64,000 nt of DNA. Origin: Streptomyces vinaceus (lineage in GTDB: Bacteria > Actinomycetota > Actinomycetes > Streptomycetales > Streptomycetaceae). Shown one piece after another: positions 1 to 64,000 of the stretch. The translations under genes and the position numbers were made by a program. Position 1 is the first letter of the stretch. The number at the start of each line of letters is the position of its first letter. The DNA lies in contig NZ_CP023692.1 in the NCBI RefSeq assembly GCF_008704935.1, forward strand, positions 4,268,001 to 4,332,000. The letters are read 5' to 3'. The notes below the pieces were generated by a model, which saw only the letters and a program-made list of their open reading frames with translations, did not search any database and was not told the origin of the DNA.

Positions 1-534
1 ACCGTGATCGCGATGCACATCGGGTCCTCGTCGAGGATGCCGTCGACCTCGGCGGACGCGCCGCCGGCGGTCGGCTCCACCATCACCTTCGCCAACTGCT
101 GCTTCTCGATGGTCGACTGGCTGATGAGCGGCAAGTTCGAGCGCTTCCCGAACCTCAGGATCATGTACGCGGAGGGCCAGATCGGCTGGATCCCGTACAT
201 CCTGGAGCGCGCGGACGTGGTGTGGGAGGAGAACCGCGCCTGGGGCGGGGTCGCGGACAAGGTGCACCGTCCGCCGTCGGAGCTCTTCGCGGAGCACGTC
301 TTCGGCTGCTTCTTCGACGACCCGTTCGGCCTGAAGAACCTGGACTCCATCGGCGTCGCGAACGTCCTCTACGAGACGGACTATCCGCACTCCGACTCGA
401 CGTGGCCGAAGTCGCGGGAGGTGGGCGAGGCGCAGATGTCCCACCTGGCGCCGGACGTGGTGGACCGCATCGTGCGCGGCAACGCCATCGACCTGCTGGG
501 CCTGACGGCGGAAGGGCTGTGGGCGGGGGCGTAG
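1..534 (+). CDS. Amidohydrolase family (amidohydrolase_2) protein, C-terminal part
   Basis: This reading frame is open from base 1, so the gene begins before the window and only about 177 C-terminal residues are visible. Seen in the sequence: a MYAEGQIGWIPYILERAD segment, then the ETDYPHSDSTWP segment near the end. Both are typical of TIM-barrel metal-dependent hydrolases related to 2-amino-3-carboxymuconate-semialdehyde decarboxylase, in which an Asp of the D-Y-P-H stretch binds the metal. The ending (RIVRGNAIDLLGL) matches the usual end of the family. The substrate cannot be told. The catabolic genes at 15.9-22.4 kb are of a kind that often occurs with such hydrolases, but they are not adjacent here. 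Confidence 0.88.
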   Translation, partial: TVIAMHIGSSSRMPSTSADAPPAVGSTITFANCCFSMVDWLMSGKFERFPNLRIMYAEGQIGWIPYILERADVVWEENRAWGGVADKVHRPPSELFAEHVFGCFFDDPFGLKNLDSIGVANVLYETDYPHSDSTWPKSREVGEAQMSHLAPDVVDRIVRGNAIDLLGLTAEGLWAGA

Positions 535-637
535 GCGGGGGCGGGCGGCCGGGTCGGCGGGAGGCCGGAGGTCCCCTTGCGGCGAGGGCGGACATCAAGG
601 CATGCTTCGCCGGAGCAAAGTGGGAGGGGCGGTGGCG

Positions 638-1462
638 GTGGACAAGCGGACCGTGGTGACCGGGGTGTTGTGCGCGGTGGCGGCGCTGGGCGCGTCGGCT
701 GCCATGACGAAGGTGGTGCCGGCCGCGGAGGGCCGGTCTCGGGCGCCCGTCGAGGCGGCGGCTCCGGCGAAGCCCTCGCCGAGCGCGCCTTCGCGATCGC
801 AAGCTGCGAAGCAGCCGCAGTTGAGCGCCTCGGGAACTCCCCGGCCGGGCAGCCCCGCCGCCTTCACCGGCGCCCTGTTCGAAGGCGGCGTACAGGGTGA
901 CCACTTCTGCACCGCCACCGTCGTGCACAGCCCGGGCAAGAACATGATCGTCACCGCCGGGCACTGCCTGCTCGCCGGGAAGCACGGCGACGCGGGCGCG
1001 GTCTTCGCACCCGCGTACGCGAACGGCAGCGCCCCGTACGGCGCCTGGACCATCGAAGAGGTCTTCGAGGACACCCGCTGGTCCGAGGACTCGGACGACG
1101 ACTACGACCTCGCCTTCGCCCGCCTCGCCCCGGACGCCTCGGGCCGCAACATCGAGGACGTCACGGGCGCCGCCACCCTGGACACCACGGGCCGCTCGGG
1201 CGAGGAGATCACCGTCACCGGCTACCCGGCGGACCGCAAGGTCCCGCGCACGTGCACGGCGTCGGCGATCCGCGAGACCCCGACCGAGCAGCGCTTCGAC
1301 TGCGCGGACTTCCCGGGCGGCACGAGCGGCAGCGCGTGGCTCGCGAAAGACGGCAAGATCATCGGGATCCTGACGGGCGGGGACACGGACGACGTCTCGA
1401 CGAGCACGATCCTGGGGGAGTACGCGGCGACGCTGTACGCGAAGGCCACGTCGGGCCACTGA
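638..1462 (+). CDS. Secreted trypsin-like serine protease
   Basis: Exported serine endopeptidase of the trypsin/glutamyl-endopeptidase fold (S1-like). The N-terminus is a short basic stretch followed by a hydrophobic segment (VVTGVLCAVAALGASAAM), read as a signal peptide, and then a Pro/Ala/Ser-rich linker. The catalytic triad is visible: His in TAGHC, Asp in DDYDLAF and Ser in GGTSGSAW. A Cys pair flanks the His (HFC...GHC). The start was set at GTG 638 because GGGAGGGG lies 8 bases upstream; ATG 602 and GTG 632 are in frame and cannot be excluded. It is a single gene with about 100 bases to the amidohydrolase in front. The physiological substrate is unknown. Confidence 0.85.
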   Translation: MDKRTVVTGVLCAVAALGASAAMTKVVPAAEGRSRAPVEAAAPAKPSPSAPSRSQAAKQPQLSASGTPRPGSPAAFTGALFEGGVQGDHFCTATVVHSPGKNMIVTAGHCLLAGKHGDAGAVFAPAYANGSAPYGAWTIEEVFEDTRWSEDSDDDYDLAFARLAPDASGRNIEDVTGAATLDTTGRSGEEITVTGYPADRKVPRTCTASAIRETPTEQRFDCADFPGGTSGSAWLAKDGKIIGILTGGDTDDVSTSTILGEYAATLYAKATSGH

Positions 1463-1939
1463 CCCGCCGGAGGTGGGCCGGCCGCCCAGGGGAGCGAGGG
1501 GCGGCCCGTGGAGGGTTCGCAACCCGGCCGCCGGGGCCACGACCATTGCGCTCGCCGGAAACTGACGGTCCGTCCGTGGTGACGCTCCGGGTTCGGTACG
1601 ATGGCGCATAGCCGTAAACAATCGGCCACTCGACCGCTCGAAGGACTGGATCGGTGTCACCTGGCATGACGCCCGCAAGGCGGCGGGAACGCGGCCGCCC
1701 TTCGGTCGCGGCGGGCGTCGCGGCCGCTGCGGGCGGACCGCTCCGGACAACCGGCGGCGCCGGACGCGGGGCCGTCCGTCGTCGGGGGAGCCAGTCCGGG
1801 CGCTACCCGTTGGGCCGGATAGGTGGTCTTCACCATCCGGGTGCGCCCCCCGCCGGTTCGGGTAAGCAGAATGCTTTTGGCGCTTGCCGTGGGCCCTGCA
1901 TCTCTGTGTGAGTTCGTGTAGTTGGAGGTAGAACCGCCC
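1463..1939. other. Intergenic region before an XRE regulator
   Basis: No convincing gene in about 480 bases. A stretch at 1562-1576 differs at one position from the CTGACGG-N-CCGTCAG palindrome seen elsewhere in the window, and a TACGAT -10-like hexamer lies near 1597. Neither is strong alone. GGAGGT at 1924 is the ribosome binding site of the next gene. Confidence 0.5.
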
Positions 1940-2800
1940 ATGGCGGCGAACGGAAGCCCCACCGTCAGAAGGCTCCGCCTGGGCGCGGAACTTCGGCGGC
2001 TGCGTCGGGCCTCGGGCATGACGTCCCAGCAAGTGGCCGGTCTGCTGCTGGTGTCCCAGTCCAAGATCAGCCTTCTGGAGACGGGCCGTCGTGCGATCAA
2101 CCCCCGTGACGTGCGTGATCTGTGCGAACTCTACGGCGTCATCGACCAGTCGCTCGTCGCCTCGCTGATGCGGATGGCGAAGGAGTCGGGCCGGCAGGGC
2201 TGGTGGGTCGCCTACGGCGACGTGCCCTACGGCGTGTTCGTCGGCATGGAGACGGAGGCCGTCTCCATTCACTCGTACGAGCCGCTGGTGATGCCCGGTC
2301 TGCTGCAGACCCCCGCCTACGCCGAGGCGGTCATCGGGGAAACGAACCCTCACATCACGGCCGAACAGGCCGCCGTCCGTCTTGAGGTGCGGCTACGCCG
2401 CCAGCACCGCGCCCACCACCCCGCCCGCCCCTTTCGTTTATGGGTCGTCCTGGACGAATCCGCGTTACACCGCATCGTGGGCACCGCCGACATCATGCGT
2501 GAACAGCTCGAACACCTGGACCGCATCAGCGCCCAGCCGCACATCACCGTGCAGGTCCTCCCGCACACCGCAGGAGCCCACCCCGGTCTCTCGGGGCAGT
2601 TCTCCATCCTCACGTTCTCCGACAACGACGCGGGAGTCGTGTACCTGGAGCGTTTCACCAGCGATCTCTACCTGGAGAAGCCCGCGGACCGCCGGCCCTA
2701 CCACTTCATGTACGACCACCTCCAAGCACAGGCACTCGCACCCGAACAGAGCCGTCAGTTCATCCGCGACACCAGCCGGATCTACGCGCGGCCCTCATGA
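1940..2800 (+). CDS. XRE-family regulator with DUF5753 domain (WhiJ/AbaA-type), two TTA codons
   Basis: Helix-turn-helix DNA-binding protein of 286 residues. Residues ~10-70 form an XRE HTH (MTSQQVAGLLLVSQSKISLLETG). The rest is the DUF5753 sensor-like domain (EPLVMPGLLQTPAYAEAVI; ITVQVLPHTAGAHPG; VVYLERFTSDLYLEK). Proteins of this type control development and antibiotic production in Streptomyces, usually beside a small DUF397 gene, but none is adjacent here. ATG 1940 was chosen because GGAGGT ends 10 bases before it; the in-frame TTG 1922 overlaps that site. Two in-frame TTA leucine codons (2438-2440 and 2465-2467) suggest that translation depends on the bldA tRNA. The gene is 42% identical in style to the one at 40246-41148, sharing motif order, and the two are clear paralogues. 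Confidence 0.92.
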   Translation: MAANGSPTVRRLRLGAELRRLRRASGMTSQQVAGLLLVSQSKISLLETGRRAINPRDVRDLCELYGVIDQSLVASLMRMAKESGRQGWWVAYGDVPYGVFVGMETEAVSIHSYEPLVMPGLLQTPAYAEAVIGETNPHITAEQAAVRLEVRLRRQHRAHHPARPFRLWVVLDESALHRIVGTADIMREQLEHLDRISAQPHITVQVLPHTAGAHPGLSGQFSILTFSDNDAGVVYLERFTSDLYLEKPADRRPYHFMYDHLQAQALAPEQSRQFIRDTSRIYARPS

Positions 2801-2820
2801 GCGGCGGGCGGCGCCGGTGT

Positions 2821-3102
2821 TCAGCCAGGGGCCCCGCCTTCCCACCCGGCGAGGGCTCCGCAGGCGGAACACGTCGGGGTGCCGACGGGCTCCCGCGCCG
2901 GCGCGGCGGTATCCGGCATTTCGTGCTGGAAGAGCCAGGGGGCATTCGCGTTCCGCTCCGAGACGTACCTGAAGCGCTGCTGGCGCCTCAGTTCGAGGGC
3001 GTCCTTGTGCCGCATGCGGCCCACGCCCGACGACGCCATTGCGCTCCAGAACGCGCCTAGTACTGCACAGATCAGCACGAGCCTCACCAACATGTCTGCC
3101 AC
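2821..3102 (-). CDS. Small single-pass membrane protein, unknown function
   Basis: Encodes 93 residues. An N-terminal hydrophobic helix (ADMLVRLVLICAVLGAFWSA) is followed by a basic, polar cytoplasmic or exposed part (MRHKDALELRRQQRFRYVSE) and a Pro/Gly-rich tail with a CSAC motif near residues 78-81. GTG 3102 was chosen because AGGGAG stands about 5 bases upstream; the ORF could be longer, but the upstream translation looks like noise. It converges with the XRE gene at 2800. I do not recognise the family. The helix plus good ribosome binding site make it a probable real gene. Confidence 0.6.
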   Translation of the reverse strand: MADMLVRLVLICAVLGAFWSAMASSGVGRMRHKDALELRRQQRFRYVSERNANAPWLFQHEMPDTAAPAREPVGTPTCSACGALAGWEGGAPG

Positions 3103-3577
3103 AGCGACTCCCTTCCGGTGACGGATTCGCGCAACGAGGGCCCTCGTTCGAGTCCTCGGCAACATCTCCACATAACGCAGCGGCATATGCAGAGTTATGC
3201 CCCGCGCCCTCATTGCAGCCATGTGCAGCACCCTGTCGGATTGCCGCAATTTCCTATTTTCGTGAGGCGGCCCGGTTCCGGGGCAGGGTGGGCGGGGGTG
3301 CGCCGGCCCGACAGCACGGCGGTCGCACAACCCCCACACAGGCGACCCCGAGAACCGCGCGGGGCGACGCCGGCCGGCACGGTTCGGCCCCCGGCCCTAC
3401 CCCGTTCCATCCCGTCCCAATCCTCGCCACCACCGCTCTGATCTGCGGAGAAGCCCGGCTCTGGCGGTTCGCCGCGACGGCGGAAACGGTGAAAGGCAAC
3501 GGCCTGTACGCGCGCGCTCCGTCATCATCACCCGCATGGCTCACACCCTGCTCGGGGCCGGAAGCGTTGGGTGGACT
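3103..3577. other. Intergenic region between divergent small genes
   Basis: About 475 bases with no gene I can defend. It should hold the promoters of the leftward small membrane protein and of the rightward small-gene cluster. AT-rich stretches occur near 3185-3200 and 3246-3262, but I see no clear -35/-10 pair or operator. Confidence 0.4.
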
Positions 3578-3889
3578 ATGACAACAGCAAACCTCGGTGC
3601 AATCTTCCGTCGGCATTCAGGGGAAGAGGATGGCGCCGTCAGTCCAGAGGCCGCCCGGATGGGTAAGTGGACATTCACACCGGCTTCATCGGACCGAGCC
3701 CAGGGCGAGACCGCGGCTCTCCATCACGAAGGTCGGAAAATCGAGCTGAACTACTCGTCCTCGATCTTCGAGGATTTCCTGGAAGCGATGAGCTCGATCC
3801 GCCACGAGTTCAATCGACGGTCGCACGGCACGGCCGTACCCGGCATGTGCGACACCGACGGCCGATCGAGGCAGGAATCCCTTGTATGA
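3578..3889 (+). CDS. Small hypothetical protein, coupled to DUF2637 gene
   Basis: About 103 residues with no family I recognise. The middle reads MGKWTFTPASSDRAQGET and then KIELNYSSSIFEDFLEAM, which looks like a small folded unit rather than a random translation. ATG 3578 has a poor ribosome binding site; ATG 3659 is preceded by AGAGG at a good distance, so a 76-residue form is possible. The stop overlaps the TTG start of the DUF2637 gene by 8 bases, which implies translational coupling and supports the frame. Confidence 0.5.
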   Translation: MTTANLGAIFRRHSGEEDGAVSPEAARMGKWTFTPASSDRAQGETAALHHEGRKIELNYSSSIFEDFLEAMSSIRHEFNRRSHGTAVPGMCDTDGRSRQESLV

Positions 3890-4694
3890 ACCATACGGTC
3901 ATCATGACTGGACCGGATTCCCCTCCCAGCCCGATGCCCGCACGTTCCGGCCGGCACCCGATCCCGAACAGCACATCGGCATGGGGTATTCGCCACTCGG
4001 CGCGGCCCAGGAGAACGGCGCGTGGGATCCGGCGGAGGAGCTCGCCTGCCTGCTCCAGGGGAGCATGGGCGACGCGACGCACTCCTTCGACCGGGTCGTC
4101 TTCGACGAAGTGAACGACGCGATGAGCACCACCAAACTGGTGGCCGGACCACCGGGCACCGGGCCGGCGGGCACCGGGCCGGCGGAAGCATCCGCGGGGC
4201 ACCGCCGACGGACCGTACGGGCCAAGCCCGCGGCGGCCCTGGTGCGCACGGGCAGCCTGTGCACGTCCGTGCTGGTCGCGCTCATCGCCGCCGTCGTGAG
4301 CATCTTCAGCGGGCTCGCCATCTGCGACGCGCTACGGCACAGCGCCGTACCCCACACCGGCCACGACGTCGTCAGCTGGTGGCCACTGCTGATCTACGGC
4401 CCCTGGATGGTCGCCTCGCTGTCCATCCTCAGGGCGGCCCTGCACCAGCGCCGCGCCGTCCACTCCTGGTCCATCGTCCTGTTGTTCTCGACCCTGGCCA
4501 CGCTCTTGTGCGTGGCCCAGGCGCCGAGGACGCTCCCCGCCCAAGCCGCGGCGACCCTCCCCGCCATTGCCGCACTCGCCTGCTTCCAGCAGCTCGTCCG
4601 CCAGATCACGCTCACCCGGCCGCCCCGCCAGCAGACGCCGCGACACCGCAACCCCAGGCCCTCCCCGGCCCCCAGACTCCACTACGGAGCATGA
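3882..4694 (+). CDS. DUF2637 membrane protein
   Basis: 270 residues. A soluble N-terminal part of ~115 residues (WDPAEELACLLQGSM) is followed by four hydrophobic segments at about 120-145, 165-185, 195-215 and 220-240, starting TGSLCTSVLVALIAAVVSIF. It ends in a basic Pro/Arg-rich tail. The four-helix pattern with a W-P-L-L-I-Y-G-P-W segment is that of DUF2637, found on Streptomyces chromosomes, plasmids and integrative elements, where related proteins have been linked with plasmid spread (Spd); a role here is only inferred. The TTG start at 3882 has GCAGGA upstream and overlaps the previous gene by 8 bases. Confidence 0.75.
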   Translation: MYEPYGHHDWTGFPSQPDARTFRPAPDPEQHIGMGYSPLGAAQENGAWDPAEELACLLQGSMGDATHSFDRVVFDEVNDAMSTTKLVAGPPGTGPAGTGPAEASAGHRRRTVRAKPAAALVRTGSLCTSVLVALIAAVVSIFSGLAICDALRHSAVPHTGHDVVSWWPLLIYGPWMVASLSILRAALHQRRAVHSWSIVLLFSTLATLLCVAQAPRTLPAQAAATLPAIAALACFQQLVRQITLTRPPRQQTPRHRNPRPSPAPRLHYGA

Positions 4695-5116
4695 CGCCCA
4701 CGCCCGAGAAGCCCCCGGCCGGCACCGGTTGGCCTCCCGCGCGAAGTTCCGCGCCCCCCGGGCGCTCGTCGGGTGCGGCCGAGGACGGTGAAGGCCGCGC
4801 CGACGCCCCGGCGAAACGCGAGACCGCCGGGACGGACACGGCCGCGGTCCGCCGAGCCGGCCGTGGCCGCGCAGACGAGGAAGGAGACGGCGCCACCGCG
4901 TACGGCGCGCGGGAGGAAGGCGCGACAGTCTCTGACCGCATGGAGAACGTGGTCCTTCCGGGAGCCCGTCGCAGTGATCGTTTTCATCTCAGGAACGACA
5001 ACCGAATCCGATAGGTCACGGGCGGTCCGCAATCCGGTCGCGACGGCCTCCGAGGACTGCTCCGTACCCTCCCCGTCCCGCACATCCGCACCACTCACCG
5101 AGAGAGGACAGCAACC
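4695..5116. other. Intergenic region before small-gene pair
   Basis: About 420 bases. Open frames exist on both strands, but their translations are Arg/Ala/Gly-rich without recognisable features, so I call no gene. An AT-richer stretch at 4980-5016 (GTTTTCATCTC to CCGATAGG) is the likeliest promoter zone for the gene at 5117. Confidence 0.4.
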
Positions 5117-5377
5117 ATGTCGTACGAGCCCTCATACGCTGAACGAATCCGGTACAAGCGGCTTCAGGACGCCGCCTACCAGGCGGGCCTGGACGCCGCC
5201 ACCAATCTCCAGGCAGCCCTCGCGCTGGCGGGAATGGTGCTCCCCTCGCTGGCCAACGACGGGCCCGTGGGCGCCCGCGGGTTCGTCCGGCTCGGCGGAT
5301 GCAGCGTCGCCGTCGCCAACCAGCTCGCCGAGGTGATCGCGGCGGGCGCCCACGCCCTGCAGGAGCGGAGCATGTGA
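5117..5377 (+). CDS. Small hypothetical protein (86 aa)
   Basis: Predicted mostly alpha-helical soluble protein, with a Tyr/Arg-rich start (MSYEPSYAERIRYKRLQDAA) followed by an Ala/Leu-rich helix pair. AGAGAGGA stands 7 bases before the ATG, a good ribosome binding site. The next gene follows within 80 bases on the same strand and its possible upstream GTG start (5374) would overlap this stop by 4 bases, so they are probably one transcript. I do not recognise the family. Confidence 0.65.
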   Translation: MSYEPSYAERIRYKRLQDAAYQAGLDAATNLQAALALAGMVLPSLANDGPVGARGFVRLGGCSVAVANQLAEVIAAGAHALQERSM

Positions 5378-5454
5378 GCACCCGTCCTCCCACCGCACCC
5401 GTACAGACCCGCCGCAACTTGCCCACCGCCAGGCCGGCTCCAGGAGGTCCTCGT

Positions 5455-5802
5455 ATGAAGTGGCGCGATTCCCCGCGCGTGCCGAAACCGCGGGAGGCGC
5501 TCGACCCCTACCGCTTCCCCGGCATGCGGGACTTAGAGAACAGGGAGGACACGGAGGGCGCGTGGGGCGGGGTGGGCACGGGGGACGCCGCCCTCGCGAG
5601 CTCCGTGCCGATCCCGGACCCGGGGGAGCAGTCCCGCAGCCGGATCGGCGCAGCGCATCACCGGCGCCTTGAGCTGCACGCCGCGCTGACCGCGGCGGGC
5701 ATCCCACCGCTCGCCGGAGACCTTCACGCCATCGAAGCCGTCTCCGCCCTGGACGACACCACCAACGCGGCCGTCCGACGATGGATCGCCGGCGCCCGAT
5801 GA
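5455..5802 (+). CDS. Small hypothetical protein with a TTA codon (115 aa)
   Basis: Soluble protein. The N-terminal half is polar (MKWRDSPRVPKPREALDPYR). The C-terminal half (RRLELHAALTAAGIPPLAGD then IEAVSALDDTTNAAVRRWI) resembles the small all-helical proteins found beside Streptomyces DUF2637/Spd-like clusters, though I cannot name the family. ATG 5455 has AGGAGG 5 bases after a perfect Shine-Dalgarno (5442-5447); GTG 5374 is in frame and would overlap the preceding stop. One TTA codon at 5533-5535 (Leu in RDLENRED) makes it a bldA candidate. It converges with the NUDIX gene, leaving 1 base between the two. Confidence 0.65.
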   Translation: MKWRDSPRVPKPREALDPYRFPGMRDLENREDTEGAWGGVGTGDAALASSVPIPDPGEQSRSRIGAAHHRRLELHAALTAAGIPPLAGDLHAIEAVSALDDTTNAAVRRWIAGAR

Positions 5803-5803
5803 C

Positions 5804-6265
5804 TCATGTCGCCGTACGGCCCTGGTTGCCGACCAGGCCGAGGTGGACGGGCTCGCCCGGCGCGTCGGCCAGCAGCTCCGCGAGCCGGGGCGGCCACAGC
5901 GGCTCCCCGAGCGAGGCCAGGGCCTGCTGCGACAGCCACCGCCAGTGCGCGTCGGGCGACTCCGGTACGGGATCGCGGCGCGGGCCGGTGGTGACGTAGA
6001 TGTGCTCGTGCTGGCGTACGGGTATGCCCTGGTGGGTGAAGTCGTGCTCCCAGGTGCAGAGCAGGCGCTGCGGCTCCAGGTCGGTCCACCCGGTCTCCTC
6101 GCGCAGCTCGCGCCGCACGCACTCCTCGGGGGTCTCCCCGGGATCGATCCCGCCGCCGGGCGGCAGCCAGTGGATCCCGACTTCGATGTTGTTCTCCCGG
6201 AAGAGGAACACCGACCCACGGGGGGAGAGGACGACAATCCGCGCTGCCTGCCGAGGAGTTCTCAT
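5804..6265 (-). CDS. NUDIX hydrolase
   Basis: Pyrophosphohydrolase of nucleoside-diphosphate-linked compounds, 153 residues, the usual single-domain length. The NUDIX box is complete: GGGIDPGETPEECVRREL continuing as REETGW, with the REEtG glutamates that bind Mg2+. The N-terminal strand (AARIVVLSPRGSVFLFRE) and the IHWLPPGGGIDPGE approach are typical. The substrate is not predictable. The gene starts right beside the G-rich tract and copy A of the palindromic repeat, so its promoter must lie within or across that tract. Confidence 0.92.
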   Translation of the reverse strand: MRTPRQAARIVVLSPRGSVFLFRENNIEVGIHWLPPGGGIDPGETPEECVRRELREETGWTDLEPQRLLCTWEHDFTHQGIPVRQHEHIYVTTGPRRDPVPESPDAHWRWLSQQALASLGEPLWPPRLAELLADAPGEPVHLGLVGNQGRTAT

Positions 6266-6282
6266 CAGCTCAGGGTACGACG

Positions 6283-6453
6283 GGGGCGGCAGGGATGGCT
6301 CGGGGTCGGGGGGCTGGGCGGGGTGTGGGGGGCATCCCCGGCTCGGGGTCGGGGCGGCTGGGCGGGGTGGGGGGGCGGGGTCCGGTGGGGCGGGGGTGGG
6401 GTTGTTGGGCGGGGTGTTGGGGGCGGGGTCCCGTGGGGCGGGGTTGTGGAGGG
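6283..6453 (+). repeat. G-run tract (G-quadruplex-prone) flanking repeat copy A
   Basis: About 170 bases in which the + strand is mostly runs of 3-7 G separated by 1-6 bases, almost without A. Short units such as GGCTGGGCGGGG and GGGGCGGGG recur. Similar G-rich DNA abuts copy B (25546-25630), and C-rich DNA abuts the right side of copy A (7578-7697). No gene is credible in it. Confidence 0.8.
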
Positions 6454-6607
6454 TTCGGGGGTTTCCCGGCAGTCCACTGTCCTTCCGTGTCGGGCCGGGC
6501 CGTCAAGGGCGCTCCCTGCGGTCGCGTCGCTTCGCGATGGCCTTCGGCCACCCTTGACTGCCCGGCCCGCCCCGGAATGCCATAAGACTGCCGGGAAGCC
6601 CCCGAAG
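6454..6607 (+). repeat. ~153 bp palindromic module, copy 1
   Basis: The outer arm reads CGGGGGTTTCCCGGCAGTCC then ACTGTCCTTCCG; the inner arm, read on the other strand, is CGGGGGCTTCCCGGCAGTCT then TATGGCATTCCG. The arms continue inward through CGGGCCGGGC to GTCAAGGG/CCCTTGAC. The apex holds two small hairpins, TCGC-TTC-GCGA and GGCC-TTC-GGCC. Three more copies occur at 7426, 25631 and 26626. Confidence 0.9.
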
Positions 6608-6929
6608 GAACGGTCAGGGGGACAGCCATGCACATGCCCGCGTCAGGGACGCCGATCCCGCGCCCTGGCAGCCCCTGACCTGCACCCGGCAGCGATGAGA
6701 TGCGCATGTAGCGCGGGGTGGCGCGCCAGATCGCTACGCGCTCCTCTCGGCACAGCGTCCGACGACCGTCTGTGGCCGGACATAAGCCGCCCACGACGGA
6801 TCCGGATGCTTCCCGGCCTGCGACAGCGGGTTGTTTGTCCCTTTTGGTGGCCGGTCGAGGCCTGCAAGAGGCCTTGCCTGACTGAGAGGTTGGAAAGTCC
6901 GGCATCAGGCTCCACCTCGCCCCCCTCAC

Positions 6930-7150
6930 CGCCCCATTCCGCCCCCATGGGCCTCATTCCGCCCCTGCCAGGCCGCTTGTCCGTCCCCATGGGCCTCATT
7001 CCGCCCCCGCCAGGCCGCTCGCCTGCCCCGCCGAGCCCTCATCCGTCCCGTTCAGCCTCATGCCCGCCCCGCTGAGCGCCTCGTCCGTCCCGCTGGGCCT
7101 CTTGACCGTCCGGTCGACCCCGTATCCGTCCCGTTCGACCTCTTGGCCAT
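6930..7150 (+). repeat. Degenerate tandem array in the core of copy A
   Basis: Seven or eight imperfect units of the type CCTCATTCCGCCCC or CCTCGTCCGTCCCGCTGGG follow each other every 19-38 bases. Two longer units, beginning CATGGGCCTCATTCCGCCCC, are almost identical (about 6947 and 6988). Copy B has the complementary array at about 26070-26300, with a different number and order of units. Confidence 0.65.
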
Positions 7151-7425
7151 CCCCCTGGTCTCCTTCTGCACCCAAGGCCGGCCCGCTCTTCAGCCAGGAA
7201 CGGGCCGCAGACGCCGGCATGGTCGTCCGTGGACTCCGTCTGGGCGGCTTATGTCCGGCCACAGGCGGTCGTCAGTCGCTGAGACGTGAGAAGCGCGTAG
7301 CGATCGACCGCGCCCTCCGTCTTGGCCGGGGCTGGTGGTGCGGGGAAATGGGGGGTGGCTGAACGGGAGGTGCTGGTCGGCATCTCAGGGGGCCTTAATC
7401 CGTCGCTTAACCTCCCGGCCATTCC

Positions 7426-7577
7426 TTCGGGGGCTTCCCGGCAGTCTTATGGCATTCCGGGGCGGGGCGGTCGGTCAAGGGTGGCCGAAGGCCATCGCGA
7501 AGCGACGCGAACGAAGTGAGCGCCCTTGACGGACCGACCCGACACGGAAGGACAGTGGACTGACGGGACGCCCCCGG
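7426..7577 (-). repeat. ~153 bp palindromic module, copy 2 (inverted relative to copy 1)
   Basis: Begins TTCGGGGGCTTCCCGGCAGT and ends GGACTGACGGGACGCCCCCG-like. The apex hairpins are the same as in copy 1. The arm near the apex carries GGTCGG/CCGACC where copy 1 has GGCCGG/CCGGCC. Confidence 0.9.
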
Positions 7578-7697
7578 ACCCTCCCTGATCCCGAGTCGGG
7601 GATCCCGCCCCCGAAGCTCCCGCCGGCCGCTCCGACCCCGCCCCCGGGCCCCCCGCCCCCCGAAGCCCCCGCCCGCCCGTCCACCCCCCCCGCCCCC

Positions 7698-8900
7698 CTA
7701 CCCCGCCTGGAGTGCCAGGGTCGGGGAGAGGCGGGCCGCTCTGACCGCCGGGTAGAGGCCGGCCAGGGTGCCTATCGCGAGGGTCGAGGCGAAGCCGCCC
7801 GTCACCGCCCAGAGGGGGACCACCCAGGGGAGGTCCCCCGCGTGGGCGTACGCCGCCGTGGCCGCCGCTCCGAGCGCGATGCCCGCCAGGCCGCCGAGGC
7901 CCGACAGGAGCAGGGACTCCGTCACGAACTGGATGCGGACCTGGCCCTTGGTCGCGCCCAGCGAACGGCGCAGGCCGATCTCGTGGCGGCGCTCCAGGAC
8001 CGAGATGATCATGGTGTTCGCCACCCCGACCCCGCCCACCAGCAGGGCGATCCCGCCCAAGCCGAGGAGGAGGGTGCTGAAGGCGCCTTCCGTGGCCGCC
8101 TTCGCCTGGAGCGCCGCCGACGGGTCCGACACCGACACCGTGCTCGGGGCCTGCGGATGGGCCGTCGGGGCGATCAGGCCCCGCACCTCCGCGACGCGGT
8201 CGTCCGCCGAGCGCTCGTAGATCGCCGTCGGGTGGCCGTCGAAACCCAGCAGCTGCTCCGCAGCCTCCCAGCCGACGAGTGCCGAGCGCTCGATCTCCGG
8301 GGCCAGCGGGATCGGGTCCAGGATGCCGATGACCGTGAAGTACCGGCCGCCGATGAACACCTGCTGCCCCGGCTCCGTGATGCCCAGCCGCTCCGCCGAG
8401 ACGTTGCCGAGCACCACCGACGGGTAGCGCCCGGTGGCCCCGTTCAGCCAGGTCCCCTTCTGCATCCGCGCGCGCAGCGTCTCCAGCAGGTCGTCCTTCG
8501 CCGCCTTCAGGCCGATGCCGCCCGTCTCCTCTTTGGGGATGTTCTCCGAGCGCCGTACGGACTGGGCGACATCGCCCGTCGTACCCACCGACTCGACCCC
8601 TTCCATCCGCGAGACCATGCCCGGGGCCTCCTTCGGCAGCTTGGTGTCCTGCCCCGAGAACATCGACTGGCCCGGCGTCACCACCAGCATGTTCGTACCC
8701 AGCTTGTCGAGCTCCCGCAGCAGCTTGGCCTGGCTGGACGAGGACACCCCGACCACCGCGATCATCGTCGCGATGCCGATCGCGATGCCGAGCGCGGACA
8801 GGAACACCCGCATCGGGCGCGAGCGCAGCCCCGCCGAGCCGACGTGCAGGACGTCGCGCGGACCCAGCCGGGCCGGGGTCAGCCTTCGCGAGGCCCTCAT
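7698..8900 (-). CDS. ABC transporter permease (MacB/FtsX type)
   Basis: 400 residues. The MacB periplasmic-core layout is clear: one membrane helix near the N-terminus (MRVFLSALGIAIGIATMIAV), a ~200-residue extracytoplasmic domain, then three C-terminal helices (ALLVGGVGVANTMIISVLER; SGLGGLAGIALGAAATAAYA; FASTLAIGTLAGLYPAVRAA). The EIGLRRSLGATKGQVRIQF loop is the FtsX coupling region. ATG 8900 overlaps the TGA of the ATPase gene (ATGA), so the start is set there. It is the last gene of a four-gene leftward operon with lipoprotein, adaptor and ATPase. Likely role: export or membrane extraction of a lipid, peptide or drug, driven by the divergent two-component system. Confidence 0.92.
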   Translation of the reverse strand: MRASRRLTPARLGPRDVLHVGSAGLRSRPMRVFLSALGIAIGIATMIAVVGVSSSSQAKLLRELDKLGTNMLVVTPGQSMFSGQDTKLPKEAPGMVSRMEGVESVGTTGDVAQSVRRSENIPKEETGGIGLKAAKDDLLETLRARMQKGTWLNGATGRYPSVVLGNVSAERLGITEPGQQVFIGGRYFTVIGILDPIPLAPEIERSALVGWEAAEQLLGFDGHPTAIYERSADDRVAEVRGLIAPTAHPQAPSTVSVSDPSAALQAKAATEGAFSTLLLGLGGIALLVGGVGVANTMIISVLERRHEIGLRRSLGATKGQVRIQFVTESLLLSGLGGLAGIALGAAATAAYAHAGDLPWVVPLWAVTGGFASTLAIGTLAGLYPAVRAARLSPTLALQAG

Positions 8901-9631
8901 GGCGCGCTCACCCCCGCCGTGTTCCACACGTCCGCGACGATCTCCCCGTCCCGGATCCGCACCTGCCGCGGCAGGCTGGCCGCGATCTCGTGGTCGTGGG
9001 TAATCACGGCGATGGTGGCCCCGTCCGCGTTCAGCTCGTGCAGCAGCTCCATCACCGACTGCCCCGACGCGGAGTCCAGGGCGCCCGTCGGCTCGTCGGC
9101 GAGCAGCAGGTCCGGTTCCCCGGCCACCGCCCGGGCGATCGCCACACGCTGCTTCTGCCCGCCGGACAGTTCGTGCGGCCGGTGCTCCATCCGGTCCCCG
9201 AGGCCCACCCGCTCCAGGGCCCGCGCCGCCCGGCGGCCGCGCTCGGCCCGGGACAGGCCCGAGTACAGCAGCCCCTCGGCGACGTTCGCCCGCGCGCTGA
9301 TGCCCGGTACGAGGTGGAACGACTGGAAGACGAACCCGACATGGCGCGAGCGCAGCGCCGACAGCGCGCGGTCGGACAGGGTCGCGATGTCGTGCCCGGC
9401 GATGGCGACCGCGCCGGCGCTCGGGCGGTCCAGGGTGCCGACGATGTGCAGCAGGGTGGACTTGCCGGAGCCGGACGGGCCGACGATGGCGAGGAGTTCG
9501 CCGGTCAGGACGGTGAGGTCCACCCCGCGCAGCGCCTTGACCCCGCCGGGGTACTCCTTGGTGACGCCCGCCAGCTCCACGACGGCGCGCGCGTGCCGGT
9601 GTTCTGCCGTACTCACGGTGGCCGTCGTCAT
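8897..9631 (-). CDS. ABC transporter ATP-binding protein (MacB/LolD type)
   Basis: 244 residues with all nucleotide-binding motifs: Walker A GPSGSGKST, signature LSGGQKQR, Walker B LLLADEPTGALD and switch His in ITHDHE. It partners the MacB-type permease 8900-7698; the ATG of the permease overlaps this stop, and this gene's own ATG (9631) overlaps the stop of the adaptor gene, a four-base ATGA in both cases. That points to tightly coupled, stoichiometric translation. The protein acts at the inner face of the membrane. Confidence 0.95.
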   Translation of the reverse strand: MTTATVSTAEHRHARAVVELAGVTKEYPGGVKALRGVDLTVLTGELLAIVGPSGSGKSTLLHIVGTLDRPSAGAVAIAGHDIATLSDRALSALRSRHVGFVFQSFHLVPGISARANVAEGLLYSGLSRAERGRRAARALERVGLGDRMEHRPHELSGGQKQRVAIARAVAGEPDLLLADEPTGALDSASGQSVMELLHELNADGATIAVITHDHEIAASLPRQVRIRDGEIVADVWNTAGVSAP

Positions 9632-10743
9632 GGCTTGGGGATCCCTACCTGCATGCCCTCCTTGAGGGCGTCCCCCTTGACCTCGACGCGGCCCTGGCCG
9701 AACATGCCGAGTTCGACGGGCACTTCGCGGACCGCGCCGTTCTCCACGACCTGTACGCCGAAGCCCCCGCCGGACAGCGCGAGGAGCGCGTTGACCGGTA
9801 CCGAGAGGACGCCCTTGCGGGTCTCGCCGGTGAGCCGGACCGATACCGGGGACTGGTCGGGGCCCTTGATCTCGGAGGCGTTGTCCAGGGACACGTTCAC
9901 CTCGACCTTCGGCTTCCCGCCACCGCCGCCACCGCCCCCGCCCCCACCGCCGGAGCCGCCGCCCGGGTCGTCCGGGTTCGCCGTACTGCCCACCGAGTCG
10001 ATCTTCCCGGTCGCCGTTCCGCCGCCCGGCAGGTTCACGGTCACCTTGTCGCCCGTCTTCGCCGCGCCCGCCTTGGCCACGTCCAGCTGGAAGCGGACCA
10101 TCCGCTCGGTTCCGGTCAGGGTCATCACGGGCTTGCCCGGCGCCGGCTCGTCGCCGACCGCCGTGTCGTTCTTCTGCACGCGCTGGGGCCCGGTCGCGAA
10201 GGCGATGTCCTCCTTGCCGACCTCGCCCGTCTCCGCCGCCTTGTGCGCCTTCTGCCAGCGCTTGACCGCCGTGGCCGTACCCGCCGTGAAGGTGCCGTCC
10301 TCCGGGTCGAGCCCGGTTCCGTACCCGAGGGCCTGGAGGTTCCGCTTGAGCTGCTTGACGTCCTCGCCCTTGTCCCCGGTCTTCATCTGCCGGTACACGG
10401 GCGTGCTGCCGTACATGAGCCGTACCGGCCTGCCGTTGACCTCGTACAGCCTCCCGTCCCGCTCGATCGCCGTGCCCGCGCCCGCGGCCCAGGTCAGCAC
10501 CCCGGGGCCGCCCGCGGCCAGCTTGCGCTCCTGCGCGTAGCCGAGCGTGCCCTCGACCGTGAGGCCGGAGCTGAGGTCGCCGCGGGAGACCGGGGCCGTC
10601 GCCTGCGGCAGCCCGTCCGCGCGCCGGTCCTTCGAACCGTCGGAGTCCGCCCGCGGCTGGGCGGCCGTCACCGCGTACCCGCCGCCCGAGACGGCGAGTA
10701 CGGCGGCCAGCGAGCCCAGCAGCCATTTGGCGCGCCGCCTCAC
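9628..10743 (-). CDS. Efflux adaptor (membrane-fusion-like) protein with peptidoglycan-binding domain
   Basis: 371 residues. A basic N-terminus and one membrane anchor (WLLGSLAAVLAVSGGGYAV) lead to a lipoyl/HlyD-like beta domain. A peptidoglycan-binding_1-like repeat (GDKGEDVKQLKRNLQALGYG) lies inserted at about residues 107-155. The remainder is a HlyD-type beta barrel ending LKEGMQVGI. A polyglycine run of about 12 (after GSGGGG) at ~residues 255-270 forms a flexible linker. GTG 10743 overlaps the stop of the lipoprotein gene (GTGA). In Gram-positive bacteria, such adaptors link a MacB-type transporter to the cell wall; that role is inferred from the family and the neighbours. Confidence 0.9.
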   Translation of the reverse strand: MRRRAKWLLGSLAAVLAVSGGGYAVTAAQPRADSDGSKDRRADGLPQATAPVSRGDLSSGLTVEGTLGYAQERKLAAGGPGVLTWAAGAGTAIERDGRLYEVNGRPVRLMYGSTPVYRQMKTGDKGEDVKQLKRNLQALGYGTGLDPEDGTFTAGTATAVKRWQKAHKAAETGEVGKEDIAFATGPQRVQKNDTAVGDEPAPGKPVMTLTGTERMVRFQLDVAKAGAAKTGDKVTVNLPGGGTATGKIDSVGSTANPDDPGGGSGGGGGGGGGGGGKPKVEVNVSLDNASEIKGPDQSPVSVRLTGETRKGVLSVPVNALLALSGGGFGVQVVENGAVREVPVELGMFGQGRVEVKGDALKEGMQVGIPKP

Positions 10744-11258
10744 GCGGCTTCGCACTTCTTCTGGGCGTCCTGGAAGGCCTGCTCCTGCCCCTCGGGGATC
10801 TTGGTGGCGCTCATCGCGCTGCCGTTGAACTCGGGGTCGGGGATGTTCACGCCGTTGTCCCGCATGCACTTGGCCCACTTCAGGGCCTTGTCCTTGTCCT
10901 CCTGCGAGACCTGGCCGCTCCCCGGGGCCTGGAGCCCGCACGCGTCGAAGGCCTTCTTCACCGCCTCCGGGTCCTCGCTGCCCGAGCCGAGCGTCATACC
11001 GCGCGGGTCCTGGCCGGGCTCCGGGTCGGGGGCGTCCAAGCCGTGCTCGCGCAGGCACTTGCGCGTCTTGAGCGCCTTGTCGGCGTCGGCGCCGCTCGCC
11101 TTCCCGTTGCCGCCGCTCGACGCGTTCGACGACGTGCCGTCCTTCTTCCCGTCCTTGCCGTCCTTGCCGTCCGAGCCGGCGCCGCCCGTGCAGGCGGTGA
11201 CGAAGAGGGTCAGGCCGGTGAGCGCCGCGGCCGTGGTCATGGTCAGGGATCGATTCAT
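10740..11258 (-). CDS. Lipoprotein, first gene of the efflux operon
   Basis: 172 residues with a lipoprotein signal peptide (MNRSLTMTTAAALTGLTLFV then TAC, with Cys as the lipidation site), followed by a Gly/Ser/Lys-rich linker. Two similar Cys-containing repeats follow: RKCLREHGLDAPDPEPGQ and AKCMRDNGVNIPDPEFN. This duplicated Cys-(L/M)-R-(E/D)-(H/N)-G...PDP pattern recurs in Streptomyces lipoproteins beside MacB-like operons, but has no known function to me. Coupled to the adaptor by a 4-base overlap; the promoter must lie in the 90-base gap shared with the divergent response regulator gene. Confidence 0.85.
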   Translation of the reverse strand: MNRSLTMTTAAALTGLTLFVTACTGGAGSDGKDGKDGKKDGTSSNASSGGNGKASGADADKALKTRKCLREHGLDAPDPEPGQDPRGMTLGSGSEDPEAVKKAFDACGLQAPGSGQVSQEDKDKALKWAKCMRDNGVNIPDPEFNGSAMSATKIPEGQEQAFQDAQKKCEAA

Positions 11259-11348
11259 GCGCCAGACCCTGCACCCGGAGCGGGTTTCGCTTCTCTCTCC
11301 GATCTTGCTTATGACGAGGAAATACGGGATTCCGGTAAAGAGGGCGGC

Positions 11349-12082
<734 letters not shown>

Positions 12083-12086
<4 letters not shown>

Positions 12087-13339
12087 GAGCAGTGCTCCAT
12101 TCCGAGCGCGCCCGTCTCACCGCGCTCTACGGCTCCCTGCTCGTCCTCGCCGGCGGCGGCCTGATCGCCCTGATCAACGTCCTGCTGCGGGGCGGCCTCT
12201 ACACCCGCATCAGCGGAGCCGTCACCACCGCCGTCCCCGGTACCGCCTTCGAGCGCGCCGCCGTCGAGGGCCAACCGCTCAAGGCGGTCCCCGCCCAGCG
12301 GCTCCCGCCCGGCGCCGCCACGCCCACCCGGGAGCAGCTCCAGACCTGGGCCGCCACCCGCAACCTCTCCACCGCCGTCGAGAGCGCCACCCTCCACGAA
12401 CTGCTGGTCGTCTCGCTCATCGCCCTCGCCGTGTTCGCCGTACCGTCGATCTGGCTGGCCTGGTGGATGGCGGGCCGCGTACTGCGACCGGTCGGTGTCA
12501 TCACCGAGACGGCCCGCCGCCTTTCGGGGGAGAACCTGCACGAGCGGATCGGCCTCAAGGCCCCGCCCGGTGAACTCAAGCGGCTGGCCGACACCTTCGA
12601 CGGGATGCTCGACCGGATGGAGAGCCTGGTCGGCGCGCAGCGCCGGTTCGCCGCCAACGCCGCCCACGAGCTGCGCACCCCGCTGGCCGTGCAGCGGGCG
12701 GCCGCCGAGATCGGTCTGGCCGGGGACCCGCCGCCGGAGAAGGTGGCCCGGATCCGGTCCAAGCTGATCGGCGTCGCCGACTCCAGCGAGCACCTCGTCG
12801 AATCGCTGCTGCTGCTCGCGGTGTCGGAGGAGGGCCTGGAGTCCACTGCCCCGGTGGACCTCGCCGCCCTCACCGAGGCGGAGCTGGCGGAGGTGGACCC
12901 GGCCGGCGGGGGAGTCGCGGGGGGCGGCCCGGCCGTCGTACGGAGCCTTGAGCCGCTGAGCGTGGTCGGCGACCGGGCCCTGCTGGGCCATCTGGTGCGG
13001 AACCTGCTGGCCAACGCCGTACGGCACAACCGGCCGGACGGCCGGATCAGTGTGAAGACCTCCGCCGACGGGGTGCTGACGGTGTCCAACACCGGGCCGG
13101 TGATCGACCCCGCCGACGTACCGCGGCTGCTGGAGCCGTTCCGGCGGCGCGCCGAACGGCAGCACACGGCGGGGGAGGGCGCCGGGCTGGGGCTCTCGAT
13201 CGTCGCCTCGATCGCGCGGGCGCACGGGGCGAGGCTCGTGGTGCGGGCCAATCGGGGGCCGGGCGGCGGTCTGACGGTCCGAGTGCGCTTTCCGGGCACA
13301 CCTGCGCCGCACCGGGCGGCGTCGCCTCAGCAATCCTGA
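12083..13339 (+). CDS. Sensor histidine kinase
   Basis: 418 residues. Two transmembrane segments at about 12-35 and 105-130 bracket a ~70-residue extracytoplasmic sensor loop. A HAMP linker (RVLRPVGVITETARRLSGEN) follows, then the phospho-acceptor His195 in AANAAHELRTPLA. The ATPase domain has the N box (RNLLANAVRHN) and G2 box (GEGAGLGLSIV). The ligand is unknown; an envelope or antibiotic cue is plausible given the MacB-type pump next door. Confidence 0.94.
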
Positions 13340-13364
13340 TGATCGGATGTGTAACGTCGGTCAC

Positions 13365-14363
13365 ATGAGCAAGCATCCCCGCGCCGGCTCCCGCAGTCCC
13401 CTCTCGTTCCGTACGCTCCGCGGCCTCCGTTCGCCGCGGCGCGTGGCGCTCGCCGCCGCCGTTGGCCTGCTGGCCTTCGGTGCCGGGTGGGTGTACACGG
13501 TCCAGTACGACGACCCCGGCGTCACCGCCCAGGCCCGGTCCGGGGACCGCCCGGGGGACGCGCCCCGTAAGCCCTCCCCGGGCGGCACCGCCGATGCCGC
13601 CACCTCCGACTCGGCCCCCGCCGGCGCGGCCGGCCACGCCACCCGAGGCGCCCGCGGGGCGCCGGGCGCACCAGGCGCGCCGGCCGCCCCCGCGACCTCG
13701 GGAGCACCCGGAGCACCCGGAGCACCCGGAGCCCCAGGGGCGCCCGGCGCCCCCGCCACCGCCGATCCCGACGACGGCCTGCCCGAGCTCAGCGAGGACA
13801 CCCGGGCCCTGATCCCGGCCGATGCCCGCCAGCTCCTCCTCGTCTCCGGCCGGACGAGGGACTCCGCGGAGTCCACGGCGACCCTCTACAGCCGGCCGGC
13901 GGCCGGCGCCGACTGGGTCCGCGCCTCCGAGAGCTGGCCCGCGCACAACGGCGCCAGCGGCTGGAACTCGGGTGTGCGCGAGGACGGGGACCTCACCACC
14001 CCCGTCGGCGTGTTCACCCTGTCCGACGCCGGAGGTCTGCTGCCGAAGCCGCCGGGCACGAAGTTCCCGTACGACCAGAACCGGCTCTTCGTCCCCACCG
14101 GCCGGGGCGTGAACGGGGAGTCCCTCGCGGGGGCCTTCGAGTACGTCATCGCGATCGACTACAACCGCCGCAAGGGGCACTCCCCGCTGGACCTGGTCAA
14201 GCCGGAGGGTGAGGACAAGGGCGGCGGCATCTGGCTCCACGTCGACCACAACGGCCCCTCGCAGGGCTGCATCGGCATCTCGAAGGAGGCCATGAAGAAG
14301 CTCCTGACCACCCTGGACCCGGCGGCGAAGCCGGTCGTCGTGATGGGCCCGGCGGGCTTCTGA
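13365..14363 (+). CDS. Secreted L,D-transpeptidase-like (YkuD) protein with collagen-like linker
   Basis: 332 residues. The N-terminal anchor or signal is VALAAAVGLLAFGAGWVYTV. Residues ~55-130 are a low-complexity Pro/Ala/Gly linker with G-A-P triplets, encoded by GGAGCACCC tandem units at 13701-13755. The catalytic domain (~140-332) ends in IWLHVDHNGPSQGCIGIS, the His...S-x-G-C motif of YkuD enzymes that cross-link peptidoglycan or attach proteins to it. ATG 13365 was chosen; ATG 13347 is in frame but gives a 6-residue extension without a better ribosome site. It converges with the next gene, leaving 3 bases between the two. Confidence 0.85.
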   Translation: MSKHPRAGSRSPLSFRTLRGLRSPRRVALAAAVGLLAFGAGWVYTVQYDDPGVTAQARSGDRPGDAPRKPSPGGTADAATSDSAPAGAAGHATRGARGAPGAPGAPAAPATSGAPGAPGAPGAPGAPGAPATADPDDGLPELSEDTRALIPADARQLLLVSGRTRDSAESTATLYSRPAAGADWVRASESWPAHNGASGWNSGVREDGDLTTPVGVFTLSDAGGLLPKPPGTKFPYDQNRLFVPTGRGVNGESLAGAFEYVIAIDYNRRKGHSPLDLVKPEGEDKGGGIWLHVDHNGPSQGCIGISKEAMKKLLTTLDPAAKPVVVMGPAGF

Positions 14364-14366
14364 CGG

Positions 14367-15017
14367 TCAGGCCGCCCGGTCGGCGGCCGGCAGCAGGACG
14401 GGAGCGGCGGCCACCCGCCGCTCCCGCAGCAGCAGCCCGATGTACGCCAGGTCGAAGACGCTGCACAGCACCCCGAGCCCGAGGATGAACGGCGAGTCCT
14501 CGATCACCCCGAAGAGCAGGGTCGGGGCGAGCGTCCCGAGCCACTTGGCGACGGCGATGACGAGGGACTGCCCGCGCGGCCCGCGCCGGTCGGCGTACAG
14601 GGCGATGAACAGCCCCGACATCAGCAGGTTCTGCAGGAACGCCGCGTACCGGGTCGCGTCGTGCGTCCCGAAGTGTGCGAGGAAGAGCCACTGCACGGCG
14701 AAGCCGCTGCCGAACACGAGCACGCTCCACGCCGCGAAGAGGGGCCGCGTCACGAACTCGGGCAGCTCGGCGCGCCCGAAGCGCAGGTAGGTCCAGATGA
14801 TGACGACGTCGGCGAGGGCCCACACCACGTTGACCACGCCCTGGGCGGACACCCCGGAGCGGACCTCGCCCACGGCGTAGGTCGCCTCCCACGCGAAGTT
14901 CAGCGCGAGCGCGGCCACCGGCATCGCGTACGTCCGGTCCCGCAGCCCGACCCGGATCGCCTCGACGTACACGACGGTCCACGCCACTCCGCTGACCAGC
15001 GTCAGAAACAGATCCAC
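14367..15017 (-). CDS. Seven-helix membrane protein resembling Pyr4/PaxB-type terpene cyclases
   Basis: 216 residues, nearly all hydrophobic, with about seven helices. Two acidic residues sit inside helices: Glu in ALNFAWEATYAVG (helix 2) and Asp in VLCSVFDLAYIGLLL (last helix). Fungal Pyr4/PaxB and bacterial membrane terpene cyclases have the same size, helix number and two essential acidic residues at equivalent places. That relationship is inferred from pattern only; no prenyltransferase lies nearby, so many such actinobacterial proteins are simply annotated as membrane proteins. GTG 15017 has AGGGTG 7 bases upstream; a longer start at 15053 is possible. Confidence 0.7.
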   Translation of the reverse strand: MDLFLTLVSGVAWTVVYVEAIRVGLRDRTYAMPVAALALNFAWEATYAVGEVRSGVSAQGVVNVVWALADVVIIWTYLRFGRAELPEFVTRPLFAAWSVLVFGSGFAVQWLFLAHFGTHDATRYAAFLQNLLMSGLFIALYADRRGPRGQSLVIAVAKWLGTLAPTLLFGVIEDSPFILGLGVLCSVFDLAYIGLLLRERRVAAAPVLLPAADRAA

Positions 15018-15088
15018 GCCCGGCACCCTAGCGGGCGCCCGTACGGACGACACCCCCCTCGGCCCTCCTGACTTGCTTGACCCCGACG

Positions 15089-15481
15089 TCAGATCCTGAC
15101 GACCCGGACCCGGCTTCCGCAGAGCGCGGACAGGTCTTCGGGATCCGAGGTCAGCAGGGTGACGGGACCCGGCTGCTCCAGGGCGGTGGCCGCCACGATG
15201 GCATCCAGCGCGTACTTGTGCCCGTGCAGCCCGGCAGCGGCGAGCAGCTTGCTCGCATGCCGGGCGATCGCCTCACTCGGTGGGATCATGTTGACCCGGG
15301 AGACGGCGTAGTCGAACCGGGACTGCTTCACCCGGGGATCACGCGCCTCGACGAGGGTGACCGAGCTGATCGACACCCGGATGTCCTCGCATTCGCAGGC
15401 GGTCAGCCATTCGAGGAGACCTTGGTCTTGGCGTACGAGACGGGAGAGGCCCTCGCAGTCGAGGATCAGCGTCCCGCTCAC
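15089..15481 (-). CDS. PIN-domain RNase toxin (VapC-like)
   Basis: 130 residues, the standard PIN length. The acidic active-site set is present: Asp8 (LILDCEG), Glu45 (TLVEARD), Asp93 (ALDAIVA) and Asp113 (LTSDPED), which bind Mg2+ in VapC ribonucleases. The upstream gene overlaps it by 4 bases (ATGA) and encodes a small protein with a C-terminal tail suitable for blocking the active site. Together they form a type II toxin-antitoxin pair. The RNA target is unknown. Confidence 0.88.
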   Translation of the reverse strand: MSGTLILDCEGLSRLVRQDQGLLEWLTACECEDIRVSISSVTLVEARDPRVKQSRFDYAVSRVNMIPPSEAIARHASKLLAAAGLHGHKYALDAIVAATALEQPGPVTLLTSDPEDLSALCGSRVRVVRI

Positions 15482-15750
15482 GCGGCGTCTGACGAGGCTG
15501 CCGTCTCGCCGCGCAGGATCGCCCGCTTCGCCTCGACGGCCGCCGGGTCGGCGGGCCCGTTCACCGACTCGGAGTCCTCGATCAGCTCGCGGAGCCGGTC
15601 GCGTTCCAGCTGCCGCTGAATGAGCCCTTCGATGAACGCGGACATGCCGCGCTTGCCGGTGCGTGCCTTGAGTGCCGCGATGGTGCCCTCGTGGAGGGAG
15701 ACGGACACGGGGCGCGTCGGGCCTTCGCCGGGCGGGGGAGTGTCGACCAT
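15478..15750 (-). CDS. Antitoxin of the VapC-like pair
   Basis: 90 residues. The N-terminal half has a ribbon-helix-helix look (RPVSVSLHEGTIAALKARTG then SAFIEGLIQRQLERDRL). The C-terminal tail (AAVEAKRAILRGETAAS) is the kind that threads into the toxin. The translational overlap with vapC supports the pair. The promoter is expected in the gap to 15840; autoregulation is usual for such pairs but no operator was resolved. Confidence 0.8.
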   Translation of the reverse strand: MVDTPPPGEGPTRPVSVSLHEGTIAALKARTGKRGMSAFIEGLIQRQLERDRLRELIEDSESVNGPADPAAVEAKRAILRGETAASSDAA

Positions 15751-15839
15751 GGCGTCATCGTAACAAAGTGAATGTTATTCGGCTCGTGCTTCCTCTTCGG
15801 GTTCGATCGCCCGCTCCCCGCTTCCCGCCCACCCCTTGC

Positions 15840-15854
15840 CTGACGGACCGTCAG
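15840..15854. promoter_or_regulatory. Palindromic operator, site 1 (CTGACGGACCGTCAG)
   Basis: Perfect 15-bp palindrome with a central A, 78 bases before the LLM gene at 15932. The same pattern, or a near variant, recurs upstream of three other genes at 17829, 37350 and 38751. The shape suits a TetR-type dimer. No regulator of that group is adjacent in this window. Confidence 0.75.
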
Positions 15855-15931
15855 CTACGACGATGGCCCCCGGCGCCGGCGGGTCCCCGTGCCGGGGCCG
15901 CGGCGGACGTGGTCGACGAAGCGGAGGCGGC

Positions 15932-16879
15932 ATGGCGCGCGTGTTTGCGGAAGGCCGGCTGGTCTACGGGATGCAGCTCCCGATCCAGTCGCAGAGCACC
16001 ATCTACGCCGAACCCTGGGAGGCCTCGGCGAGCGCCGCCGACCTCGCCGAGGTGGCGCGGGCCGCCGACCGGGCGGGCTTCGGGTACCTCGCCACCTGTG
16101 ACCACGTCGCCATCCCGCGCCGCCTCGCCGGCCCCATGAGCACCGTCTGGTACGACCCGGTGGCCACCCTCTCCTTCCTCGCCGGAATCACCGAGCGCGT
16201 ACGGCTGCTCAGCCACGTCGCGATCCTCGGCCTGCGCCACCCCCTCCTCAGCGCCAAGCAGTACGCCACCCTCGACCACCTCTCCGGCGGCCGGCTCATC
16301 CTCGGCGTCGGCGCGGGCCACGTGCAGGAGGAGTTCGAGGTCCTCGGCGTCGACTTCGCCCGTCGCGGGGCCGTGCTCGACGAGACCCTGGACGCGCTGC
16401 GCGCCGCCCTCGGGCCCGAGGAGTACCCGCGCTTCGAGGGCGAGCTGTTCTCCTTCAAGGACCTCGGCCAGCTGCCCCGCCCCGCCCAGGCCCGCATCCC
16501 CGTCTGGGTGGGCGGCTCCTCGCCCGCCGCCGTCCGGCGGGCCGCCGTGCGCGGCGACGGCTGGCTCCCGCAGGGCGACCCGCGCGACGAGCTGCCCGCG
16601 CGGATCGCCCGGATCAAGGAGCTCCGCGCGGCGGCCGGGGTCGAGGGTCCCATCGAGTTCGGCGCGATCACCGAGGCGCTGTACGTCGGAGAGCCCGGCT
16701 GGGACACCGGCCGGCGCACCCTCACCGGCAAGGCGGAGGCGCTCGCCGAGTCGCTGCGCGCGTACAAGGCCCTCGGCGTGGACCAGATCCAGGTCCGCTT
16801 CCGCAGTCGCGACCGGGCCGAACTGACCGACCAGATCACCGCGTTCGGGGCCGAGGTCGGCCCCCTCCTCAACGACTGA
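15932..16879 (+). CDS. LLM class flavin/F420-dependent oxidoreductase
   Basis: 315 residues with the luciferase-like TIM barrel: YGMQLPIQSQSTIYAEPWEA, then DHVAIPR, VATLSFLAGITERVRL, ATLDHLSGGRLILGVGAGH and the WVGGSSPAAVRRAAVRGDGW phosphate-binding region. The TIGR03619-like F420 subgroup is plausible but the cofactor is not proven. ATG 15932 has GGAGG 5 bases upstream. It is first in a rightward cluster with an SDR and a second LLM gene, behind a palindromic operator. The substrate is unknown. Confidence 0.88.
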   Translation: MARVFAEGRLVYGMQLPIQSQSTIYAEPWEASASAADLAEVARAADRAGFGYLATCDHVAIPRRLAGPMSTVWYDPVATLSFLAGITERVRLLSHVAILGLRHPLLSAKQYATLDHLSGGRLILGVGAGHVQEEFEVLGVDFARRGAVLDETLDALRAALGPEEYPRFEGELFSFKDLGQLPRPAQARIPVWVGGSSPAAVRRAAVRGDGWLPQGDPRDELPARIARIKELRAAAGVEGPIEFGAITEALYVGEPGWDTGRRTLTGKAEALAESLRAYKALGVDQIQVRFRSRDRAELTDQITAFGAEVGPLLND

Positions 16880-16920
16880 ACACCTCGGCGACTGAACACC
16901 TCGGCGACTGAACACCTCGA
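16873..16920 (+). repeat. 16-bp tandem repeat, three copies
   Basis: CGACTGAACACCTCGG occurs three times head to tail (the last with one change), starting inside the stop region of the LLM gene. The repeated GACTGAACACC units put a TGA in every copy. A fourth, degraded unit follows (CGACCGATCGACTC). Probably slippage-derived. Confidence 0.9.
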
Positions 16921-16952
16921 CGACCGATCGACTCAACGACTGGAGTACGGGC

Positions 16953-17750
16953 ATGGGCAAGCTGGACGGGCGCGTCGTCGTCATCACGGGCGCGGCGCGC
17001 GGCCAGGGCGAGCAGGAGGCCCGGCTCTTCGCCGCGGAGGGGGCCAAGGTGCTCCTGTGCGACGTGCTGGACGAGCAGGGCGCCGCCGTCGCCAAGGAGA
17101 TATCCGGGGAGGCGGGCGAGGACCGCGCCCGGTACGTACGGCTCGACGTGAGCCGGGAGGAGGACTGGGCCGCCGCCGTCGACACCGCCAAGGAGGCCTT
17201 CGGGCCGGTCAGCGGCCTGGTCAACAACGCCGGCATCCTGCGCTTCAACGAGCTGGTCTCGACCCCTCTGGAGGAGTTCGAGCAGCTGGTCCGGGTCAAT
17301 CAGGTCGGCACCTTCCTCGGCATCAAGGCCTTCGCCCCCGAGATCGAGGCGGCCGGCGGCGGCACGATCGTCAACACCTCCTCGTACACGGGCCTGACGG
17401 GCATGGCCTACGTGGGCGCGTACGCGGCGACCAAGGCGGCGATCGTCGGCCTGACCCGGGTGGCCGCCCTGGAGCTGGCCGCCAAGGGCATCCGGGTCAA
17501 CGCGATGTGCCCGGGCGCGGTGGACACCCCGATGGCCAACCCCGGCCTGCTGGACCCGGCCAACATGAGCGACGAGGCCCGGGACGCCATGGCGGAGCTC
17601 TACGGGCGGGTCGTGCCGATGGGCCGGGTGGGCCGCCCCGACGAGATCGCCAAGCTGGCCCTGTTCCTGAGCAGCGAGGACTCCTCGTACATCACCGGCC
17701 AGCCGTTCGTCATCGACGGGGGCTGGATGGCCGGCGTCAGCATCATGTGA
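16953..17750 (+). CDS. Short-chain dehydrogenase/reductase (SDR)
   Basis: 265 residues, classical SDR length. Cofactor-binding TGAARGQGEQEA (the G-x-x-x-G-x-G pattern as G-A-A-R-G-Q-G), NNAG at ~85, catalytic Ser in NTSSYTGLTG and YAATK. The Asp after the second strand (LLCDVLD) suggests NAD(H) preference. It ends in ITGQPFVIDGGWMAG. It follows the LLM gene by 73 bases and is probably co-transcribed; a role in oxidising an alcohol of the same pathway is inferred. Confidence 0.92.
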   Translation: MGKLDGRVVVITGAARGQGEQEARLFAAEGAKVLLCDVLDEQGAAVAKEISGEAGEDRARYVRLDVSREEDWAAAVDTAKEAFGPVSGLVNNAGILRFNELVSTPLEEFEQLVRVNQVGTFLGIKAFAPEIEAAGGGTIVNTSSYTGLTGMAYVGAYAATKAAIVGLTRVAALELAAKGIRVNAMCPGAVDTPMANPGLLDPANMSDEARDAMAELYGRVVPMGRVGRPDEIAKLALFLSSEDSSYITGQPFVIDGGWMAGVSIM

Positions 17751-17768
17751 CCTGCGCCCCGGCCGCAT

Positions 17769-17783
17769 CTGATGAAGTGTCAG
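17769..17783. promoter_or_regulatory. Imperfect operator-like site (CTGATGAAGTGTCAG)
   Basis: Keeps the outer CTGA/TCAG arms of the palindrome found at 17829, 46 bases further on, but with a mismatched inner part. It may be a second, weaker site in the same promoter. Confidence 0.35.
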
Positions 17784-17828
17784 GTATTGACGCTCCCGCT
17801 CTCCCGATGGAACAGTCGACTCATCAAA

Positions 17829-17845
17829 TCTGACGACACGTCAGA
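17829..17845. promoter_or_regulatory. Palindromic operator, site 2 (TCTGACGACACGTCAGA)
   Basis: Perfect 17-bp palindrome TCTGACG-ACA-CGTCAGA, 22 bases before the TTG start at 17868. It shares the CTGACG/CGTCAG arms with sites 1 and 3. Its position over the start-proximal promoter suggests repression. Confidence 0.75.
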
Positions 17846-17867
17846 AATCAAAGGACGGTGAACCCCC

Positions 17868-18989
17868 TTGGAATTCGGACTCTTCGTGCAGGGATACGTG
17901 CCTGAGGCGCGGTCCAAGGTCGACCCCGAGGCAGAGCACAAGGCGCTGATCGAGGAGACCGAGTACGTCATCCAGGCCGACAAGTCCGGCTTCAAGTACG
18001 CCTGGGCCTCCGAGCACCACTTCCTGGAGGAGTACTCGCACCTCTCGGCGAACGAGGTCTTCCTCGCCTACCTCGCCCACGCCACCGAGCGCATCCACCT
18101 CGGCTCCGGCATCTTCAACCCGCTCGCCCAGGTCAACCACCCCGTCAAGGTGGCCGAGAAGGTCGCCATGCTCGACCACCTCTCCAAGGGCCGCTTCGAG
18201 TTCGGCACCGGACGCGGCGCGGGCAGCCACGAGATCCTCGGCTTCCTGCCCGGCATCACGGACATGAACGCCACCAAGGAGATCTGGGAGGAGACCATCG
18301 CCGAGTTCCCCAAGATGTTCCTCCAGGAGGAGTACGAGGGGTTCCAGGGCAAGCACTGGTCGCTGCCCCCGCGGAAGATCTTCCCCAAGCCGTACGGCAA
18401 GGCCCACCCGGCCATGTGGTACGCGGCCGGCTCCCCCTCCTCGTACGCGATGGCCGCGAAGAAGGGCCTCGGCGTCCTCGGCTTCAGCGTCCAGAAGGTC
18501 TCCGACATGGAGTGGGTGCTGGAGCAGTACAAGACGGCCGTCCAGGAGGCCGAGGCCATCGGCGCGTTCGTCAACGACAACGTGATGGTCACCTCCACCG
18601 CGATCTGCGCCGAGACGCACGACAAGGCGGTGGAGATCGCGGTCAACGCGAACATGAACCGCTTCCAGTCGCTGGTCTTCCGCTACCACGACACCTTCCC
18701 GCGGCCCGAGGCGATCCCGCAGTGGCCCGAGACGCTGCCCGAGTACAACGCGGAGATCATCGAGCTGCTGATCGCCGAGGAGCTGCTGATCTGCGGGGAC
18801 CCCTCCGAGGTGCTCGCGCAGTGCAAGCGCTGGGAGCAGGCGGGGGCGGACCAGCTGTCGTTCGGCCTGCCGACCGGCGTCTCGTACGAGGACACGATGA
18901 ACACCGTCAAGCTGATCGGCGAGCACGTGATCCCGAAGATCGACACCGACCCGGTCCACCGCACCACGCGCTTCCGCCAGGCCGTCTGA
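17868..18989 (+). CDS. LLM class flavin-dependent oxidoreductase (bacterial-luciferase-like)
   Basis: 373 residues. The start MEFGLFVQGYVPEARSKVDP and then YAWASEHHFLEEYSHL, HLGSGIFNPLAQVNHPVKVA and MLDHLSKGRFEFGTGRGAGS place it in the luciferase-like monooxygenase group with EHHF motif, usually FMN-dependent. TTG 17868 is the start; purine-rich AAAGGACGGTGA precedes it. The gene lies just behind an operator palindrome and heads the second transcription unit of the catabolic cluster. The substrate is not predictable. Confidence 0.9.
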   Translation: MEFGLFVQGYVPEARSKVDPEAEHKALIEETEYVIQADKSGFKYAWASEHHFLEEYSHLSANEVFLAYLAHATERIHLGSGIFNPLAQVNHPVKVAEKVAMLDHLSKGRFEFGTGRGAGSHEILGFLPGITDMNATKEIWEETIAEFPKMFLQEEYEGFQGKHWSLPPRKIFPKPYGKAHPAMWYAAGSPSSYAMAAKKGLGVLGFSVQKVSDMEWVLEQYKTAVQEAEAIGAFVNDNVMVTSTAICAETHDKAVEIAVNANMNRFQSLVFRYHDTFPRPEAIPQWPETLPEYNAEIIELLIAEELLICGDPSEVLAQCKRWEQAGADQLSFGLPTGVSYEDTMNTVKLIGEHVIPKIDTDPVHRTTRFRQAV

Positions 18990-19004
18990 CCGGGCGGGCA
19001 GTAC

Positions 19005-19034
19005 GGGGGCGGCGTCTTCCCGGACCGCCGCCCC
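19005..19034 (+). terminator. Possible terminator after the LLM gene
   Basis: GGGGCGGCG and CGCCGCCCC can pair across a ~10-base loop, 16 bases after the stop codon. No T-run follows, as is usual in this genus. Confidence 0.4.
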
Positions 19035-19103
19035 GCACCGGCCCCGGCCGGAGGTCATGCCGAGGCCGCGGCCGGCCCGGCGGCCCCCGGCCGGGGCGCG
19101 CGG

Positions 19104-19145
19104 GCGTCCGGGCGAAGCGTCCGGGGCGAAACGTCCGGGGGGAAG
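19104..19145 (+). repeat. 13-14 bp tandem repeat between LLM and amidohydrolase genes
   Basis: GCGTCCGGGCGAA, GCGTCCGGGGCGAA and ACGTCCGGGGGGAA follow each other. The gap 18990-19211 otherwise holds GC-rich inverted repeats but no gene. Confidence 0.6.
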
Positions 19146-19211
19146 CGCCCGCGGGGCGCGGCGCGGCCCCGGGCGACGGCCAGCAACAGGAACACCGGCA
19201 GAGGGGACGTC

Positions 19212-20951
19212 ATGCTCGACCACCTGATCAAGGGAGCCACCGTCGTCGACGGCACCGGCGCCCCCGCCCGCGTGGCGGACGTCGGCCTGCGCGACGGGCG
19301 GATCGCCGTCATCGGCGAGCCCGGCACGGTCACGGAGGAGGCCCGGACCACCGAGGACGCCACCGGGCTCGTCCTGTGCCCCGGATTCGTCGACCCCCAC
19401 ACGCACTACGACGCCCAGCTCTTCTGGGACCCGTACGCGACCCCCTCCATGAACCACGGCGTCACCACCGTCGCCGGCGGCAACTGCGGGTTCACCCTCG
19501 CCCCGCTGCACCCCGACCGCCCCGAGGACGCCGACTACACCCGGCGCATGATGAGCAAGGTCGAGGGCATGGCCCTCAAGGCCCTGGAGGAGGGCGTCGA
19601 CTGGACCTGGTCCACCTTCGGCGAGTACCTCGACGCCCTGGAGGGCCGGATCGCCGTCAACGCCGGCTTCATGGTCGGCCACTGCGCGCTGCGCCGCCAC
19701 GTCATGGGCGCGGACGCCGTCGGCGGACAGCCCACCCCCGAGCAGATGCAGCAGATGCTCGACCTCTTCCACGACGCCATGGACGCCGGTGCCTGGGGCC
19801 TGTCCACCACCCAGTCCGCCACCCACTCCGACGGGGACGGCGCCCCCGTCGCCTCCCGTCACGCCGAGCCCGCCGAGCTGCTCGCGCTGTCGAAGGCCGT
19901 CGCCGAGCACGAGGGCACCCAGCTCGAAGCGATCGTCGCGGGCTGCCTCGACCAGTTCGCCGACGAGGAGATCGACCTCTTCGTCGACATGAGCGCCGCA
20001 GCCGGCCGCCCCCTGAACTGGAACGTCCTCACCATCGACGCCGCCGTCCCCGAACGGGTCCCGCGCCAGCTCGTACCGAGCGAGCGCGCCCGCAAGGCGG
20101 GCGGCCGCATCGTCGCGCTGACCATGCCGATCCTCACCCCCATGAACATGTCGCTCGGCACCTTCTGCGCCCTGAACCTGATCCCGGGCTGGGGCGAGAT
20201 CCTCGGCCTGCCCGTGCCCGAACGGATCGCGAAGCTGCGCGACGCCGGCGTGCGGGAAGAGATGCTGCGCCGCGCCGACAGCAAGGAGGCCGGGGTCTTC
20301 CGGCGCCTGGCCAACTTCGGCCGCTACGTCATCGGCGACACGTACAGCAAGGAGAACGAGGGCCTGTCGGGCCGCGTCGTGAACGACATCGCCGCAGAAC
20401 GCGGCCAGGACCCCTTCCAGTGCCTGGTCGAGATCTGCGCCAACGACGACCTGCGCACCGTGCTCTGGCCGATGCCCACCGACAACGACCCGGCGAGCTG
20501 GGCCCTGCGCGCCGAGACCTGGCAGCACGAGGACGTCATGCTGGGCGGCTCCGACGCAGGCGCGCACCTGGACCGCATGTGCGGGGCCCCGTACACGACC
20601 CGCTTCCTCGGGGACTGCCTGCGCGGGCGCAAGCTGGTGCCGCTGGAGCAGGCGGTGAAGATGCTCACCGACGACCCGGCGCAGCTGTTCGGGCTGCGCG
20701 AGCGCGGCCGGATCGCCGAGGGGTTCCACGCGGACCTGGTCCTGTTCGACCCGGAGCGCATCGAGGCCGGGCCCGCGACCCTCGTCCACGACCTGCCCGG
20801 GGACAGCCCGCGGCTGGACGCCCGCGCGATCGGGATCGTGTCCGTACGGGTCAACGGGGTGGAGACCATCCGCGATGACCAGGTCACGGGGGCGATCCCC
20901 GGGATCGTGCTCCGCTCGGGCCGCGACACGAGGACGGTGAGCACGCGTTGA
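19212..20951 (+). CDS. N-acyl-D-amino-acid deacylase / D-aminoacylase-like amidohydrolase
   Basis: 579 residues of the amidohydrolase_3 family. The N-terminal beta-sandwich (LIKGATVVDGTGAPARVADV) leads to the metal motif GFVDPHTHYDAQLFWDP. Then VTTVAGGNCGFTLAP, a long barrel, and GGSDAGAHLDRMCGAPYTTR with the catalytic Asp. The C-terminal strand returns to the sandwich (VRVNGVETIRDDQVTG). In known members, a zinc hydrolase removes an acyl group from D-amino acids, or opens related amides. Its TGA overlaps the TTG start of the aldehyde dehydrogenase, so both are translated together. Confidence 0.9.
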   Translation: MLDHLIKGATVVDGTGAPARVADVGLRDGRIAVIGEPGTVTEEARTTEDATGLVLCPGFVDPHTHYDAQLFWDPYATPSMNHGVTTVAGGNCGFTLAPLHPDRPEDADYTRRMMSKVEGMALKALEEGVDWTWSTFGEYLDALEGRIAVNAGFMVGHCALRRHVMGADAVGGQPTPEQMQQMLDLFHDAMDAGAWGLSTTQSATHSDGDGAPVASRHAEPAELLALSKAVAEHEGTQLEAIVAGCLDQFADEEIDLFVDMSAAAGRPLNWNVLTIDAAVPERVPRQLVPSERARKAGGRIVALTMPILTPMNMSLGTFCALNLIPGWGEILGLPVPERIAKLRDAGVREEMLRRADSKEAGVFRRLANFGRYVIGDTYSKENEGLSGRVVNDIAAERGQDPFQCLVEICANDDLRTVLWPMPTDNDPASWALRAETWQHEDVMLGGSDAGAHLDRMCGAPYTTRFLGDCLRGRKLVPLEQAVKMLTDDPAQLFGLRERGRIAEGFHADLVLFDPERIEAGPATLVHDLPGDSPRLDARAIGIVSVRVNGVETIRDDQVTGAIPGIVLRSGRDTRTVSTR

Positions 20952-22420
20952 GCGAGCCGGCGGAGCAGAAGCTGTACATCGGCGGGGAGTGGGTCGAGCC
21001 CGCCGCCGGCCACTACGAGGTGGTCAATCCGGCCGACGAGTCGGTGGTCGGGCTCGCCCCCGAGGCCTCGCGGGCCCAGGTCGAGGAGGCGGCGCGCGCG
21101 GCCGCGGAGGCCTTCGGGAGCTGGTCCCGTACGGCGCCCGAGGAGCGGGCGGCGATCCTGGACCGGGCCGCGGACATCATGCAGCGCGAGTACGAGCCCT
21201 GGTCGGCCCTCGCCCGCGCCGAGACGGGCGCGCCGACCGGGATCGCGCGCGGGATGCAGGTCGGGGTCGGGGTCGCGCGCTTCCGGCGGTACGCGAAGGG
21301 CGCCCTCGAACCGGTGGAGCGCGGGCTGCCGCCGCAGGTCACCGAGGCCGGGCCTATGGGGAGGGCGAGCATCCTGGGGGCGCTGGAGGTGCGCCAGCCG
21401 GTCGGCGTGGTCACCTGCATCACCTCGTACAACAACCCGTGGGCCAATCCGGCGGGCAAGGTGGCCCCGGCGCTGGCCATGGGCAACACGGTGGTGGTGA
21501 AGCCGGCCCCGCAGGACCCGCTGTCGGTGTTCAAGATGGCCGAGGCCCTGCACGAGGCCGGCGCCCCGGCGGGCGTGGTGAACGTGGTGTGCGGCGCCTC
21601 GGTCGAGGTCGGCGAGGCGGCCGTGGACTCCCCGTACGTGGACATGGTGTCGTTCACCGGCTCGACGGGCGTCGGGCAGCGCATCGCGGAGGTCTGCGGC
21701 CGCTCGATGAAGCGGCAGCTGATGGAGCTCGGCGGCAAGGGCGCGGCGATCGTCTTCGAGGACGCCGACCTGGACGCGGCGGTCATGGGGATCGGCACCA
21801 CCTTCTCCTTCTACTCGGGCCAGATCTGCACCGCCCCGACCCGGGTGATCGTGCACCGGTCGGTGTACGAGCGGCTGGTGGAGAAGCTGACCGGCTACCT
21901 GGCCTTCATGAAGGTCGGCGACCCGGCGGCGGCGGGCACGGTGGTGGGCCCGGTGATCTCGGCGGCGCACCGGGACCGGGTGGAGTCGTACGTGGAGCTC
22001 GGCCGCAAGGAGGGCGCGCGCCTCGCGTACGGCGGCGAGCGGCCGGTGGTCGGGGACGGCCGCGGCTTCTACGTGGCGCCGACGCTGCTGGTGGACTGCA
22101 CGAACGACATGCGGGTGGTCCGGGAGGAGATCTTCGGGCCGGTGGTCGTGGTCGTGCCCTTCGACGGGGACGAGGAGGAGGCGGTCCGGCTCGCCAACGA
22201 CAGCGATTTCGGGCTGCTGAGCTACGTGTGGTCCGGGGACGCGGCGCGCGCCTTCCGGGTGGCGCGGCGGCTGCGGGCCGGCGGGGTCGGCGTGAACACG
22301 ATCGGCCGGAACATGGAGGCCCCGTTCGGCGGCTTCAAGCGCTCGGGCGTCGGGCGGGACGTGGGCTCGTACGCGCTGCACGCCTACAGCGAGATGCAGT
22401 CGATCGTCTGGACGACGTGA
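20948..22420 (+). CDS. Aldehyde dehydrogenase family protein
   Basis: 490 residues, full length for the family. NAD-binding FTGSTGVGQRIAE, catalytic Glu in MELGGKGAAIV and nucleophile Cys in SGQICTAPTRV. It ends GGFKRSGVGRD...ALHAYSE as usual. The family oxidises aldehydes to acids. The start is TTG 20948 (TTGA overlap with the amidohydrolase stop). With two LLM enzymes, an SDR and a hydrolase upstream, it plausibly finishes an alcohol-aldehyde-acid sequence; the compound is unknown. Confidence 0.93.
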   Translation: MSEPAEQKLYIGGEWVEPAAGHYEVVNPADESVVGLAPEASRAQVEEAARAAAEAFGSWSRTAPEERAAILDRAADIMQREYEPWSALARAETGAPTGIARGMQVGVGVARFRRYAKGALEPVERGLPPQVTEAGPMGRASILGALEVRQPVGVVTCITSYNNPWANPAGKVAPALAMGNTVVVKPAPQDPLSVFKMAEALHEAGAPAGVVNVVCGASVEVGEAAVDSPYVDMVSFTGSTGVGQRIAEVCGRSMKRQLMELGGKGAAIVFEDADLDAAVMGIGTTFSFYSGQICTAPTRVIVHRSVYERLVEKLTGYLAFMKVGDPAAAGTVVGPVISAAHRDRVESYVELGRKEGARLAYGGERPVVGDGRGFYVAPTLLVDCTNDMRVVREEIFGPVVVVVPFDGDEEEAVRLANDSDFGLLSYVWSGDAARAFRVARRLRAGGVGVNTIGRNMEAPFGGFKRSGVGRDVGSYALHAYSEMQSIVWTT

Positions 22421-22437
22421 GAGGCGTCGGGGCGGGC

Positions 22438-22453
22438 TGAGACCCAGGTCACA
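22438..22453. promoter_or_regulatory. Crp-type site, one mismatch (TGAGACCCAGGTCACA)
   Basis: Matches TGTGA-N6-TCACA at 9 of 10 fixed bases and shares the CCCAGG centre with the perfect site at 51814-51829. It lies about 220 bases before the permease gene. Confidence 0.45.
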
Positions 22454-22559
22454 CGGGAAAGTTCAAAGCGGTACAAAAGGGGTTACTGCTGCGGTTTCCG
22501 CATTCCGGAACGGGCTGTCCGCTCCCTGTCGAGCAGGGGGCGGACGCGCGCATGAACCT

Positions 22560-22578
22560 TTCATTACAGGTTAATGAA
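22560..22578. promoter_or_regulatory. AT-rich inverted repeat TTCATTA-N5-TAATGAA
   Basis: Perfect 7+7 inverted repeat, striking in such GC-rich DNA, about 100 bases before the permease start. A GC-rich hairpin (GTCCGC...GCGGAC, 22517-22545) precedes it. Likely an operator or part of the promoter region. Confidence 0.5.
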
Positions 22579-22674
22579 CGGCCGCAAACTCTGGATTCGA
22601 AGGTGTTCCCGCCGGTAGCCGTTCGGACTCAATCCCTCCGGATATGGAAAACGCAGCCTCTAACGTCCTGACCC

Positions 22675-24249
22675 ATGACACAGCTGGACGTTCGGCCTCG
22701 GGTCGGAGACACGGTGAACGGCGTCGCCGGCGGCGAGGGCGGCGACGGCGACGTGCGCGGCAAGGGCCTCGGCAAGGGCTCCGTGGGCCTGGTGGGCAGT
22801 GCCGTCATCGGCATCTCCACCGTCGCCCCCGTCTACTGCCTGACCTCGACCCTCGGCTCCACCGCCGGCGAGGTCGGCGTCCAGATGCCGGCGGTCTTCC
22901 TGGCCGGCTTCCTGCCGATGCTCCTCGTCGCCTTCGCGTACCGCGAGCTCAACAAGGCCGTACCGGACTGCGGCACCTCCTTCACCTGGACCGTGAAGGC
23001 CTTCGGCCCGCGGATCGGCTGGATGTGCGGCTGGGGCCTGGTGATCGCCACGATCATCGTGCTCTCCAACCTGGCCGGCGTGGCCACGTCCTACTTCTGG
23101 CTGCTGGCCGGAGAGATCACCGGCAATCCGTCGATCGCCGCCCTGGACGACAACAAGCTCGTCCACATCGCCACCTGCCTCACCCTGATCGCCGCCGCCA
23201 CCGCCATCAGCTACCGCGGCATGACCGCCACCAAGGGCGTCCAGTACACCCTCGTCGGGCTCCAGCTCGCGGTCCTCGCCCTCTTCGTCGCGATGGCCCT
23301 CCAGAAGGCCTCGGCCGGCACCTTCGACACCGGCCTGGACTTCTCCTGGCAGTGGATGAACCCCTTCGCGGTCGAATCCATGGGCGCCTTCACCGCCGGA
23401 CTCTCCCTCTCGATCTTCATGTACTGGGGCTGGGACGCGTGCCTGGCCACCAACGAGGAGACCACCGGCTCCGCCAAGACCCCCGGCCGCGCCTCGCTCA
23501 TCGCCATGGTCGTCCTGGTCGGCTCGTACCTGGCCACCGGCATCGCCGCCCAGATGGCCGTCGGCTCCGGCACCGCCGGCCTCGGCCTCGGCAACCCGGA
23601 GACCTCCGGCAACGTCTTCGCCGCCCTCGCCGGCCCCGTCATGGGCCCGGTGCTCGGCATCCTGCTCTTCGTCGCCGTCCTCGCCTCGGCGACAGCCTCG
23701 CTCCAGACCACCTTCATCCCGGTCGCCCGTACCGTCCTGGCCATGTCCACGTACGAGGCCCTGCCGGCCTCCTACGCCAAGGTCCACCCGCGCTTCAAGA
23801 CCCCGGGCCGCGCCACCGTCATGGCGGGCGTCGCGACCGGCGCGTTCTACACCGTGATGACCCTCGTCAGCGAGAACGTCCTGACCGACACGATCTTCGC
23901 GCTCGGCCTGATGATCTGCTTCTACTACTCGCTGACGGCCTTCGCCTGCGCCTGGTACTTCCGCGGCGAGCTGCGCCGCTCCGCCCGCGACCTGTTCTTC
24001 AAGGGCGTCTTCCCGGTCCTCGGCGGACTGCTGCTCGCCGCCGTCTTCCTCAAGACGCTGATCGACATGTGGAACCCGTCGTACGGCTCGGGATCCACCG
24101 TCCTCGGCGTCGGCAGCGTCTTCGTCATCGGCGTCGGCCTGCTGGCCCTCGGCCTGGTGATCATGCTGATCACGCAGCGCCGCAGCCCCGCCTTCTTCCG
24201 CGGGGAGATCCTGACAAAGTCCACCCCGGCCCTGGTGGTCGAGGACTGA
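22675..24249 (+). CDS. APC-family amino acid permease
   Basis: 524 residues with about 12 transmembrane helices. The first helix region (GLVGSAVIGISTVAPVYCLT) has the unwound G-S/A-V-I-G stretch that binds the amino group in APC transporters; FAYRELNKAVPDCGTSFTW follows. The substrate is probably an amino acid or amine. The region before it holds a Crp-like site and an AT-rich inverted repeat, and a strong hairpin follows at 24276. It is a single-gene unit, and its position after the D-aminoacylase cluster may be functional but is not proven. Confidence 0.92.
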   Translation: MTQLDVRPRVGDTVNGVAGGEGGDGDVRGKGLGKGSVGLVGSAVIGISTVAPVYCLTSTLGSTAGEVGVQMPAVFLAGFLPMLLVAFAYRELNKAVPDCGTSFTWTVKAFGPRIGWMCGWGLVIATIIVLSNLAGVATSYFWLLAGEITGNPSIAALDDNKLVHIATCLTLIAAATAISYRGMTATKGVQYTLVGLQLAVLALFVAMALQKASAGTFDTGLDFSWQWMNPFAVESMGAFTAGLSLSIFMYWGWDACLATNEETTGSAKTPGRASLIAMVVLVGSYLATGIAAQMAVGSGTAGLGLGNPETSGNVFAALAGPVMGPVLGILLFVAVLASATASLQTTFIPVARTVLAMSTYEALPASYAKVHPRFKTPGRATVMAGVATGAFYTVMTLVSENVLTDTIFALGLMICFYYSLTAFACAWYFRGELRRSARDLFFKGVFPVLGGLLLAAVFLKTLIDMWNPSYGSGSTVLGVGSVFVIGVGLLALGLVIMLITQRRSPAFFRGEILTKSTPALVVED

Positions 24250-24275
24250 CCCCGCCGCACACTGGAGGAGTCCCC

Positions 24276-24312
24276 CCGCGGCCCGGACCGATCCCCCCGA
24301 TCCGGGCCGCGG
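24276..24312 (+). terminator. Terminator after the permease
   Basis: Perfect 12-bp stem CCGCGGCCCGGA / TCCGGGCCGCGG with a 13-base loop, 26 bases after the stop codon. There is no T-run. Confidence 0.75.
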
Positions 24313-24384
24313 ACCCCACACCGGACGTCACCCCCAGGAGGGCCGGGCGGTGACCCTGGGTGGCGGCGGGTCGTTGGGTACGGC

Positions 24385-24678
24385 ATGAACCCCATGAAGC
24401 GCCGCCTCGCCGCCCTGGTCCTCACCAGCGGCGCCGCCCTCGCCCTGAGTCCCCTCGCCGCCCACGCCGACACCAAGGGCCCCACCATCGAGGGACAGCC
24501 CGTCACCAAGCGCATCACCGACATCGCCAACCACCCCGGCCAGGCCGTCGAGGACACGAAGACGGCCCTCGCGGTGACCACCTCCGCCGCCGGCTCCGCC
24601 ACCCACGCCACCGACAGCTCCCTCGCGGGCGCGGGCAACGCCATCGACGGACTCCCGAAGGCCCCGTCGGTACGCTGA
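24385..24678 (+). CDS. Small exported protein, unknown function
   Basis: 97 residues with a clear Sec signal peptide: basic MNPMKRR, hydrophobic LAALVLTSGAALALSPLA and an A-H-A cleavage site. The mature part is ~68 residues, polar and Thr/Ala-rich (AVTTSAAGSATHATDSSLAG), without Cys. I know no family. Start at ATG 24385, or 24394 within the same signal peptide. It precedes the DUF4239 gene by less than 80 bases and may share its transcript. Confidence 0.7.
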   Translation: MNPMKRRLAALVLTSGAALALSPLAAHADTKGPTIEGQPVTKRITDIANHPGQAVEDTKTALAVTTSAAGSATHATDSSLAGAGNAIDGLPKAPSVR

Positions 24679-24750
24679 CGCGTGGCCGTCCGAGCGCGGG
24701 CGGCGGGTCTGCGGGCGGGCCCTCAGGGGGAGTTGATCGTTGAGCAGGCC

Positions 24751-25545
24751 ATGATCCTGTGGCTGCTCAACACCTTCAGCACGTTCACCCTCGGCGTCCT
24801 CCTCGTCGGCGGCTTCGTCGCCCTCGCCGTCGGCGGCAGCCTCGCCGCCCGCCGCCGCTTCCCGCACCTGGCGGGCGGCGAGCACAACGAAATGGTCGGC
24901 GTGGCCCTCGGCATGTTCGGCGCGATCTACGGCATCATCCTCGCCTTCGTCGTCGTCACGCTCTGGACCCAGCTGGAGAACACCCAGACCGTCGTCGCGA
25001 CCGAGGCCACCGACCTCGCCCTCGTCGTCCGCAGCGCCGAGGCCTTCCCGCCGGCCGAACGCGCCCGCGTGGAGCGGGCGGTGGGCGACTACGTGCACGC
25101 CGTCGTCGAGGTCCAGTGGCCGATGATGCGCGACGGCCGCCCCAGCTACGAGGCGACCTCCGAGCAGACGCACGAGCTGTACCAGGCGCTCCAGGCGTAC
25201 GAGCCCGCCGGAGCGCGCAGCCAGACCTTCTACGAGGAGGCCGCGGGCCGCCTCAACGACGTCGCGGCGCAGCGCCGGGCCCGCATCACGATGGCGGAAA
25301 CGTCCCTGCCGGTGCTGCTCCAGGTGCTGGTGTACGGGGGCGCCCTCGTGATCCTCCCGCTCACGTTCCTGTTCGGCCTGCGCAGCCTGAAGATGCAGCT
25401 GCTGTTCGTGTCGGCGGTGGCGGGGCTGATCGGCTTCAGCCTGCTGCTGGTGATGGCCCTGGACCGCCCCTTCGCGGGCGACCTGAGCGTGACCCCGGCC
25501 CCGTACAAGGAGGCGGCACTGGCCCAGTTCTGGCGGGCGGGGTAG
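24751..25545 (+). CDS. DUF4239 membrane protein (bestrophin-like)
   Basis: 264 residues from ATG 24751. Two N-terminal helices (TLGVLLVGGFVALAVGGSLA; VALGMFGAIYGIILAFVVVT), a ~130-residue soluble middle (SAEAFPPAERARVERAVGDY) and two C-terminal helices (YGGALVILPLTFLFGL; FVSAVAGLIGFSLLLVMALD). This 2+2 arrangement is DUF4239, which is distantly similar to bestrophin channels; the function in bacteria is unsettled. TTG 24733 and GTG 24682 are in-frame alternatives and no start has a good ribosome site. The gene ends directly beside G-rich DNA flanking repeat copy B. Confidence 0.8.
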   Translation: MILWLLNTFSTFTLGVLLVGGFVALAVGGSLAARRRFPHLAGGEHNEMVGVALGMFGAIYGIILAFVVVTLWTQLENTQTVVATEATDLALVVRSAEAFPPAERARVERAVGDYVHAVVEVQWPMMRDGRPSYEATSEQTHELYQALQAYEPAGARSQTFYEEAAGRLNDVAAQRRARITMAETSLPVLLQVLVYGGALVILPLTFLFGLRSLKMQLLFVSAVAGLIGFSLLLVMALDRPFAGDLSVTPAPYKEAALAQFWRAG

Positions 25546-25630
25546 GGGAGGGCGGGGCCGGTCGGGCGGGGTCGGGGCGGCTGGGCGGGGGCTTCGGGGG
25601 GCGGGATCCCCGACTCGGGGTCGGGGAGGG

Positions 25631-25783
25631 TCCGGGGGCGTCCCGTCAGTCCACTGTCCTTCCGTGTCGGGTCGGTCCGTCAAGGGCGCTCACTTCGTTC
25701 GCGTCGCTTCGCGATGGCCTTCGGCCACCCTTGACCGACCGCCCCGCCCCGGAATGCCATAAGACTGCCGGGAAGCCCCCGAA
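25631..25783 (+). repeat. ~153 bp palindromic module, copy 3
   Basis: Same layout as the module at 6454: outer arm with CAGTCCACTGTCCTTCCGTG, inner arm with GGAATGCCATAAGACTGCCG, apex hairpins TCGC-TTC-GCGA and GGCC-TTC-GGCC. It carries the GGTCGG/CCGACC arm variant, as does the module at 7426. Confidence 0.9.
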
Positions 25784-26069
25784 GGAATGGCCGGGAGGTT
25801 GAGCGACGGATGAAGGCCCCTTGAGATGCCGATCCGGACCTCCCGTTCAGCCACCCCCCATTTCCCCGCACCACCAGCCCCGGCCAAGACGGGGGGCGCG
25901 TCAGATCGCTACGCGCTTCTCACGTCTCGGCGACTGACGACCGCCTGTGGCCGGACATAGGCCGCCCAGACGGAGTCCGTGGACGACCATGCCGGCGTCT
26001 GCGGCCTGTTCCTGGGTGAAGAGCGGGCCGGCCTTGGGCGCAGAAGGAGACCAGCAGGATGACAAGAGG

Positions 26070-26300
26070 TCGAACGGGACGGTCGAGAGGCCCAGCGGGG
26101 CGGACGAGGCGCTCAGCGGGGCGGGCATGAGGTTGAACGGGACGGATGAGGGCTCGGCGGGGCGGGCATGAGGTCGAACGGGACGGATGAGGTGATCAGG
26201 GGGCAGGCGAGCGGCCTGGCGGGGGCGGAATGGGGCCCATGGGGGCGGACAAGCGGCCTGGCAGGGGCGGAATGAGGCCCATCAGGACGGAATAGGGCGG
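26070..26300 (-). repeat. Degenerate tandem array in the core of copy B
   Basis: Units such as GAACGGGACGGATGAGG, GGGGCGGGCATGAGG and GGGGCGGAATGAGGCCCA recur every ~19-38 bases. Their number and order differ from those in copy A, so this is the most variable part of the unit. Confidence 0.65.
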
Positions 26301-26625
26301 TGAGGAGGGCGAGGTGGAGCCTGATGCCGGACTTTCCAACCTCTCAGTCAGGCAAGGCCCCTTGCAGGCCTCGACCGGCCGGCCACCAAAAGGGACAAAC
26401 AGCCCGCTGTCGCAGGCCGGGAGACATCCGGATCCCCCGTGGGCGGCTTATGTCCGGCCACGGGCGGTCGTCGGACGCTGTGCCGAGAGGAGCGCGTAGC
26501 GATCTGGCGCGCCACCCCGCGTTACATGCGCATCTCATCGCTGCCGGGTGCAGGGAGGGGGCTGCCAGGGCGCGGGATCGGCGTCCCTGACGCGGGCATG
26601 TGCATGGCTGTCACCTGACCGTTCC

Positions 26626-26778
26626 TTCGGGGGCTTCCCGGCAGTCTTATGGCATTCCGGGGCGGGCCGGGCAGTCAAGGGTGGCCGAAGGCCATCGCGA
26701 AGCGACGCGAACGAAGTGAGCGCCCTTGACGGCCCGGACCGACACGGAAGGACAGTGGACTGCCGGGAAACCCCCGGA
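26626..26778 (-). repeat. ~153 bp palindromic module, copy 4
   Basis: Starts TTCGGGGGCTTCCCGGCAGT and ends GTGGACTGCCGGGAAACCCC; it carries the GGCCGG/CCGGCC arm variant, as does the module at 6454. It ends 28 bases before the stop codon of the DUF397 gene. Confidence 0.9.
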
Positions 26779-26805
26779 CTCCCTCTGATGCCGTCCGGCC
26801 GGAGC

Positions 26806-27051
26806 TCAGGCTCCGGTGACCCCGCCCAGGAACGCGGCCCAGGCCGTGGGCGCGACGGCCAGCTCGGGCCCGGCCGTCACCTTCGAGTCCCGGACGTGGA
26901 CGGCGTCGGGACATGTGGCGACCTCGACGCAGCTGTCCCCGTCGCCACTGCTGTACGTCGACTTGTGCCAGGAGAGGGCGACTTCAACGCAGTCGTCGCC
27001 CTGGCTTCCGCTGTAGCTGCTCTTGAACCACCGCAAGGGAGAGCTGTTCAC
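26806..27051 (-). CDS. DUF397 protein with a duplicated N-terminal motif
   Basis: 81 residues. The usual DUF397 opening (W-x-K-S-S-Y-S...C-V-E-V-A) occurs twice in tandem: LRWFKSSYSGSQGDDCVEVA and then LSWHKSTYSSGDGDSCVEVA, followed by the normal end (VHVRDSKVTAGPELAVAPTA). Ordinary DUF397 proteins have one. They are partners of XRE/DUF5753 regulators. The ATG overlaps the stop of the XRE gene by 4 bases (ATGA), giving coupled expression. A short CCGGAGC/GCTCCGG hairpin covers the stop codon. Confidence 0.9.
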   Translation of the reverse strand: MNSSPLRWFKSSYSGSQGDDCVEVALSWHKSTYSSGDGDSCVEVATCPDAVHVRDSKVTAGPELAVAPTAWAAFLGGVTGA

Positions 27052-27884
27052 AGGGATCCTCGCATTCGCATCAACAGGCCCGCGCTGTCAGCCGGGTTGA
27101 GGGCCTGGATACGAAGTTTGGCATACCGTTGATGGAGAAGGCTGATGTCTTTTGGGCCTGAGATGACGAGGCCCGACTGCTGTCCCTCGCTGTAGGCCAG
27201 CCACTCGTTGTCCTCGGTTTCCAGGAGTCGGAAGGGGCCATCGGTGCCCGCGTGAATCGGCTGGATCGTCGGCATGATCTGGATGTCGACGTTGGGCAGT
27301 TTCGCGCGCTCCACCAGATGGTCGATCTGTTCGCGTGTGACCTCCACTCCGCCGGTCCGTCGTTCGATCACCGCCTGCTCGATGATGAAGCTGAAGGCGA
27401 TGTACGGCGTGCGCACCAGCAGCTTCTGTCGTTCGGCGCGGGCCGTTATACGGGCCTCGGCCTCGCCGGGCGTGATCAACGGAGGGACGTTGTCGATCTG
27501 CGCCCGACCGTAGGCCTCCGTCTGTAACAGCCCCGGGATCGACCTGCACTCGTAGGTATTGAGCGCAATGGCGACGTCCTCCAGCTCCGCCCACCGCCTG
27601 AACCACGACGCGAGCCCCCGCCGTCGTTGCAGCTGCTTCGCCGCGATGCGGATCACCCCGAACGCGTCCAGCGCCTCCTCCGAGCGGCTCACGAACTTCA
27701 CCGACGGGTGCCGCCGGCCCTGCTCGACCGAGCCGACGTACTGGACCGAGTACCGGACCTGCTCGGCCAGTTGCTCCTGTGTGAGTCCCGCGCGTCTGCG
27801 GAAGGCCTTCACGGTCTCCCCGAAGTTCCGCAGGTCGCTGTCCGGCTCGACCTCGCCGTCGCCGCTCTCCTCGTGACTCACCAT
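27048..27884 (-). CDS. XRE-family regulator with DUF5753 domain, one TTA codon
   Basis: 278 residues. HTH at ~20-75 (GLTQEQLAEQVRYSVQYVGS), then DUF5753 (CRSIPGLLQTEAYGRAQI; LPNVDIQIMPTIQPIHAGTD; SEGQQSGLVISGPKDISLLH). It differs clearly from the paralogues at 1940 and 40246, which resemble each other more. ATG 27884 is preceded by AGGAGG at 7-8 bases. A TTA codon (read on the minus strand at 27527-27525) suggests bldA dependence. It is divergent from an ATP-binding gene at 28012: together DUF397, XRE and ATPase are the well-known three-component set of Streptomyces. Confidence 0.93.
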   Translation of the reverse strand: MVSHEESGDGEVEPDSDLRNFGETVKAFRRRAGLTQEQLAEQVRYSVQYVGSVEQGRRHPSVKFVSRSEEALDAFGVIRIAAKQLQRRRGLASWFRRWAELEDVAIALNTYECRSIPGLLQTEAYGRAQIDNVPPLITPGEAEARITARAERQKLLVRTPYIAFSFIIEQAVIERRTGGVEVTREQIDHLVERAKLPNVDIQIMPTIQPIHAGTDGPFRLLETEDNEWLAYSEGQQSGLVISGPKDISLLHQRYAKLRIQALNPADSAGLLMRMRGSL

Positions 27885-28011
27885 CGCGGTCACCTCCTGC
27901 GTTCAGGTTCACGGGCGGTGACCGCCACTGTCCAGAGCGTGAACTCGTACAGTTGAAAAGTAGCGGTCGACTTTCTGGGAACTGCCCCTCTCACCCGGGC
28001 ACGTTGCTCCC

Positions 28012-28542
28012 ATGACCGCAGCCCCTGCCTGTGCCCAGGCCCCCGTACGCGTGTTCACTCAGCGTTTCAGCAGCACCCGGCGCGGCGCCCGCCTCGCGCG
28101 GTGTCTCGCCATGGTCGAGCTGCACGACTGGGGGATCCCGCACCGCAGCCCGCTGTCCGAGGACGCGGAGCGGATCGTCGCCGAGTTCACCGCCAACGCC
28201 GTCCTCCACGGGAATGCCGCCGGACGGGACTTCGAGCTCAAGCTGACGCTCCTCGGGAGCGTGCTCCGGATCGAGGTGTCCGACGCCCGCCGGGAGCGAC
28301 GGCCGGTCGTCCAGCCGCATGCCGACCAGGCCGAGGGCGGCTACGGCCTGCGGATCGTCGATGCCGTCGCCGCCGACTGGGGCGTCGCCGACCGCGTGAT
28401 CGGCAAGACGGTCTGGGCCGAGCTGGGCTCAGGGTGCAGTGAGCGGCGGGGTCTGAGCCGACGTGACCGGCGTGGCGGTGGCTGTGCCCCTCTTGTGGGT
28501 GATGGCGGTCCGAACAATTTCGAAGTATTTTCAAAGTTGTGA
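28012..28542 (+). CDS. ATP-binding (HATPase_c_2, anti-sigma-type) regulatory protein
   Basis: 176 residues. GHKL-type ATPase: N box RIVAEFTANAVLHGN, then LRIEVSDARRERRPV and G box EGGYGLRIVDAVAADWG. Small proteins like this resemble RsbW/SpoIIAB and typically stand divergent from XRE/DUF397 pairs in Streptomyces; whether they act as kinases is open. The last ~35 residues (RRGLSRRDRRGGGCAPLVGD) are low complexity and may be a frame extension; the stop overlaps the next GTG by 4 bases. Confidence 0.88.
   Translation: MTAAPACAQAPVRVFTQRFSSTRRGARLARCLAMVELHDWGIPHRSPLSEDAERIVAEFTANAVLHGNAAGRDFELKLTLLGSVLRIEVSDARRERRPVVQPHADQAEGGYGLRIVDAVAADWGVADRVIGKTVWAELGSGCSERRGLSRRDRRGGGCAPLVGDGGPNNFEVFSKL
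28515..28539. promoter_or_regulatory. Imperfect AT-rich palindrome over the start of the Phd-like gene
   Basis: CAATTTCGAAGTATTTTCAAAGTTG-type dyad: arms CAA-TT-GAA and TTC-AA-TTG, 16 of 24 positions symmetrical. It spans 28515-28539 and touches the GTG start of the next gene. This resembles an autoregulatory operator of an antitoxin gene. Confidence 0.45.
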
Positions 28543-29015
28543 CCGCTGAGAATGCTGTGAACTTCTCCGAGCTGGTGAACAAGAACAAGCAGACGCTCGC
28601 TCGGCTCAAGGAATCACCCCGGCTGCTCCTCCACCGCAGAGACGGTGAGGACTTGGTCCTCACCACGGCCGCGAGAGCGGAGCAGGACCAGACCGTCGTA
28701 TCGGCTGCTACCCGCATGCTGGCCGCGATGGCGCGGCGGGAGCCTGGCAGCATGGAGTTGCTGCTCGACATACTGCCGGACGCGTTTCCCTGGGTCCGCT
28801 TCCTGCCCGAACCCGATGTCCATGCGTTCGCCGTCGAGCTGGTTGACACGATGCGTGCAGCCGACTCCATCGGCAACAGTGCCTCCGTGGCCCAGTTGCT
28901 CGTCGCATGGCAGCACACGGCCGAAATCCACTCGGACCCCGAGCTGTTCGAAGCGCTGTCCAGGGATCATGATGCGGACTACGGGCCGGTGCCCGATCCG
29001 CGAGGTGTCGCATGA
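28539..29015 (+). CDS. Phd/YefM-antitoxin-like protein
   Basis: 158 residues. The first ~50 (VNFSELVNKNKQTLARLKES then RLLLHRRDGEDLVLTTAARA) look like the Phd/YefM fold: a helix that ends in L-x-x-S followed by two strands, L-x-R-R-D-G-E-D-L-V-L. The C-terminal ~100 residues are helical (AATRMLAAMARREPGSMELL; FLPEPDVHAFAVELVDTMRA). The GTG start sits within an AT-rich dyad and overlaps the stop of the ATPase. No recognisable toxin follows: the ATG overlapping its stop at 29012 opens a frame of low-complexity residues. It may be a solitary antitoxin. Confidence 0.7.
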   Translation: MTAENAVNFSELVNKNKQTLARLKESPRLLLHRRDGEDLVLTTAARAEQDQTVVSAATRMLAAMARREPGSMELLLDILPDAFPWVRFLPEPDVHAFAVELVDTMRAADSIGNSASVAQLLVAWQHTAEIHSDPELFEALSRDHDADYGPVPDPRGVA

Positions 29016-29135
29016 CGCCAGGGCGCGGGGACCGCGCGGCGCCGCCCGCCCCTGACGGCCTGGATCACCTTCGCGGGCACCGGGCACCCGCGAGCCACCG
29101 ACCGGCGGTGAGCGCGGTTCGGCCGGCTCGGGCTC

Positions 29136-29621
29136 TCAGCGGCGCCAGCGGGGGGACCTGTCGTCCGGGCGGTCCGGGCTCGGGAAGTGGAAGGGGACTC
29201 CCAGGTGGTCGGCGAGGGCCGTGCCGGCGCGGGTGGCCACCGCAGCGGCCGTGGCCCGGTGGACCGTGGCCAGGTGGTGTTCGCCGGCCGGGGCTTCGGT
29301 GATGGCCAGCAGCTCCACGAACCAGTCGTGGACGGTGTCCCCGTCCCACACGGCCTCCACCGCCACCACGCGCCCGGGGAACCCGGCGGCGCGGGCCGCC
29401 AGCGAGTCGAGGTCGACCGGGGAGTCGGGGGTGCGGGCCACCCGGGCCCCGAAGTGCGCGTAGCGGGCGCCGACCAGGTCCTGGGCCTCCCCGAGGCCGA
29501 GGCCCCAGGTGCGGCAGGCTTCCCAGACCGCCCGGACCGCGTACATGTACCGGTCCTGGAGGACGTACCCGTCGGCCTGTTCGCGGACGCCCGCCGGGAC
29601 GCTCTCCCACCGGAAGCTCAC
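29136..29621 (-). CDS. Hypothetical protein, second gene of a coupled pair
   Basis: 161 residues, soluble. Features: VSFRWESVPAGVREQADGYV start, then YMYAVRAVWEACRTWGLGLG, VVAVEAVWDGDTVHDWFVEL and a Pro/Arg-rich end. I know no family. GTG 29621 overlaps the stop of the preceding gene by 4 bases (GTGA), which fixes both frames. It converges with the Phd-like gene, 120 bases away. High acidic and aromatic content suggests a small enzyme or an immunity-type protein, but nothing decides. Confidence 0.65.
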   Translation of the reverse strand: MSFRWESVPAGVREQADGYVLQDRYMYAVRAVWEACRTWGLGLGEAQDLVGARYAHFGARVARTPDSPVDLDSLAARAAGFPGRVVAVEAVWDGDTVHDWFVELLAITEAPAGEHHLATVHRATAAAVATRAGTALADHLGVPFHFPSPDRPDDRSPRWRR

Positions 29622-29863
29622 GCGGAAGGCTCCGGGACGAAGACGCTCACCCGGTACGTCGTCGGGTGGATGGTGCGGCCGCAGAACTGGTCGATCCGCA
29701 CGCACTCGGGGTCGACGCCGCGCTCGGAGCGGAGGCGGCGGACGTACTCCTTCATCTCCCCGTGCTCCTGCGTCGAGAACAGCGGTTCCCAGTGGCCGCG
29801 TACGGCCGCCGCCCGGCGGTGGGCACGTTCCCTGCTCCGCTTGCGCTTCTGCTGCCCCGGCAT
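29618..29863 (-). CDS. Small basic hypothetical protein, first gene of a coupled pair
   Basis: 81 residues. A very basic start (MPGQQKRKRSRERAHRRAAA) is followed by WEPLFSTQEHGEMKEYVRRL and a beta-rich end TIHPTTYRVSVFVPEPSA. ATG 29863 is preceded by a G-run (AGGGGG) about 10 bases upstream; ATG 29890 is in frame. The gene overlaps the next by 4 bases. I do not recognise the family. The basic head could bind nucleic acid. Confidence 0.6.
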   Translation of the reverse strand: MPGQQKRKRSRERAHRRAAAVRGHWEPLFSTQEHGEMKEYVRRLRSERGVDPECVRIDQFCGRTIHPTTYRVSVFVPEPSA

Positions 29864-29923
29864 GTGGATCAGCCCCCTTTCGGGGGCCATCGTCGGACCG
29901 GCCGTGCGCCCGCGTCGAACGAA

Positions 29924-30784
29924 TTAGAGGTACTGCGCGAAGTCGTCGAGGACGCGCAGGATCTCCGGCTCCCGCTCCGGCGGGAGCTGGAGGACGACCT
30001 CCTCGATCCCCAGCTCCGCGTAGTGGGCGAGCTTGCCCGGGTTCGGCTGGACGGCGTACGGGACCACCTGGAGGCCCTTCGGGTCGCGGCCCGCGGTCTC
30101 CCAGACCTGGCGCAGCACCGGCAGCGACTCGGTGAGGCCGCCCCCGCCGATGGGGAGCCAGCCGTCGGCGTGGTCGGCGATGGCCGCGAAGAGCTTCGGG
30201 CCGGCCGCGCCGCCGATCAGGGTGCGGGGGCCGTGCAGGAGGTGGCCGGGGCCGAGGGAGCGCGGCGCCAGGACCGGCTTGGGGTGGGCCATGCTGGCCT
30301 GCACGGAGGAGAACTCACCGACGTACGCGGTGGGTTCCGGCGCCCACAGGGCGCGCATGAGGGCCATCCGGTCCCGGACCAGTTCGCGGCGGGTGTGCCA
30401 CTCGATTCCGTGGTCGGCGGCCTCCTCCACGTTCCAGCCGTAGCCGATCCCGAGGGTGAAGCGGCCGCCGGAGAGGTGGTCGAGGGTGGCGACCTGCTTC
30501 GCGAGGGCGATGGGGTCGTGCTCGGTGACGAGGGTGATGCCCGTGCCGAGCGCGAGGCGTTCGGTGACGGCGGCGGCCTGGCCGAGGGCGACGAAGGGGT
30601 CCAGGGTGCGTCCGTACATCTCGGGGAGGTCGCCGCCCATGGGTGCGGCGGTGTCGCGGGCGACCGGGATGTGGGTGTGCTCGGGGAGGTAGAGCCCGGC
30701 GAACCCGCGCTCCTCCAGGGCTCGGGCGAGGCGGACGGGGGAGATGGTGTGGTCCGTCAGGAAGACGGTCGTGGCGATCCGCAT
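29924..30784 (-). CDS. LLM class F420-dependent oxidoreductase
   Basis: 286 residues. MRIATTVFLTDHTISPVRLA, YLPEHTHIPVARDTA, LGTGITLVTEHDPIALAKQV, ATLDHLSGGRFTLGIGYGWN and RTLIGGAAGPKLFAAIADHA give the luciferase-like barrel in the form assigned to F420-dependent enzymes (TIGR03619 group), in which the N-E-x-x-x-H-G region is characteristic (VEEAADHG here). The start ATG 30784 has GGAGGT ~10 bases before it. FO synthase, needed for F420, is encoded 3 kb away. The substrate is unknown. Confidence 0.9.
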   Translation of the reverse strand: MRIATTVFLTDHTISPVRLARALEERGFAGLYLPEHTHIPVARDTAAPMGGDLPEMYGRTLDPFVALGQAAAVTERLALGTGITLVTEHDPIALAKQVATLDHLSGGRFTLGIGYGWNVEEAADHGIEWHTRRELVRDRMALMRALWAPEPTAYVGEFSSVQASMAHPKPVLAPRSLGPGHLLHGPRTLIGGAAGPKLFAAIADHADGWLPIGGGGLTESLPVLRQVWETAGRDPKGLQVVPYAVQPNPGKLAHYAELGIEEVVLQLPPEREPEILRVLDDFAQYL

Positions 30785-30857
30785 GACTGGGGGCACCTCC
30801 GTGGCTCTTCGGTGGAGGGCCACGCTACGGCCTGCCGGGTCGATTGTTGAGGGGGCG

Positions 30858-32486
30858 TCAGCTGCCGCCGACCGGATAGCGGGCCTGCCAGCCGGTGGAG
30901 GGGACCTGCGGGCCGTGCAGGGAGGGCCCCTGGGTCATTTCGAGGGCGAAGTCGTCGGCGAGTTCCAGGAGGGTGGCGCGGCCTTCGAGGTCGGCCAGCC
31001 AGGCGCCGGGCAGCGCGGTCTCGCCGTGGAGGGCGCCGAGCAGGGCTCCGCAGAGGGCTCCGGCGGCGGTGGAGTCGCCGCCGTGGTTGACGGCGAGGCG
31101 CAGGCCGTGCGGGACGTCCTCGGCGACGAGCGCGCAGTAGACGGCCACGGCGAGGGCGTCCTCGGCGGCGCCGGGGCCGGCGCCGCTGTCGCCCAGGGCC
31201 GACACCGTGCCGGCGGAGGGGGCTCCCTGGGGGACCGCCGCGAGGGCGCGCTGGAGGGCGTCGGTGACGGCCTGGTGGCCGGGGCGTGCGCCGAGCAGGC
31301 CGAGGGAGCGCTGGACGGCCGCGTCGAGGGAGTCGCCGCGGGTCAGGCCGTGGACGATGACGGCGAAGGCCCCGGCGGTGAGGTACGCGGCGGGGTGGCC
31401 GTGGCTCTGCGCCGCGCACTCGGTGGCGAGTTGGAGGACCAGGCCGGGCTCCCAGCCGACGAGCAGGCCGAAGGGGGCGGATCGGGCGGCCGCGGCCGCG
31501 TCGCGTGCGGTGGGGTTCTTGGGCCGGTCGAGGGTGCCGAGGACGTCGTCGGCGAAGCCGGTCAGGCAGGCGCGGTCGGGGCCCCGGCGGACGTAGAGCC
31601 ACTCCTGGCGCGCGAGCCAGCCGTTGTCCTGGCGGCGCTCATCGGGGCCCCAGTCGTGCTGGGTGGCGGCCCAGCGCAGGTACGCGCGGTGGATGTCGGT
31701 CGGCGGGTGCCAGGCGCCGGTGTCCCGGCGTACGTGGGCACGGATCAGCCCGTCGGCGGTGAACAGGGTGAGCTGGGTGGCGGCGGTGACCGTGCCGCGG
31801 GGGCCCTGCGGGCCCGGGACGGGCCCGGTCAGGCCCTGCGGGCCGTGCGCCGCGCGGATGGCGTCGAGGGAGAGCCCGGCCACGGGGGCCCCGAGGGCGT
31901 CGCCGACGGCGGACCCGAGGAGCGCCCCGCGGACGCGGCTGCGGAAGTCCTGCTGCTCGGTGCGGCCCCAGAGCCCGGAGACGACGCGGGTCCGCCCTCC
32001 GAGCGTCCCGCCGGCCTGCGCCGCGGGGCGGGCTCCGCCGACCCGGGCCGCGATCCCGGCCGCGGCGGCGGCCCCGCCCGCGATGCGGACCGCAGCTCTG
32101 GCCTCGGCCCCGGGGCCGAGCCCGGCCCCGGGACCGGTCTCGGGGCCTGCTCCGGTCCCGGCTCCAGCCGCGGCTCCCGTTCCAGCTCCAGCCGCCGCTC
32201 CGGATCCGGCTCCAGCCGCCGCTCCGGCTGCGACCCCTATCCCGGCTCCCGCCCCGGCCCCGGCCCCCGTCCCAGCCCCGGCCTCGGCCCCGGTCAGGCC
32301 TCCGACTCCGGGCGCGGGCGCAGCGGCAGCCCCGGCCGTGACCCCGATCCCGGTCAGGCCTCCGACTCCGGGCGCAGCCGTAGCCGCGGACCCGGCCGTG
32401 GCGCCGGCCCCGGCCCCGGCCGTCGGGTGCGGGAGCGCGCCGGTGGTCGGCGGTGTGGGGTGCTCCCCGGTCGTCGTGTCGTCCAT
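30858..32486 (-). CDS. ADP-ribosylglycohydrolase-fold protein with altered metal site
   Basis: 542 residues. The first ~160 are an Ala/Gly/Thr-rich low-complexity tail. The DraG-like domain follows: RVRGALLGSAVGDALGAPVA, then TVTAATQLTLFTADGLIRAH, and near the end NHGGDSTAAGALCGALLGA. In active members, the second motif starts (S/T)-D-D-T and the last has D-S-D-S/T-T; here the two Asp are Ala-Ala, and the last reads D-S-T-A-A. Most magnesium ligands are therefore missing, so the protein may bind ADP-ribose without cleaving it. ATG 32486 has GGGGGA 6 bases upstream. It shares its direction with the LLM gene downstream. Confidence 0.85.
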   Translation of the reverse strand: MDDTTTGEHPTPPTTGALPHPTAGAGAGATAGSAATAAPGVGGLTGIGVTAGAAAAPAPGVGGLTGAEAGAGTGAGAGAGAGIGVAAGAAAGAGSGAAAGAGTGAAAGAGTGAGPETGPGAGLGPGAEARAAVRIAGGAAAAAGIAARVGGARPAAQAGGTLGGRTRVVSGLWGRTEQQDFRSRVRGALLGSAVGDALGAPVAGLSLDAIRAAHGPQGLTGPVPGPQGPRGTVTAATQLTLFTADGLIRAHVRRDTGAWHPPTDIHRAYLRWAATQHDWGPDERRQDNGWLARQEWLYVRRGPDRACLTGFADDVLGTLDRPKNPTARDAAAAARSAPFGLLVGWEPGLVLQLATECAAQSHGHPAAYLTAGAFAVIVHGLTRGDSLDAAVQRSLGLLGARPGHQAVTDALQRALAAVPQGAPSAGTVSALGDSGAGPGAAEDALAVAVYCALVAEDVPHGLRLAVNHGGDSTAAGALCGALLGALHGETALPGAWLADLEGRATLLELADDFALEMTQGPSLHGPQVPSTGWQARYPVGGS

Positions 32487-32776
32487 CGCGATCCCCCTGC
32501 CCCGCCCCGGCATGCTCTGGCGCGCACTGTAATGGACACGTCTGATCGAATCCGGAACCGGGGCGTCCAGCAGGCCGCACGGGCCCGCGGAACGGCTGGA
32601 ACCCGTACGCCGCCTCCTCGGCATCTCGTTCCCATCCGGTCCGAATCGGTCGACAGACGCCCAGGTGACGGCCCTTGATCAAGAAGTGGCACGTTTTGTC
32701 ACTGGCCTTGGAGCCGGTCGGTTTCGGCCATGTCTCGTTCATGCAGAGTTCTCCGACGGCCAACAGCCTCAAGGGC

Positions 32777-33859
32777 ATGAAGAAGGCACTCCTCGCCGCG
32801 ACCGTCGTCGCCTCCGCGCTCACCGCGTCCCTGGTCGCAGCCCCCGCCGCCTCGGCCACCGGTTGGGACCTCCCCTGGAACAACCACCACAGCCGCACCA
32901 CCTCCATACCCTTCACCGAGGCCACCGTCACCGCCGGCGCCGACGGCCGGTTCACGCTGAAGTGGAAGGCCCAGGGCGCCAAGCGGGTCCAGATCAAGGC
33001 GAACGGCAAGGTAGTCGCCAAGGGCGGCGCCCAGGGCACCGCCGTCGTCTCCGGCCTGCCCGCCGCCGACCGCCAGTGGTTCGACTTCGAGCCCGACCGC
33101 GGCGAGGGCCTGCGCCTCGCCGACCGCCTCGTCAAGCTCGACGGCGCGGTCAACTTCCGCGACGCGGGCGGCTACCGCACCACCACCGGCCAGTGGGTCA
33201 AGATGGGCGAGGTGTACCGTTCCGACGCCCTCAACAAGCTGACCGCCGCCGACCTGGCCAAGCTCCAGCGCCTGCGCGTCAAGAACGTCTTCGACCTCCG
33301 CATGGAGAGCGAGCGCACCACCGACCCCGACAAGGTCCCGGCGGGCGCCAAGTACACCGTCGCCGACGTCTTCGCGGGCTCCGGCTCCTTCCAGACCCTG
33401 CCGAAGTCCCCCGACGAGGCCGTCAAGGCCATGGTCGACGCCGAGAAGGCGATGGTCGGCGGCGAGGGCGGCAAGAAGGCGTACAGCCAGGTCTTCGAGG
33501 GCCTGGAGCGCGACCGCGACCGCGCCGTCCTCTTCCACTGCACCGCCGGCAAGGACCGCACCGGCTGGGCGAACGCCGCCCTGCTGACCGCCCTCGGCGT
33601 ACCGGCCGACACCGTCATGGCCGACTACCTGGCCAGCAACGACTACCGCAAGGCCGCCAACGAGGCCGTCCTGTCGCACCTGCCGGCCCCGCAGGCCGCC
33701 GTCTACAAGCCGATGCTCGACGTCCGCGCCGAATACCTCAACTCCGGCTACGACGAGGTCAAGGCGGAGTACGGCACCTTCGACCGCTACCTGAAGGACG
33801 GCCTCGGCCTCGACTCCCGCGAGCTGAAGCAGCTCAAGAAGGACCTCCTCGTCGGCTGA
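32777..33859 (+). CDS. Secreted protein-tyrosine/serine phosphatase (DSP/PTP loop)
   Basis: 360 residues. Signal peptide MKKALLAATVVASALTASLV ending A-S-A. A short beta domain follows, then the phosphatase: GAVNFRDAGGYRTTTGQWVK, YRSDALNKLT, LRVKNVFDLRMESERTTDPD and the catalytic P-loop HCTAGKDRTG (C-x5-R). This is the tyrosine-phosphatase-3 type often exported by actinomycetes. ATG 32777 starts the signal peptide; ATG 32741 is an alternative. The gene ends at a strong bidirectional hairpin. Confidence 0.92.
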   Translation: MKKALLAATVVASALTASLVAAPAASATGWDLPWNNHHSRTTSIPFTEATVTAGADGRFTLKWKAQGAKRVQIKANGKVVAKGGAQGTAVVSGLPAADRQWFDFEPDRGEGLRLADRLVKLDGAVNFRDAGGYRTTTGQWVKMGEVYRSDALNKLTAADLAKLQRLRVKNVFDLRMESERTTDPDKVPAGAKYTVADVFAGSGSFQTLPKSPDEAVKAMVDAEKAMVGGEGGKKAYSQVFEGLERDRDRAVLFHCTAGKDRTGWANAALLTALGVPADTVMADYLASNDYRKAANEAVLSHLPAPQAAVYKPMLDVRAEYLNSGYDEVKAEYGTFDRYLKDGLGLDSRELKQLKKDLLVG

Positions 33860-33878
33860 TCCCCCCGCCGCCACGACG

Positions 33879-33918
33879 AAGGGCCCGGCCGGGCGGAGCG
33901 CTCCCCGGCCGGGCCCTT
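33879..33918. terminator. Bidirectional terminator between phosphatase and FO synthase
   Basis: Perfect 15-bp stem AAGGGCCCGGCCGGG / CCCGGCCGGGCCCTT with a 10-base loop. It lies between two convergent genes and can serve both. Confidence 0.9.
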
Positions 33919-33928
33919 CCCCTGCGCG

Positions 33929-36490
33929 CTAGTCCAGCACCGGCAGCAGCTGCGGCAGGTGCCCGTCCGAGGCGCGCGCCGCGTCCTGCCGCTCCTGCGG
34001 CACCTCCCCGTACAGCGTCGTACGGGCCTTCGCGGGCCGGCCCGCGGCCTCCGCCACCGCGATGAGGTCCTGTACGGACTTGTACGAGCCGTAACTCGAC
34101 CCCGCCATACGGGAGATGGTCTCCTCCATCAGCGTCCCGCCGAGGTCGTTGGCCCCCGACCGCAGCATCTCCGCCGCGCCCTGCGCACCCAGCTTCACCC
34201 AGCTCGTCTGGATGTTGGTGATGTGCGGGTGCAGCAGGATCCTGGCCATCGCCGTCACGGCGCGGTTGTCGCGGACCGTCGGACCGGGCCGGGCGATGCC
34301 CGCCAGGTACACCGGCGCGTTGGTGTGGATGAAGGGCAGCGTCACGAACTCCGTGAACCCGCCCGTCCGCTCCTGGATCCGGGCGAGCGTGCGGAAGTGC
34401 CCCAGCCAGTGCCGCGGCTGGTCCACGTGCCCGTACATCATGGTCGACGAGGAGCGGATCCCCAGCTCGTGCGCCGTCGTGATGACGTCGATCCAGTCCG
34501 CCGTCGGCAGCTTGCCCTTGGTGAGCACCCAGCGGACCTCGTCGTCCAGGATCTCCGCCGCCGTGCCGGGGATGGAGTCCAGACCGGCCTCCTTGGCGGC
34601 CGTCAGCCACTCCCGTACCGACATCCCCGTCCGCGTGGCGCCGTTGACGACCTCCATCGGCGAGAACGCGTGCACGTGCATCCCCGGCACCCGCTTCTTC
34701 ACCGCGCGCGCGATGTCGAAGTACGCGGTCCCCGGCAGGTCCGGGTGGATGCCGCCCTGCATGCACACCTCGACCGCGCCCACGTCCCAGGCCTGGGCGG
34801 CCCGGTCGGCGACCTGGTCCAGCGACAGCGTGTACGCGTCGGCGTCCGTACGGCGCTGCGCGAAGGCGCAGAAGCGGCAGCCGGTGTAGCAGACGTTCGT
34901 GAAGTTGATGTTCCGCGTGACGATGTACGTGACCTCGTCGCCCACCACCGACTTGCGCAGGTCGTCCGCGATCCGGCACAGCGCGTCCAGCGCCGACCCG
35001 TCCGCGTGCAGCAGCGCCAGCGCCTGCTCGTCGGTCAGCTTCGTCGGATCGTCGGCGGCCTGCGCGAGCGCCGCCCGTACGTCGGTGTCGATGCGCTCGG
35101 GGACCATGCCGGGGGCCGCCGCCTCGCGCAGCGCCTCCCAGTCCCCGTAGACGTGGTCGAAGTCCTCGCGCCGGTCCCCGGTGCGGCCCTCGGTGTCGAT
35201 GGTGGCGTGCAGGTCGGTGCGCCCGTACGCGCCGAACCCCTCGTCGGGCTCCTGCCAGGGGTGCCCGACGACCTCGGCGTCCGGGTTCGCGAGGCCGGTG
35301 GCGGGATCGGCCAGCGCCCGTACGTGCGGCAGCAGCCGCGGGTCCAGCCACGGCTCGCCGCGCTGCACGAACTCCGGGTACACGCACAGCCGCTCGCGCA
35401 GCTCGAAGCCAGCCGCGGCGGACTGCTCGGCCAGGGCGTCGATCTGCGGCCAGGGCCGCTCGGGGTTGACGTGGTCCGGAGTCAGCGGGGAGACGCCGCC
35501 CCAGTCGTCGATGCCCGCGCCGATCAGCCGCGCGTACTCCCCGTCGACCAGGTTGGGCGGCGCCTGCAGGCAGCCCGACGGGCCCATGATGTGCCGGGCG
35601 ACGGCCACCGTGGCGACCAGGTCGTCCAGCTCGGCGTCGGGCATGCCGCGCATCGCCGTGTCCGGCTTGGCGCGGAAGTTCTGGATGATCAGCTCCTGCA
35701 CGCCGTGGTACGAGCGCGAGACGCGGCGCAGCGCGAACAGCGACTCCGCGCGCTCCTCGTACGTCTCCCCGATCCCGATGAGCAGCCCGGAGGTGAACGG
35801 CACGGAGGACCGTCCGGCATCCTCCAGTACGCGCAGGCGTACGGCCGGCTCCTTGTCGGGGGAGCCGAAGTGCGGGCCGCCGGGCTCGGACCACAGGCGC
35901 GTGGCCGTGGTCTCCAGCATCATGCCCATCGAGGGCGCGACGGGCTTGAGCCGCTGGAAGTCGGCCCAGGACATCACGCCGGGGTTCAGGTGGGGGAGGA
36001 GCCCGGTCTCTTCCAGGATCAGGATCGAGATGGCCCGCACGTAGGAGATGGTGTCGCTGTAGCCCTGCGCGTCGAGCCACTCGCGGGCCTCGGGCCAGCG
36101 CTCCTCGGGCTTGTCGCCGAGGGTGATGAGCGCTTCCTTGCAGCCGAGCGCGGCGCCCCGGCGGGCGATGTCGAGCACCTCGTCGGGGGACATGTACATC
36201 CCGTGGCCGGCCCGGCGCAGCTTGCCGGGGACGGTGGCGAAGGTGCAGTAGTGGCATTTGTCGCGGCACAGGCGGGTCAGCGGGATGAACACGCTCTTCG
36301 AGTACGTGATGACGCCCGGCCGCCCCGCGGCCGCGAGGCCGGCGTCGCGGACCCGGGCGGCGGAGGCGCAGAGGTCCTCCAGGTCCGTTCCGCGTGCCTG
36401 GAGGAGTACGGCCGCCTCGGCGGCGTCGAGCGCGACGCCGTCGCGGGCCCGGCGGAGCGCCCTGCGCATCGCGTTGTCGGTCGGAGTCAT
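33929..36490 (-). CDS. fbiC: FO synthase (fused CofG-CofH radical SAM enzyme)
   Basis: 853 residues, the normal length of the fused actinobacterial enzyme. It makes 7,8-didemethyl-8-hydroxy-5-deazariboflavin from tyrosine and a ribityl-uracil, the core of coenzyme F420. Two radical SAM halves are visible, each with its Cys triplet: [10 protein letters not shown] near residue 75 and [10 protein letters not shown] near residue 535. Each half has the following barrel motifs ([40 protein letters not shown]). The ATG at 36490 is the start used. F420-dependent LLM genes lie on both sides at 15.9 and 29.9 kb. Confidence 0.97.
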
Positions 36491-36539
36491 GCGGTGAGCA
36501 TACGATCCGACGCCCGGCGGGTGAGGCGGCTCCCGGCCG

Positions 36540-37322
36540 TCATCGCATCAGCTCACCGGCGTTGACCAGCAGGGATTGGCCGGTAATCGCCCGTGCCCGG
36601 TCGGAGGCGAGGAACACGGCGGCGTCCGCGACGTCGCCGTCGGTGGCCAGGTCGGGCAGCGCCATCCGGTCCGTCAGCCGCTTGTGCACCTCGGCCTCCG
36701 CGACCCCCTCGGTGTGCGCGGTGAAGGTGACGAACGCCTGGACGGGCGGTCCCCACATCCATCCGGGGAGAACGGTGTTGACCCGGATCCGGTGCGGGCC
36801 GAGCTCGCGGGCCATGGAGTACATCGCGGAGGTCAGGGCCCCCTTCGACGCGGCGTAGGCGGCCTGCTGCACCTCGTTGGGCGCGGCCACGGCCGACTGG
36901 GTCCCGACGATGACCACGGACCCGCCGCGCTCCTTGAGTCCGGGCAGGCAGGCCCGGGTCATCCGCAGCGTCCCCAGCAGGTTGACGTCGATGATCTGCT
37001 GCCAGGTCCCGAAGTCGGCGTCTTCGAGACCGCCGAAGTACGAGTCCCAGGCGGCGACGTGCACGACGGCGTCGACGCCCCCGAACCGCTCCTGCGCGAG
37101 GGCGGCGAGGGCCGTGCACTGCTCCTCGTCACGGATGTCGGTCGGCAGGTGGGCCGTGTGCGTCCCGTCGGGGTCGATCTCGGCGGCGGACTTGGCGAGA
37201 TTGGCCTCGGTCCGCGCGCCGAGCACGGCGTTCCCGCCGTCCCGTACGACGGCTGCGGCCACCTGGTGTCCGAGCCCGGCCCCGACGCCGGAGACGATGA
37301 CGGTCTTCCCTTGCAGCAGCAT
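36540..37322 (-). CDS. Short-chain dehydrogenase/reductase (SDR)
   Basis: 260 residues. Cofactor site [13 protein letters not shown], with Arg after the second strand (LGARTEANL) favouring NADP(H). VHVAAW replaces the common N-N-A-G. Then [20 protein letters not shown] and catalytic YAASK. It ends [17 protein letters not shown] 37322 has GGGAGG 7 bases upstream. The operator palindrome at 37350-37364, 28 bases in front, links the gene to the catabolic cluster at 15.9-22.4 kb. Confidence 0.92.
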
Positions 37323-37349
37323 GCGCGTGCCTCCCGACGGGGGGTCTAT

Positions 37350-37364
37350 CTGACGGTCCGTCAG
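37350..37364. promoter_or_regulatory. Palindromic operator, site 3 (CTGACGGTCCGTCAG)
   Basis: Perfect 15-bp palindrome with a central T, upstream of the SDR gene. It overlaps the stop codon of the aminotransferase gene upstream (37361-37363). Same arms as site 1. Confidence 0.78.
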
Positions 37365-38650
37365 GCTAGGGCTTCGGTCCGGGCTTGGGAAGGGGTGCGG
37401 CCCGCGCCGGATCCGTCCCGGACACCGGCCCGGCCGGTCCTCAGCGCCCCCGCCAGCCGCTCCAGCCCCACACCGATCTCCTGCGGCGTGTGCGTCGTGA
37501 ACGACAGCCGTAGCGTGCGCGGATCCGGGACGCCCGTGTGGAACGGAGCCCCCGGGACGAAGGCCACGTCGCGCGCGATCGCGGCCCGCAGCGCCTCCGT
37601 CGCGTCGTACCCCCGCGGCAGCCGGGCCCACACGAACATCCCGCCCTCCGGCCGGTTCCACGTCGAGCCCTCCGGCAGGGCCGCGTCCAGCCCCGCCAGC
37701 AGGGCGTCGCGCCGGTCGCGGTAGGCCGTGCGCACCGCGGCGATGTGCGCGTCGAGGTCCGCGGTGCGCAGGTAGTGGGCCGCCGCCAGCTGGTCCACCG
37801 TCGACGTGTGCAGGTCCGCCGCCTGCTTGGTCACCACCGCCGCCCGCCGCAGCGCCGCCGGCGCGCGGAGCCAGCCCAGGCGCAGCCCCGGGGCCATGAC
37901 CTTCGAGAAGCTCCCGAGCAGCGCCGTGCGGTCCTGCGCCCCCGGGTGCGCCGCGAGCCACGGGACCTCGGCCCCCTCGAAGCGGAGCTCCCCGTACGGG
38001 TCGTCCTCCACCAGCCACAGCCCGCGCCGCGCCGCGATCCGCGCCACCGCCGCCCGCCGCTCTCCGGGGAGGGTGCGTCCGGTGGGGTTCTGGAAGGTGG
38101 GCACCGTGTAGAGGGCCTTGGGCCGCTCCCGGGCCACGATCTCCTCCAGCGCGTCGGGCAGGATGCCCTCGTCGTCGCAGGGCACGGGGATCACCCGGGC
38201 CCCGGCCAGCCCGAAGCACTGGAGCGCCGCCAGGTACGTCGGGTTCTCGACGAGGACGGCGTCGCCCGGCTCGACCAGCGTGGCGGTGATCAGCGCGAGG
38301 GCCTGCTGGGACCCCGTGGTGACCAGCAGGTCGTCCGGGCCGGTCTCCAGCCCCCGGGCCGTCACCCGCGCCGCCACCGCCTCGCGCAGCTCCGGCGCGC
38401 CCTCGGTGGTCGAGTACTGGAGCGCCCGGGCGGCCGATTCCGCGAAGGTGGCGTCGTACGCGGCCCGCAGGCCCCGCGCGTCGAAGAGCTCGGGCGCGGG
38501 CAGGCCGCCGGCGAAGGAGATCACCCCGGGGCGGGCGGTGAGGGCGAGGATCTCGCGGACCGGCGAGCCCCCGACGGCGGTGGCGCGGGCCGCGAAGCCG
38601 GGCGGCGGGGCGGCGGCCGGGACGGCGGGGGAGGGTATCGCAGACGGCAT
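37361..38650 (-). CDS. PLP-dependent aminotransferase (class I/II, LysN-like)
   Basis: 429 residues, fold type I. ISFAGGLPAPELFD opening, LLVTTGSQQALALITATLVE, ENPTYLAALQCFGLAGARVI, TVPTFQNPTGRTLPGERRAA and the PLP-binding Lys in LGSFSKVMAPGLRLGWLRAP, with LRLSFTTHTPQEIGVG near the end. Proteins of this subgroup act as 2-aminoadipate or aromatic/branched-chain transaminases; no MocR-type HTH is attached. ATG 38650 has AGGAG 5 bases upstream. The stop overlaps operator site 3. Confidence 0.92.
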   Translation of the reverse strand: MPSAIPSPAVPAAAPPPGFAARATAVGGSPVREILALTARPGVISFAGGLPAPELFDARGLRAAYDATFAESAARALQYSTTEGAPELREAVAARVTARGLETGPDDLLVTTGSQQALALITATLVEPGDAVLVENPTYLAALQCFGLAGARVIPVPCDDEGILPDALEEIVARERPKALYTVPTFQNPTGRTLPGERRAAVARIAARRGLWLVEDDPYGELRFEGAEVPWLAAHPGAQDRTALLGSFSKVMAPGLRLGWLRAPAALRRAAVVTKQAADLHTSTVDQLAAAHYLRTADLDAHIAAVRTAYRDRRDALLAGLDAALPEGSTWNRPEGGMFVWARLPRGYDATEALRAAIARDVAFVPGAPFHTGVPDPRTLRLSFTTHTPQEIGVGLERLAGALRTGRAGVRDGSGAGRTPSQARTEALA

Positions 38651-38750
38651 GGGGACTCCTGGGGGAGACGGGTGCGCGCATCCTAGCCACACAAAGATGC
38701 ATACGGCACCTATATGTCACAGGGTGGAACGCTGCGCACCCCCTCCCCAT

Positions 38751-38765
38751 CTGACGGCACATCAG
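38751..38765. promoter_or_regulatory. Operator, site 4 (CTGACGGCACATCAG)
   Basis: Same left arm as sites 1 and 3, right arm with one change (ATCAG). It ends 14 bases before the ATG at 38780. Confidence 0.6.
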
Positions 38766-38779
38766 CTAGACCCTTCGGC

Positions 38780-39631
38780 ATGACGACGGAACACCAGAGC
38801 CAGGACACCCGCCCCGACGCCTACGCCGAACTCGCGGCGGTGGGCCCGTACGGGGTCCGCCCCGGCCACGCGCTGATCACCATGGTGGAACCGCACCCGG
38901 GCCACGAGTACGCGTACAACCGCTGGTACGAGGACGACCACTACTACGCCGGCGCCATGGCCATGCCCTGGATGTACGCGGGCCGCCGCTGGGTCGCCAC
39001 CCGCGAGCTCCAGGAGCTGCGCTACCCCGAGAAATCGGCCGTCGCCCAGCCCGTCACCGCCGGGTGCTACATCTCGACGTACTGGGTCACCGAGGGTCGC
39101 TACGACGAGCACATGAAGTGGACGGTCGGCATCAACAAGCGCCTCAACCGGGACGGCCGCGTCTATCAGGACCGCACCCACGTCTTCACCTCCTTCCAGG
39201 ACCACGAGGCGACGGTCTACCGCGACGGGGCCGCGGGCCCCCGGGACTTCCACGCCCTCGACCACCCCTACGCCGGCCTGGTCCTCCAGGTGATCGACGC
39301 CGACGGCCCCGAGCAGCGGGCGGATCTGCTGGAGTGGCTGCGCTCGCGCGCCCTGCCGAAGCGGCTGCACGGATCGCCGGCCGCGATGGTGACGGTCTTC
39401 CGGCCGACCCCGCTGCCGGGCGACCGGATGACGTACGTCAAGCAGGTCGAGGGGGTCGACACCCGGCTGACGCTGCTGTGGTTCCTGGAGGCCGATCCGC
39501 GCAGCTGCTGGGACCGGTTCCGGGGCCTGGACGCCGAGGTGGCGCAGGCCGGGCTGGGGCGGGTGGAGCTGGTGGCGCCGTTCATCCCCACGGTGCCGGG
39601 GACGGACCGGTACGTGGGGGAGCTCCGCTAG
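38780..39631 (+). CDS. Conserved hypothetical protein (possible dimeric alpha/beta-barrel)
   Basis: 283 residues, soluble. The first part (ALITMVEPHPGHEYAYNRWY then EDDHYYAGAMAMPWMYAGRR) has the arrangement of an EthD/antibiotic-monooxygenase ferredoxin-like fold, with a second similar half near VTVFRPTPLPGDRMTYVKQV. That comparison is weak. Three short His/Tyr-rich motifs (DDHYY; EHMKW; FTSFQDHEA) may be active-site parts. ATG 38780 lies 14 bases after operator site 4, so it probably belongs to the same regulon as the LLM/SDR genes. The exact reaction is unknown. Confidence 0.75.
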   Translation: MTTEHQSQDTRPDAYAELAAVGPYGVRPGHALITMVEPHPGHEYAYNRWYEDDHYYAGAMAMPWMYAGRRWVATRELQELRYPEKSAVAQPVTAGCYISTYWVTEGRYDEHMKWTVGINKRLNRDGRVYQDRTHVFTSFQDHEATVYRDGAAGPRDFHALDHPYAGLVLQVIDADGPEQRADLLEWLRSRALPKRLHGSPAAMVTVFRPTPLPGDRMTYVKQVEGVDTRLTLLWFLEADPRSCWDRFRGLDAEVAQAGLGRVELVAPFIPTVPGTDRYVGELR

Positions 39632-39824
39632 CGGGCGGCGGGCGGCGGGCGTCGGGCGGCGGGCGGCGCGCGAACGCCGTGCGAGGGGTGCGGGGCGCGG
39701 ACATGGCCGAGCCCCCTCGGCCGGGACGGCGGGCCAGTCGAGAGGGCTTCAGTCAGTGGTGCGTGTGCTGCGGTGGTGGCGCGTGGTGCAGAGGAGGGAC
39801 TTGTGGGGCCGTACGCAGTGACGT
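39632..39824. repeat. Low-complexity GGC-type repeat between convergent genes
   Basis: 39632-39670 is a run of GCGGGCGGCGGGC-type units. The rest shows no gene. Confidence 0.5.
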
Positions 39825-40037
39825 TCAGGCCAGGCGTCCCAGTCGGCCCTCGGTGACGTCGGCGACGAAGGAGGTCCAGGAACCCGGCGCGAAGGTCAGG
39901 GACGGACCGTCCTGAACCTTCGAGTCGCGGACCGCGATGGCCTCCACGACCGGGGACTTGACCTCGACGCAAGCGCCGTTACCACCGGAGTAGGAAGACT
40001 TGATCCAGTTGTCCGTGGCGCCCTGACGAATAGCCAT
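39825..40037 (-). CDS. DUF397 protein
   Basis: 70 residues, usual size, one copy of the family motif: DNWIKSSYSGGNGACVEVKS, then VEAIAVRDSKVQDGPSLTFA and GSWTSFVADV. ATG 40037 was chosen because GGAGAG stands 5-6 bases upstream; ATG 40082 is in frame. It follows the XRE/DUF5753 gene (40246-41148) in the same direction but, unlike the pair at 26.8 kb, with a 208-base gap holding an inverted repeat. Confidence 0.9.
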   Translation of the reverse strand: MAIRQGATDNWIKSSYSGGNGACVEVKSPVVEAIAVRDSKVQDGPSLTFAPGSWTSFVADVTEGRLGRLA

Positions 40038-40129
40038 GTTTCTCTCCGGTTCAGCGAGTTGTGCCAGTGAGGTGTCGGCCATTTCGCTTCCCTGGCCGAC
40101 GTGATCGACGCTACCGGCACCTCTCGACA

Positions 40130-40148
40130 GGTGAAGGGGTCATTCACC
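40130..40148. promoter_or_regulatory. Inverted repeat GGTGAA-N7-TTCACC
   Basis: Perfect 6+6 dyad in the gap between the XRE gene and its DUF397 partner, about 95 bases before the DUF397 start. A likely operator for that gene's own promoter. Confidence 0.5.
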
Positions 40149-40245
40149 CGACCGAGTGGCATATTCCATTCAGGACTTCTGTGGCCGGGGAGCGACGGTG
40201 TACCGTACCGGCCCCCCTTCGCCACCTGCCCTGTTTCCTCCCTTT

Positions 40246-41148
40246 TTACCTCGTTCTGTGCTCCTCCTTGCCGTTGCCCGCGTACTCGCCGATGATCTGG
40301 TCGATGAACTGCCGCGTCTGCTCCACGTTGAGGGCCTGCGCGCGCAGGTGCTCGTACATCACGCTGTACTTCTGGACGTCGTTGGCCTTCTCCAGGTACA
40401 GGTCGCTCGTCACGCCCTCGATGTAGACCACCGTCGAGTCGGACGCGTCCGGGAACTCCAGGATCGCGTACTGGCCGTTCACGCCCGGGTGGGCGCCCAT
40501 CGAGAACGGCATCACCTGCACGGTGATGTAGGGCTGTTCGGACTGCTCTATCAAGTATTCGAGCTGCTTGATCATCAGCTGCGGGTCGCCCACGTGCCGG
40601 CGCAGCGCGGCCTCGTCGATGACCGCCCACAGGCGCAACGGGCCGACTTCCGGATTGTTGTTGTCCGTCTCGGAGAGCCGTTTCTGCCGGTGCATGCGCA
40701 CTTGGACGCGCTTCTCGACATCGGCCGGAGCGGTCTCGGGCAGCGCGCCGCGGATCAGGGCCTGGGCGTACTCCGGGGTCTGGAGCAGGCCGGGCACCAT
40801 CTGGGGTTCGTAGGTGCGCAGGCTGGCGGCATCGGTCTCCAGACCGATGTACACGCTGTACGGGATGTCGCCGAAGGCGTGCCACCAGCCCTGCTGGCGG
40901 GAGTCCTTGGCCATCTGCATGAGGGAGTCGACGAGCCGGCGGTCCTCGACCTCGTACACGTCGCACAGGTCGCGGACGTCGCGCTGGCTGATCGAACGGC
41001 GGCCGTTCTCCAGCCTGCTGATCTTCGACTGGGAGACGAGCAGACGTTCGGCGACCTGCTCGGCCGTCATGCCCTTGTCCTCGCGGAGCTTGCGCAACTC
41101 CATGCCCAGTCGGCGGCGTCGGACGGTGGGATTGACATTGGACGCCAC
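40246..41148 (-). CDS. XRE-family regulator with DUF5753 domain (WhiJ/AbaA-type)
   Basis: 300 residues. HTH at ~10-70 (MTAEQVAERLLVSQSKISRL then ENGRRSISQRDVRDLCDVYE), followed by DUF5753 (EPQMVPGLLQTPEYAQALIR; ITVQVMPFSMGAHPGVNGQY; VVYIEGVTSDLYLEKANDVQ). Residue order matches the regulator at 1940-2800 almost motif for motif. GTG 41148 has GGAGGT 9 bases upstream. No TTA codon was noticed. DUF397 at 39825 is its probable partner. Confidence 0.93.
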   Translation of the reverse strand: MASNVNPTVRRRRLGMELRKLREDKGMTAEQVAERLLVSQSKISRLENGRRSISQRDVRDLCDVYEVEDRRLVDSLMQMAKDSRQQGWWHAFGDIPYSVYIGLETDAASLRTYEPQMVPGLLQTPEYAQALIRGALPETAPADVEKRVQVRMHRQKRLSETDNNNPEVGPLRLWAVIDEAALRRHVGDPQLMIKQLEYLIEQSEQPYITVQVMPFSMGAHPGVNGQYAILEFPDASDSTVVYIEGVTSDLYLEKANDVQKYSVMYEHLRAQALNVEQTRQFIDQIIGEYAGNGKEEHRTR

Positions 41149-41258
41149 TTGAACGGCACCTCCGCCTTCTTCTGGTTCTGTCTCTCTGCGTGTCTGATGG
41201 TGAGCAGACTGCCACCGAAGGGCGGGGCGGCGCCGGAGAACGGCCCGGAAAACGCAGA

Positions 41259-41304
41259 CGCGCGGGACGGCGGGGCCGGCGGACCGGCCCCGCCGTCCCG
41301 CGCG
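41259..41304 (-). terminator. Terminator downstream of the GPP34 gene
   Basis: About 21 perfect base pairs (CGCGGGACGGCGGGGCCGG with its complement) around a CGGA tetraloop, 95 bases past the GPP34 stop codon. Confidence 0.85.
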
Positions 41305-41360
41305 CTGGCGGCTCCCGAACCGGGTCATCGGGGACGCCGGTTGCGGCGATGGCGGTTCGG

Positions 41361-41394
41361 TGGAGCGGTGGATCGGATGGAGCGGTGGATCGGG
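41361..41394. repeat. 17-bp tandem repeat, two copies
   Basis: TGGAGCGGTGGATCGGA and TGGAGCGGTGGATCGGG follow each other just after the GPP34 stop; a third, partial unit follows. Confidence 0.8.
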
Positions 41395-41398
41395 TGGA

Positions 41399-42145
41399 TC
41401 AGTGCGCGGCCACACCGGCGCGTGCCATCGCGCCCGTCCGGCGCGCCTGCATCGGTACGCCGTTCGCCGTGGCCCGGGCGGCCGGCGGGGCCGCCGGTGC
41501 GCGGTCGCGGCGCGGCTGCGCCGCCACGCCGTTCTGGACGTCCATGACGGCGTGCGCCACGAGACCGCCCATCGGGTCGTGCCGGATCAGGTCCCGCAGC
41601 CGGGATCTGGACGACCGCCCCTCGTTGCCGGGGTACAGGTGCTTGCCGAGTCCGACCGCGTGGGCCAGTGCGGCGAGCGCCGCGGTCCGCGGGTCCGGCG
41701 GTACGCCGGTGCGGATCGCACTGTCGAGCCGGGCACGGATCTCCCGGCTGATCGCCGTGTCGGTCGCCTGGTAGCGAGTCGTCGGCAGCACTCCGCACAT
41801 CTGGCCCGCGACGGCATGGACCATGCCGCAGCGCTCCAGATGAGCGAGGTAAATCTGGCGGAGCCCCAGCCGGGGTCCACCGATCCAGTGGACGGCCCGT
41901 ACCGGGCTGCCGCGCCTGCGCAGCAGTTCCAGTGCGGAGTCCAGAGTCGGATCTCCTGTCGGCCGTGGCATCACCACGGCGATACGATCCCCGTCAGGGG
42001 CTATCCGTCCTGCCAGAGCCAGCTCTACTAGCTGTGCCCCGGCCAGGCCGAGGTCGAGCGACTGCGGCTGCGCCGTGGTACCCGTGGTCGGGTCCAAAGC
42101 GAGCAGCAGAAGCTCCTCCGGAATTGTTCTGCGGCTCCTGCCCAT
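41399..42145 (-). CDS. GOLPH3/VPS74-like (GPP34) family protein
   Basis: 248 residues. The family signature appears at the start: TIPEELLLLALDPTTGTTAQ, then LGLAGAQLVELALAGRI, and later CGVLPTTRYQATDTAISREI and ALAALAHAVGLGKHLYP. The family comprises phosphoinositide-binding Golgi proteins in eukaryotes and an expanded set of cytosolic proteins of unknown role in actinomycetes. ATG 42145 has GGAGG 5 bases upstream. It is divergent from the D,D-carboxypeptidase gene with a 187-base gap. Confidence 0.92.
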   Translation of the reverse strand: MGRSRRTIPEELLLLALDPTTGTTAQPQSLDLGLAGAQLVELALAGRIAPDGDRIAVVMPRPTGDPTLDSALELLRRRGSPVRAVHWIGGPRLGLRQIYLAHLERCGMVHAVAGQMCGVLPTTRYQATDTAISREIRARLDSAIRTGVPPDPRTAALAALAHAVGLGKHLYPGNEGRSSRSRLRDLIRHDPMGGLVAHAVMDVQNGVAAQPRRDRAPAAPPAARATANGVPMQARRTGAMARAGVAAH

Positions 42146-42224
42146 CCATGCCTCCCCGCGTGGATGAGTGACAGGGTGACGCCTCTCACATTCATCTGTC
42201 GAGAGCGCCTGGTCGCTTTGTGGG

Positions 42225-42254
42225 GGAACCCGCAACTATGTCGTTCTCGTCTAG
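42225..42254 (+). promoter_or_regulatory. Possible ECF (sigma-E-like) promoter before the D,D-carboxypeptidase gene
   Basis: GGAAC (42225-42229) and CGTCTAG (42248-42254) are separated by 18 bases, close to the Streptomyces SigE cell-envelope-stress pattern (GGAAC, N16-17, cgTCtaa). The spacing is one base long. The 5' leader would be about 50-75 bases. Confidence 0.4.
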
Positions 42255-42332
42255 CGCGGGGGCGATGCTCCCTAGACGGGACACTGTTAGACATTCGGAC
42301 AGCCGGACGTGGTGGCGATCGAGGAGGAACTG

Positions 42333-45263
42333 GTGGCGGGCGAGTCCCCCGACAAGTCGGTTGATGAAGGAGCGTCGGGGGCGGCGATGTCGTCCGCGGA
42401 GCGTGACCCGAGGCTGTCGGTGTTCCGGCCGCGGGACCCGGAACCGGGTGCCGGTGGCGAGAACCGTGACCCGCTGCGCGACGCGGTGGCGGCGTGGGTG
42501 GCCACGACCGAGGACGAGACCGAGTCCTCCGGTCGGGTGGACTCCGATGCCGATGCCGATGCCGATGCCGATGCCGACGCGGATGCGGATGTCGGCGCCC
42601 ACGCGGATGCGGATGCGGGCGCCGACGCGGATGCGGCCCCGCCGGCCCCTGCCTCGACGCCGGACCGCCCCTCGACCCCGGCCGGGGGCGACCGCACCGT
42701 GGCCTTCCGCGCCCCGTCGCCCACGCGGACCGAGCCGGAGCCCGCCCCGGCCCCGGCCGAGGCCGCTGCGAAGGCCCCGGCTCCGGCCCCCGAGGAGGCC
42801 GGGACGTCCGCCGCGGAGCCCGCCGCCCCGGCTCCGGCCCCCTCGGCGGCCGAGGCGTCGACCCGCGGTGAGGGCGGTACCGACTCCGCGGCCGAGGGGC
42901 CGGCGCACGACAGCGAGCGCACCGCGGTCTTCCGCGCCGTGCGGCCGGACGGTGGTACGGATGCCCCGGCGTCCGCCGCCGGGAAGCCGGGCGGAGGCGA
43001 GCGGAGCCCCGCAGCGGGTTCCGGTGCCGGTTCCGGTGCCGCACGTACGGATTCCGCTTCGGCCTCCGGCGCGGACCGGCCGGAGGCTGTCGACGCGTCG
43101 GCCGGGCCTTCGTCGGACGACAGTGGGCGCACCGCCGTGTTCCGCGCCGTGAGGCAGGATTCCCCGGCCCGAGGTACGGGTTCCGCTTCGGAAGCGGACG
43201 GGACGGCCGTGAAGCCGGCTCCGGCGTCCGCCCGGGGTGGTGCGGACTCCGCCACCAAGGGTTTCGGTGCTTCCGACGCTCCGGCCCGGAGGCCGGGTTC
43301 GGCTCCGGCGGACCGGAACGCAGATTCCGCTTCGGCCTCCGGTGCCGGTAAGCCGGCCGCCGGCGGCGCCTCGGCGGACGACAGCGAGCGCACCGCCGTG
43401 TTCCGTGCGGTCAGGCCCGGCTCCGCCCCCGTGCAGGGCGGCTCGGTCGGCGGGGCCAAGGGCTCCGCTTCGGCTGCCGCCGACGCCCCGGCAGCGAAGC
43501 CGGGTTCGGGTTCGGCGGAGGACAGCGAGCGCACCGCCGTCTTCCGGGCCCCGAAGGTGGACTCCGGGTCCGCCACCGCGGGCAAGGGCGCCGACGAGGC
43601 GGCCGACAGCGAACGCACCGCGGTGTTCCGGGCCGTCAAGCCGGACACCAAGGCCCCGGCCAAGGCTCCCGCCAAGGACCCGGCCCCCGCCAAGGACCCG
43701 GCCCCGGGCAAGGGCCCGGCCTCCGCCAAGGACTCGGCCCCGGAGAAGCCCGCGGCCTCCCGGCCGGTGCCGCCGAAGGCGGTCGGCGGGGAGCGGGCCA
43801 GTACGTTCGTGCCGCTGCGCAAGGACGACGGCCCCGCTCCGAAGCCCGCTTCGGCGTCCGCCCCCGCGGCGGCGGCTCCGGCCGCCCCGGCTCCGGCCGC
43901 CCCGGCCCGGACCGCGCCCGCACCCGCGCCCACCCCCGTACCCGAGCGGTCCGAGCGGACCACGCAGCAGCCGCTGCCGCCCAAGCCGCCGCTCGACATG
44001 CTCGCGGACCTCACCAACAACCCGCCCCCGCCGCCGAGCCCGATGCGCACGGCGATCCGGCGGTTCAAGATCTACGCCCCACTCGTCGTCCTCCTCGCGA
44101 TCGTCCTGGCCGTCGTCCAGCTCGTGCGCCCCATGCCCGAGCCGAAGCTCACGATGACCGCGAAGTCCTCGTACACCTTCGACGGCGGCAACCCGGTCCT
44201 GCCCTGGCCGAAGGAGGGCCAGGCCTACATGGCCGCCGCCGGCCTCGGCACGGTCGGCAGCTTCGGCGAGCAGAAGCCGGTCGCCATCGGCAGCGTCGCC
44301 AAGACGATGACGGCGTACGTGATCCTGAAGGACCACCCCCTCAAGAAGGGGGAGAAGGGTCCCATGATCGACATCGACCAGACGGCGGTCGACGACGGGG
44401 CCAAGAGCTCCGAGGGCGAGTCCACGGTCGGCACGCTCAAGGCGGGCGACAAGATCTCGGAGTACGACGCCCTCGCCGCGATCATGATCCCGTCGGCCAA
44501 CAACGTCGCGCGGCTGCTCGCGCGCTGGGACGCCGGCGGCGACCAGGAGGCGTTCGTCAAGAAGATGAACGAGGCCGCCAAGGAACTCGGCATGGCCAAC
44601 ACCACGTACACGGACCCCTCGGGCCTGGACGCGACGACGGTCAGCACCGCCGAGGACCAGGTCAAGCTCGGGCTCAAGGTCGTGGAGATGCCGGAGCTGG
44701 TCGCGATCACCAAGCTGCCGGAATGGACCGACCAGTACGGCAAGAAGTGGCGCAACTACAACACCCTCATCCCGGGCAACGGCGCGCTCGGCATCAAGAC
44801 CGGCTCCACCACCAAGGCCGGCGGCAACCTCCTCTTCGCCGCCGAGAAGCAGGTCGGCAAGACCAGGCAGCTGATCGTCGGAGCGGTGCTCGGCCAGTAC
44901 GGCGTCCCGATCCTCGACACGGCGATCGCGGCCAGCAAGCAGGTCATGCTGGCCACGCAGAAGATGCTGGTGAACGCGCCCGTCGTGAAGAAGGGCGACG
45001 TGGTCGGGTACGTGGACGACGGTCTCGGCGGCCACACCCCGGTCATCGCGACCGCGGACGTGGAGGCGGTCGGCTGGCCGTCGCTCACCGTCGACGTCAA
45101 GCTCGGCGCGGGGGACGGCAAGCTGCCGCAGACCGCCAAGGCGGGTACCGAGATCGGCGTCCTGACCGTCGGCGACGGGGCCAGCCAGGTGAAGGTGCCG
45201 GTGGCGCTGCAGAGCGACCTCGCCGCGCCGGGGATCGGCAGCAAACTGACCCGTGTCGGCTGA
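42333..45263 (+). CDS. D-alanyl-D-alanine carboxypeptidase (PBP5 class) with long repeat-rich cytoplasmic N-terminus
   Basis: About 976 residues, more than twice the usual length. The first ~570 are low complexity (Asp-Ala dipeptide run, then Ala/Pro/Ser) interspersed with six copies of D-S-E-R-T-A-V-F-R-A or close variants, all cytoplasmic by topology. One membrane helix (IYAPLVVLLAIVLAVVQLV) follows, then the extracellular penicillin-binding domain. It has S-x-x-K in IGSVAKTMTAY, S-x-N in MIPSANNVARL and KTG in LGIKTGSTTKAGG. The enzyme trims peptidoglycan pentapeptides. GTG 42333 follows AGGAGG by 5 bases; GTG 42309 is in frame. A SigE-like promoter precedes it and a hairpin follows. Confidence 0.9.
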   Translation: MAGESPDKSVDEGASGAAMSSAERDPRLSVFRPRDPEPGAGGENRDPLRDAVAAWVATTEDETESSGRVDSDADADADADADADADVGAHADADAGADADAAPPAPASTPDRPSTPAGGDRTVAFRAPSPTRTEPEPAPAPAEAAAKAPAPAPEEAGTSAAEPAAPAPAPSAAEASTRGEGGTDSAAEGPAHDSERTAVFRAVRPDGGTDAPASAAGKPGGGERSPAAGSGAGSGAARTDSASASGADRPEAVDASAGPSSDDSGRTAVFRAVRQDSPARGTGSASEADGTAVKPAPASARGGADSATKGFGASDAPARRPGSAPADRNADSASASGAGKPAAGGASADDSERTAVFRAVRPGSAPVQGGSVGGAKGSASAAADAPAAKPGSGSAEDSERTAVFRAPKVDSGSATAGKGADEAADSERTAVFRAVKPDTKAPAKAPAKDPAPAKDPAPGKGPASAKDSAPEKPAASRPVPPKAVGGERASTFVPLRKDDGPAPKPASASAPAAAAPAAPAPAAPARTAPAPAPTPVPERSERTTQQPLPPKPPLDMLADLTNNPPPPPSPMRTAIRRFKIYAPLVVLLAIVLAVVQLVRPMPEPKLTMTAKSSYTFDGGNPVLPWPKEGQAYMAAAGLGTVGSFGEQKPVAIGSVAKTMTAYVILKDHPLKKGEKGPMIDIDQTAVDDGAKSSEGESTVGTLKAGDKISEYDALAAIMIPSANNVARLLARWDAGGDQEAFVKKMNEAAKELGMANTTYTDPSGLDATTVSTAEDQVKLGLKVVEMPELVAITKLPEWTDQYGKKWRNYNTLIPGNGALGIKTGSTTKAGGNLLFAAEKQVGKTRQLIVGAVLGQYGVPILDTAIAASKQVMLATQKMLVNAPVVKKGDVVGYVDDGLGGHTPVIATADVEAVGWPSLTVDVKLGAGDGKLPQTAKAGTEIGVLTVGDGASQVKVPVALQSDLAAPGIGSKLTRVG
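42539..42630 (+). repeat. Hexanucleotide repeat encoding Asp-Ala
   Basis: About 12 units of GATGCC/GACGCG/GATGCG in a row inside the carboxypeptidase gene, giving an alternating D-A run. Prone to length change by slippage. Confidence 0.85.
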
Positions 45264-45289
45264 TCGCCCCCGCGATACCGCGTGAATCC

Positions 45290-45315
45290 GGCGCCCCGGG
45301 CAACCCCGGGGCGCC
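45290..45315 (+). terminator. Terminator after the carboxypeptidase gene
   Basis: Stem GGCGCCCCGGG / CCCGGGGCGCC with CAAC loop, 26 bases after the stop codon. Confidence 0.85.
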
Positions 45316-45407
45316 GCCGCGCGTCTAGCGACCCGGGAACGGCGTGCAGAAGTTCGATCGATGCTCCGGTGAACCCGGGGAGTCCGGGGAATCCGGGGAG
45401 TAGTGCA

Positions 45408-47420
45408 GTGACCACCGCTGAGCAGCAGAGCCAGGGAGACCGGGACGTACCGGAAGCCGCCGGCGGAGGCGACGTGCCCGAGGCCGCACCCGGCGGCATA
45501 GGGGCCGCCGCCCGGGCTGCTGCCACGCCCGTCCTGGCCGTCACCCCGGCTCCGGTCGTCACCCCGGCTCCGGTCGCCACGCCGGCTCCGGCCCTCACGC
45601 CCACCGCACCCGCTGCGGCACCCGCCACCGCCACCGCGGGCTCCCGCGCCCCCGGCCTGCTGCGCCGCCACCCCGTGCTCGTCGCCACCGCCGTGGCCGC
45701 CCTGCTGCACGTCATCTGGTTCTTCAGCTTCGCCAACAGCGGCGGCGACCTGGCCGCCCAGGACGCGTGGGCCGAGTTCGTCGGCCGCCATCCGGACTCG
45801 GCGTACAACCTCGCCTGGTACGGCGGCATGCACCCCGTCTCGTACAGCGTGGTGTCCCCGTACGTGATGCACATGATCGGCGTGCGGACCACGATGATGG
45901 TCGCCGGCACGGTCTCGGCCGGGCTGCTGGCGCTGATCCTGACCCGCAGCCGCGCCACCGTCCGCGAGCCGCTGTGGCCGGCCCTGGCCGGGGTGTACGG
46001 CCTGCTGTGCAACGCCCTGTCCGGCCGGGTCACCTTCGGGCTCGGCGCGATGTTCGCGCTGGGCGCGGTCGCCGCCGTCTTCTGCTGGCCCCGCAGATGG
46101 GCGGAGCGGCGCTGGGCCAAGGCGGCCGTGGCGGCCCCGCTGGCCGGGCTCGCGACCGCCTCCAGCCCGGTCGCCGGGCTCTTCCTCGGGGTGATCGCGG
46201 CCGCGCTGTTCCTGAGCGGGCGGCGCCCGGGGGCGTACGCGCTGGGCCTCGCCCCGGTGGCGGTCGTCGGGCTGTCGGCCTGGCTGTTCCCGTTCTCCGG
46301 GACGCAGCCGATGAAGCTGGGCTCGGCGGCGCCGCCGTTCGTGTTCGGGCTGGCGATCCTGTTCCTCGTACCGAAGCGGTGGAAGACGGTCCGGATCGCC
46401 TCCGCCGTGTACTCCTTCGGGGTGCTGCTGACCTGGGCTATCGACTCGCAGGTCGGCTCGAACGTCACCCGGATGGTCATGCTGTTCGGCGGTGCCGTGC
46501 TGCTCGCGGCCCTCCCGTACGCGGTCCCGCGCAGCCGGCGCTGGTACGGGTTGCTGTTCGCGTTCGTCGGCATCAACGTCTGGATCACCGCCAACAGCAT
46601 CACGGACATCGTCCGCACCACCCCGGTGGCCGCCTGGAACCGGGAGCTGGCCCCGCTGGTCGACCAGCTGAAGAAGGTCGACGCCGAGCGCGGCCGGGTC
46701 GAGGTGGTCCCCGCGAGCAGCCACCGCGAGTCCTCCGCCTTCCCCGCGTACGTGAACCTCGCGCGCGGCTGGAACCGGCAGGCCGACCTGGAACGGAACC
46801 CGCTCTTCTACGACGACACCCTCACGGCCGCGAGCTACCGCGAGTGGCTGGACCGCTGGGCCGTGCACTACGTGGTGCTGCCCGCCGACAAACCCGATTC
46901 GGGCGGTGAGGACGAGGCGAAGCTGGTGCGCGAGGGGCTCCCGTACCTGGAGCAGGTGTGGGGCGACCGGAACTGGCAGCTGTTCAAGGTCGACGGGCCT
47001 ACGGACCTGGTGTCCGGGCCGGCCACGGTGGTGCGGGCGGGCGCGGACCAGCTGGTCGTGGACGTGAAGGCGGCCGGGCGGGTGCTCGTACGCATCCCGC
47101 ACTCGCCGTGGCTGGGGCTGGTGGACGGGGCGGGCAAGCCGGTGCCGCCGCCGCAGGAGACCTTCGCGTCGAAGGCGCGCGGCGGGGGCGGGGGCGGCGG
47201 CTCGGGCACGCTGCCGAAGGAGTACGCGAACACGGCGGGCTGCCTGTTCAAGGCGGCTCCGGACCCGGCGGGTGATGTCTGGACGGAGCTGCTGGCGCCG
47301 GGGCCGGGGGTGTACCGGGTCGCGGCGAAGTACCAGCTGCCGCGCGGGACGCCCTGTCCGGAGGAGCTGACGCGGTGGCTGTCGGGGCCGCTGGAGCGCC
47401 CGGCTCCGCCGCGCCCTTGA
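45408..47420 (+). CDS. Large polytopic membrane protein (glycosyltransferase-like or YfhO-like)
   Basis: 670 residues. A Pro/Ala/Val-rich head (ATPVLAVTPAPVVTPAPVAT) precedes about 11-12 helices (VATAVAALLHVIWFFSFA; VAGTVSAGLLALILT; PALAGVYGLLCNALSG; FVFGLAILFLVP; MLFGGAVLLAALPYAVP). A ~230-residue extracytoplasmic C-terminal domain follows (YREWLDRWAVHYVVLP; WQLFKVDGPTDLV). The layout recalls GT-C membrane glycosyltransferases, but no catalytic D-x-D/E-x-D could be assigned with confidence. GTG 45408 has GGAG 7-8 bases upstream. It stands behind the carboxypeptidase, an arrangement I believe is conserved in Streptomyces; a cell-envelope role is likely. Confidence 0.8.
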   Translation: MTTAEQQSQGDRDVPEAAGGGDVPEAAPGGIGAAARAAATPVLAVTPAPVVTPAPVATPAPALTPTAPAAAPATATAGSRAPGLLRRHPVLVATAVAALLHVIWFFSFANSGGDLAAQDAWAEFVGRHPDSAYNLAWYGGMHPVSYSVVSPYVMHMIGVRTTMMVAGTVSAGLLALILTRSRATVREPLWPALAGVYGLLCNALSGRVTFGLGAMFALGAVAAVFCWPRRWAERRWAKAAVAAPLAGLATASSPVAGLFLGVIAAALFLSGRRPGAYALGLAPVAVVGLSAWLFPFSGTQPMKLGSAAPPFVFGLAILFLVPKRWKTVRIASAVYSFGVLLTWAIDSQVGSNVTRMVMLFGGAVLLAALPYAVPRSRRWYGLLFAFVGINVWITANSITDIVRTTPVAAWNRELAPLVDQLKKVDAERGRVEVVPASSHRESSAFPAYVNLARGWNRQADLERNPLFYDDTLTAASYREWLDRWAVHYVVLPADKPDSGGEDEAKLVREGLPYLEQVWGDRNWQLFKVDGPTDLVSGPATVVRAGADQLVVDVKAAGRVLVRIPHSPWLGLVDGAGKPVPPPQETFASKARGGGGGGGSGTLPKEYANTAGCLFKAAPDPAGDVWTELLAPGPGVYRVAAKYQLPRGTPCPEELTRWLSGPLERPAPPRP

Positions 47421-47518
47421 TCGGGAGTTTTTACGGTCGGTCCGGGTGCGTTGCTCCGCATATCTGCATACGATCCCAATAGTCCGATTGGGTGCTTCCC
47501 GAGGGAGTTGACGACGGG

Positions 47519-47722
47519 ATGAGCAAAGAGCAGCAGAGGCAGGATTTCCGCGAGGCCTTCCAGGCCCAGGAGCCGGATCGGCCGCCGCGTCCGGCGGGCC
47601 ACGGGTTCGACGGGCTGGTGCGGAGCAAGGTCAAGGGCGGAGCGCACACGAAGGCGTCCCTGAAGCGGGCCGGGGCGCCCCAGGGCGACCGCATCGGTGA
47701 ACGCAGCAGAGGCCTGAGCTGA
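47519..47722 (+). CDS. Small hydrophilic hypothetical protein (67 aa)
   Basis: Highly charged, probably disordered: MSKEQQRQDFREAFQAQEPD then GLVRSKVKGGAHTKASLKRA. ATG 47519 has GGGAG upstream. A strong hairpin follows at 47758. No family is recognised, though small proteins of this style follow the membrane protein gene in this genus. Confidence 0.6.
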   Translation: MSKEQQRQDFREAFQAQEPDRPPRPAGHGFDGLVRSKVKGGAHTKASLKRAGAPQGDRIGERSRGLS

Positions 47723-47757
47723 TCCCAGGACCCAGGACGCACGCGTCTCACGTCCCA

Positions 47758-47788
47758 GCCCTCCCGGTTTCGGCCGGGAGGGCTTTCG
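47758..47788 (+). terminator. Terminator after the small protein gene
   Basis: Perfect 10-bp stem GCCCTCCCGG / CCGGGAGGGC, a TTTCGG loop and a short TTTCG tail. Confidence 0.88.
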
Positions 47789-47980
47789 TACGGCTTCCAC
47801 CTGGGACTTCGGTCCTTCACGGGGCTGCGCCCGAGCGTCCGGACAATCGTTACATTGCCGACGGATTACCAGAACATGACCCCCGTAATGTCGGTTCCGT
47901 CGCCGGCCCGCCCACGCCGCCCCACCGCGCCCCGGCCGTCGGGCCTCCGCCCGGCGGCCCTTCCCTGCACGGAGAACGCC

Positions 47981-48610
47981 ATGCCCCCCAGCACCCTCAT
48001 GCCCCGTACGCGCCGGGCGATCATGACGACGACCCTGACGCTCTCCGTCACGGGCGCCCTGGCCGCCTGCGGCGCCGGAGGCACGAAGCTCCCGCCCGAC
48101 CCCGAGGTCGGCAACGCGTCGGCGGCAGCCCCCGCCGCCCACACCTCGACCGCCCTGCCCCCGTCGAAGCCCACCGGAATGAAGATCGACGCGGCGGGCG
48201 TGGACGCGAAGAAGATGGTCGACCTCAAGGTGGACGCCACCGGCGAACTCGGCGTTCCCGACGCCGACACGGAGGCGAACAGCCCCGGTTGGTGGACCGG
48301 GGGTGCGACCCCGGGCGAGAAGGGCGTCTCCGTCCTCGTCGCCCACTTCGACACCAAGCACGGCCCGGCGCTGATGAAGGACGTCAAGAAGATCAAGCTC
48401 GGCGACCTGATCGAAGTACCGCGCGAGGACGGCAGGACGGCCACGTTCGAGATCCGCGAGATCGAGGACGTCAACAAGAAGGACTTCCCGACCGACAAGG
48501 TCTACGGCGAGACCCGGCGCCCCGAACTCCGCCTCCTCACCTGCGGCGGCGAGATCAAGGACGGCCACCGCACCAACAACGTCATCTTCTACGCGGACCT
48601 GGTCGCCTGA
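47981..48610 (+). CDS. Class E/F-type sortase-like lipoprotein
   Basis: 209 residues. A lipoprotein-type signal (TTTLTLSVTGALAACGAG, with Cys as the lipidation site) is followed by a Pro/Ala linker. The sortase domain is at ~70-209: NSPGWWTGGATPGEKGVSVL, catalytic His in LVAHFDTKHGPAL and catalytic Cys in LRLLTCGGEI, with Arg in GHRTNNVIFYADLV. These are the class F sortase positions, although here the usual G-H is A-H. The substrate sorting signal is not known. ATG 47981 has GGAG 7 bases upstream. Confidence 0.85.
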   Translation: MPPSTLMPRTRRAIMTTTLTLSVTGALAACGAGGTKLPPDPEVGNASAAAPAAHTSTALPPSKPTGMKIDAAGVDAKKMVDLKVDATGELGVPDADTEANSPGWWTGGATPGEKGVSVLVAHFDTKHGPALMKDVKKIKLGDLIEVPREDGRTATFEIREIEDVNKKDFPTDKVYGETRRPELRLLTCGGEIKDGHRTNNVIFYADLVA

Positions 48611-48624
48611 CCCACCGCACGCAA

Positions 48625-48656
48625 AAGGGCACTTACCGACTTCGGTAAGTGCCCTT
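48625..48656. terminator. Bidirectional terminator between sortase gene and tRNA-Arg
   Basis: Perfect 13-bp stem AAGGGCACTTACC / GGTAAGTGCCCTT with loop GACTTC, 14 bases after the sortase stop and 7 bases past the tRNA 3' end. Confidence 0.9.
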
Positions 48657-48663
48657 CGGGCTG

Positions 48664-48736
48664 TGCCCTCGGCAGGATTCGAACCTGCGACACCGGCTTT
48701 AGGAGAGCCGTGCTCTATCCCCTGAGCTACGAAGGC
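48664..48736 (-). tRNA. tRNA-Arg (anticodon CCT)
   Basis: A 73-nt cloverleaf on the minus strand. Acceptor GCCTTCG pairs with CGAGGGC (one G-U). D arm TAGCTCAGGGGATAGAGC; anticodon stem CGGCT/AGCCG around CTCCTAA; T arm GCAGGTTCGAATCCTGC; discriminator A. No CCA is encoded. It decodes AGG, a rare codon in GC-rich Streptomyces. The hairpin at 48625-48656 likely ends its transcript. Confidence 0.97.
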
Positions 48737-49004
48737 GCGACCGAGCGCTGACAGCCTAGCCGATCAGGCCGGTCGAGGTCGCCTCGATTCCCGTGCACCC
48801 GCGCCGGGCTCGTCTGAGGCCGCGTGCGGCTCGGCCGCCGCGCGATGAACGAGGTCGGCGCCGGCCCGCAGGGCGACACCGGCCGGCAGTACACCGGCGC
48901 TCAGTGGCGTGTTGCCGGGCGGGCGGAGGCCGGGGCGCGCCGTCGCCGAGGGGAATTCCGGACGATTCGGTTTGAGGTTCCGTGCGCCGGTCCATGGGAC
49001 TCCC

Positions 49005-49880
49005 ATGGAATTCCTTCGTCCCGCCGGCTGGGAGGAGGCGCTCGCGGCCAAGGCGGAGCACCCCACCGCCGTGCCCATCGCCGGCGGCACCGACGTGATG
49101 GTCGAGATCAACTTCGACCACCGCCGGCCGGAGTACCTCATGGACCTGAACCGCATCGGGGCGCTGCGGGAATGGGAGACCGGCGAGGACGTCGTACGGC
49201 TCGGCGCCTCCGTCCCGTACACGCAGATCATGGAGCACCTGCGGGCGCAGCTCCCGGGCCTGGCCCTCGCCTCGCACACCGTGGCCTCCCCGCAGATCCG
49301 CAACCGCGGCAGCGTCGGCGGCAACCTCGGGACCGCCTCCCCGGCCGGTGACGCCCACCCGGCGCTGCTCGCCGCCGGGGCGCAGGTCGAGGTGGAGTCC
49401 GTACGGGGCTCCCGGCTGATCCCGATCGACGCCTTCTACACCGGGGTCAAGCGCAACGCCCTGGCCCCCGACGAGCTGATCAAGGCCGTGCACGTCTCCG
49501 TGGCCGACGGGCCCCAGCAGTTCTCCAAGGTCGGCACCCGCAACGCCATGGTCATCGCCGTCTGCGCCTTCGGCCTGGCCCTGCACCCGCGCACGCGGAG
49601 CGTCCGTACGGGCATCGGCTCGGCCGCGCCCACGCCGGTCCGGGCCGAGACGGCCGAGGAGTTCCTGGCCGCCGCGCTGGACGAGGGCGGGTTCTGGGAG
49701 TCCCGTACGGCCATCACCCCGTCCATCGCCAAGCAGTTCGGGGATCTCGCCGCCGCGGCCTGCAATCCGATCGACGACGTGCGCGGCACCGCGAAGTACC
49801 GCCGGCACGCCGTGGGCGTCCTGGCCCGCCGTCAGCTCCTGTGGACCTGGGAGGAGTACTGCGGCCGCCCGGCCGCGTGA
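49005..49880 (+). CDS. FAD-binding subunit of xanthine-dehydrogenase/CO-dehydrogenase-type enzyme (orphan)
   Basis: 291 residues. MEFLRPAGWEEALAAKAEHP, FAD-binding AVPIAGGTDVMVEINFDHRR, a second FAD motif ASPQIRNRGSVGGNLGTASP with AGDAHPALLA, and the C-terminal CO_deh_flav_C domain (RAETAEEFLAAALDEGGFWE). Such subunits normally pass electrons between a [2Fe-2S] protein and a molybdopterin subunit encoded next to them. Neither follows here: the next gene is RidA on the opposite strand. ATG 49005 has only a weak GGGA ribosome site. Either the partners are elsewhere or this is a remnant. Confidence 0.9.
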   Translation: MEFLRPAGWEEALAAKAEHPTAVPIAGGTDVMVEINFDHRRPEYLMDLNRIGALREWETGEDVVRLGASVPYTQIMEHLRAQLPGLALASHTVASPQIRNRGSVGGNLGTASPAGDAHPALLAAGAQVEVESVRGSRLIPIDAFYTGVKRNALAPDELIKAVHVSVADGPQQFSKVGTRNAMVIAVCAFGLALHPRTRSVRTGIGSAAPTPVRAETAEEFLAAALDEGGFWESRTAITPSIAKQFGDLAAAACNPIDDVRGTAKYRRHAVGVLARRQLLWTWEEYCGRPAA

Positions 49881-49907
49881 CCGCGTGCCCCGGCCCGGCG
49901 GTCCGCC

Positions 49908-50390
49908 TCAGACGCCCATCGGGGTGTGCAGCTCCACGACGACCTCCACCTCGACGGGCGCGTCCAGCGGCAGCACCGCCACCCCCACCGCGCTGCGCAC
50001 ATGGATGCCGGCGTCGCCGAAAGCGGTGCCGAACAGCTCGCTCGCCCCGTTGACCACGCCGGGCTGGCCGGTGAACCGCGGATCGCTGGCGACGAACCCG
50101 ACCACCTTGACCACCCGCTTCACGGCGGACAGGTCCCCGGCCACCGAGGCGATCGCGGCGAGCGCGTTCAGCGCGCACTGTCGGGCCAGCCCCTTGGCCT
50201 GCTCCTCGGTCACCTCGGCCCCGACCTTGCCGGTCAGCGGCAGCGCGCCGTCGACCATCGGGAGCTGGCCGGAGGTGTACACGTGGTGCCCGTTGACCAG
50301 GGCCGGCACGTACGCGCCCAGCGGGGCGAGGGTCTTCGGGAGGGTGAACCCGGCCGCTGCGAGCCGCTCTTCGGGGGTGCCGGTCGTCAT
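49908..50390 (-). CDS. RidA family protein (enamine/imine deaminase-like)
   Basis: 160 residues. TSGQLPMVDGALPLTGKVGA, QCALNALAAIASVAGDLSAV, FVASDPRFTGQPGVVNGASE and SAVGVAVLPLDAPVEVEVVV follow the YjgF/RidA trimer fold; the usual catalytic Arg near position 105 of E. coli RidA (R-x-x-V/x near the A-R/S-A-V segment) appears as VRSAVGVA here. The likely job is to remove reactive enamines from PLP enzymes. ATG 50390 has GGAG 8 bases upstream. It is possibly the second gene of a unit with the M6 protease gene, 30 bases away. Confidence 0.9.
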   Translation of the reverse strand: MTTGTPEERLAAAGFTLPKTLAPLGAYVPALVNGHHVYTSGQLPMVDGALPLTGKVGAEVTEEQAKGLARQCALNALAAIASVAGDLSAVKRVVKVVGFVASDPRFTGQPGVVNGASELFGTAFGDAGIHVRSAVGVAVLPLDAPVEVEVVVELHTPMGV

Positions 50391-50420
50391 CCTGCGTCTC
50401 CTCGGTGTCGTGCCGGTGTC

Positions 50421-51698
50421 TCAGGGGCGGGTGATGCGGACCTGGAAGCTGCCGTTGCGCAGTTCGCCCACCACCGAGACGCTGATGCCGGTCTGTTCGT
50501 CGGTGAAGGTCTCGCCCGGCCGGAACGGCGCGTCCGACAGCTCCCCGTGCACGTTGGGGCGCCGGGTGCAGCCACCGCTGCCGACCGCGCTGTCCGAGAC
50601 GGTGACGGGCCCGCGCCCGGTGTCCACCTGGGAGTCCACCTTGTAGATCAGTACGCCGGGCTTGCAGACGGCCTCGTCGTTCCCGGCCTGGGTGCGCACC
50701 TCCACCGCGTACCCGGCGGTGTCCGACAGCGGGACGAAGGCCAGCTTGGTGCCGCCCTGCACCCCCAGCGGGGTCAGGGTGTGGTCGCTGACGCCGGATT
50801 TCGCGGCGCAGCTGATCTGCGAGCTGTCCAGCCAGCCCAGCTTCCACTTGTGCCAGCCCAGCAGGTCGTTGTTGGCTCCCCAGTCCTCGCTCATGATGTC
50901 CCAGTGCCCGACCGTGCCCCCGCCGTCGGCGGTGTAGAGGTCGGGCAGCCCGAAGACGTGCCCGTTCTCGTGGGGGAGCACCCGGTAGCCGGTCTCCCGG
51001 TAGGTGCCCGAGCCGTCGTCCTGGCGGCTGTAGACGAAGGACGTGTTGGCGAGGGGTACGCCGTCGGCCATCGGCGCCTCGGCGTTCCCCGAGAAGGTCA
51101 CCGAGAGCACGGTGTCCAGGGCGGACGGTCCGGCGTTGGGCGTGACCAGGATGTTGACCAGGTCGTAGCGGCTGAAGTCCACCTCCGCGTCGGCGGCCTT
51201 CACGATGTGCTCGACGAGCTGCCGGTAGCCCGGCTCGTACGTGGATCCGCGCCCGATCCCGTACGCGGCGAACGGCATCGGCATCCGCAGCCAGGTCCTT
51301 ATCGGGGCCTCGGCCCGGTACGTGAGCCGCCCGTACGAGCTGGTGCGGAACCAGTCGGAGGTCTGGGGGAAGAACTCCGCCATGCGGTCCAGCGCCGTGC
51401 CCTCGCCCTTGGCGTCCGGGAAGTCGATCATCAGGTTCAGCGCGCGGACCTCGCCGGTCGAGCGGGAGTACCCCGGCGGGGTCGGCAGCCCCTCGGACAT
51501 CTGGACGCCCATCGCGCCGGTGATCCGGCAGGGTGCCAGCGCCGACTCGGCGCTCGTGGCCACGGGCCCGGCCGCGGAGTGGCCTCGGCTGGATATCCCG
51601 GTGCTCGCGGTGGCGGTGATCCCGAGGGCCAGCACGGTGAGGCCGATGTACGCGCCGGCGCGGCGTGGTGCGCGTATCCGGTGGCGGGTCTGCGGCAT
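50421..51698 (-). CDS. Secreted M6-family (immune inhibitor A-like) metalloprotease
   Basis: 425 residues. A basic twin-Arg-like start (RIRAPRRAGAYIGLTVLALG) leads into a signal peptide. The catalytic domain has zinc motif LPHENGHVFGLPDLY (H-E-x-x-H) and the following GHWDIMSEDWG segment, as in M6 proteases. The C-terminal part is beta-rich (VLIYKVDSQVDTGRGPVTVS). ATG 51698 begins the signal; the longer frame to 51758 is less likely. A perfect Crp-type palindrome lies 116 bases upstream. Confidence 0.9.
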   Translation of the reverse strand: MPQTRHRIRAPRRAGAYIGLTVLALGITATASTGISSRGHSAAGPVATSAESALAPCRITGAMGVQMSEGLPTPPGYSRSTGEVRALNLMIDFPDAKGEGTALDRMAEFFPQTSDWFRTSSYGRLTYRAEAPIRTWLRMPMPFAAYGIGRGSTYEPGYRQLVEHIVKAADAEVDFSRYDLVNILVTPNAGPSALDTVLSVTFSGNAEAPMADGVPLANTSFVYSRQDDGSGTYRETGYRVLPHENGHVFGLPDLYTADGGGTVGHWDIMSEDWGANNDLLGWHKWKLGWLDSSQISCAAKSGVSDHTLTPLGVQGGTKLAFVPLSDTAGYAVEVRTQAGNDEAVCKPGVLIYKVDSQVDTGRGPVTVSDSAVGSGGCTRRPNVHGELSDAPFRPGETFTDEQTGISVSVVGELRNGSFQVRITRP

Positions 51699-51813
51699 GG
51701 AGATCGCCTTCGGGTCCGCGGCAGCCGGCCGGGCCCGGACTGCGCTCTGTGCGATCACCCTCCGTCGGCCGCGGCGCGCCCGCGCGTCGGGTACGTCCGA
51801 ACGGGAACCCGAA

Positions 51814-51829
51814 TGTGACCCAGGTCACA
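51814..51829. promoter_or_regulatory. Perfect Crp-type palindrome (TGTGACCCAGGTCACA)
   Basis: Exact TGTGA-N6-TCACA, symmetrical throughout except the CA centre. It lies between the divergent M6 protease and TetR genes. A one-mismatch version with the same centre is at 22438. Confidence 0.7.
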
Positions 51830-51944
51830 CAAGAGAGTGAAATAACCGGGGACGCAATCCCCGTTTGTACGGGAGTCCCGCAAAGCGGGGACCGGCTCCC
51901 CGTTTGGGAGCGGGTACGAGACCCAAGGCCCAGGGAGGCCCCGC

Positions 51945-52655
51945 ATGAAGCGCCCCACCACCTCGGCGGCGGCCCCGTCCGCCCCGGAGGCGGCCGTGGA
52001 CCTGCCGGCGGATCCGTCCGCGGAGTCCACCCCGGTCCCGCGGCCGCGCGCGGACGCCGTCCGCAACCGCGAGCGGATCCTGGCGGCGGCGCGCGAGGTA
52101 CTGGTGGAGCAGGGCTCGGCGGCGCCGTTCGACGAGATCGCCCGCCGGGCGGGCGTCGGCAACGCGACCCTCTACCGGCACTTCCCCGACCGTGCGGCCC
52201 TGGTCCACCACGTCGTGCTCTTCGTCATGGACCGGGTCACGGTCCAGGCCGAGGACGCGCTCGCGCAGGAGGCCGACGCCTTCGCGGCGCTGTGCCGCTT
52301 CACGCACGCCGCCGCGGACGAGCGGATCGGCGCCCTGTGCCCCATGCTCGCCGGGGACTTCGACGGCGAGCACCCCGAACTCATCGCGGCCCGCGAGGCC
52401 TTGGCGGAGGCCGTCGAGACCCTCGTGACCGCGGGTCAGGAAGCCGGGCTGGTCCGGACGGACATCGGCGTGGGCGACCTGATGGTCGCCCTCTCCCAGC
52501 TCAGCCGGCCCCTTCCGGGCATCTCGTGCATGGCGGTCGACGGGTTCGTCCACCGTCATCTCCAGCTGTTCCTGGACGGGTTGCGTGCGCCCGCCCGCTC
52601 CGAACTGCCGGGTGAGGCGGCCACCCTCGAAGACCTCCGGCAGAAAACCATGTGA
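51945..52655 (+). CDS. TetR-family regulator
   Basis: 236 residues. An Ala/Pro-rich leader of ~35 residues precedes the HTH (NRERILAAAREVLVEQGSAA then FDEIARRAGVGNATLYRHFP). The C-terminal ligand domain contains LCPMLAGDFDGEHPELIAAR. ATG 51945 has GGGAGG 6 bases upstream. The MFS exporter gene begins 94 bases after it in the same direction, with an AT-rich dyad (52691-52709) between. The usual reading is that this protein represses the exporter until it binds the drug. Confidence 0.93.
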   Translation: MKRPTTSAAAPSAPEAAVDLPADPSAESTPVPRPRADAVRNRERILAAAREVLVEQGSAAPFDEIARRAGVGNATLYRHFPDRAALVHHVVLFVMDRVTVQAEDALAQEADAFAALCRFTHAAADERIGALCPMLAGDFDGEHPELIAAREALAEAVETLVTAGQEAGLVRTDIGVGDLMVALSQLSRPLPGISCMAVDGFVHRHLQLFLDGLRAPARSELPGEAATLEDLRQKTM

Positions 52656-52690
52656 CGCCGCCGGGTCGCGCCCGCTAGCGTCGTAAACCC

Positions 52691-52709
52691 GCCTTAAACA
52701 GTTTTAAAC
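52691..52709. promoter_or_regulatory. AT-rich dyad GCCTTAAACAGTTTTAAAC before the MFS gene
   Basis: Two TTTAAAC-like half-sites, TTAAAC and GTTTTAAAC, in the 94-base gap between TetR and exporter genes. The second is itself symmetrical (GTTT-T-AAAC). It may be the TetR operator, and may contain a -10 element. Confidence 0.45.
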
Positions 52710-52749
52710 ACCAGATTTCAGTCATTCCACACAGTAAGTGGGTACCCCC

Positions 52750-54288
52750 ATGTCCAAAACAGCCGCGCCCGCGCCGCTGGCTGCCGATCCCAGTCGCTGG
52801 AAGGCACTCGTCTTCATAGCCCTGGCCCAGCTGATGGTCGTCCTCGACGCGACGATCGTGAACATCGCGCTCCCGTCCGCCCAGACCGACCTCGGCATCT
52901 CCGACGGCAACCGCCAGTGGGTCATCACCGCGTACGCGCTCGCCTTCGGCGGACTCCTGCTCTTCGGCGGCCGCATCGCCGACAAGTGGGGCCGTAAGAA
53001 CGCCTTCATCGTCGGCCTCATCGGCTTCGCCCTGGCCTCCGCGCTCGGCGGCGCCGCCAACGGCGAGGCGATGATGCTGGGTGCCCGCGCCCTCCAGGGT
53101 GCCTTCGGCGCACTGCTGGCCCCGGCCGCGCTCTCCCTGCTGGCCGTGATGTTCACCGACGCCAAGGAGCGGGCCAAGGCCTTCGGCATCTACGGTGCGA
53201 TCGCCGGTGGCGGTGGCGCCGTCGGCCTGATCCTCGGCGGCTTCCTCACCGAGTACCTGAACTGGCGCTGGACCTTCTTCGTCAACATCCCGTTCGCGAT
53301 CATCGCGGCCGTGGGTGCGTGGATGATCATCCGTGAGCCCGCGGGCGGCCGCAACCGCGCCCCGCTCGACATCCCCGGCGTGATCCTGTCGACCACGGGT
53401 CTGGTCGCGCTGGTCTACGGGTTCACCCGGGCCGAGTCGGCCGGCTGGTCGGACGCGCTGACCGTGACCATGTTCGTCGCCTCGGCGGTGCTGCTCGCGG
53501 CCTTCGTGTTCGTCGAGTCCCGCGTGAAGTCCCCGCTGCTGCCGCTGCGCGTCCTGCTGGAGCGCAACCGCGGTGGTGTCTACCTCTCGCTCGGCCTGGC
53601 CGTCATCGCGATGTTCGGCCTGTTCCTCTTCCTCACGTACTACCTCCAGGTCGTGAAGGGCTTCTCGCCGGTCAAGACCGGCTTCGCCTTCCTGCCGATG
53701 ATCGCGGGCATGATCACGGGCTCCACCCAGATCGGTGCCCGTCTGATGACCCGGGTCGCACCCCGGCTGCTGATGGGCCCGGGCTTCCTGCTCGCCGCCA
53801 CCGGCATGCTGCTGCTGACCCAGCTGGAGGTCGGGTCCTCGTACCCGGCGCTGATCCTGCCGGCGCAGCTGCTGCTGGGTCTGGGCATGGGTACGGCGTT
53901 CATGCCGGCCATGTCGCTGGCCACGCACGGTGTGAACCCGGCCGACGCCGGTGTCGCCTCCGCCATGGTCAACACCTCGCAGCAGGTGGGCGGCGCCATC
54001 GGCACCGCGCTGCTGAACACGATCGCCGCCTCGGCGACCACCGCGTACCTGACCGACCACGCGGCCGCGGTCGCGGCGGGCGGCCCGGCGGCGAAGCTGG
54101 TGCAGGCCCAGGCGATGGTGGAGGGCTACTCCTCCGCCATCTGGTGGGCCGTCGGCATCCTGGTCGCCAGCGCGACCATCGCCCTGACGCTGATCACCAC
54201 GGGCCGGCCGGGCGCGGGCGGTCCGGTCGCCTCCGGTGACGGCGCGGGCGCCGACGCCGAGGTGAAGATCCCGGTGATCGCCCACTGA
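52750..54288 (+). CDS. MFS drug exporter (DHA2 family, 14 helices)
   Basis: 512 residues with 14 predicted helices. DHA2 motifs: LAQLMVVLDATIVNIALPSA (motif D1, LDxTxVNxALP), GGRIADKWGRKNAFIVGLIG (motif A), GAIAGGGGAVGLILGGFLT (motif C). It pumps drugs out with proton uptake in characterised relatives. ATG 52750 was preferred over GTG 52738. A hairpin follows at 54320. The TetR gene just upstream is its likely repressor. Confidence 0.93.
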   Translation: MSKTAAPAPLAADPSRWKALVFIALAQLMVVLDATIVNIALPSAQTDLGISDGNRQWVITAYALAFGGLLLFGGRIADKWGRKNAFIVGLIGFALASALGGAANGEAMMLGARALQGAFGALLAPAALSLLAVMFTDAKERAKAFGIYGAIAGGGGAVGLILGGFLTEYLNWRWTFFVNIPFAIIAAVGAWMIIREPAGGRNRAPLDIPGVILSTTGLVALVYGFTRAESAGWSDALTVTMFVASAVLLAAFVFVESRVKSPLLPLRVLLERNRGGVYLSLGLAVIAMFGLFLFLTYYLQVVKGFSPVKTGFAFLPMIAGMITGSTQIGARLMTRVAPRLLMGPGFLLAATGMLLLTQLEVGSSYPALILPAQLLLGLGMGTAFMPAMSLATHGVNPADAGVASAMVNTSQQVGGAIGTALLNTIAASATTAYLTDHAAAVAAGGPAAKLVQAQAMVEGYSSAIWWAVGILVASATIALTLITTGRPGAGGPVASGDGAGADAEVKIPVIAH

Positions 54289-54319
54289 CGCGCCTCGGGG
54301 AACCCCGGGAATGACTGAT

Positions 54320-54355
54320 GGCCCCGTGCCGTTCGCTCGCGAACGGCACGGGGCC
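54320..54355. terminator. Terminator after the MFS gene, before the convergent Uma2 gene
   Basis: Stem GGCCCCGTGCCGTTCG / CGAACGGCACGGGGCC with a very tight loop. It lies between convergent genes and could serve both. Confidence 0.88.
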
Positions 54356-54370
54356 GGTCCTGTTCCCGCG

Positions 54371-55015
54371 CTAGCCCGCCCCGCCGGGCCCGGTGATGTC
54401 GCTGCCGATGGTGAACCCCTTGGCGGGGCCCGAGGGAACGGTGACGCCGGTTCCGTAGGAGGCCCTGACCTCGTCCTGGTAGACGGCGCTCCCCGGATCG
54501 GGCGCGCTCAGCACGGTGACGGTGCCGCCCGCGTCGTAGTCGTCGATGAGCACGTAGACCGCGATCCCCGCGCGCGCGTACTCGCGCCGCTTGCGGGTGC
54601 GGTCGCGGGTGATGTTGTCGTGGCCGGGGGATACGACTTCGACGATCAGCTGGACCGCGGTGGCGTCGATCCCGAGGCCGTCCTCGGTCACGTGTTCCTC
54701 CGCGTCATCCAGTGAGATGAACAGGTCGGGGATCCACGCCTTGCGGTGGTGGACGACGTTCATGTCCTGGTACGCAGCGAACTCGCCGCGGGGCAGGAAC
54801 GCGTCCAAGGCGCGCCGAAGCCGGTTCGCGATCCGTCCGTGTGAGTAGCGCCCCGTGGGTGACACCTCGATGAACCCCTCGACGATCTCGGCGTGATAGC
54901 CCTCGGGGGGGTCCATGGCTTTCCATGACTGCCACACGGCCTCGTCCTGGTCCGACGGGGACGTCGCGACCTCCGGCATTACGGCCTCCAGCGTCTCGTG
55001 GGCGAGAGCGGTCAT
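54371..55015 (-). CDS. Uma2-family (DUF820) PD-(D/E)XK nuclease-like protein
   Basis: 214 residues. YHAEIVEGFIEVSPTGRYSH, then RKAWIPDLFISLDDAEEH (the P-D segment), and LIVEVVSPGHDNITRDRTRK (E-V-x-S-P) followed by KRREYARAGIAVYVLID. The layout D...E-V-x-S-P...K-x-x-x-Y matches the Uma2 nuclease-like family, which is highly multiplied in Streptomyces and cyanobacteria and whose role is unknown. ATG 55015 has AGGAGGT 8 bases upstream. Confidence 0.92.
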   Translation of the reverse strand: MTALAHETLEAVMPEVATSPSDQDEAVWQSWKAMDPPEGYHAEIVEGFIEVSPTGRYSHGRIANRLRRALDAFLPRGEFAAYQDMNVVHHRKAWIPDLFISLDDAEEHVTEDGLGIDATAVQLIVEVVSPGHDNITRDRTRKRREYARAGIAVYVLIDDYDAGGTVTVLSAPDPGSAVYQDEVRASYGTGVTVPSGPAKGFTIGSDITGPGGAG

Positions 55016-55470
55016 GGTGCAGCACCTCCTCTCAGTCTGGGCGTCGCCGGCCGGGCGGCACAAGCGACTCTCCCAAGCCAGGAGGCGGCCCGGCCATGCC
55101 GCGGGAATACGCCCGCCTCTCGTCCGGACGGGTGAGGGAGGGGTGGGTTTGGGGTGGTTGTCGGGTATCCGGCGGTTCGGTGGGTGGGGGAGGCAACCAG
55201 AAGGGGGCGGGGGTCGTCTTCAGGGGCGGAGTGAGCAGCCGCGGCGCGCGTCGCGGAGTGTGACGGCGGTCACCCCGACGCGGTGGCGGGGCAGGATACT
55301 GCAAGATCCCCAAAAAGAGGGACCGCCGTGGGAATTCTGTCCCGATTCCAGTCGTTGTTTCCTTCGGAAGCGGGCACTCGGGAGAGTGTCCAGGGATGCG
55401 GGGACGCACCGGCAAGACCCCCGCGTTCCAGCAGCCGCACCGCGACCTAACTCATTGCAAGGGAGCACGC
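55016..55470. other. Intergenic region before hrdD
   Basis: About 455 bases with no gene I can support. 55130-55210 is G-rich. The promoter of hrdD should be in 55270-55460; a candidate is listed separately. Confidence 0.5.
55331..55358 (+). promoter_or_regulatory. Possible sigma-E-like promoter of hrdD
   Basis: GGAAT, 17 bases, CGTTGT (55331-55358), 113 bases before the start codon. hrdD of S. coelicolor is known to be transcribed partly by SigE, and this is near that pattern, but GGAAC is not exact. Confidence 0.3.
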
Positions 55471-56448
55471 ATGGCAACCCGCGCCGTCGCCCGTAGTCAG
55501 TCCAGGGGCAGCGCCCGCGCTGTGGGCGGGGAGATCGCCGACCGCGACCTGGTGGGCATGTACCTCGACGAGATCGCGCGTACCCCGCTGCTCGACGCGG
55601 CCAAGGAAGTGGAGCTCTCCCAGATCATCGAAGCGGGCGTCTACGCCCGGCAGATCCTCGACGGAGAGATAGAGCGCGAGGGCGAGACCCCGGCCCGCGA
55701 GGAGCTGGAAGCCCTGGCCGCGGAGGGGGAGCGGGCCAAGGAGATCTTCATCCGCTCCAACCTGCGCCTCGTCGTGGCCGTCGCCCGGCGCTACCCGCGC
55801 AGCGGCCTGCCCCTGCTCGACCTGATCCAGGAGGGCAACGCCGGCCTGGTGCGCGCCGTCGAGAAGTTCGACTACGCCAAGGGCTTCAAGTTCTCCACGT
55901 ACGCGACGTGGTGGATCCGCCAGGCCATCACCCGCTCCATCGCCGACCAGTCCCGCACCATCCGCCTCCCCGTCCACCTGGTCGAGGAGCTCGGCCGGAT
56001 CCGCCGCGTGCAGCGCGAGTTCAACCGCGAGAACGGCCGGGATCCGGAGCACGCCGAGATCGCCGCCGAGCTGGACACGACGGAGAAGCGCGTCGGTGAC
56101 GTACTGGACTGGGCGCGCGACCCCGTCAGCCTGAACATGGCGGTGGACGACGAGGGCGAGACGCAGTTCGGCGACCTCCTGGAGGACACCTCCGCGATCT
56201 CCCCCGAGCAGTCTGTCCTGTCGCTCCTGCGCAGCGAGGAGCTGGAGGACCTGCTGGGCAAGCTGGACCAGCGCACGGCGTCCATCATCAAGATGCGGTA
56301 CGGGATCGACGACGGCCGCGAGCGGACCCTGACGGAGGTCGGCAAGCAGCACGGCCTGACCCGCGAGCGGATCCGGCAGATCGAGAAGCACGCCCTGCTG
56401 GAGCTGAAGCGGATGGCCCGCGACACGGGCTTCGACGCGGTGGCCTGA
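55471..56448 (+). CDS. hrdD: RNA polymerase sigma factor, group 2 (HrdD-like)
   Basis: 325 residues. Region 1.2 DRDLVGMYLDEIARTPLLDA, region 2 NLRLVVAVARRYPRSGLPLL and FKFSTYATWWIRQAITRSIA, region 3 RLPVHLVEELGRIRRVQREF, region 4 RTLTEVGKQHGLTRERIRQI. No large region 1.1 extension, so it is a group 2, non-essential relative of HrdB; size and sequence fit HrdD. In S. coelicolor, hrdD lies a few genes from the fructose genes, as here (fruR/fruK at 59.2-60.9 kb). ATG 55471 has AAGGGAG upstream. Confidence 0.85.
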   Translation: MATRAVARSQSRGSARAVGGEIADRDLVGMYLDEIARTPLLDAAKEVELSQIIEAGVYARQILDGEIEREGETPAREELEALAAEGERAKEIFIRSNLRLVVAVARRYPRSGLPLLDLIQEGNAGLVRAVEKFDYAKGFKFSTYATWWIRQAITRSIADQSRTIRLPVHLVEELGRIRRVQREFNRENGRDPEHAEIAAELDTTEKRVGDVLDWARDPVSLNMAVDDEGETQFGDLLEDTSAISPEQSVLSLLRSEELEDLLGKLDQRTASIIKMRYGIDDGRERTLTEVGKQHGLTRERIRQIEKHALLELKRMARDTGFDAVA

Positions 56449-56555
56449 CCCGGACCGACCGGCCGCCCGCCCGCCCGACCGGCGGGCCGCGCCCCCAGAA
56501 CGAGCCCCCGGTGCCTACCCCCCCCCAGGCGCCGGGGGCTCCCCCGCGCCCCCAC

Positions 56556-57506
56556 TCACCCCTGCGGCCGCACCGCCGCCGTGAGCCGGGACGCCAGCGC
56601 GCGGGCCGCCTCGGTCAGGAAGTCGGGGGTGTGGACCGTGAAGGGCACCGCGGTCAGCGCCAGCCGGGCCGCCACCCACTCGGGGGAGTCCCCGCTGGAG
56701 AACCGCACCCGGCAGCCCCCGTCCACGGGCTCCGCGTGCTGGCGCAGCCATCCGGGCAGCACCTCGGCCGGGGCCTCGAACGACACGTCCACCGGGTACG
56801 TCTCCCCGCCCCGCAGCCCGCGCCGTACGAACTCCGCCGCGTCCATCGGCAGCTCCCGCGGAGTGAACCGGGCGCCCGTCGCGAACGGCTCCGCCACCCG
56901 GTCCACCCGGAACGTCCGCCAGTCTCCCCGGTCCAGGTCGTACGCCACCAGGTACCACCGGCTCCCGGTGCTCACCAGCCGGTACGGCTCCACCAGCCGC
57001 TTCGAGTCCGCCCCGCCCCGCGCCCGGTACGCGAACCGCAGCCGCTCGGGGCCGGCCACCGCCGCCGCCATCGTGGTCAGCGTCCGCGGGTCGATGCTCG
57101 GCCCGTCCCCCCGGGTCACCGCGACCGTCGCCGACTGCAACGCCCCCACCCGGCGCCGCAGCCGCCCCGGCAGGACCTGTTCCAGCTTCGCGAGGGCCCG
57201 TACGGAGGCCTCCTCCACCCCCTCGATGGCGTGCCCGGCACCCGCCCGCAACCCCACCGCGATCGCCACCGCCTCCTCGTCGTCCAGCAGCAGCGGCGGC
57301 ATCGCGGCCCCCGCCACCAGCCGGTACCCGCCCTCGGCGCCCAGCGTGGCCTCCACCGGGTACCCCAGCTCCCGCAGCCGCTCGATGTCGCGGCGGATCG
57401 TGCGCGGGCTGACCCGCAGCCGCTCCGCCAGCTCGCTGCCGGGCCATTCGCGCGGGGTCTGGAGCAGGGAGAGCAGGGTCAGCAGCCGCGCCGGGGTGTC
57501 GGTCAT
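56556..57506 (-). CDS. WYL-domain transcriptional regulator (YafY/DeoR-like)
   Basis: 316 residues. HTH_11 at the N-terminus (LLTLLSLLQTPREWPGSELA then ERLRVSPRTIRRDIERLREL). WYL domain in the middle (PYRLVSTGSRWYLVAYDLDR, then DWRTFRVDRV). The C-terminal WCX part follows. WYL proteins sense nucleic acid or small ligands. ATG 57506 is the start used, and the divergent MFS gene begins 64 bases away. A perfect dyad, CCTAGA-N5-TCTAGG, lies between, and this protein is its most likely binder. Confidence 0.92.
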   Translation of the reverse strand: MTDTPARLLTLLSLLQTPREWPGSELAERLRVSPRTIRRDIERLRELGYPVEATLGAEGGYRLVAGAAMPPLLLDDEEAVAIAVGLRAGAGHAIEGVEEASVRALAKLEQVLPGRLRRRVGALQSATVAVTRGDGPSIDPRTLTTMAAAVAGPERLRFAYRARGGADSKRLVEPYRLVSTGSRWYLVAYDLDRGDWRTFRVDRVAEPFATGARFTPRELPMDAAEFVRRGLRGGETYPVDVSFEAPAEVLPGWLRQHAEPVDGGCRVRFSSGDSPEWVAARLALTAVPFTVHTPDFLTEAARALASRLTAAVRPQG

Positions 57507-57544
57507 ACGATCCACATTGCCACGGGAAGTAGGACACCCTCTGG

Positions 57545-57561
57545 CCTAGATGGGGTCTAGG
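57545..57561. promoter_or_regulatory. Operator candidate CCTAGA-N5-TCTAGG
   Basis: Perfect 6+6 dyad ending 9 bases before the ATG of the MFS gene, in the gap shared with the divergent WYL regulator. CTAG is rare in this GC-rich DNA, which makes two copies in 17 bases notable. Confidence 0.6.
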
Positions 57562-57570
57562 TTTCCTTCC

Positions 57571-59055
57571 ATGACCTCCGAGACCACCTCGCCCGCCGAT
57601 CGCCGCCGCTGGCTGGCGCTGGCCATCGTGATGACCGCGTCCTTCATGGACCTCGTCGACGTCACGATCGTCAACATCGCGATACCCAGCATGCGCCAGG
57701 ACTTCGGCGCCTCCACCAGCGCGATCCAGTGGATCACCGCCGGCTACGCGCTCGCCTTCGCCGCCGGCCTCATCACGGGCGGACGCCTCGGGGACATCTA
57801 CGGACGCAGGCGCCTCTTCCTCGTGGGCGTCGCCGGCTTCACCGCCGCCTCCCTCCTGTGCGGCATCGCGGCCGACCCCGCCATGCTCGTCGCCTCCCGC
57901 CTCCTCCAGGGCGGCATGGCGGCCATGATGGTGCCGCAGGTCCTGGCGATCATCCACGTCACCTTCCCGCCGCACGAGCGCGGCAAGGTCTTCGGCATGT
58001 TCGGCGCGATCGTCGGCCTCGGCGCGGTCTCGGGGCCGATGCTCGGCGCGCTGCTCACCGAGTGGAACCTCTTCGGCCTCGAATGGCGCACGATCTTCCT
58101 GATCAACCTGCCCGTCGGCATCGCGGCCGTGATCCTGGGCCGCAAGTTCATCTCGGAGTCCAAGGCCCCCAAGGCCCTGCGCCTCGACCTGGTCGGTGTG
58201 GTCCTGGCCACCCTCGCCCTGGTCATGCTGATCTTCCCGCTCACCCAGGGCCGGGAGAACGACTGGCCGCTGTGGGGCTTCCTGTGCATGGGCGCCTCGC
58301 CGCTGGTCTTCGCCGCCTTCATCGCGTACGAGAAGTACAAGATCAAGAAGGACGGCTCCCCGCTCGTCGAGCTCTCCCTCTTCCGGATCAAGAGCTTCGC
58401 CGGCGGCATCGCCGTCCAGCTGACCTTCGGCCTGGCGACCGGCATCTTCTTCCTCGTCTGGACGCTCTACATGCAGATGGGCCTCGGCTGGAGCCCGCTG
58501 CGCGCCGGCACCACCGGCATCCCCTTCTCCATCGCCGTCTCCGTCGCGGCCGGGCTCTCGGTCGAGAAGCTCGTCCCGCGTTTCGGCCGCAAGGTGCTCC
58601 AGGCCGGCGCGCTGACCATGGCCGCGGGTCTGCTCCTCTACATCTGGGAGTCGCAGCACTACGGCATGGGGATCGCCTCCTGGCAGATGGCCGCCCCGCT
58701 GGTCGTCATGGGCATCGGCATGGGCCTGATCGTCGCCCCGCTGAACGACACCATCCTGTCCCAGGTGCCGCGCGAGCACGCCGGCTCGGCCTCCGGCCTG
58801 ATCAACACCACCGGCCAGATGGGCAACGCGCTCGGCCTCGCGCTGACCTCCGTCGTCTTCTTCGGGTCGATCGAGGACGACCGGGCCTTCGGCGCGCCGT
58901 ACGTCGACGCCTTCCGCGGCTCGCTGTGGTGGGTCGTGGCGGTGCTCGTCGTGATCTTCGCGGTGATGTTCGTGCTGCCGCGCAAGCAGGTCCCGATGGA
59001 GGAGCGCGAGGGCGGTACGCAGGCCCCCGCCTCCGAGGCCGTTCCCGTCGGGTAA
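57571..59055 (+). CDS. MFS drug exporter (DHA2 family)
   Basis: 494 residues, about 14 helices. ASFMDLVDVTIVNIAIPSMR (motif D1), GGRLGDIYGRRRLFLVGVAG (motif A), FGAIVGLGAVSGPMLGALLT (motif C). It is a proton-driven exporter in known relatives; the drug is unknown. ATG 57571 was chosen; ATG 57550 is in frame but inside the operator dyad. Divergent from the WYL regulator. Confidence 0.93.
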   Translation: MTSETTSPADRRRWLALAIVMTASFMDLVDVTIVNIAIPSMRQDFGASTSAIQWITAGYALAFAAGLITGGRLGDIYGRRRLFLVGVAGFTAASLLCGIAADPAMLVASRLLQGGMAAMMVPQVLAIIHVTFPPHERGKVFGMFGAIVGLGAVSGPMLGALLTEWNLFGLEWRTIFLINLPVGIAAVILGRKFISESKAPKALRLDLVGVVLATLALVMLIFPLTQGRENDWPLWGFLCMGASPLVFAAFIAYEKYKIKKDGSPLVELSLFRIKSFAGGIAVQLTFGLATGIFFLVWTLYMQMGLGWSPLRAGTTGIPFSIAVSVAAGLSVEKLVPRFGRKVLQAGALTMAAGLLLYIWESQHYGMGIASWQMAAPLVVMGIGMGLIVAPLNDTILSQVPREHAGSASGLINTTGQMGNALGLALTSVVFFGSIEDDRAFGAPYVDAFRGSLWWVVAVLVVIFAVMFVLPRKQVPMEEREGGTQAPASEAVPVG

Positions 59056-59081
59056 CGCCTCCCTCACCCCCGTACGGGCAT

Positions 59082-59165
59082 GTCCGCTTCTGTTGGCGGG
59101 CGTGCCCGTTTGGTTTGGTATGGCTTGATATCGGCGTACAGTAGGCGTAATCCGCAGAAACGGAC
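59082..59165. promoter_or_regulatory. fruR promoter region with 11-bp inverted repeats
   Basis: GTCCGCTTCTG (59082-59092) and CAGAAACGGAC (59155-59165) are inverted copies with one mismatch, bracketing an AT-rich stretch (TTGATATCGGCGTACAGTAG). Likely FruR binding sites and promoter, ending 10 bases before the start codon. Confidence 0.55.
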
Positions 59166-59175
59166 GCGAACCCAC

Positions 59176-59934
59176 ATGTACGCACCGGAGCGCCAACAGG
59201 AGATCCTCCGCCTCGCCCGCGAGGCGGGCCGGATCGACGTGCTCTCCCTCGCCGACCGCTTCCAGGTGACCGCCGAGACCGTACGCCGCGACCTCAAGGC
59301 CCTGGACCGGGCCGGCCTGGTCCGCCGCGTGCACGGCGGGGCCATCCCGGCCGGCCGCCTCGACTTCGAACCGGACCTCACCGAACGCGAGACCACCCGC
59401 GCCGACGAGAAGGACCGCATCGCGGCCGCCGCCTTCGCCGAGATCCCCGCGGGCGGGAGCGTCGTCCTCGACGCCGGCAGCACCGTCGCCCGCCTCGCCG
59501 CCGCCCTCCCCGTCGACGCCGCGCTCACCGTGGTCACCCACGCGCTGCCCGTCGCGGCCCGCCTCGCCGACCACGCCGGCATCGACCTCCACCTCGTCGG
59601 CGGGCGCGTCCGCCACCGCACCCGGGCCGCCGTGGACGCCTGGGCGCTGCGCGCCTACGCCGAGATCCGCGCCGACGTCGCCTTCCTCGCCGCCAACGGC
59701 TTCTCGGCGCACGGCCTGTTCACCCCCGACCTCGCGGAAGCCGCCGTCAAGCGGGCCGCGATGGCGGCCGCCCGCCGGGTGGTGCTGCTCGCCGACTCCT
59801 CGAAGGCGGGCCGGGAGCACTTCGCGTGCTTCGGCTCCCTCGCGGACGTGGACCTCCTGATCACCGACCAGGGGCTCGCCCCTGCCCAGCAGGCGGCCAT
59901 CGAGGCCGCCGGTACGGAAGTCGTGCTCGTATGA
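59176..59934 (+). CDS. fruR: DeoR-family regulator of fructose metabolism
   Basis: 252 residues. The N-terminal HTH (YAPERQQEILRLAREAGRID then VLSLADRFQVTAETVRRDLK) is the DeoR type. The C-terminal sugar-phosphate domain shows VVLDAGSTVARLAAAL and SSKAGREHFACFGSLADVDL. Its TGA overlaps the ATG of the 1-phosphofructokinase gene, so it is the fructose-operon repressor by context; fructose 1-phosphate is the usual inducer. Confidence 0.88.
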   Translation: MYAPERQQEILRLAREAGRIDVLSLADRFQVTAETVRRDLKALDRAGLVRRVHGGAIPAGRLDFEPDLTERETTRADEKDRIAAAAFAEIPAGGSVVLDAGSTVARLAAALPVDAALTVVTHALPVAARLADHAGIDLHLVGGRVRHRTRAAVDAWALRAYAEIRADVAFLAANGFSAHGLFTPDLAEAAVKRAAMAAARRVVLLADSSKAGREHFACFGSLADVDLLITDQGLAPAQQAAIEAAGTEVVLV

Positions 59935-60881
59935 TCCTGACCGTCACCCCGAACCCCTCCCTCGACCGGACGTACGAGGTCCCCTCGCTCGGCCGGGGCG
60001 CGGTGCTGCGCGCCACCGGCGAGCGCGTCGACCCCGGGGGCAAGGGGGTCAACGTCTCCCGCGCGGTGGCCGCCGCGGGCGGCCTCACGACGGCGGTCCT
60101 CCCGCTCGGCGGCTCCGCGGGCGCCCTGATCGCCGAACTCCTGGGCGTACAGGGCGTGGACGTCACGGCGGTGACGATCTCCGGGCAGACCCGGTCCAAC
60201 ATCTCGCTCGTCGAACCGGACGGCACCCTCACCAAGATCAACGCACCGGGGCCCGAACTCACCGGGGAGGAATCCGCCCTCCTGCTGGAGACCGTACGCA
60301 CCGCCGCCGGCCACCCCGACTGGATCGCGGCCTGCGGCAGCCTCCCGCGCGGCCTGGCCCCCGACTGGTACGCCGACGCGGTCGCCCGCGGCCGCGAGGC
60401 CGGCGCCCGGGTCGCCCTCGACACCTCGGGCCCGGCGCTGACCGCGGCCCTCGCGGCCCGCCCGGACCTGATCAAGCCGAACGCCCCGGAACTCGCCCAG
60501 GCGGTCGGCCGCCCGCTGGCCACCCTCGGCGAAGCCGTCCGGGCGGCCCAGGAGCTCCGCTCGCGGGGCGCCGGCGCCGTACTGGCCTCACTCGGCGCGG
60601 ACGGGCAGCTCCTGGTCGGTGCCGAGGGCACCTTCCACGGCACGGCCCCCGTGGCCGCCGTCCGCAGCGACGTCGGGGCGGGCGACGCCTCGCTGGCCGG
60701 CTTCCTGATCGCGGGCGGAACCGGCCCCAAGGCCCTCGCCTCGGCCCTGGCTCACGGCGCGGCCGCGGTCCGGCTCCCGGGCAGCGCCATGCCGACCCCG
60801 GCGGACCTGCGCCCGGAAGACGTCCGCATCACGCAGGACCCGCCCCCGGAGCTCCGCCTCTCCCGCCCCGCCCTGCCCTGA
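59931..60881 (+). CDS. fruK: 1-phosphofructokinase
   Basis: 316 residues, PfkB family. MILTVTPNPSLDRTYEVPSL, DPGGKGVNVSRAVAAAGGLT (substrate and G-G-K-G motif), KPNAPELAQAVG and the ATP/anion-hole SDVGAGDASLAGFLIAGGTG, in which Asp of GAGD is the catalytic base. It phosphorylates fructose 1-phosphate to the 1,6-bisphosphate. Normally the fructose PTS transporter gene fruA follows directly in Streptomyces; here the next gene is on the opposite strand, 7 bases away. Confidence 0.93.
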   Translation: MILTVTPNPSLDRTYEVPSLGRGAVLRATGERVDPGGKGVNVSRAVAAAGGLTTAVLPLGGSAGALIAELLGVQGVDVTAVTISGQTRSNISLVEPDGTLTKINAPGPELTGEESALLLETVRTAAGHPDWIAACGSLPRGLAPDWYADAVARGREAGARVALDTSGPALTAALAARPDLIKPNAPELAQAVGRPLATLGEAVRAAQELRSRGAGAVLASLGADGQLLVGAEGTFHGTAPVAAVRSDVGAGDASLAGFLIAGGTGPKALASALAHGAAAVRLPGSAMPTPADLRPEDVRITQDPPPELRLSRPALP

Positions 60882-60888
60882 GGCGCGG

Positions 60889-61671
60889 TCACCTCACCCG
60901 CGCGCGCAGCTCCATCGCCCCGCGGGCTGCCGCCTCGCTCTCGTACACCTCGCACATGTGCCGCCCGTCCGGCGTCGCCGTGTGCTCCACCTCCCACAGG
61001 CTGAGCTCGCTGCCGTCCAGCAGCACGAACGAGTGCTCGTACAGGTTGAACCCGGTGCCCCGCCCGTCCGCCGTGAACGGCCGCGGCCCGAACGCCTGGG
61101 TGATCTGGTGCGCGTACGCCGAGCGCAGCAGCAGCGCCGTCCCCTCGCCGGGCCGGTCCGGGTTCTCCGCGCGCCGCAGCACCCGGCGGGCGTGGTCGGC
61201 GGACTCCTCCACCGCGTACTCCCGGTGCCGCCGCGCCGGCGGCGTCGCCGCGAACAGCGCGCCCAGCCCCGCCACATCGGTGTCCGGCCCCTCCTCGGCG
61301 GCCGCGAGCGCCGGATCCAGCTCGGGGTCGAACGCCGCCTCCGCCGGGGCCTCGCCGAACAGCCGGGCCACGGCCAGGCAGGCCTCCGCCTTGCTCACGA
61401 AGACCTCGTGCCGGATCGTCCGGTCGCCCACCAGCCGGTACACCAGCTCCCACAGAGAGGCCGAACCGCCGTCGGACAGCAGGTACGTGTGCCGGTGGGT
61501 CTCCCGCCACAGGCCCGCCGCCGGGCTGTGGTGGGTGGCGTACAGCGAGGAGCTGTGGGCGAGCGCCGTACCGAGGCGCTCGACCAACCGGTCCGGCAGG
61601 TCGAAGGAGTTGAGGGCGCGGCCCAGGAGTCGCTCGAGGTGCGCCTCGGTTGTCTCGTACGGATCGCTCAA
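60889..61671 (-). CDS. DUF6227 family protein
   Basis: 260 residues, soluble, no cofactor motif. TTEAHLERLLGRALNSFDLP, then RETHRHTYLLSDGGSASLWE, HEVFVSKAEACLAVARLF, and near the end NLYEHSFVLLDGSELSLWEV. The two similar "LLSDGGSASLWEL / LLDGSELSLWEV" stretches suggest an internal duplication. I assign the family by recall of a widespread Streptomyces protein of unknown function. It converges with fruK. Confidence 0.75.
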   Translation of the reverse strand: MSDPYETTEAHLERLLGRALNSFDLPDRLVERLGTALAHSSSLYATHHSPAAGLWRETHRHTYLLSDGGSASLWELVYRLVGDRTIRHEVFVSKAEACLAVARLFGEAPAEAAFDPELDPALAAAEEGPDTDVAGLGALFAATPPARRHREYAVEESADHARRVLRRAENPDRPGEGTALLLRSAYAHQITQAFGPRPFTADGRGTGFNLYEHSFVLLDGSELSLWEVEHTATPDGRHMCEVYESEAAARGAMELRARVR

Positions 61672-61854
61672 GGTGGGTCTCCAGGCCGTCGCAGCTAGTG
61701 ACTTCTCGGAAGCTCAACGTAGCCCCTGGGTCTGACATCACGTCCGGGGTTCGGTAAAACGTCCGGGAAGCATCAGGGGTTCCCGCCACACCTTCAGGTC
61801 AACTTGGCCCGGGATGAGCATGGTTCGCCCGGGTCTGTGCGGGAGCGCGGGAAC

Positions 61855-62505
61855 ATGGGCCGTATGGCAACGAAAACAGTGGGCCTTCCCCGCCAACAGG
61901 GGCTGCCCTCCCAAGGGGACGAGGGCGGACCGGAGGCCGGCCGGCGGGCGCCCGCCTGGCTGCTGGTGCTCACCGGGGCCGCCGGGGTGCTGGCCTCCTG
62001 GGTGATCACCCTCGACAAGTTCCTCCTGCTGGAGGACCCGGACTTCAAACCCGCCTGCAGCCTGAACCCGGTGGTCTCCTGCGGCAGCGTCATGAAGAGC
62101 GAGCAGGCGGCGGCCTTCGGGTTCCCCAACCCCCTGCTGGGCCTCGTCGCGTTCGCCGCCGTCGTCTGCGTCGGCGCGGGCCTGCTGGCCGGCGCCCGCT
62201 ACCGCGGCTGGTTCTGGCTGGGACTGAACGCCGGGACGGTCTTCGGAGTCGGCTTCTGCACCTGGCTGATGGTCCAGTCCCTGTACGAGATCAACGCGCT
62301 CTGCCTGTGGTGCTGCCTGACCTGGGCGGCCACCCTGCTGATGTTCTGGGCGGTGACCGCCCACAACGTCCGTACGGGCGCCCTGCCCGCGCCCGGCCCG
62401 GTACGGACCTTCTTCGCCGAGTTCGCCTGGGCCCCGCCCGCCCTGCACATCGGCGTGATCGCCATGCTGATCCTCACCCGCTGGTGGGAGTTCTGGACCG
62501 GCTGA
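61855..62505 (+). CDS. Vitamin K epoxide reductase (VKOR) family protein
   Basis: 216 residues with 5 helices. The VKOR cysteines are all visible: CSLNPVVSCGSVM (loop pair) and ALCLWCCLTW (C-x-x-C active site). In actinobacteria, VKOR reoxidises the DsbA-like thiol oxidase during disulfide formation outside the membrane. No DsbA domain is fused here. ATG 61855 has GGGAG 9 bases upstream; ATG 61864 is also possible. A perfect 15-bp hairpin follows. Confidence 0.92.
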   Translation: MGRMATKTVGLPRQQGLPSQGDEGGPEAGRRAPAWLLVLTGAAGVLASWVITLDKFLLLEDPDFKPACSLNPVVSCGSVMKSEQAAAFGFPNPLLGLVAFAAVVCVGAGLLAGARYRGWFWLGLNAGTVFGVGFCTWLMVQSLYEINALCLWCCLTWAATLLMFWAVTAHNVRTGALPAPGPVRTFFAEFAWAPPALHIGVIAMLILTRWWEFWTG

Positions 62506-62520
62506 CCGCCCCGCACGCCC

Positions 62521-62555
62521 GAGGGCCCCGGCAGCTGGACGCTGCCGGGGCCCTC
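62521..62555. terminator. Terminator after the VKOR gene
   Basis: Perfect 15-bp stem GAGGGCCCCGGCAGC / GCTGCCGGGGCCCTC with TGGAC loop, 16 bases after the stop codon; it may also end the convergent rodlin transcript. Confidence 0.92.
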
Positions 62556-62612
62556 GTCACATCGCTCCACGGGCACGATGGGCCCGTACCGCGGAAAGCA
62601 GGGGAGCGGAGA

Positions 62613-63023
62613 TCAGCTGCCGACGGAGCCGTTGCCCGACAGGACCGGGATGTTGTCCAGGATGTGGGAGAGCGGCTCGTCGCCCTTGGCCTGGGTGGAG
62701 TTCTCGGTGCACTGCTGGTTCATCGGGTTGGACAGGACGTTGATGTCCTGGACGCCGACGTTGACGAGGGCGAGGATCGACTGCGCGTTGACCTTGACCG
62801 GCAGACCGATGCAGGGCTTGTTGAGGGTGCCCTGGACCAGGCCGAGCTGCGGGCTCTGCGCGCCTTCGGTCTTCTGGTTGCCGTAGATCTGCTGAGCACC
62901 GTTCCCGTTGACGGTGTTGATCCCGTTGTCGTTGCCGATGGCCATGGCCGGGGCCGCAACAGCAGCGCCCGCGCCGACGGCGGCGGCGGTGACCGCGGCA
63001 GCAGTCATGATCTTCTTGAACAT
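62613..63023 (-). CDS. rdlA: Rodlin (spore/aerial hyphae surface protein)
   Basis: 136 residues. Signal peptide MFKKIMTAAAVTAAAVGAGA ending A-M-A, then the rodlin core: IGNDNGINTVNGNGAQQIYG, LNKPCIGLPVKVNAQSILAL, GVQDINVLSNPMNQQCTENS and TQAKGDEPLSHILDNIPVLS. Rodlins organise chaplin fibrils into the rodlet layer of aerial hyphae and spores. Streptomyces often have two divergent rodlin genes (rdlA, rdlB); only one is in this window, so the letter is uncertain. ATG 63023 has AAAGGA 6 bases upstream. Confidence 0.93.
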   Translation of the reverse strand: MFKKIMTAAAVTAAAVGAGAAVAAPAMAIGNDNGINTVNGNGAQQIYGNQKTEGAQSPQLGLVQGTLNKPCIGLPVKVNAQSILALVNVGVQDINVLSNPMNQQCTENSTQAKGDEPLSHILDNIPVLSGNGSVGS

Positions 63024-63303
63024 CATTGGTCCTTTTGTCGCACGAGTGCCCGCTAGTGGAGCGCCCTGGTCAACTGCCCTTCCCGGGGGTTGGTTCCGCC
63101 GCTTCACTCAAACGGCCCGCCGCGGCCGGGGATTTCCCCGTCCAGGGTGAGTCTTCTGCGGACGCGTGCGCGAAGCCCGTACGCAGCACTCAGAGGCAGC
63201 TGGTGGCGCACGCTCCGGTTGCGCTCCGTGGAAGGTATTCGCACGGTGGGTGAGGAAGCGGATCGCTCGGGTCCGCATCTGTGCGACCACCGAAGGAACC
63301 GCC

Positions 63304-63858
63304 ATGCACCGCACGAAGCCGTCCCGCGTCCGCGTCCTCGTCCCGTCGGCCCTCGCCGTCGTCATACTCTCCGGCGCGGCCGCCCCCGCGGGCGCCGCGG
63401 ACGGTGACACGGCCGCCGCCGTCCGGAACAGGGTCGCGGCCGTCCAGCAGCAGATCGACCGCCGCGCGGCGGCCGCCGGCCCGCTCGACGACCTCCTCGC
63501 GCAGATCACCGCGATCCTCGACGGGCTCACCAAGTCCCTGGAGGGACTCCTGCCCGGGGTGAAGCTCCCGCCGATCTCGCTGCCGACCCTGCCCAGCCTC
63601 CCGGCGATCCCGGCGATCCCGTCGCTGCCGATCCCGTCCCTCCCCGAGATCCCGTCGATCCCCGAGGTCCCGGAGATCCCCGTCTCCAACCCGGTGGCGC
63701 CGGTCTCCAAGCCGGCGGCGCCCGCAGTCCCGGCACGGCCGGCACCGGTGAAGCCGGTCAAGCCGCTCTACCCCGTCAACCCCGTCAAGCCGGCCGAGCC
63801 GGCCGACCCGGGCCTGACGCCGGTGGAGGTCGTGCCGGAGCTCCCCGCCCTCCCGTAG
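63304..63858 (+). CDS. Secreted proline-rich repeat protein next to the rodlin gene
   Basis: 184 residues. Signal peptide (VRVLVPSALAVVILSGAAAP, cleavage after A-G-A). A short coiled stretch follows (VRNRVAAVQQQIDRRAAAAG then LLAQITAILDGLTKSLEGLL). After it comes a ~100-residue extended part of P-x-x-P repeats (LPSLPAIPAIPSLPIPSLPE; VPEIPVSNPVAPVSKPAAP). No cysteines. ATG 63304 has AAGGA 7 bases upstream. It is divergent from the rodlin gene with 280 bases between. It may be a wall-spanning or surface spacer protein; no known function. Confidence 0.75.
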   Translation: MHRTKPSRVRVLVPSALAVVILSGAAAPAGAADGDTAAAVRNRVAAVQQQIDRRAAAAGPLDDLLAQITAILDGLTKSLEGLLPGVKLPPISLPTLPSLPAIPAIPSLPIPSLPEIPSIPEVPEIPVSNPVAPVSKPAAPAVPARPAPVKPVKPLYPVNPVKPAEPADPGLTPVEVVPELPALP

Positions 63859-64000
63859 CGGGGAGGAATGATCGCAGATGAACGGCCGAAAACCGCGCGT
63901 GGTTACGACTATTGAGCTGAACAGGTCTGATTGCGCGCGGAGCCGTGTCGTACGGGACGCTGGACCGTTTCGCTCGGTGTGAGCCCCACGTCGGGGCAGA
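63859..64000. other. Sequence after the last gene to the window end
   Basis: 142 bases without an ORF. The AT-richer stretch 63901-63932 may be the promoter of a gene beyond the window. Confidence 0.4.

Follow-up and report, generated by a model that had tools for sequence, protein, structure and literature searches.

How a cell might control, from the cytoplasm, an enzyme that works outside the membrane is the question raised by one gene in a 64,000-nucleotide stretch of Streptomyces vinaceus DNA (NZ_CP023692.1, positions 4,268,001 to 4,332,000; hereafter the window). Judged by its sequence, the product is an S11 D-Ala-D-Ala carboxypeptidase with a single membrane helix and its enzyme domain outside the membrane, and a repeated motif in the long tail ahead of that helix suggests that the cell controls the carboxypeptidase through it. 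The reading we favour, with a probability of roughly 55%, is that this is an SCO4439-type enzyme whose tail would serve as a kinase/FHA threonine docking array that places the enzyme. SCO4439 has previously been linked to maturation of the wall, swelling of spores and sensitivity to glycopeptides; through the motif, a possible coupling of these phenotypes to Ser/Thr kinases in Streptomyces becomes concretely testable.

Gene organization and enzyme domain

The gene runs on the + strand from a GTG at 42333 to a stop at 45263. Its open frame also permits an upstream GTG at 42309; 42333 is favoured because of the AGGAGG at 42322–42327. The main features are:

41399..42235, − strand: divergent neighbour GPP34 (GOLPH3-like; PF05719, E 1.2e-54)
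42224..42253, + strand: sigma-E-type promoter, GGGAAC...CGTCTA, laid out as the published sco4439 promoter
42322..42327, + strand: ribosome binding site AGGAGG, read in the sequence 5 nt upstream of GTG 42333
42333..44060, + strand: predicted cytoplasmic disordered N-terminal tail, 576 residues (AlphaFold2 pLDDT, charge before the helix)
44061..44126, + strand: single membrane helix RFKIYAPLVVLLAIVLAVVQLV (N-in by charge; predicted helix 570–597; hydropathy 2.42)
44271..44852, + strand: Peptidase_S11 domain (PF00768, E 1.8e-31)
44292, 44493 and 44796, + strand: S11 active-site motifs SVAK, SAN and KTG, by motif placement in the sequence

In the window this gene corresponds to S. coelicolor SCO4439, which is known here by its published description. 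The SxxK, SxN and KTG motifs of an SCO4439-type D,D-carboxypeptidase are all present, as are the central membrane helix with a long N-terminal region, the adjoining GPP34 gene and the sigma-E promoter; SCO4439 (PMC4751497) shares the S11 domain, helix, N-terminal region, neighbour and promoter type. SCO4440 (GPP34) adjoins SCO4439 likewise (PMC12402492, available part), and the published sco4439 promoter, TGGAACCAGTAGGTATGTCGTTCTCGTCTT, has the same layout as the window's (PMC6767563, available part). The same promoter stretch precedes 15 of 111 orthologues (read at DNA level for 13), a count that covers only orthologues whose open frame happens to cross it. In the available text of PMC4751497 the SCO4439 tail is presented as a less conserved, putative transcriptional regulator, and a repeated motif is not described.

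The cytoplasmic tail

The initial annotation had placed about 570 residues ahead of the membrane helix in the cytoplasm, with the enzyme outside. From GTG 42333 to 44060 we count 576, and the placement agrees with the charge signal, since basic residues (RTAIRRFK) immediately ahead of the helix point, on sequence grounds, to a tail on the cytoplasmic side; PMC4751497 makes the case for this topology in SCO4439 as well. AlphaFold2 pLDDT is below 50 across almost all of residues 57–548, with no helix or strand there. Apart from the repeated motif, the tail contains:

42402..42428, + strand: RDPRLSVFR, conserved element near the tail N-terminus (DPR[LVA] conservation)
42474..42500, + strand: LRDAVAAWV, conserved short helix (predicted helix 47–56; AVAxW conservation)
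43953..44021, + strand: juxtamembrane element ERTTQQPLPPKPPLDMLADLTNN (invariant residues; short helix 555–561 predicted)

DPR[LVA] is found in 38/40, 54/62 and 10/16 tails of three identity groups (closest, 55–70% and below 55%, respectively), and AVAxW in 33/40, 41/62 and 1/16. The LRDAVAAWV helix did not feature in the earlier description; a profile of it ranks this gene top in four of four genomes, with the runner-up at E 0.005 (150 candidates scored in each). Nearer the membrane, an alignment of 25 sequences, one of them from the window, shows no variation at E541, R542, T543, Q545, Q546 and P547. DNA repeats are abundant within the tail.

A repeated threonine motif under selection

The copies of the motif in the window, all on the + strand, are:

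42684..42713, + strand: motif copy 1, GGDRTVAFRA
42909..42938, + strand: motif copy 2, DSERTAVFRA
43119..43148, + strand: motif copy 3, DSGRTAVFRA
43380..43409, + strand: motif copy 4, DSERTAVFRA
43521..43550, + strand: motif copy 5, DSERTAVFRA
43605..43634, + strand: motif copy 6, DSERTAVFRA
43791..43820, + strand: diverged seventh relative ERASTFVPLR (within GERASTFVPLR), Ala for Thr

RT(A/V)(V/A)FRA thus occurs six times. Five copies agree exactly with the longer pattern of the initial annotation, which began with DS(E/G), and copy 1 departs from it with GGD; the threonine described as invariant is present in all six copies and replaced by Ala in GERASTFVPLR. Ala stands at the Thr position of this FV(P/A)L copy close to the membrane in the window and, taking the difference of two counts, in 12 of the closest 40 tails (24 of the 40 fit neither form), and ERTSxFV(P/A)L is found in 53 of the 62 tails of the 55–70% group.

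Shuffling the window's tail sequence 200 times ruled out a chance repeat: RT..F (6 observed) had a mean of 0.0 and a maximum of 1, and T..F[RKV] (6 observed) a mean of 0.1 and a maximum of 2. Between copies within a gene, pN is 0.088 and pS 0.427 (pooled, 36 genes), pS exceeding pN in 36 of 36; the window's own values, based on five RTAVF copies, are 0.018 and 0.421. The motif flanks give pN of 0.52 and 0.49 and pS of 0.56 and 0.51. High pS and low pN in the motif, set against flanks near 0.5, indicate purifying selection; the motif is real and under such selection. That the spacer varies while the motif is kept, as had been proposed, is now measured (flank pN about 0.5 versus motif pN 0.09). 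Recent DNA duplication is ruled out by silent-site divergence between copies, and a DNA-level signal by the silent changes among the window's copies.

Distribution of the motif

Tails were compared in two sets. Of 158 open frames, 25 overrun their locus, and 20 rows were dropped for a missing membrane anchor pattern (among them the tailless relatives L044 and L045), after which 114 full tails, 111 unique, made up the first set. The second comprises 121 tails, 118 unique; ten were left out here as not matched by the SxxK pattern (L088, L089, L096, L098, L101, L102, L103, L111, L112 and L150), of which, in the 111-tail set, four have the motif, five lack it and L150 is not counted. Combined, the sets amount to 127 tails, 13 of them without the motif. 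The tail of L101 is Arg-rich and perhaps out of frame.

T..[FL][RKV] is present in one or more copies in 84/84 same-genus tails of the 111-tail set and 98/98 of the 118-tail set, and the pattern is missing from 13/111 and 8/118 tails, all from other genera. The initial annotation had asked for copies to be counted in orthologues, and had named orthologues that keep the tail and lack the motif as evidence against it. The same-genus count agrees with it throughout; the contrary case is found in part, since, of 27 tails belonging to other genera in the family, 13 lack the motif. Across Streptomycetaceae the wording shifts (DSERTAVFRA, VDQPTAVFK, VDQPTTMLKL, AERTSKFVAL, DSRTTMLRL) and the core T-x-x-[FL]-[RKV] stays constant despite it; copy number ranges from 1 to 9 in the closest identity group. 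VDQPTAVFK, VDQPTTMLK and ERTSKFVALK belong to the most frequent kind of tail in the 55–70% group, a kind that S. coelicolor may share. Among second gene copies with different tails, three of the eight read have one ERTSx(F/L) site (L197, L198, L203). Outside the family, none of seven relatives read has T..[FL][RKV] before the match; L190 alone among the seven has a clear long low-complexity tail.

In the window's own genome, a motif profile gives five matches in this gene (E <5e-7; 150 of 190 candidates scored at first) and two weak matches elsewhere (E 1.2 and 2.1), namely a 96-residue frame and a protein with YRERTAVFREL, which reads to us like an esterase. The DNA pattern RT(A/T)(A/V)F falls at four places in this gene and, elsewhere, in the YRERTAVFREL protein alone. 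With an ERTSxFV profile, this gene is matched in 12 of 12 genomes (place confirmed by tblastn), with one additional weak place, E 0.22, in one of them. A motif common to other proteins was rejected, since these searches give at most weak matches elsewhere; the motif profile has no match among PDB sequences.

Residue preferences

Across the 118 tails, where Thr makes up 6.6% and Ser 8.8% of residues, T..[FL][RKV] occurs 404 times versus 9 for S..[FL][RKV]; Thr versions outnumber Ser versions in 110 tails, the reverse holding in 0. For [RP]T..[FL][RK] the three identity groups give 185/73/22, versus 0/0/0 for [RP]S..[FL][RK]. T..F occurs 366 times in the 118 tails, and the spacings T.F and T...F are near or below chance. 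The excess of T.L[RK] (35 versus 3.7 expected in the 55–70% group, 16 versus 1.2 below 55%) and of T...L[RK] (36 versus 1.9, closest group) we take to arise secondarily from TT doublets (TTMLK, TTALRL) and from STFVPLR.

A +3 specificity rule is known for FHA domains. The motif has the Thr-not-Ser acceptor of a PknB substrate or FHA ligand and also its hydrophobic +3 residue, yet the latter is absent in the 13 other-genus tails mentioned above. An acceptor that is threonine only, followed by F or L three residues on, is consistent with a phosphothreonine/FHA site.

Likeness to known phosphothreonine systems

The GarA/OdhI switch, ETTSVFRADFL, shares with the motif an acidic residue before Thr, V at +2, F at +3, R at +4 and A at +5. 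Against the phospho-switch peptide SDEVTVETTSVFRADFL, the motif has 6 identities with its Thr on Thr22, a likeness reached by 1756 of 300000 shuffles (0.6%) in a single hand-picked comparison. T21T22SVF is 'the preferred PknB target sequence' according to a review (PMC6151718, available part). The ETTS of GarA/OdhI is replaced by ERTA in the window protein, and in the GarA homologue of the same genome the sequence is SETTSTISISG. A single switch segment and an FHA domain of its own characterize GarA, whereas the window protein has many sites and no FHA domain.

Mycobacterial MurJ (MviN) and CwlM bind FhaA after PknB phosphorylation, as reported in the available parts of PMC6180346 and PMC3601408. 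By analogy, the window protein may likewise be a wall-building or wall-controlling protein tied to PknB by phosphothreonine and FHA. CwlM has two studied sites with demonstrated binding, whereas the carboxypeptidase has a repeated array known from sequence. The motif strings were not found in the literature searched; 'phosphorylat' has 0 occurrences in the text of PMC4751497, and 'carboxypeptidase' is absent from the main text of PMC9600765.

Alternative explanations

Docking might be independent of phosphorylation, with an unmodified T-x-x-[F/L]-[R/K] strand adding to a cytoplasmic wall or cytoskeleton protein and Thr kept as a beta-branched residue. V, F and R are kept alongside Thr, and phospho-independent FHA interactions are known for GarA, going by the title of Nott 2009 as cited in PMC8546545 (available part). 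Shape alone, however, predicts Val or Ile at the Thr position, and the residue three before F in the closest group is Thr in 68%, Ala in 10%, Leu in 7% and Gly in 4%; Ser accounts for only 9 of 413 Thr-or-Ser versions. We regard this explanation as unlikely, if deserving of attention. A tail that retains a PknB-type kinase at the enzyme, its copies serving as weak substrates or as pseudosubstrates and no FHA protein reading them, would suit the multiple copies, the acidic residues ahead of Thr, the resemblance to a PknB target and the copy with Ala for Thr. It seems decidedly improbable to us, given that the +3 rule belongs to readers more than to kinases and that Thr is kept in 6 of 7 related window copies.

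Abundant DNA repeats and a copy number of 1–9 among the closest tails would agree with an ordinary low-complexity linker grown by slippage and unequal exchange, its copies alike because recent, and the spacers between copies may well be such a linker. As an account of the motif there is very little to be said for it, as the window copies differ at 42% of silent sites and hardly in protein, and the core persists from genus to genus although its wording changes. Scarcely credible is a transcription-regulator domain, the printed label for the N-terminal part of SCO4439. The PHA03307 model behind it is that of a low-complexity herpesvirus protein. The label is published on that match (PMC4751497, available part), but Pfam at E 0.01 finds Peptidase_S11 only and no DNA-binding fold, NCBIfam gives only D,D-peptidase or transpeptidase-like models, all C-terminal, and the tail is predicted disordered, with no fold. 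We consider the label misleading and replace it with a defined set of threonines.

Proposed mechanism

If the tail is a kinase/FHA docking array, as we favour, a sigma-E-driven, membrane-anchored D,D-carboxypeptidase would carry a series of docking threonines, each within the core T-x-x-[F/L]-[R/K/V], along its disordered cytoplasmic tail. These would be phosphorylated by a Ser/Thr kinase of the PknB type and then bound by FHA-domain proteins, such as the pair encoded near a PknB-like kinase, which would owe their specificity to contact with the F or L at +3. Multiple copies on a floppy tail could allow graded, multivalent recruitment to, or release from, wall-building complexes, and the kinase would place the enzyme, not switch it at its active site. 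More tentatively, and with some doubt, the carboxypeptidase tail could hold a family-wide, fast-rewriting phosphothreonine code: a single T-x-x-[F/L]-[R/K] site would be reworded and multiplied anew from one lineage of Streptomycetaceae to the next, and its copy number would set the strength of PknB/FHA placement of this wall-trimming enzyme. If true, multi-site control of this sort over a D,D-carboxypeptidase would, to our knowledge, be the first known.

Deleting five kinases in S. coelicolor yields vancomycin-sensitive spores, as does over-expression of single kinases, pkaI excepted (PMC4416010), and glycopeptide sensitivity is raised in the SCO4439 mutant (PMC4751497, available part). Only fragments with the membrane helix and enzyme domain are reported to complement SCO4439 (data not shown in that source, available part), implying that those phenotypes do not depend on the tail. 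The window's own genome has 45 kinase-domain matches, 42 above the cut-off, and 11 FHA matches; one kinase, at C1:3739377, lies less than 6 kb from FHA domains at 3733855 and 3734369.

Architecture and identity of the carboxypeptidase

The motif-bearing protein is a D-alanyl-D-alanine carboxypeptidase with a long cytoplasmic tail, laid out in the window as follows.

42309-45263, + strand, open frame encoding a 984-residue protein
42322-42327, + strand, ribosome binding site AGGAGG, read in the sequence
44061-44126, + strand, membrane helix

At a cut-off of E 0.01 the protein has a single Pfam match, which covers residues 655-848 with E 1.8e-31 and belongs to Peptidase_S11 (D-alanyl-D-alanine carboxypeptidase). 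AGGAGG at 42322-42327 favors the GTG at 42333 that had been assumed as the start. The tail comprises the 576 residues ahead of the membrane helix, mainly A, P, S, G, D, E, R, T, V, and K. In an AlphaFold2 model built on a 25-sequence alignment, relied on for disorder and coarse layout alone given its mean pLDDT of 49, tail residues 57-548 fall below pLDDT 50 almost throughout and lack secondary structure. Short helices are predicted at 47-56 and 555-561; the helix that crosses the membrane occupies 570-597, and C-terminal of these comes the enzyme domain.

Two further features lie upstream.

41399-42235, − strand, GPP34 (GOLPH3-like) gene, divergent from the carboxypeptidase gene, Pfam match
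42224-42253, + strand, sigma-E-type promoter GGGAACCCGCAACTATGTCGTTCTCGTCTA, laid out as in the published sco4439 sigma-E promoter

Streptomyces coelicolor SCO4439 has the same domain order (PMC4751497), and SCO4440 is a GPP34 protein (PMC12402492). Because the GPP34 neighbor, the promoter layout, and the domain order all agree, the gene is taken as the SCO4439 counterpart, as matched against published descriptions. The sco4439 sigma-E promoter is published, with arrays reporting vancomycin induction and partial sigma-E dependence (PMC6767563); with such a promoter ahead of the gene, envelope stress should raise the carboxypeptidase. In the SCO4439 mutant, spores are swollen at germination and changed in their resistance, and sensitivity to glycopeptides is increased (PMC4751497). 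GPP34 is a Golgi-type domain occurring here in a bacterium, of which SCO4440 is a described example (PMC12402492).

The motif is retained while the spacer varies

The window tail carries six motif copies, and its six RT..F occurrences compare with at most one in 200 shuffles of the same residues, confirming the repetition that the initial annotation had described. Within-gene copies were then compared codon by codon across DSERTAVFRA. Pooled over 36 genes, pN was 0.088 and pS 0.427, with pS exceeding pN in 36/36, while the five RTAVF copies of the window gave 0.018 and 0.421. In an ungapped, and thus roughly aligned, comparison of the flanks, the ten codons 3' of the motif (T+9 to T+18) gave pN 0.523 and pS 0.561, and the ten codons 5' of it 0.488 and 0.507. 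The copies are thus old at silent sites and almost fixed in the protein, whereas the adjacent spacer evolves as if unconstrained. This bears out the claim that the motif is kept as the spacer varies, and the low pN against high pS supports, for the motif, the function which that claim was held to imply.

The 111 unique full tails were grouped by enzyme-part identity to the window's (≥70%, n=40; 55-70%, n=49; <55%, n=22), and the core T..[FL][RKV] is present in 40/40, 45/49, and 13/22, respectively. Thr stands three places ahead of 68% of all F in the ≥70% group and of 72% in the 55-70% group, against overall Thr contents of 5.3% and 6.8% of residues. The shifted spacings T.F and T...F are near or below chance, the highest being T.F in the closest group (24 observed, where chance gives 16 on average and 25 at most). 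T.L[RK] and T...L[RK] exceed chance in some groups (35 vs 3.7; 16 vs 1.2; 36 vs 1.9), an excess we read as deriving from TT doublets (TTMLK, TTALRL) and STFVPLR.

A putative phosphothreonine site

The wording of the motif shifts between lineages. The window's group has DSERTAVFRAVKP, most of the 55-70% group has VDQPTAVFK, VDQPTTMLKL, and AERTSKFVALK, and other genera have DSRTTMLRLP, NTTTALRLP, EPTMTLRVGK, or ETRLLR. A second and larger collection, of 118 unique tails, contains 404 occurrences of T..[FL][RKV] vs 9 of S..[FL][RKV], although Ser is the commoner residue (8.8% vs 6.6%); Thr versions outnumber Ser versions in 110/118 tails, and the reverse holds in 0. Restriction to Thr, together with a fixed hydrophobic residue at +3, is what would be expected of a phosphothreonine that an FHA domain recognizes. 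On these patterns, the motif is likely a kinase-phosphorylated, FHA-bound Thr site. Counted against this reading is the membrane-near copy, in which Ala replaces Thr in the window and in 12/40 closest tails. Also counted against it, the SCO4439 mutant was complemented only by fragments with both the membrane helix and the enzyme domain (data not shown, PMC4751497), so the tail was, by implication of that account, dispensable there; the same paper named the tail a putative transcriptional regulator on a PHA03307 match.

The genome itself supplies candidate partners, with 45 kinase-domain matches (42 above the cut-off) and 11 FHA-domain matches. Two FHA domains (3733855, 3734369) are encoded no more than 6 kb away from the kinase at C1:3739377, which we take to be the PknB cluster arrangement. 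Mycobacterial MurJ and CwlM bind FhaA once phosphorylated by PknB (PMC3601408, PMC6180346). In S. coelicolor, PkaI phosphorylates MreC and PBP2 upon co-expression in E. coli, and vancomycin-sensitive spores result from a five-kinase deletion and likewise from over-expression of single kinases, pkaI excepted (PMC4416010). The literature searched contained neither the six motif strings nor a report of phosphorylation of a disordered Streptomyces D-alanyl-D-alanine carboxypeptidase; subscription journals or phosphoproteome supplements may hold either.

The GarA/OdhI peptide SDEVTVETTSVFRADFL (PMC8546545; tryptic form in PMC5448819) is identical to DSERTAVFRAVKP at six aligned positions (E, T, V, F, R, A), with the motif's Thr placed on Thr22. 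Rv1827 is phosphorylated at Thr22 within T21T22SVF, the preferred PknB target sequence according to a review (PMC6151718), and PDB 2kfu is entitled 'Rv1827 pThr 22'. Since 1756/300000 shuffles of the 17-mer equal the match, and the comparison was hand-picked, we treat this likeness as a lead. Unlike that peptide, the own-genome GarA homologue (L167) has SETTSTISISG at the switch; a CxxC...CxxC stretch precedes its ETTS.

Distribution and tails lacking the motif

Relatives of the enzyme part occur in 294/295 genomes of the genus (E 1e-40) and in 120/121 genomes and 17/17 genera of the family (E 1e-30); two genera (g2, g5) have weak matches alone, in frames of ≤443 residues, so these are not the tailed form. 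At class level, 39/296 genomes have matches (E 1e-35), 28 of them from the same genus, and the motif was not found in seven relatives from outside the family. Counted across orthologues, it holds in the genus (84/84 tails) and partly fails beyond it, being present in 14/27 tails of other genera. The 13/111 tails lacking it, all from other genera and a further point against the kinase/FHA reading, are L088, L089, L092, L093, L094, L096, L098, L099, L100, L101, L108, L109, and L110.

Among eight second gene copies inspected, three (L197, L198, L203) have one ERTSx(F/L) site and five none. These three, from other family genomes, carry different tails, with 413, 361, and 102 open-frame residues, respectively, ahead of the match.

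Two other tail elements recur. LRDAVAAWV (42474-42500), a conserved short helix within the otherwise disordered tail and a putative second docking element, is found in 75/118 tails. The juxtamembrane segment ERTTQQPLPPKPPLDMLADLTNN (43953-44021) has a Thr kept in 17/18 low-identity or motif-less tails inspected, L106 being the one without it; this Thr sits in an E-x-T context, except that L097 and L114 have D-x-T.
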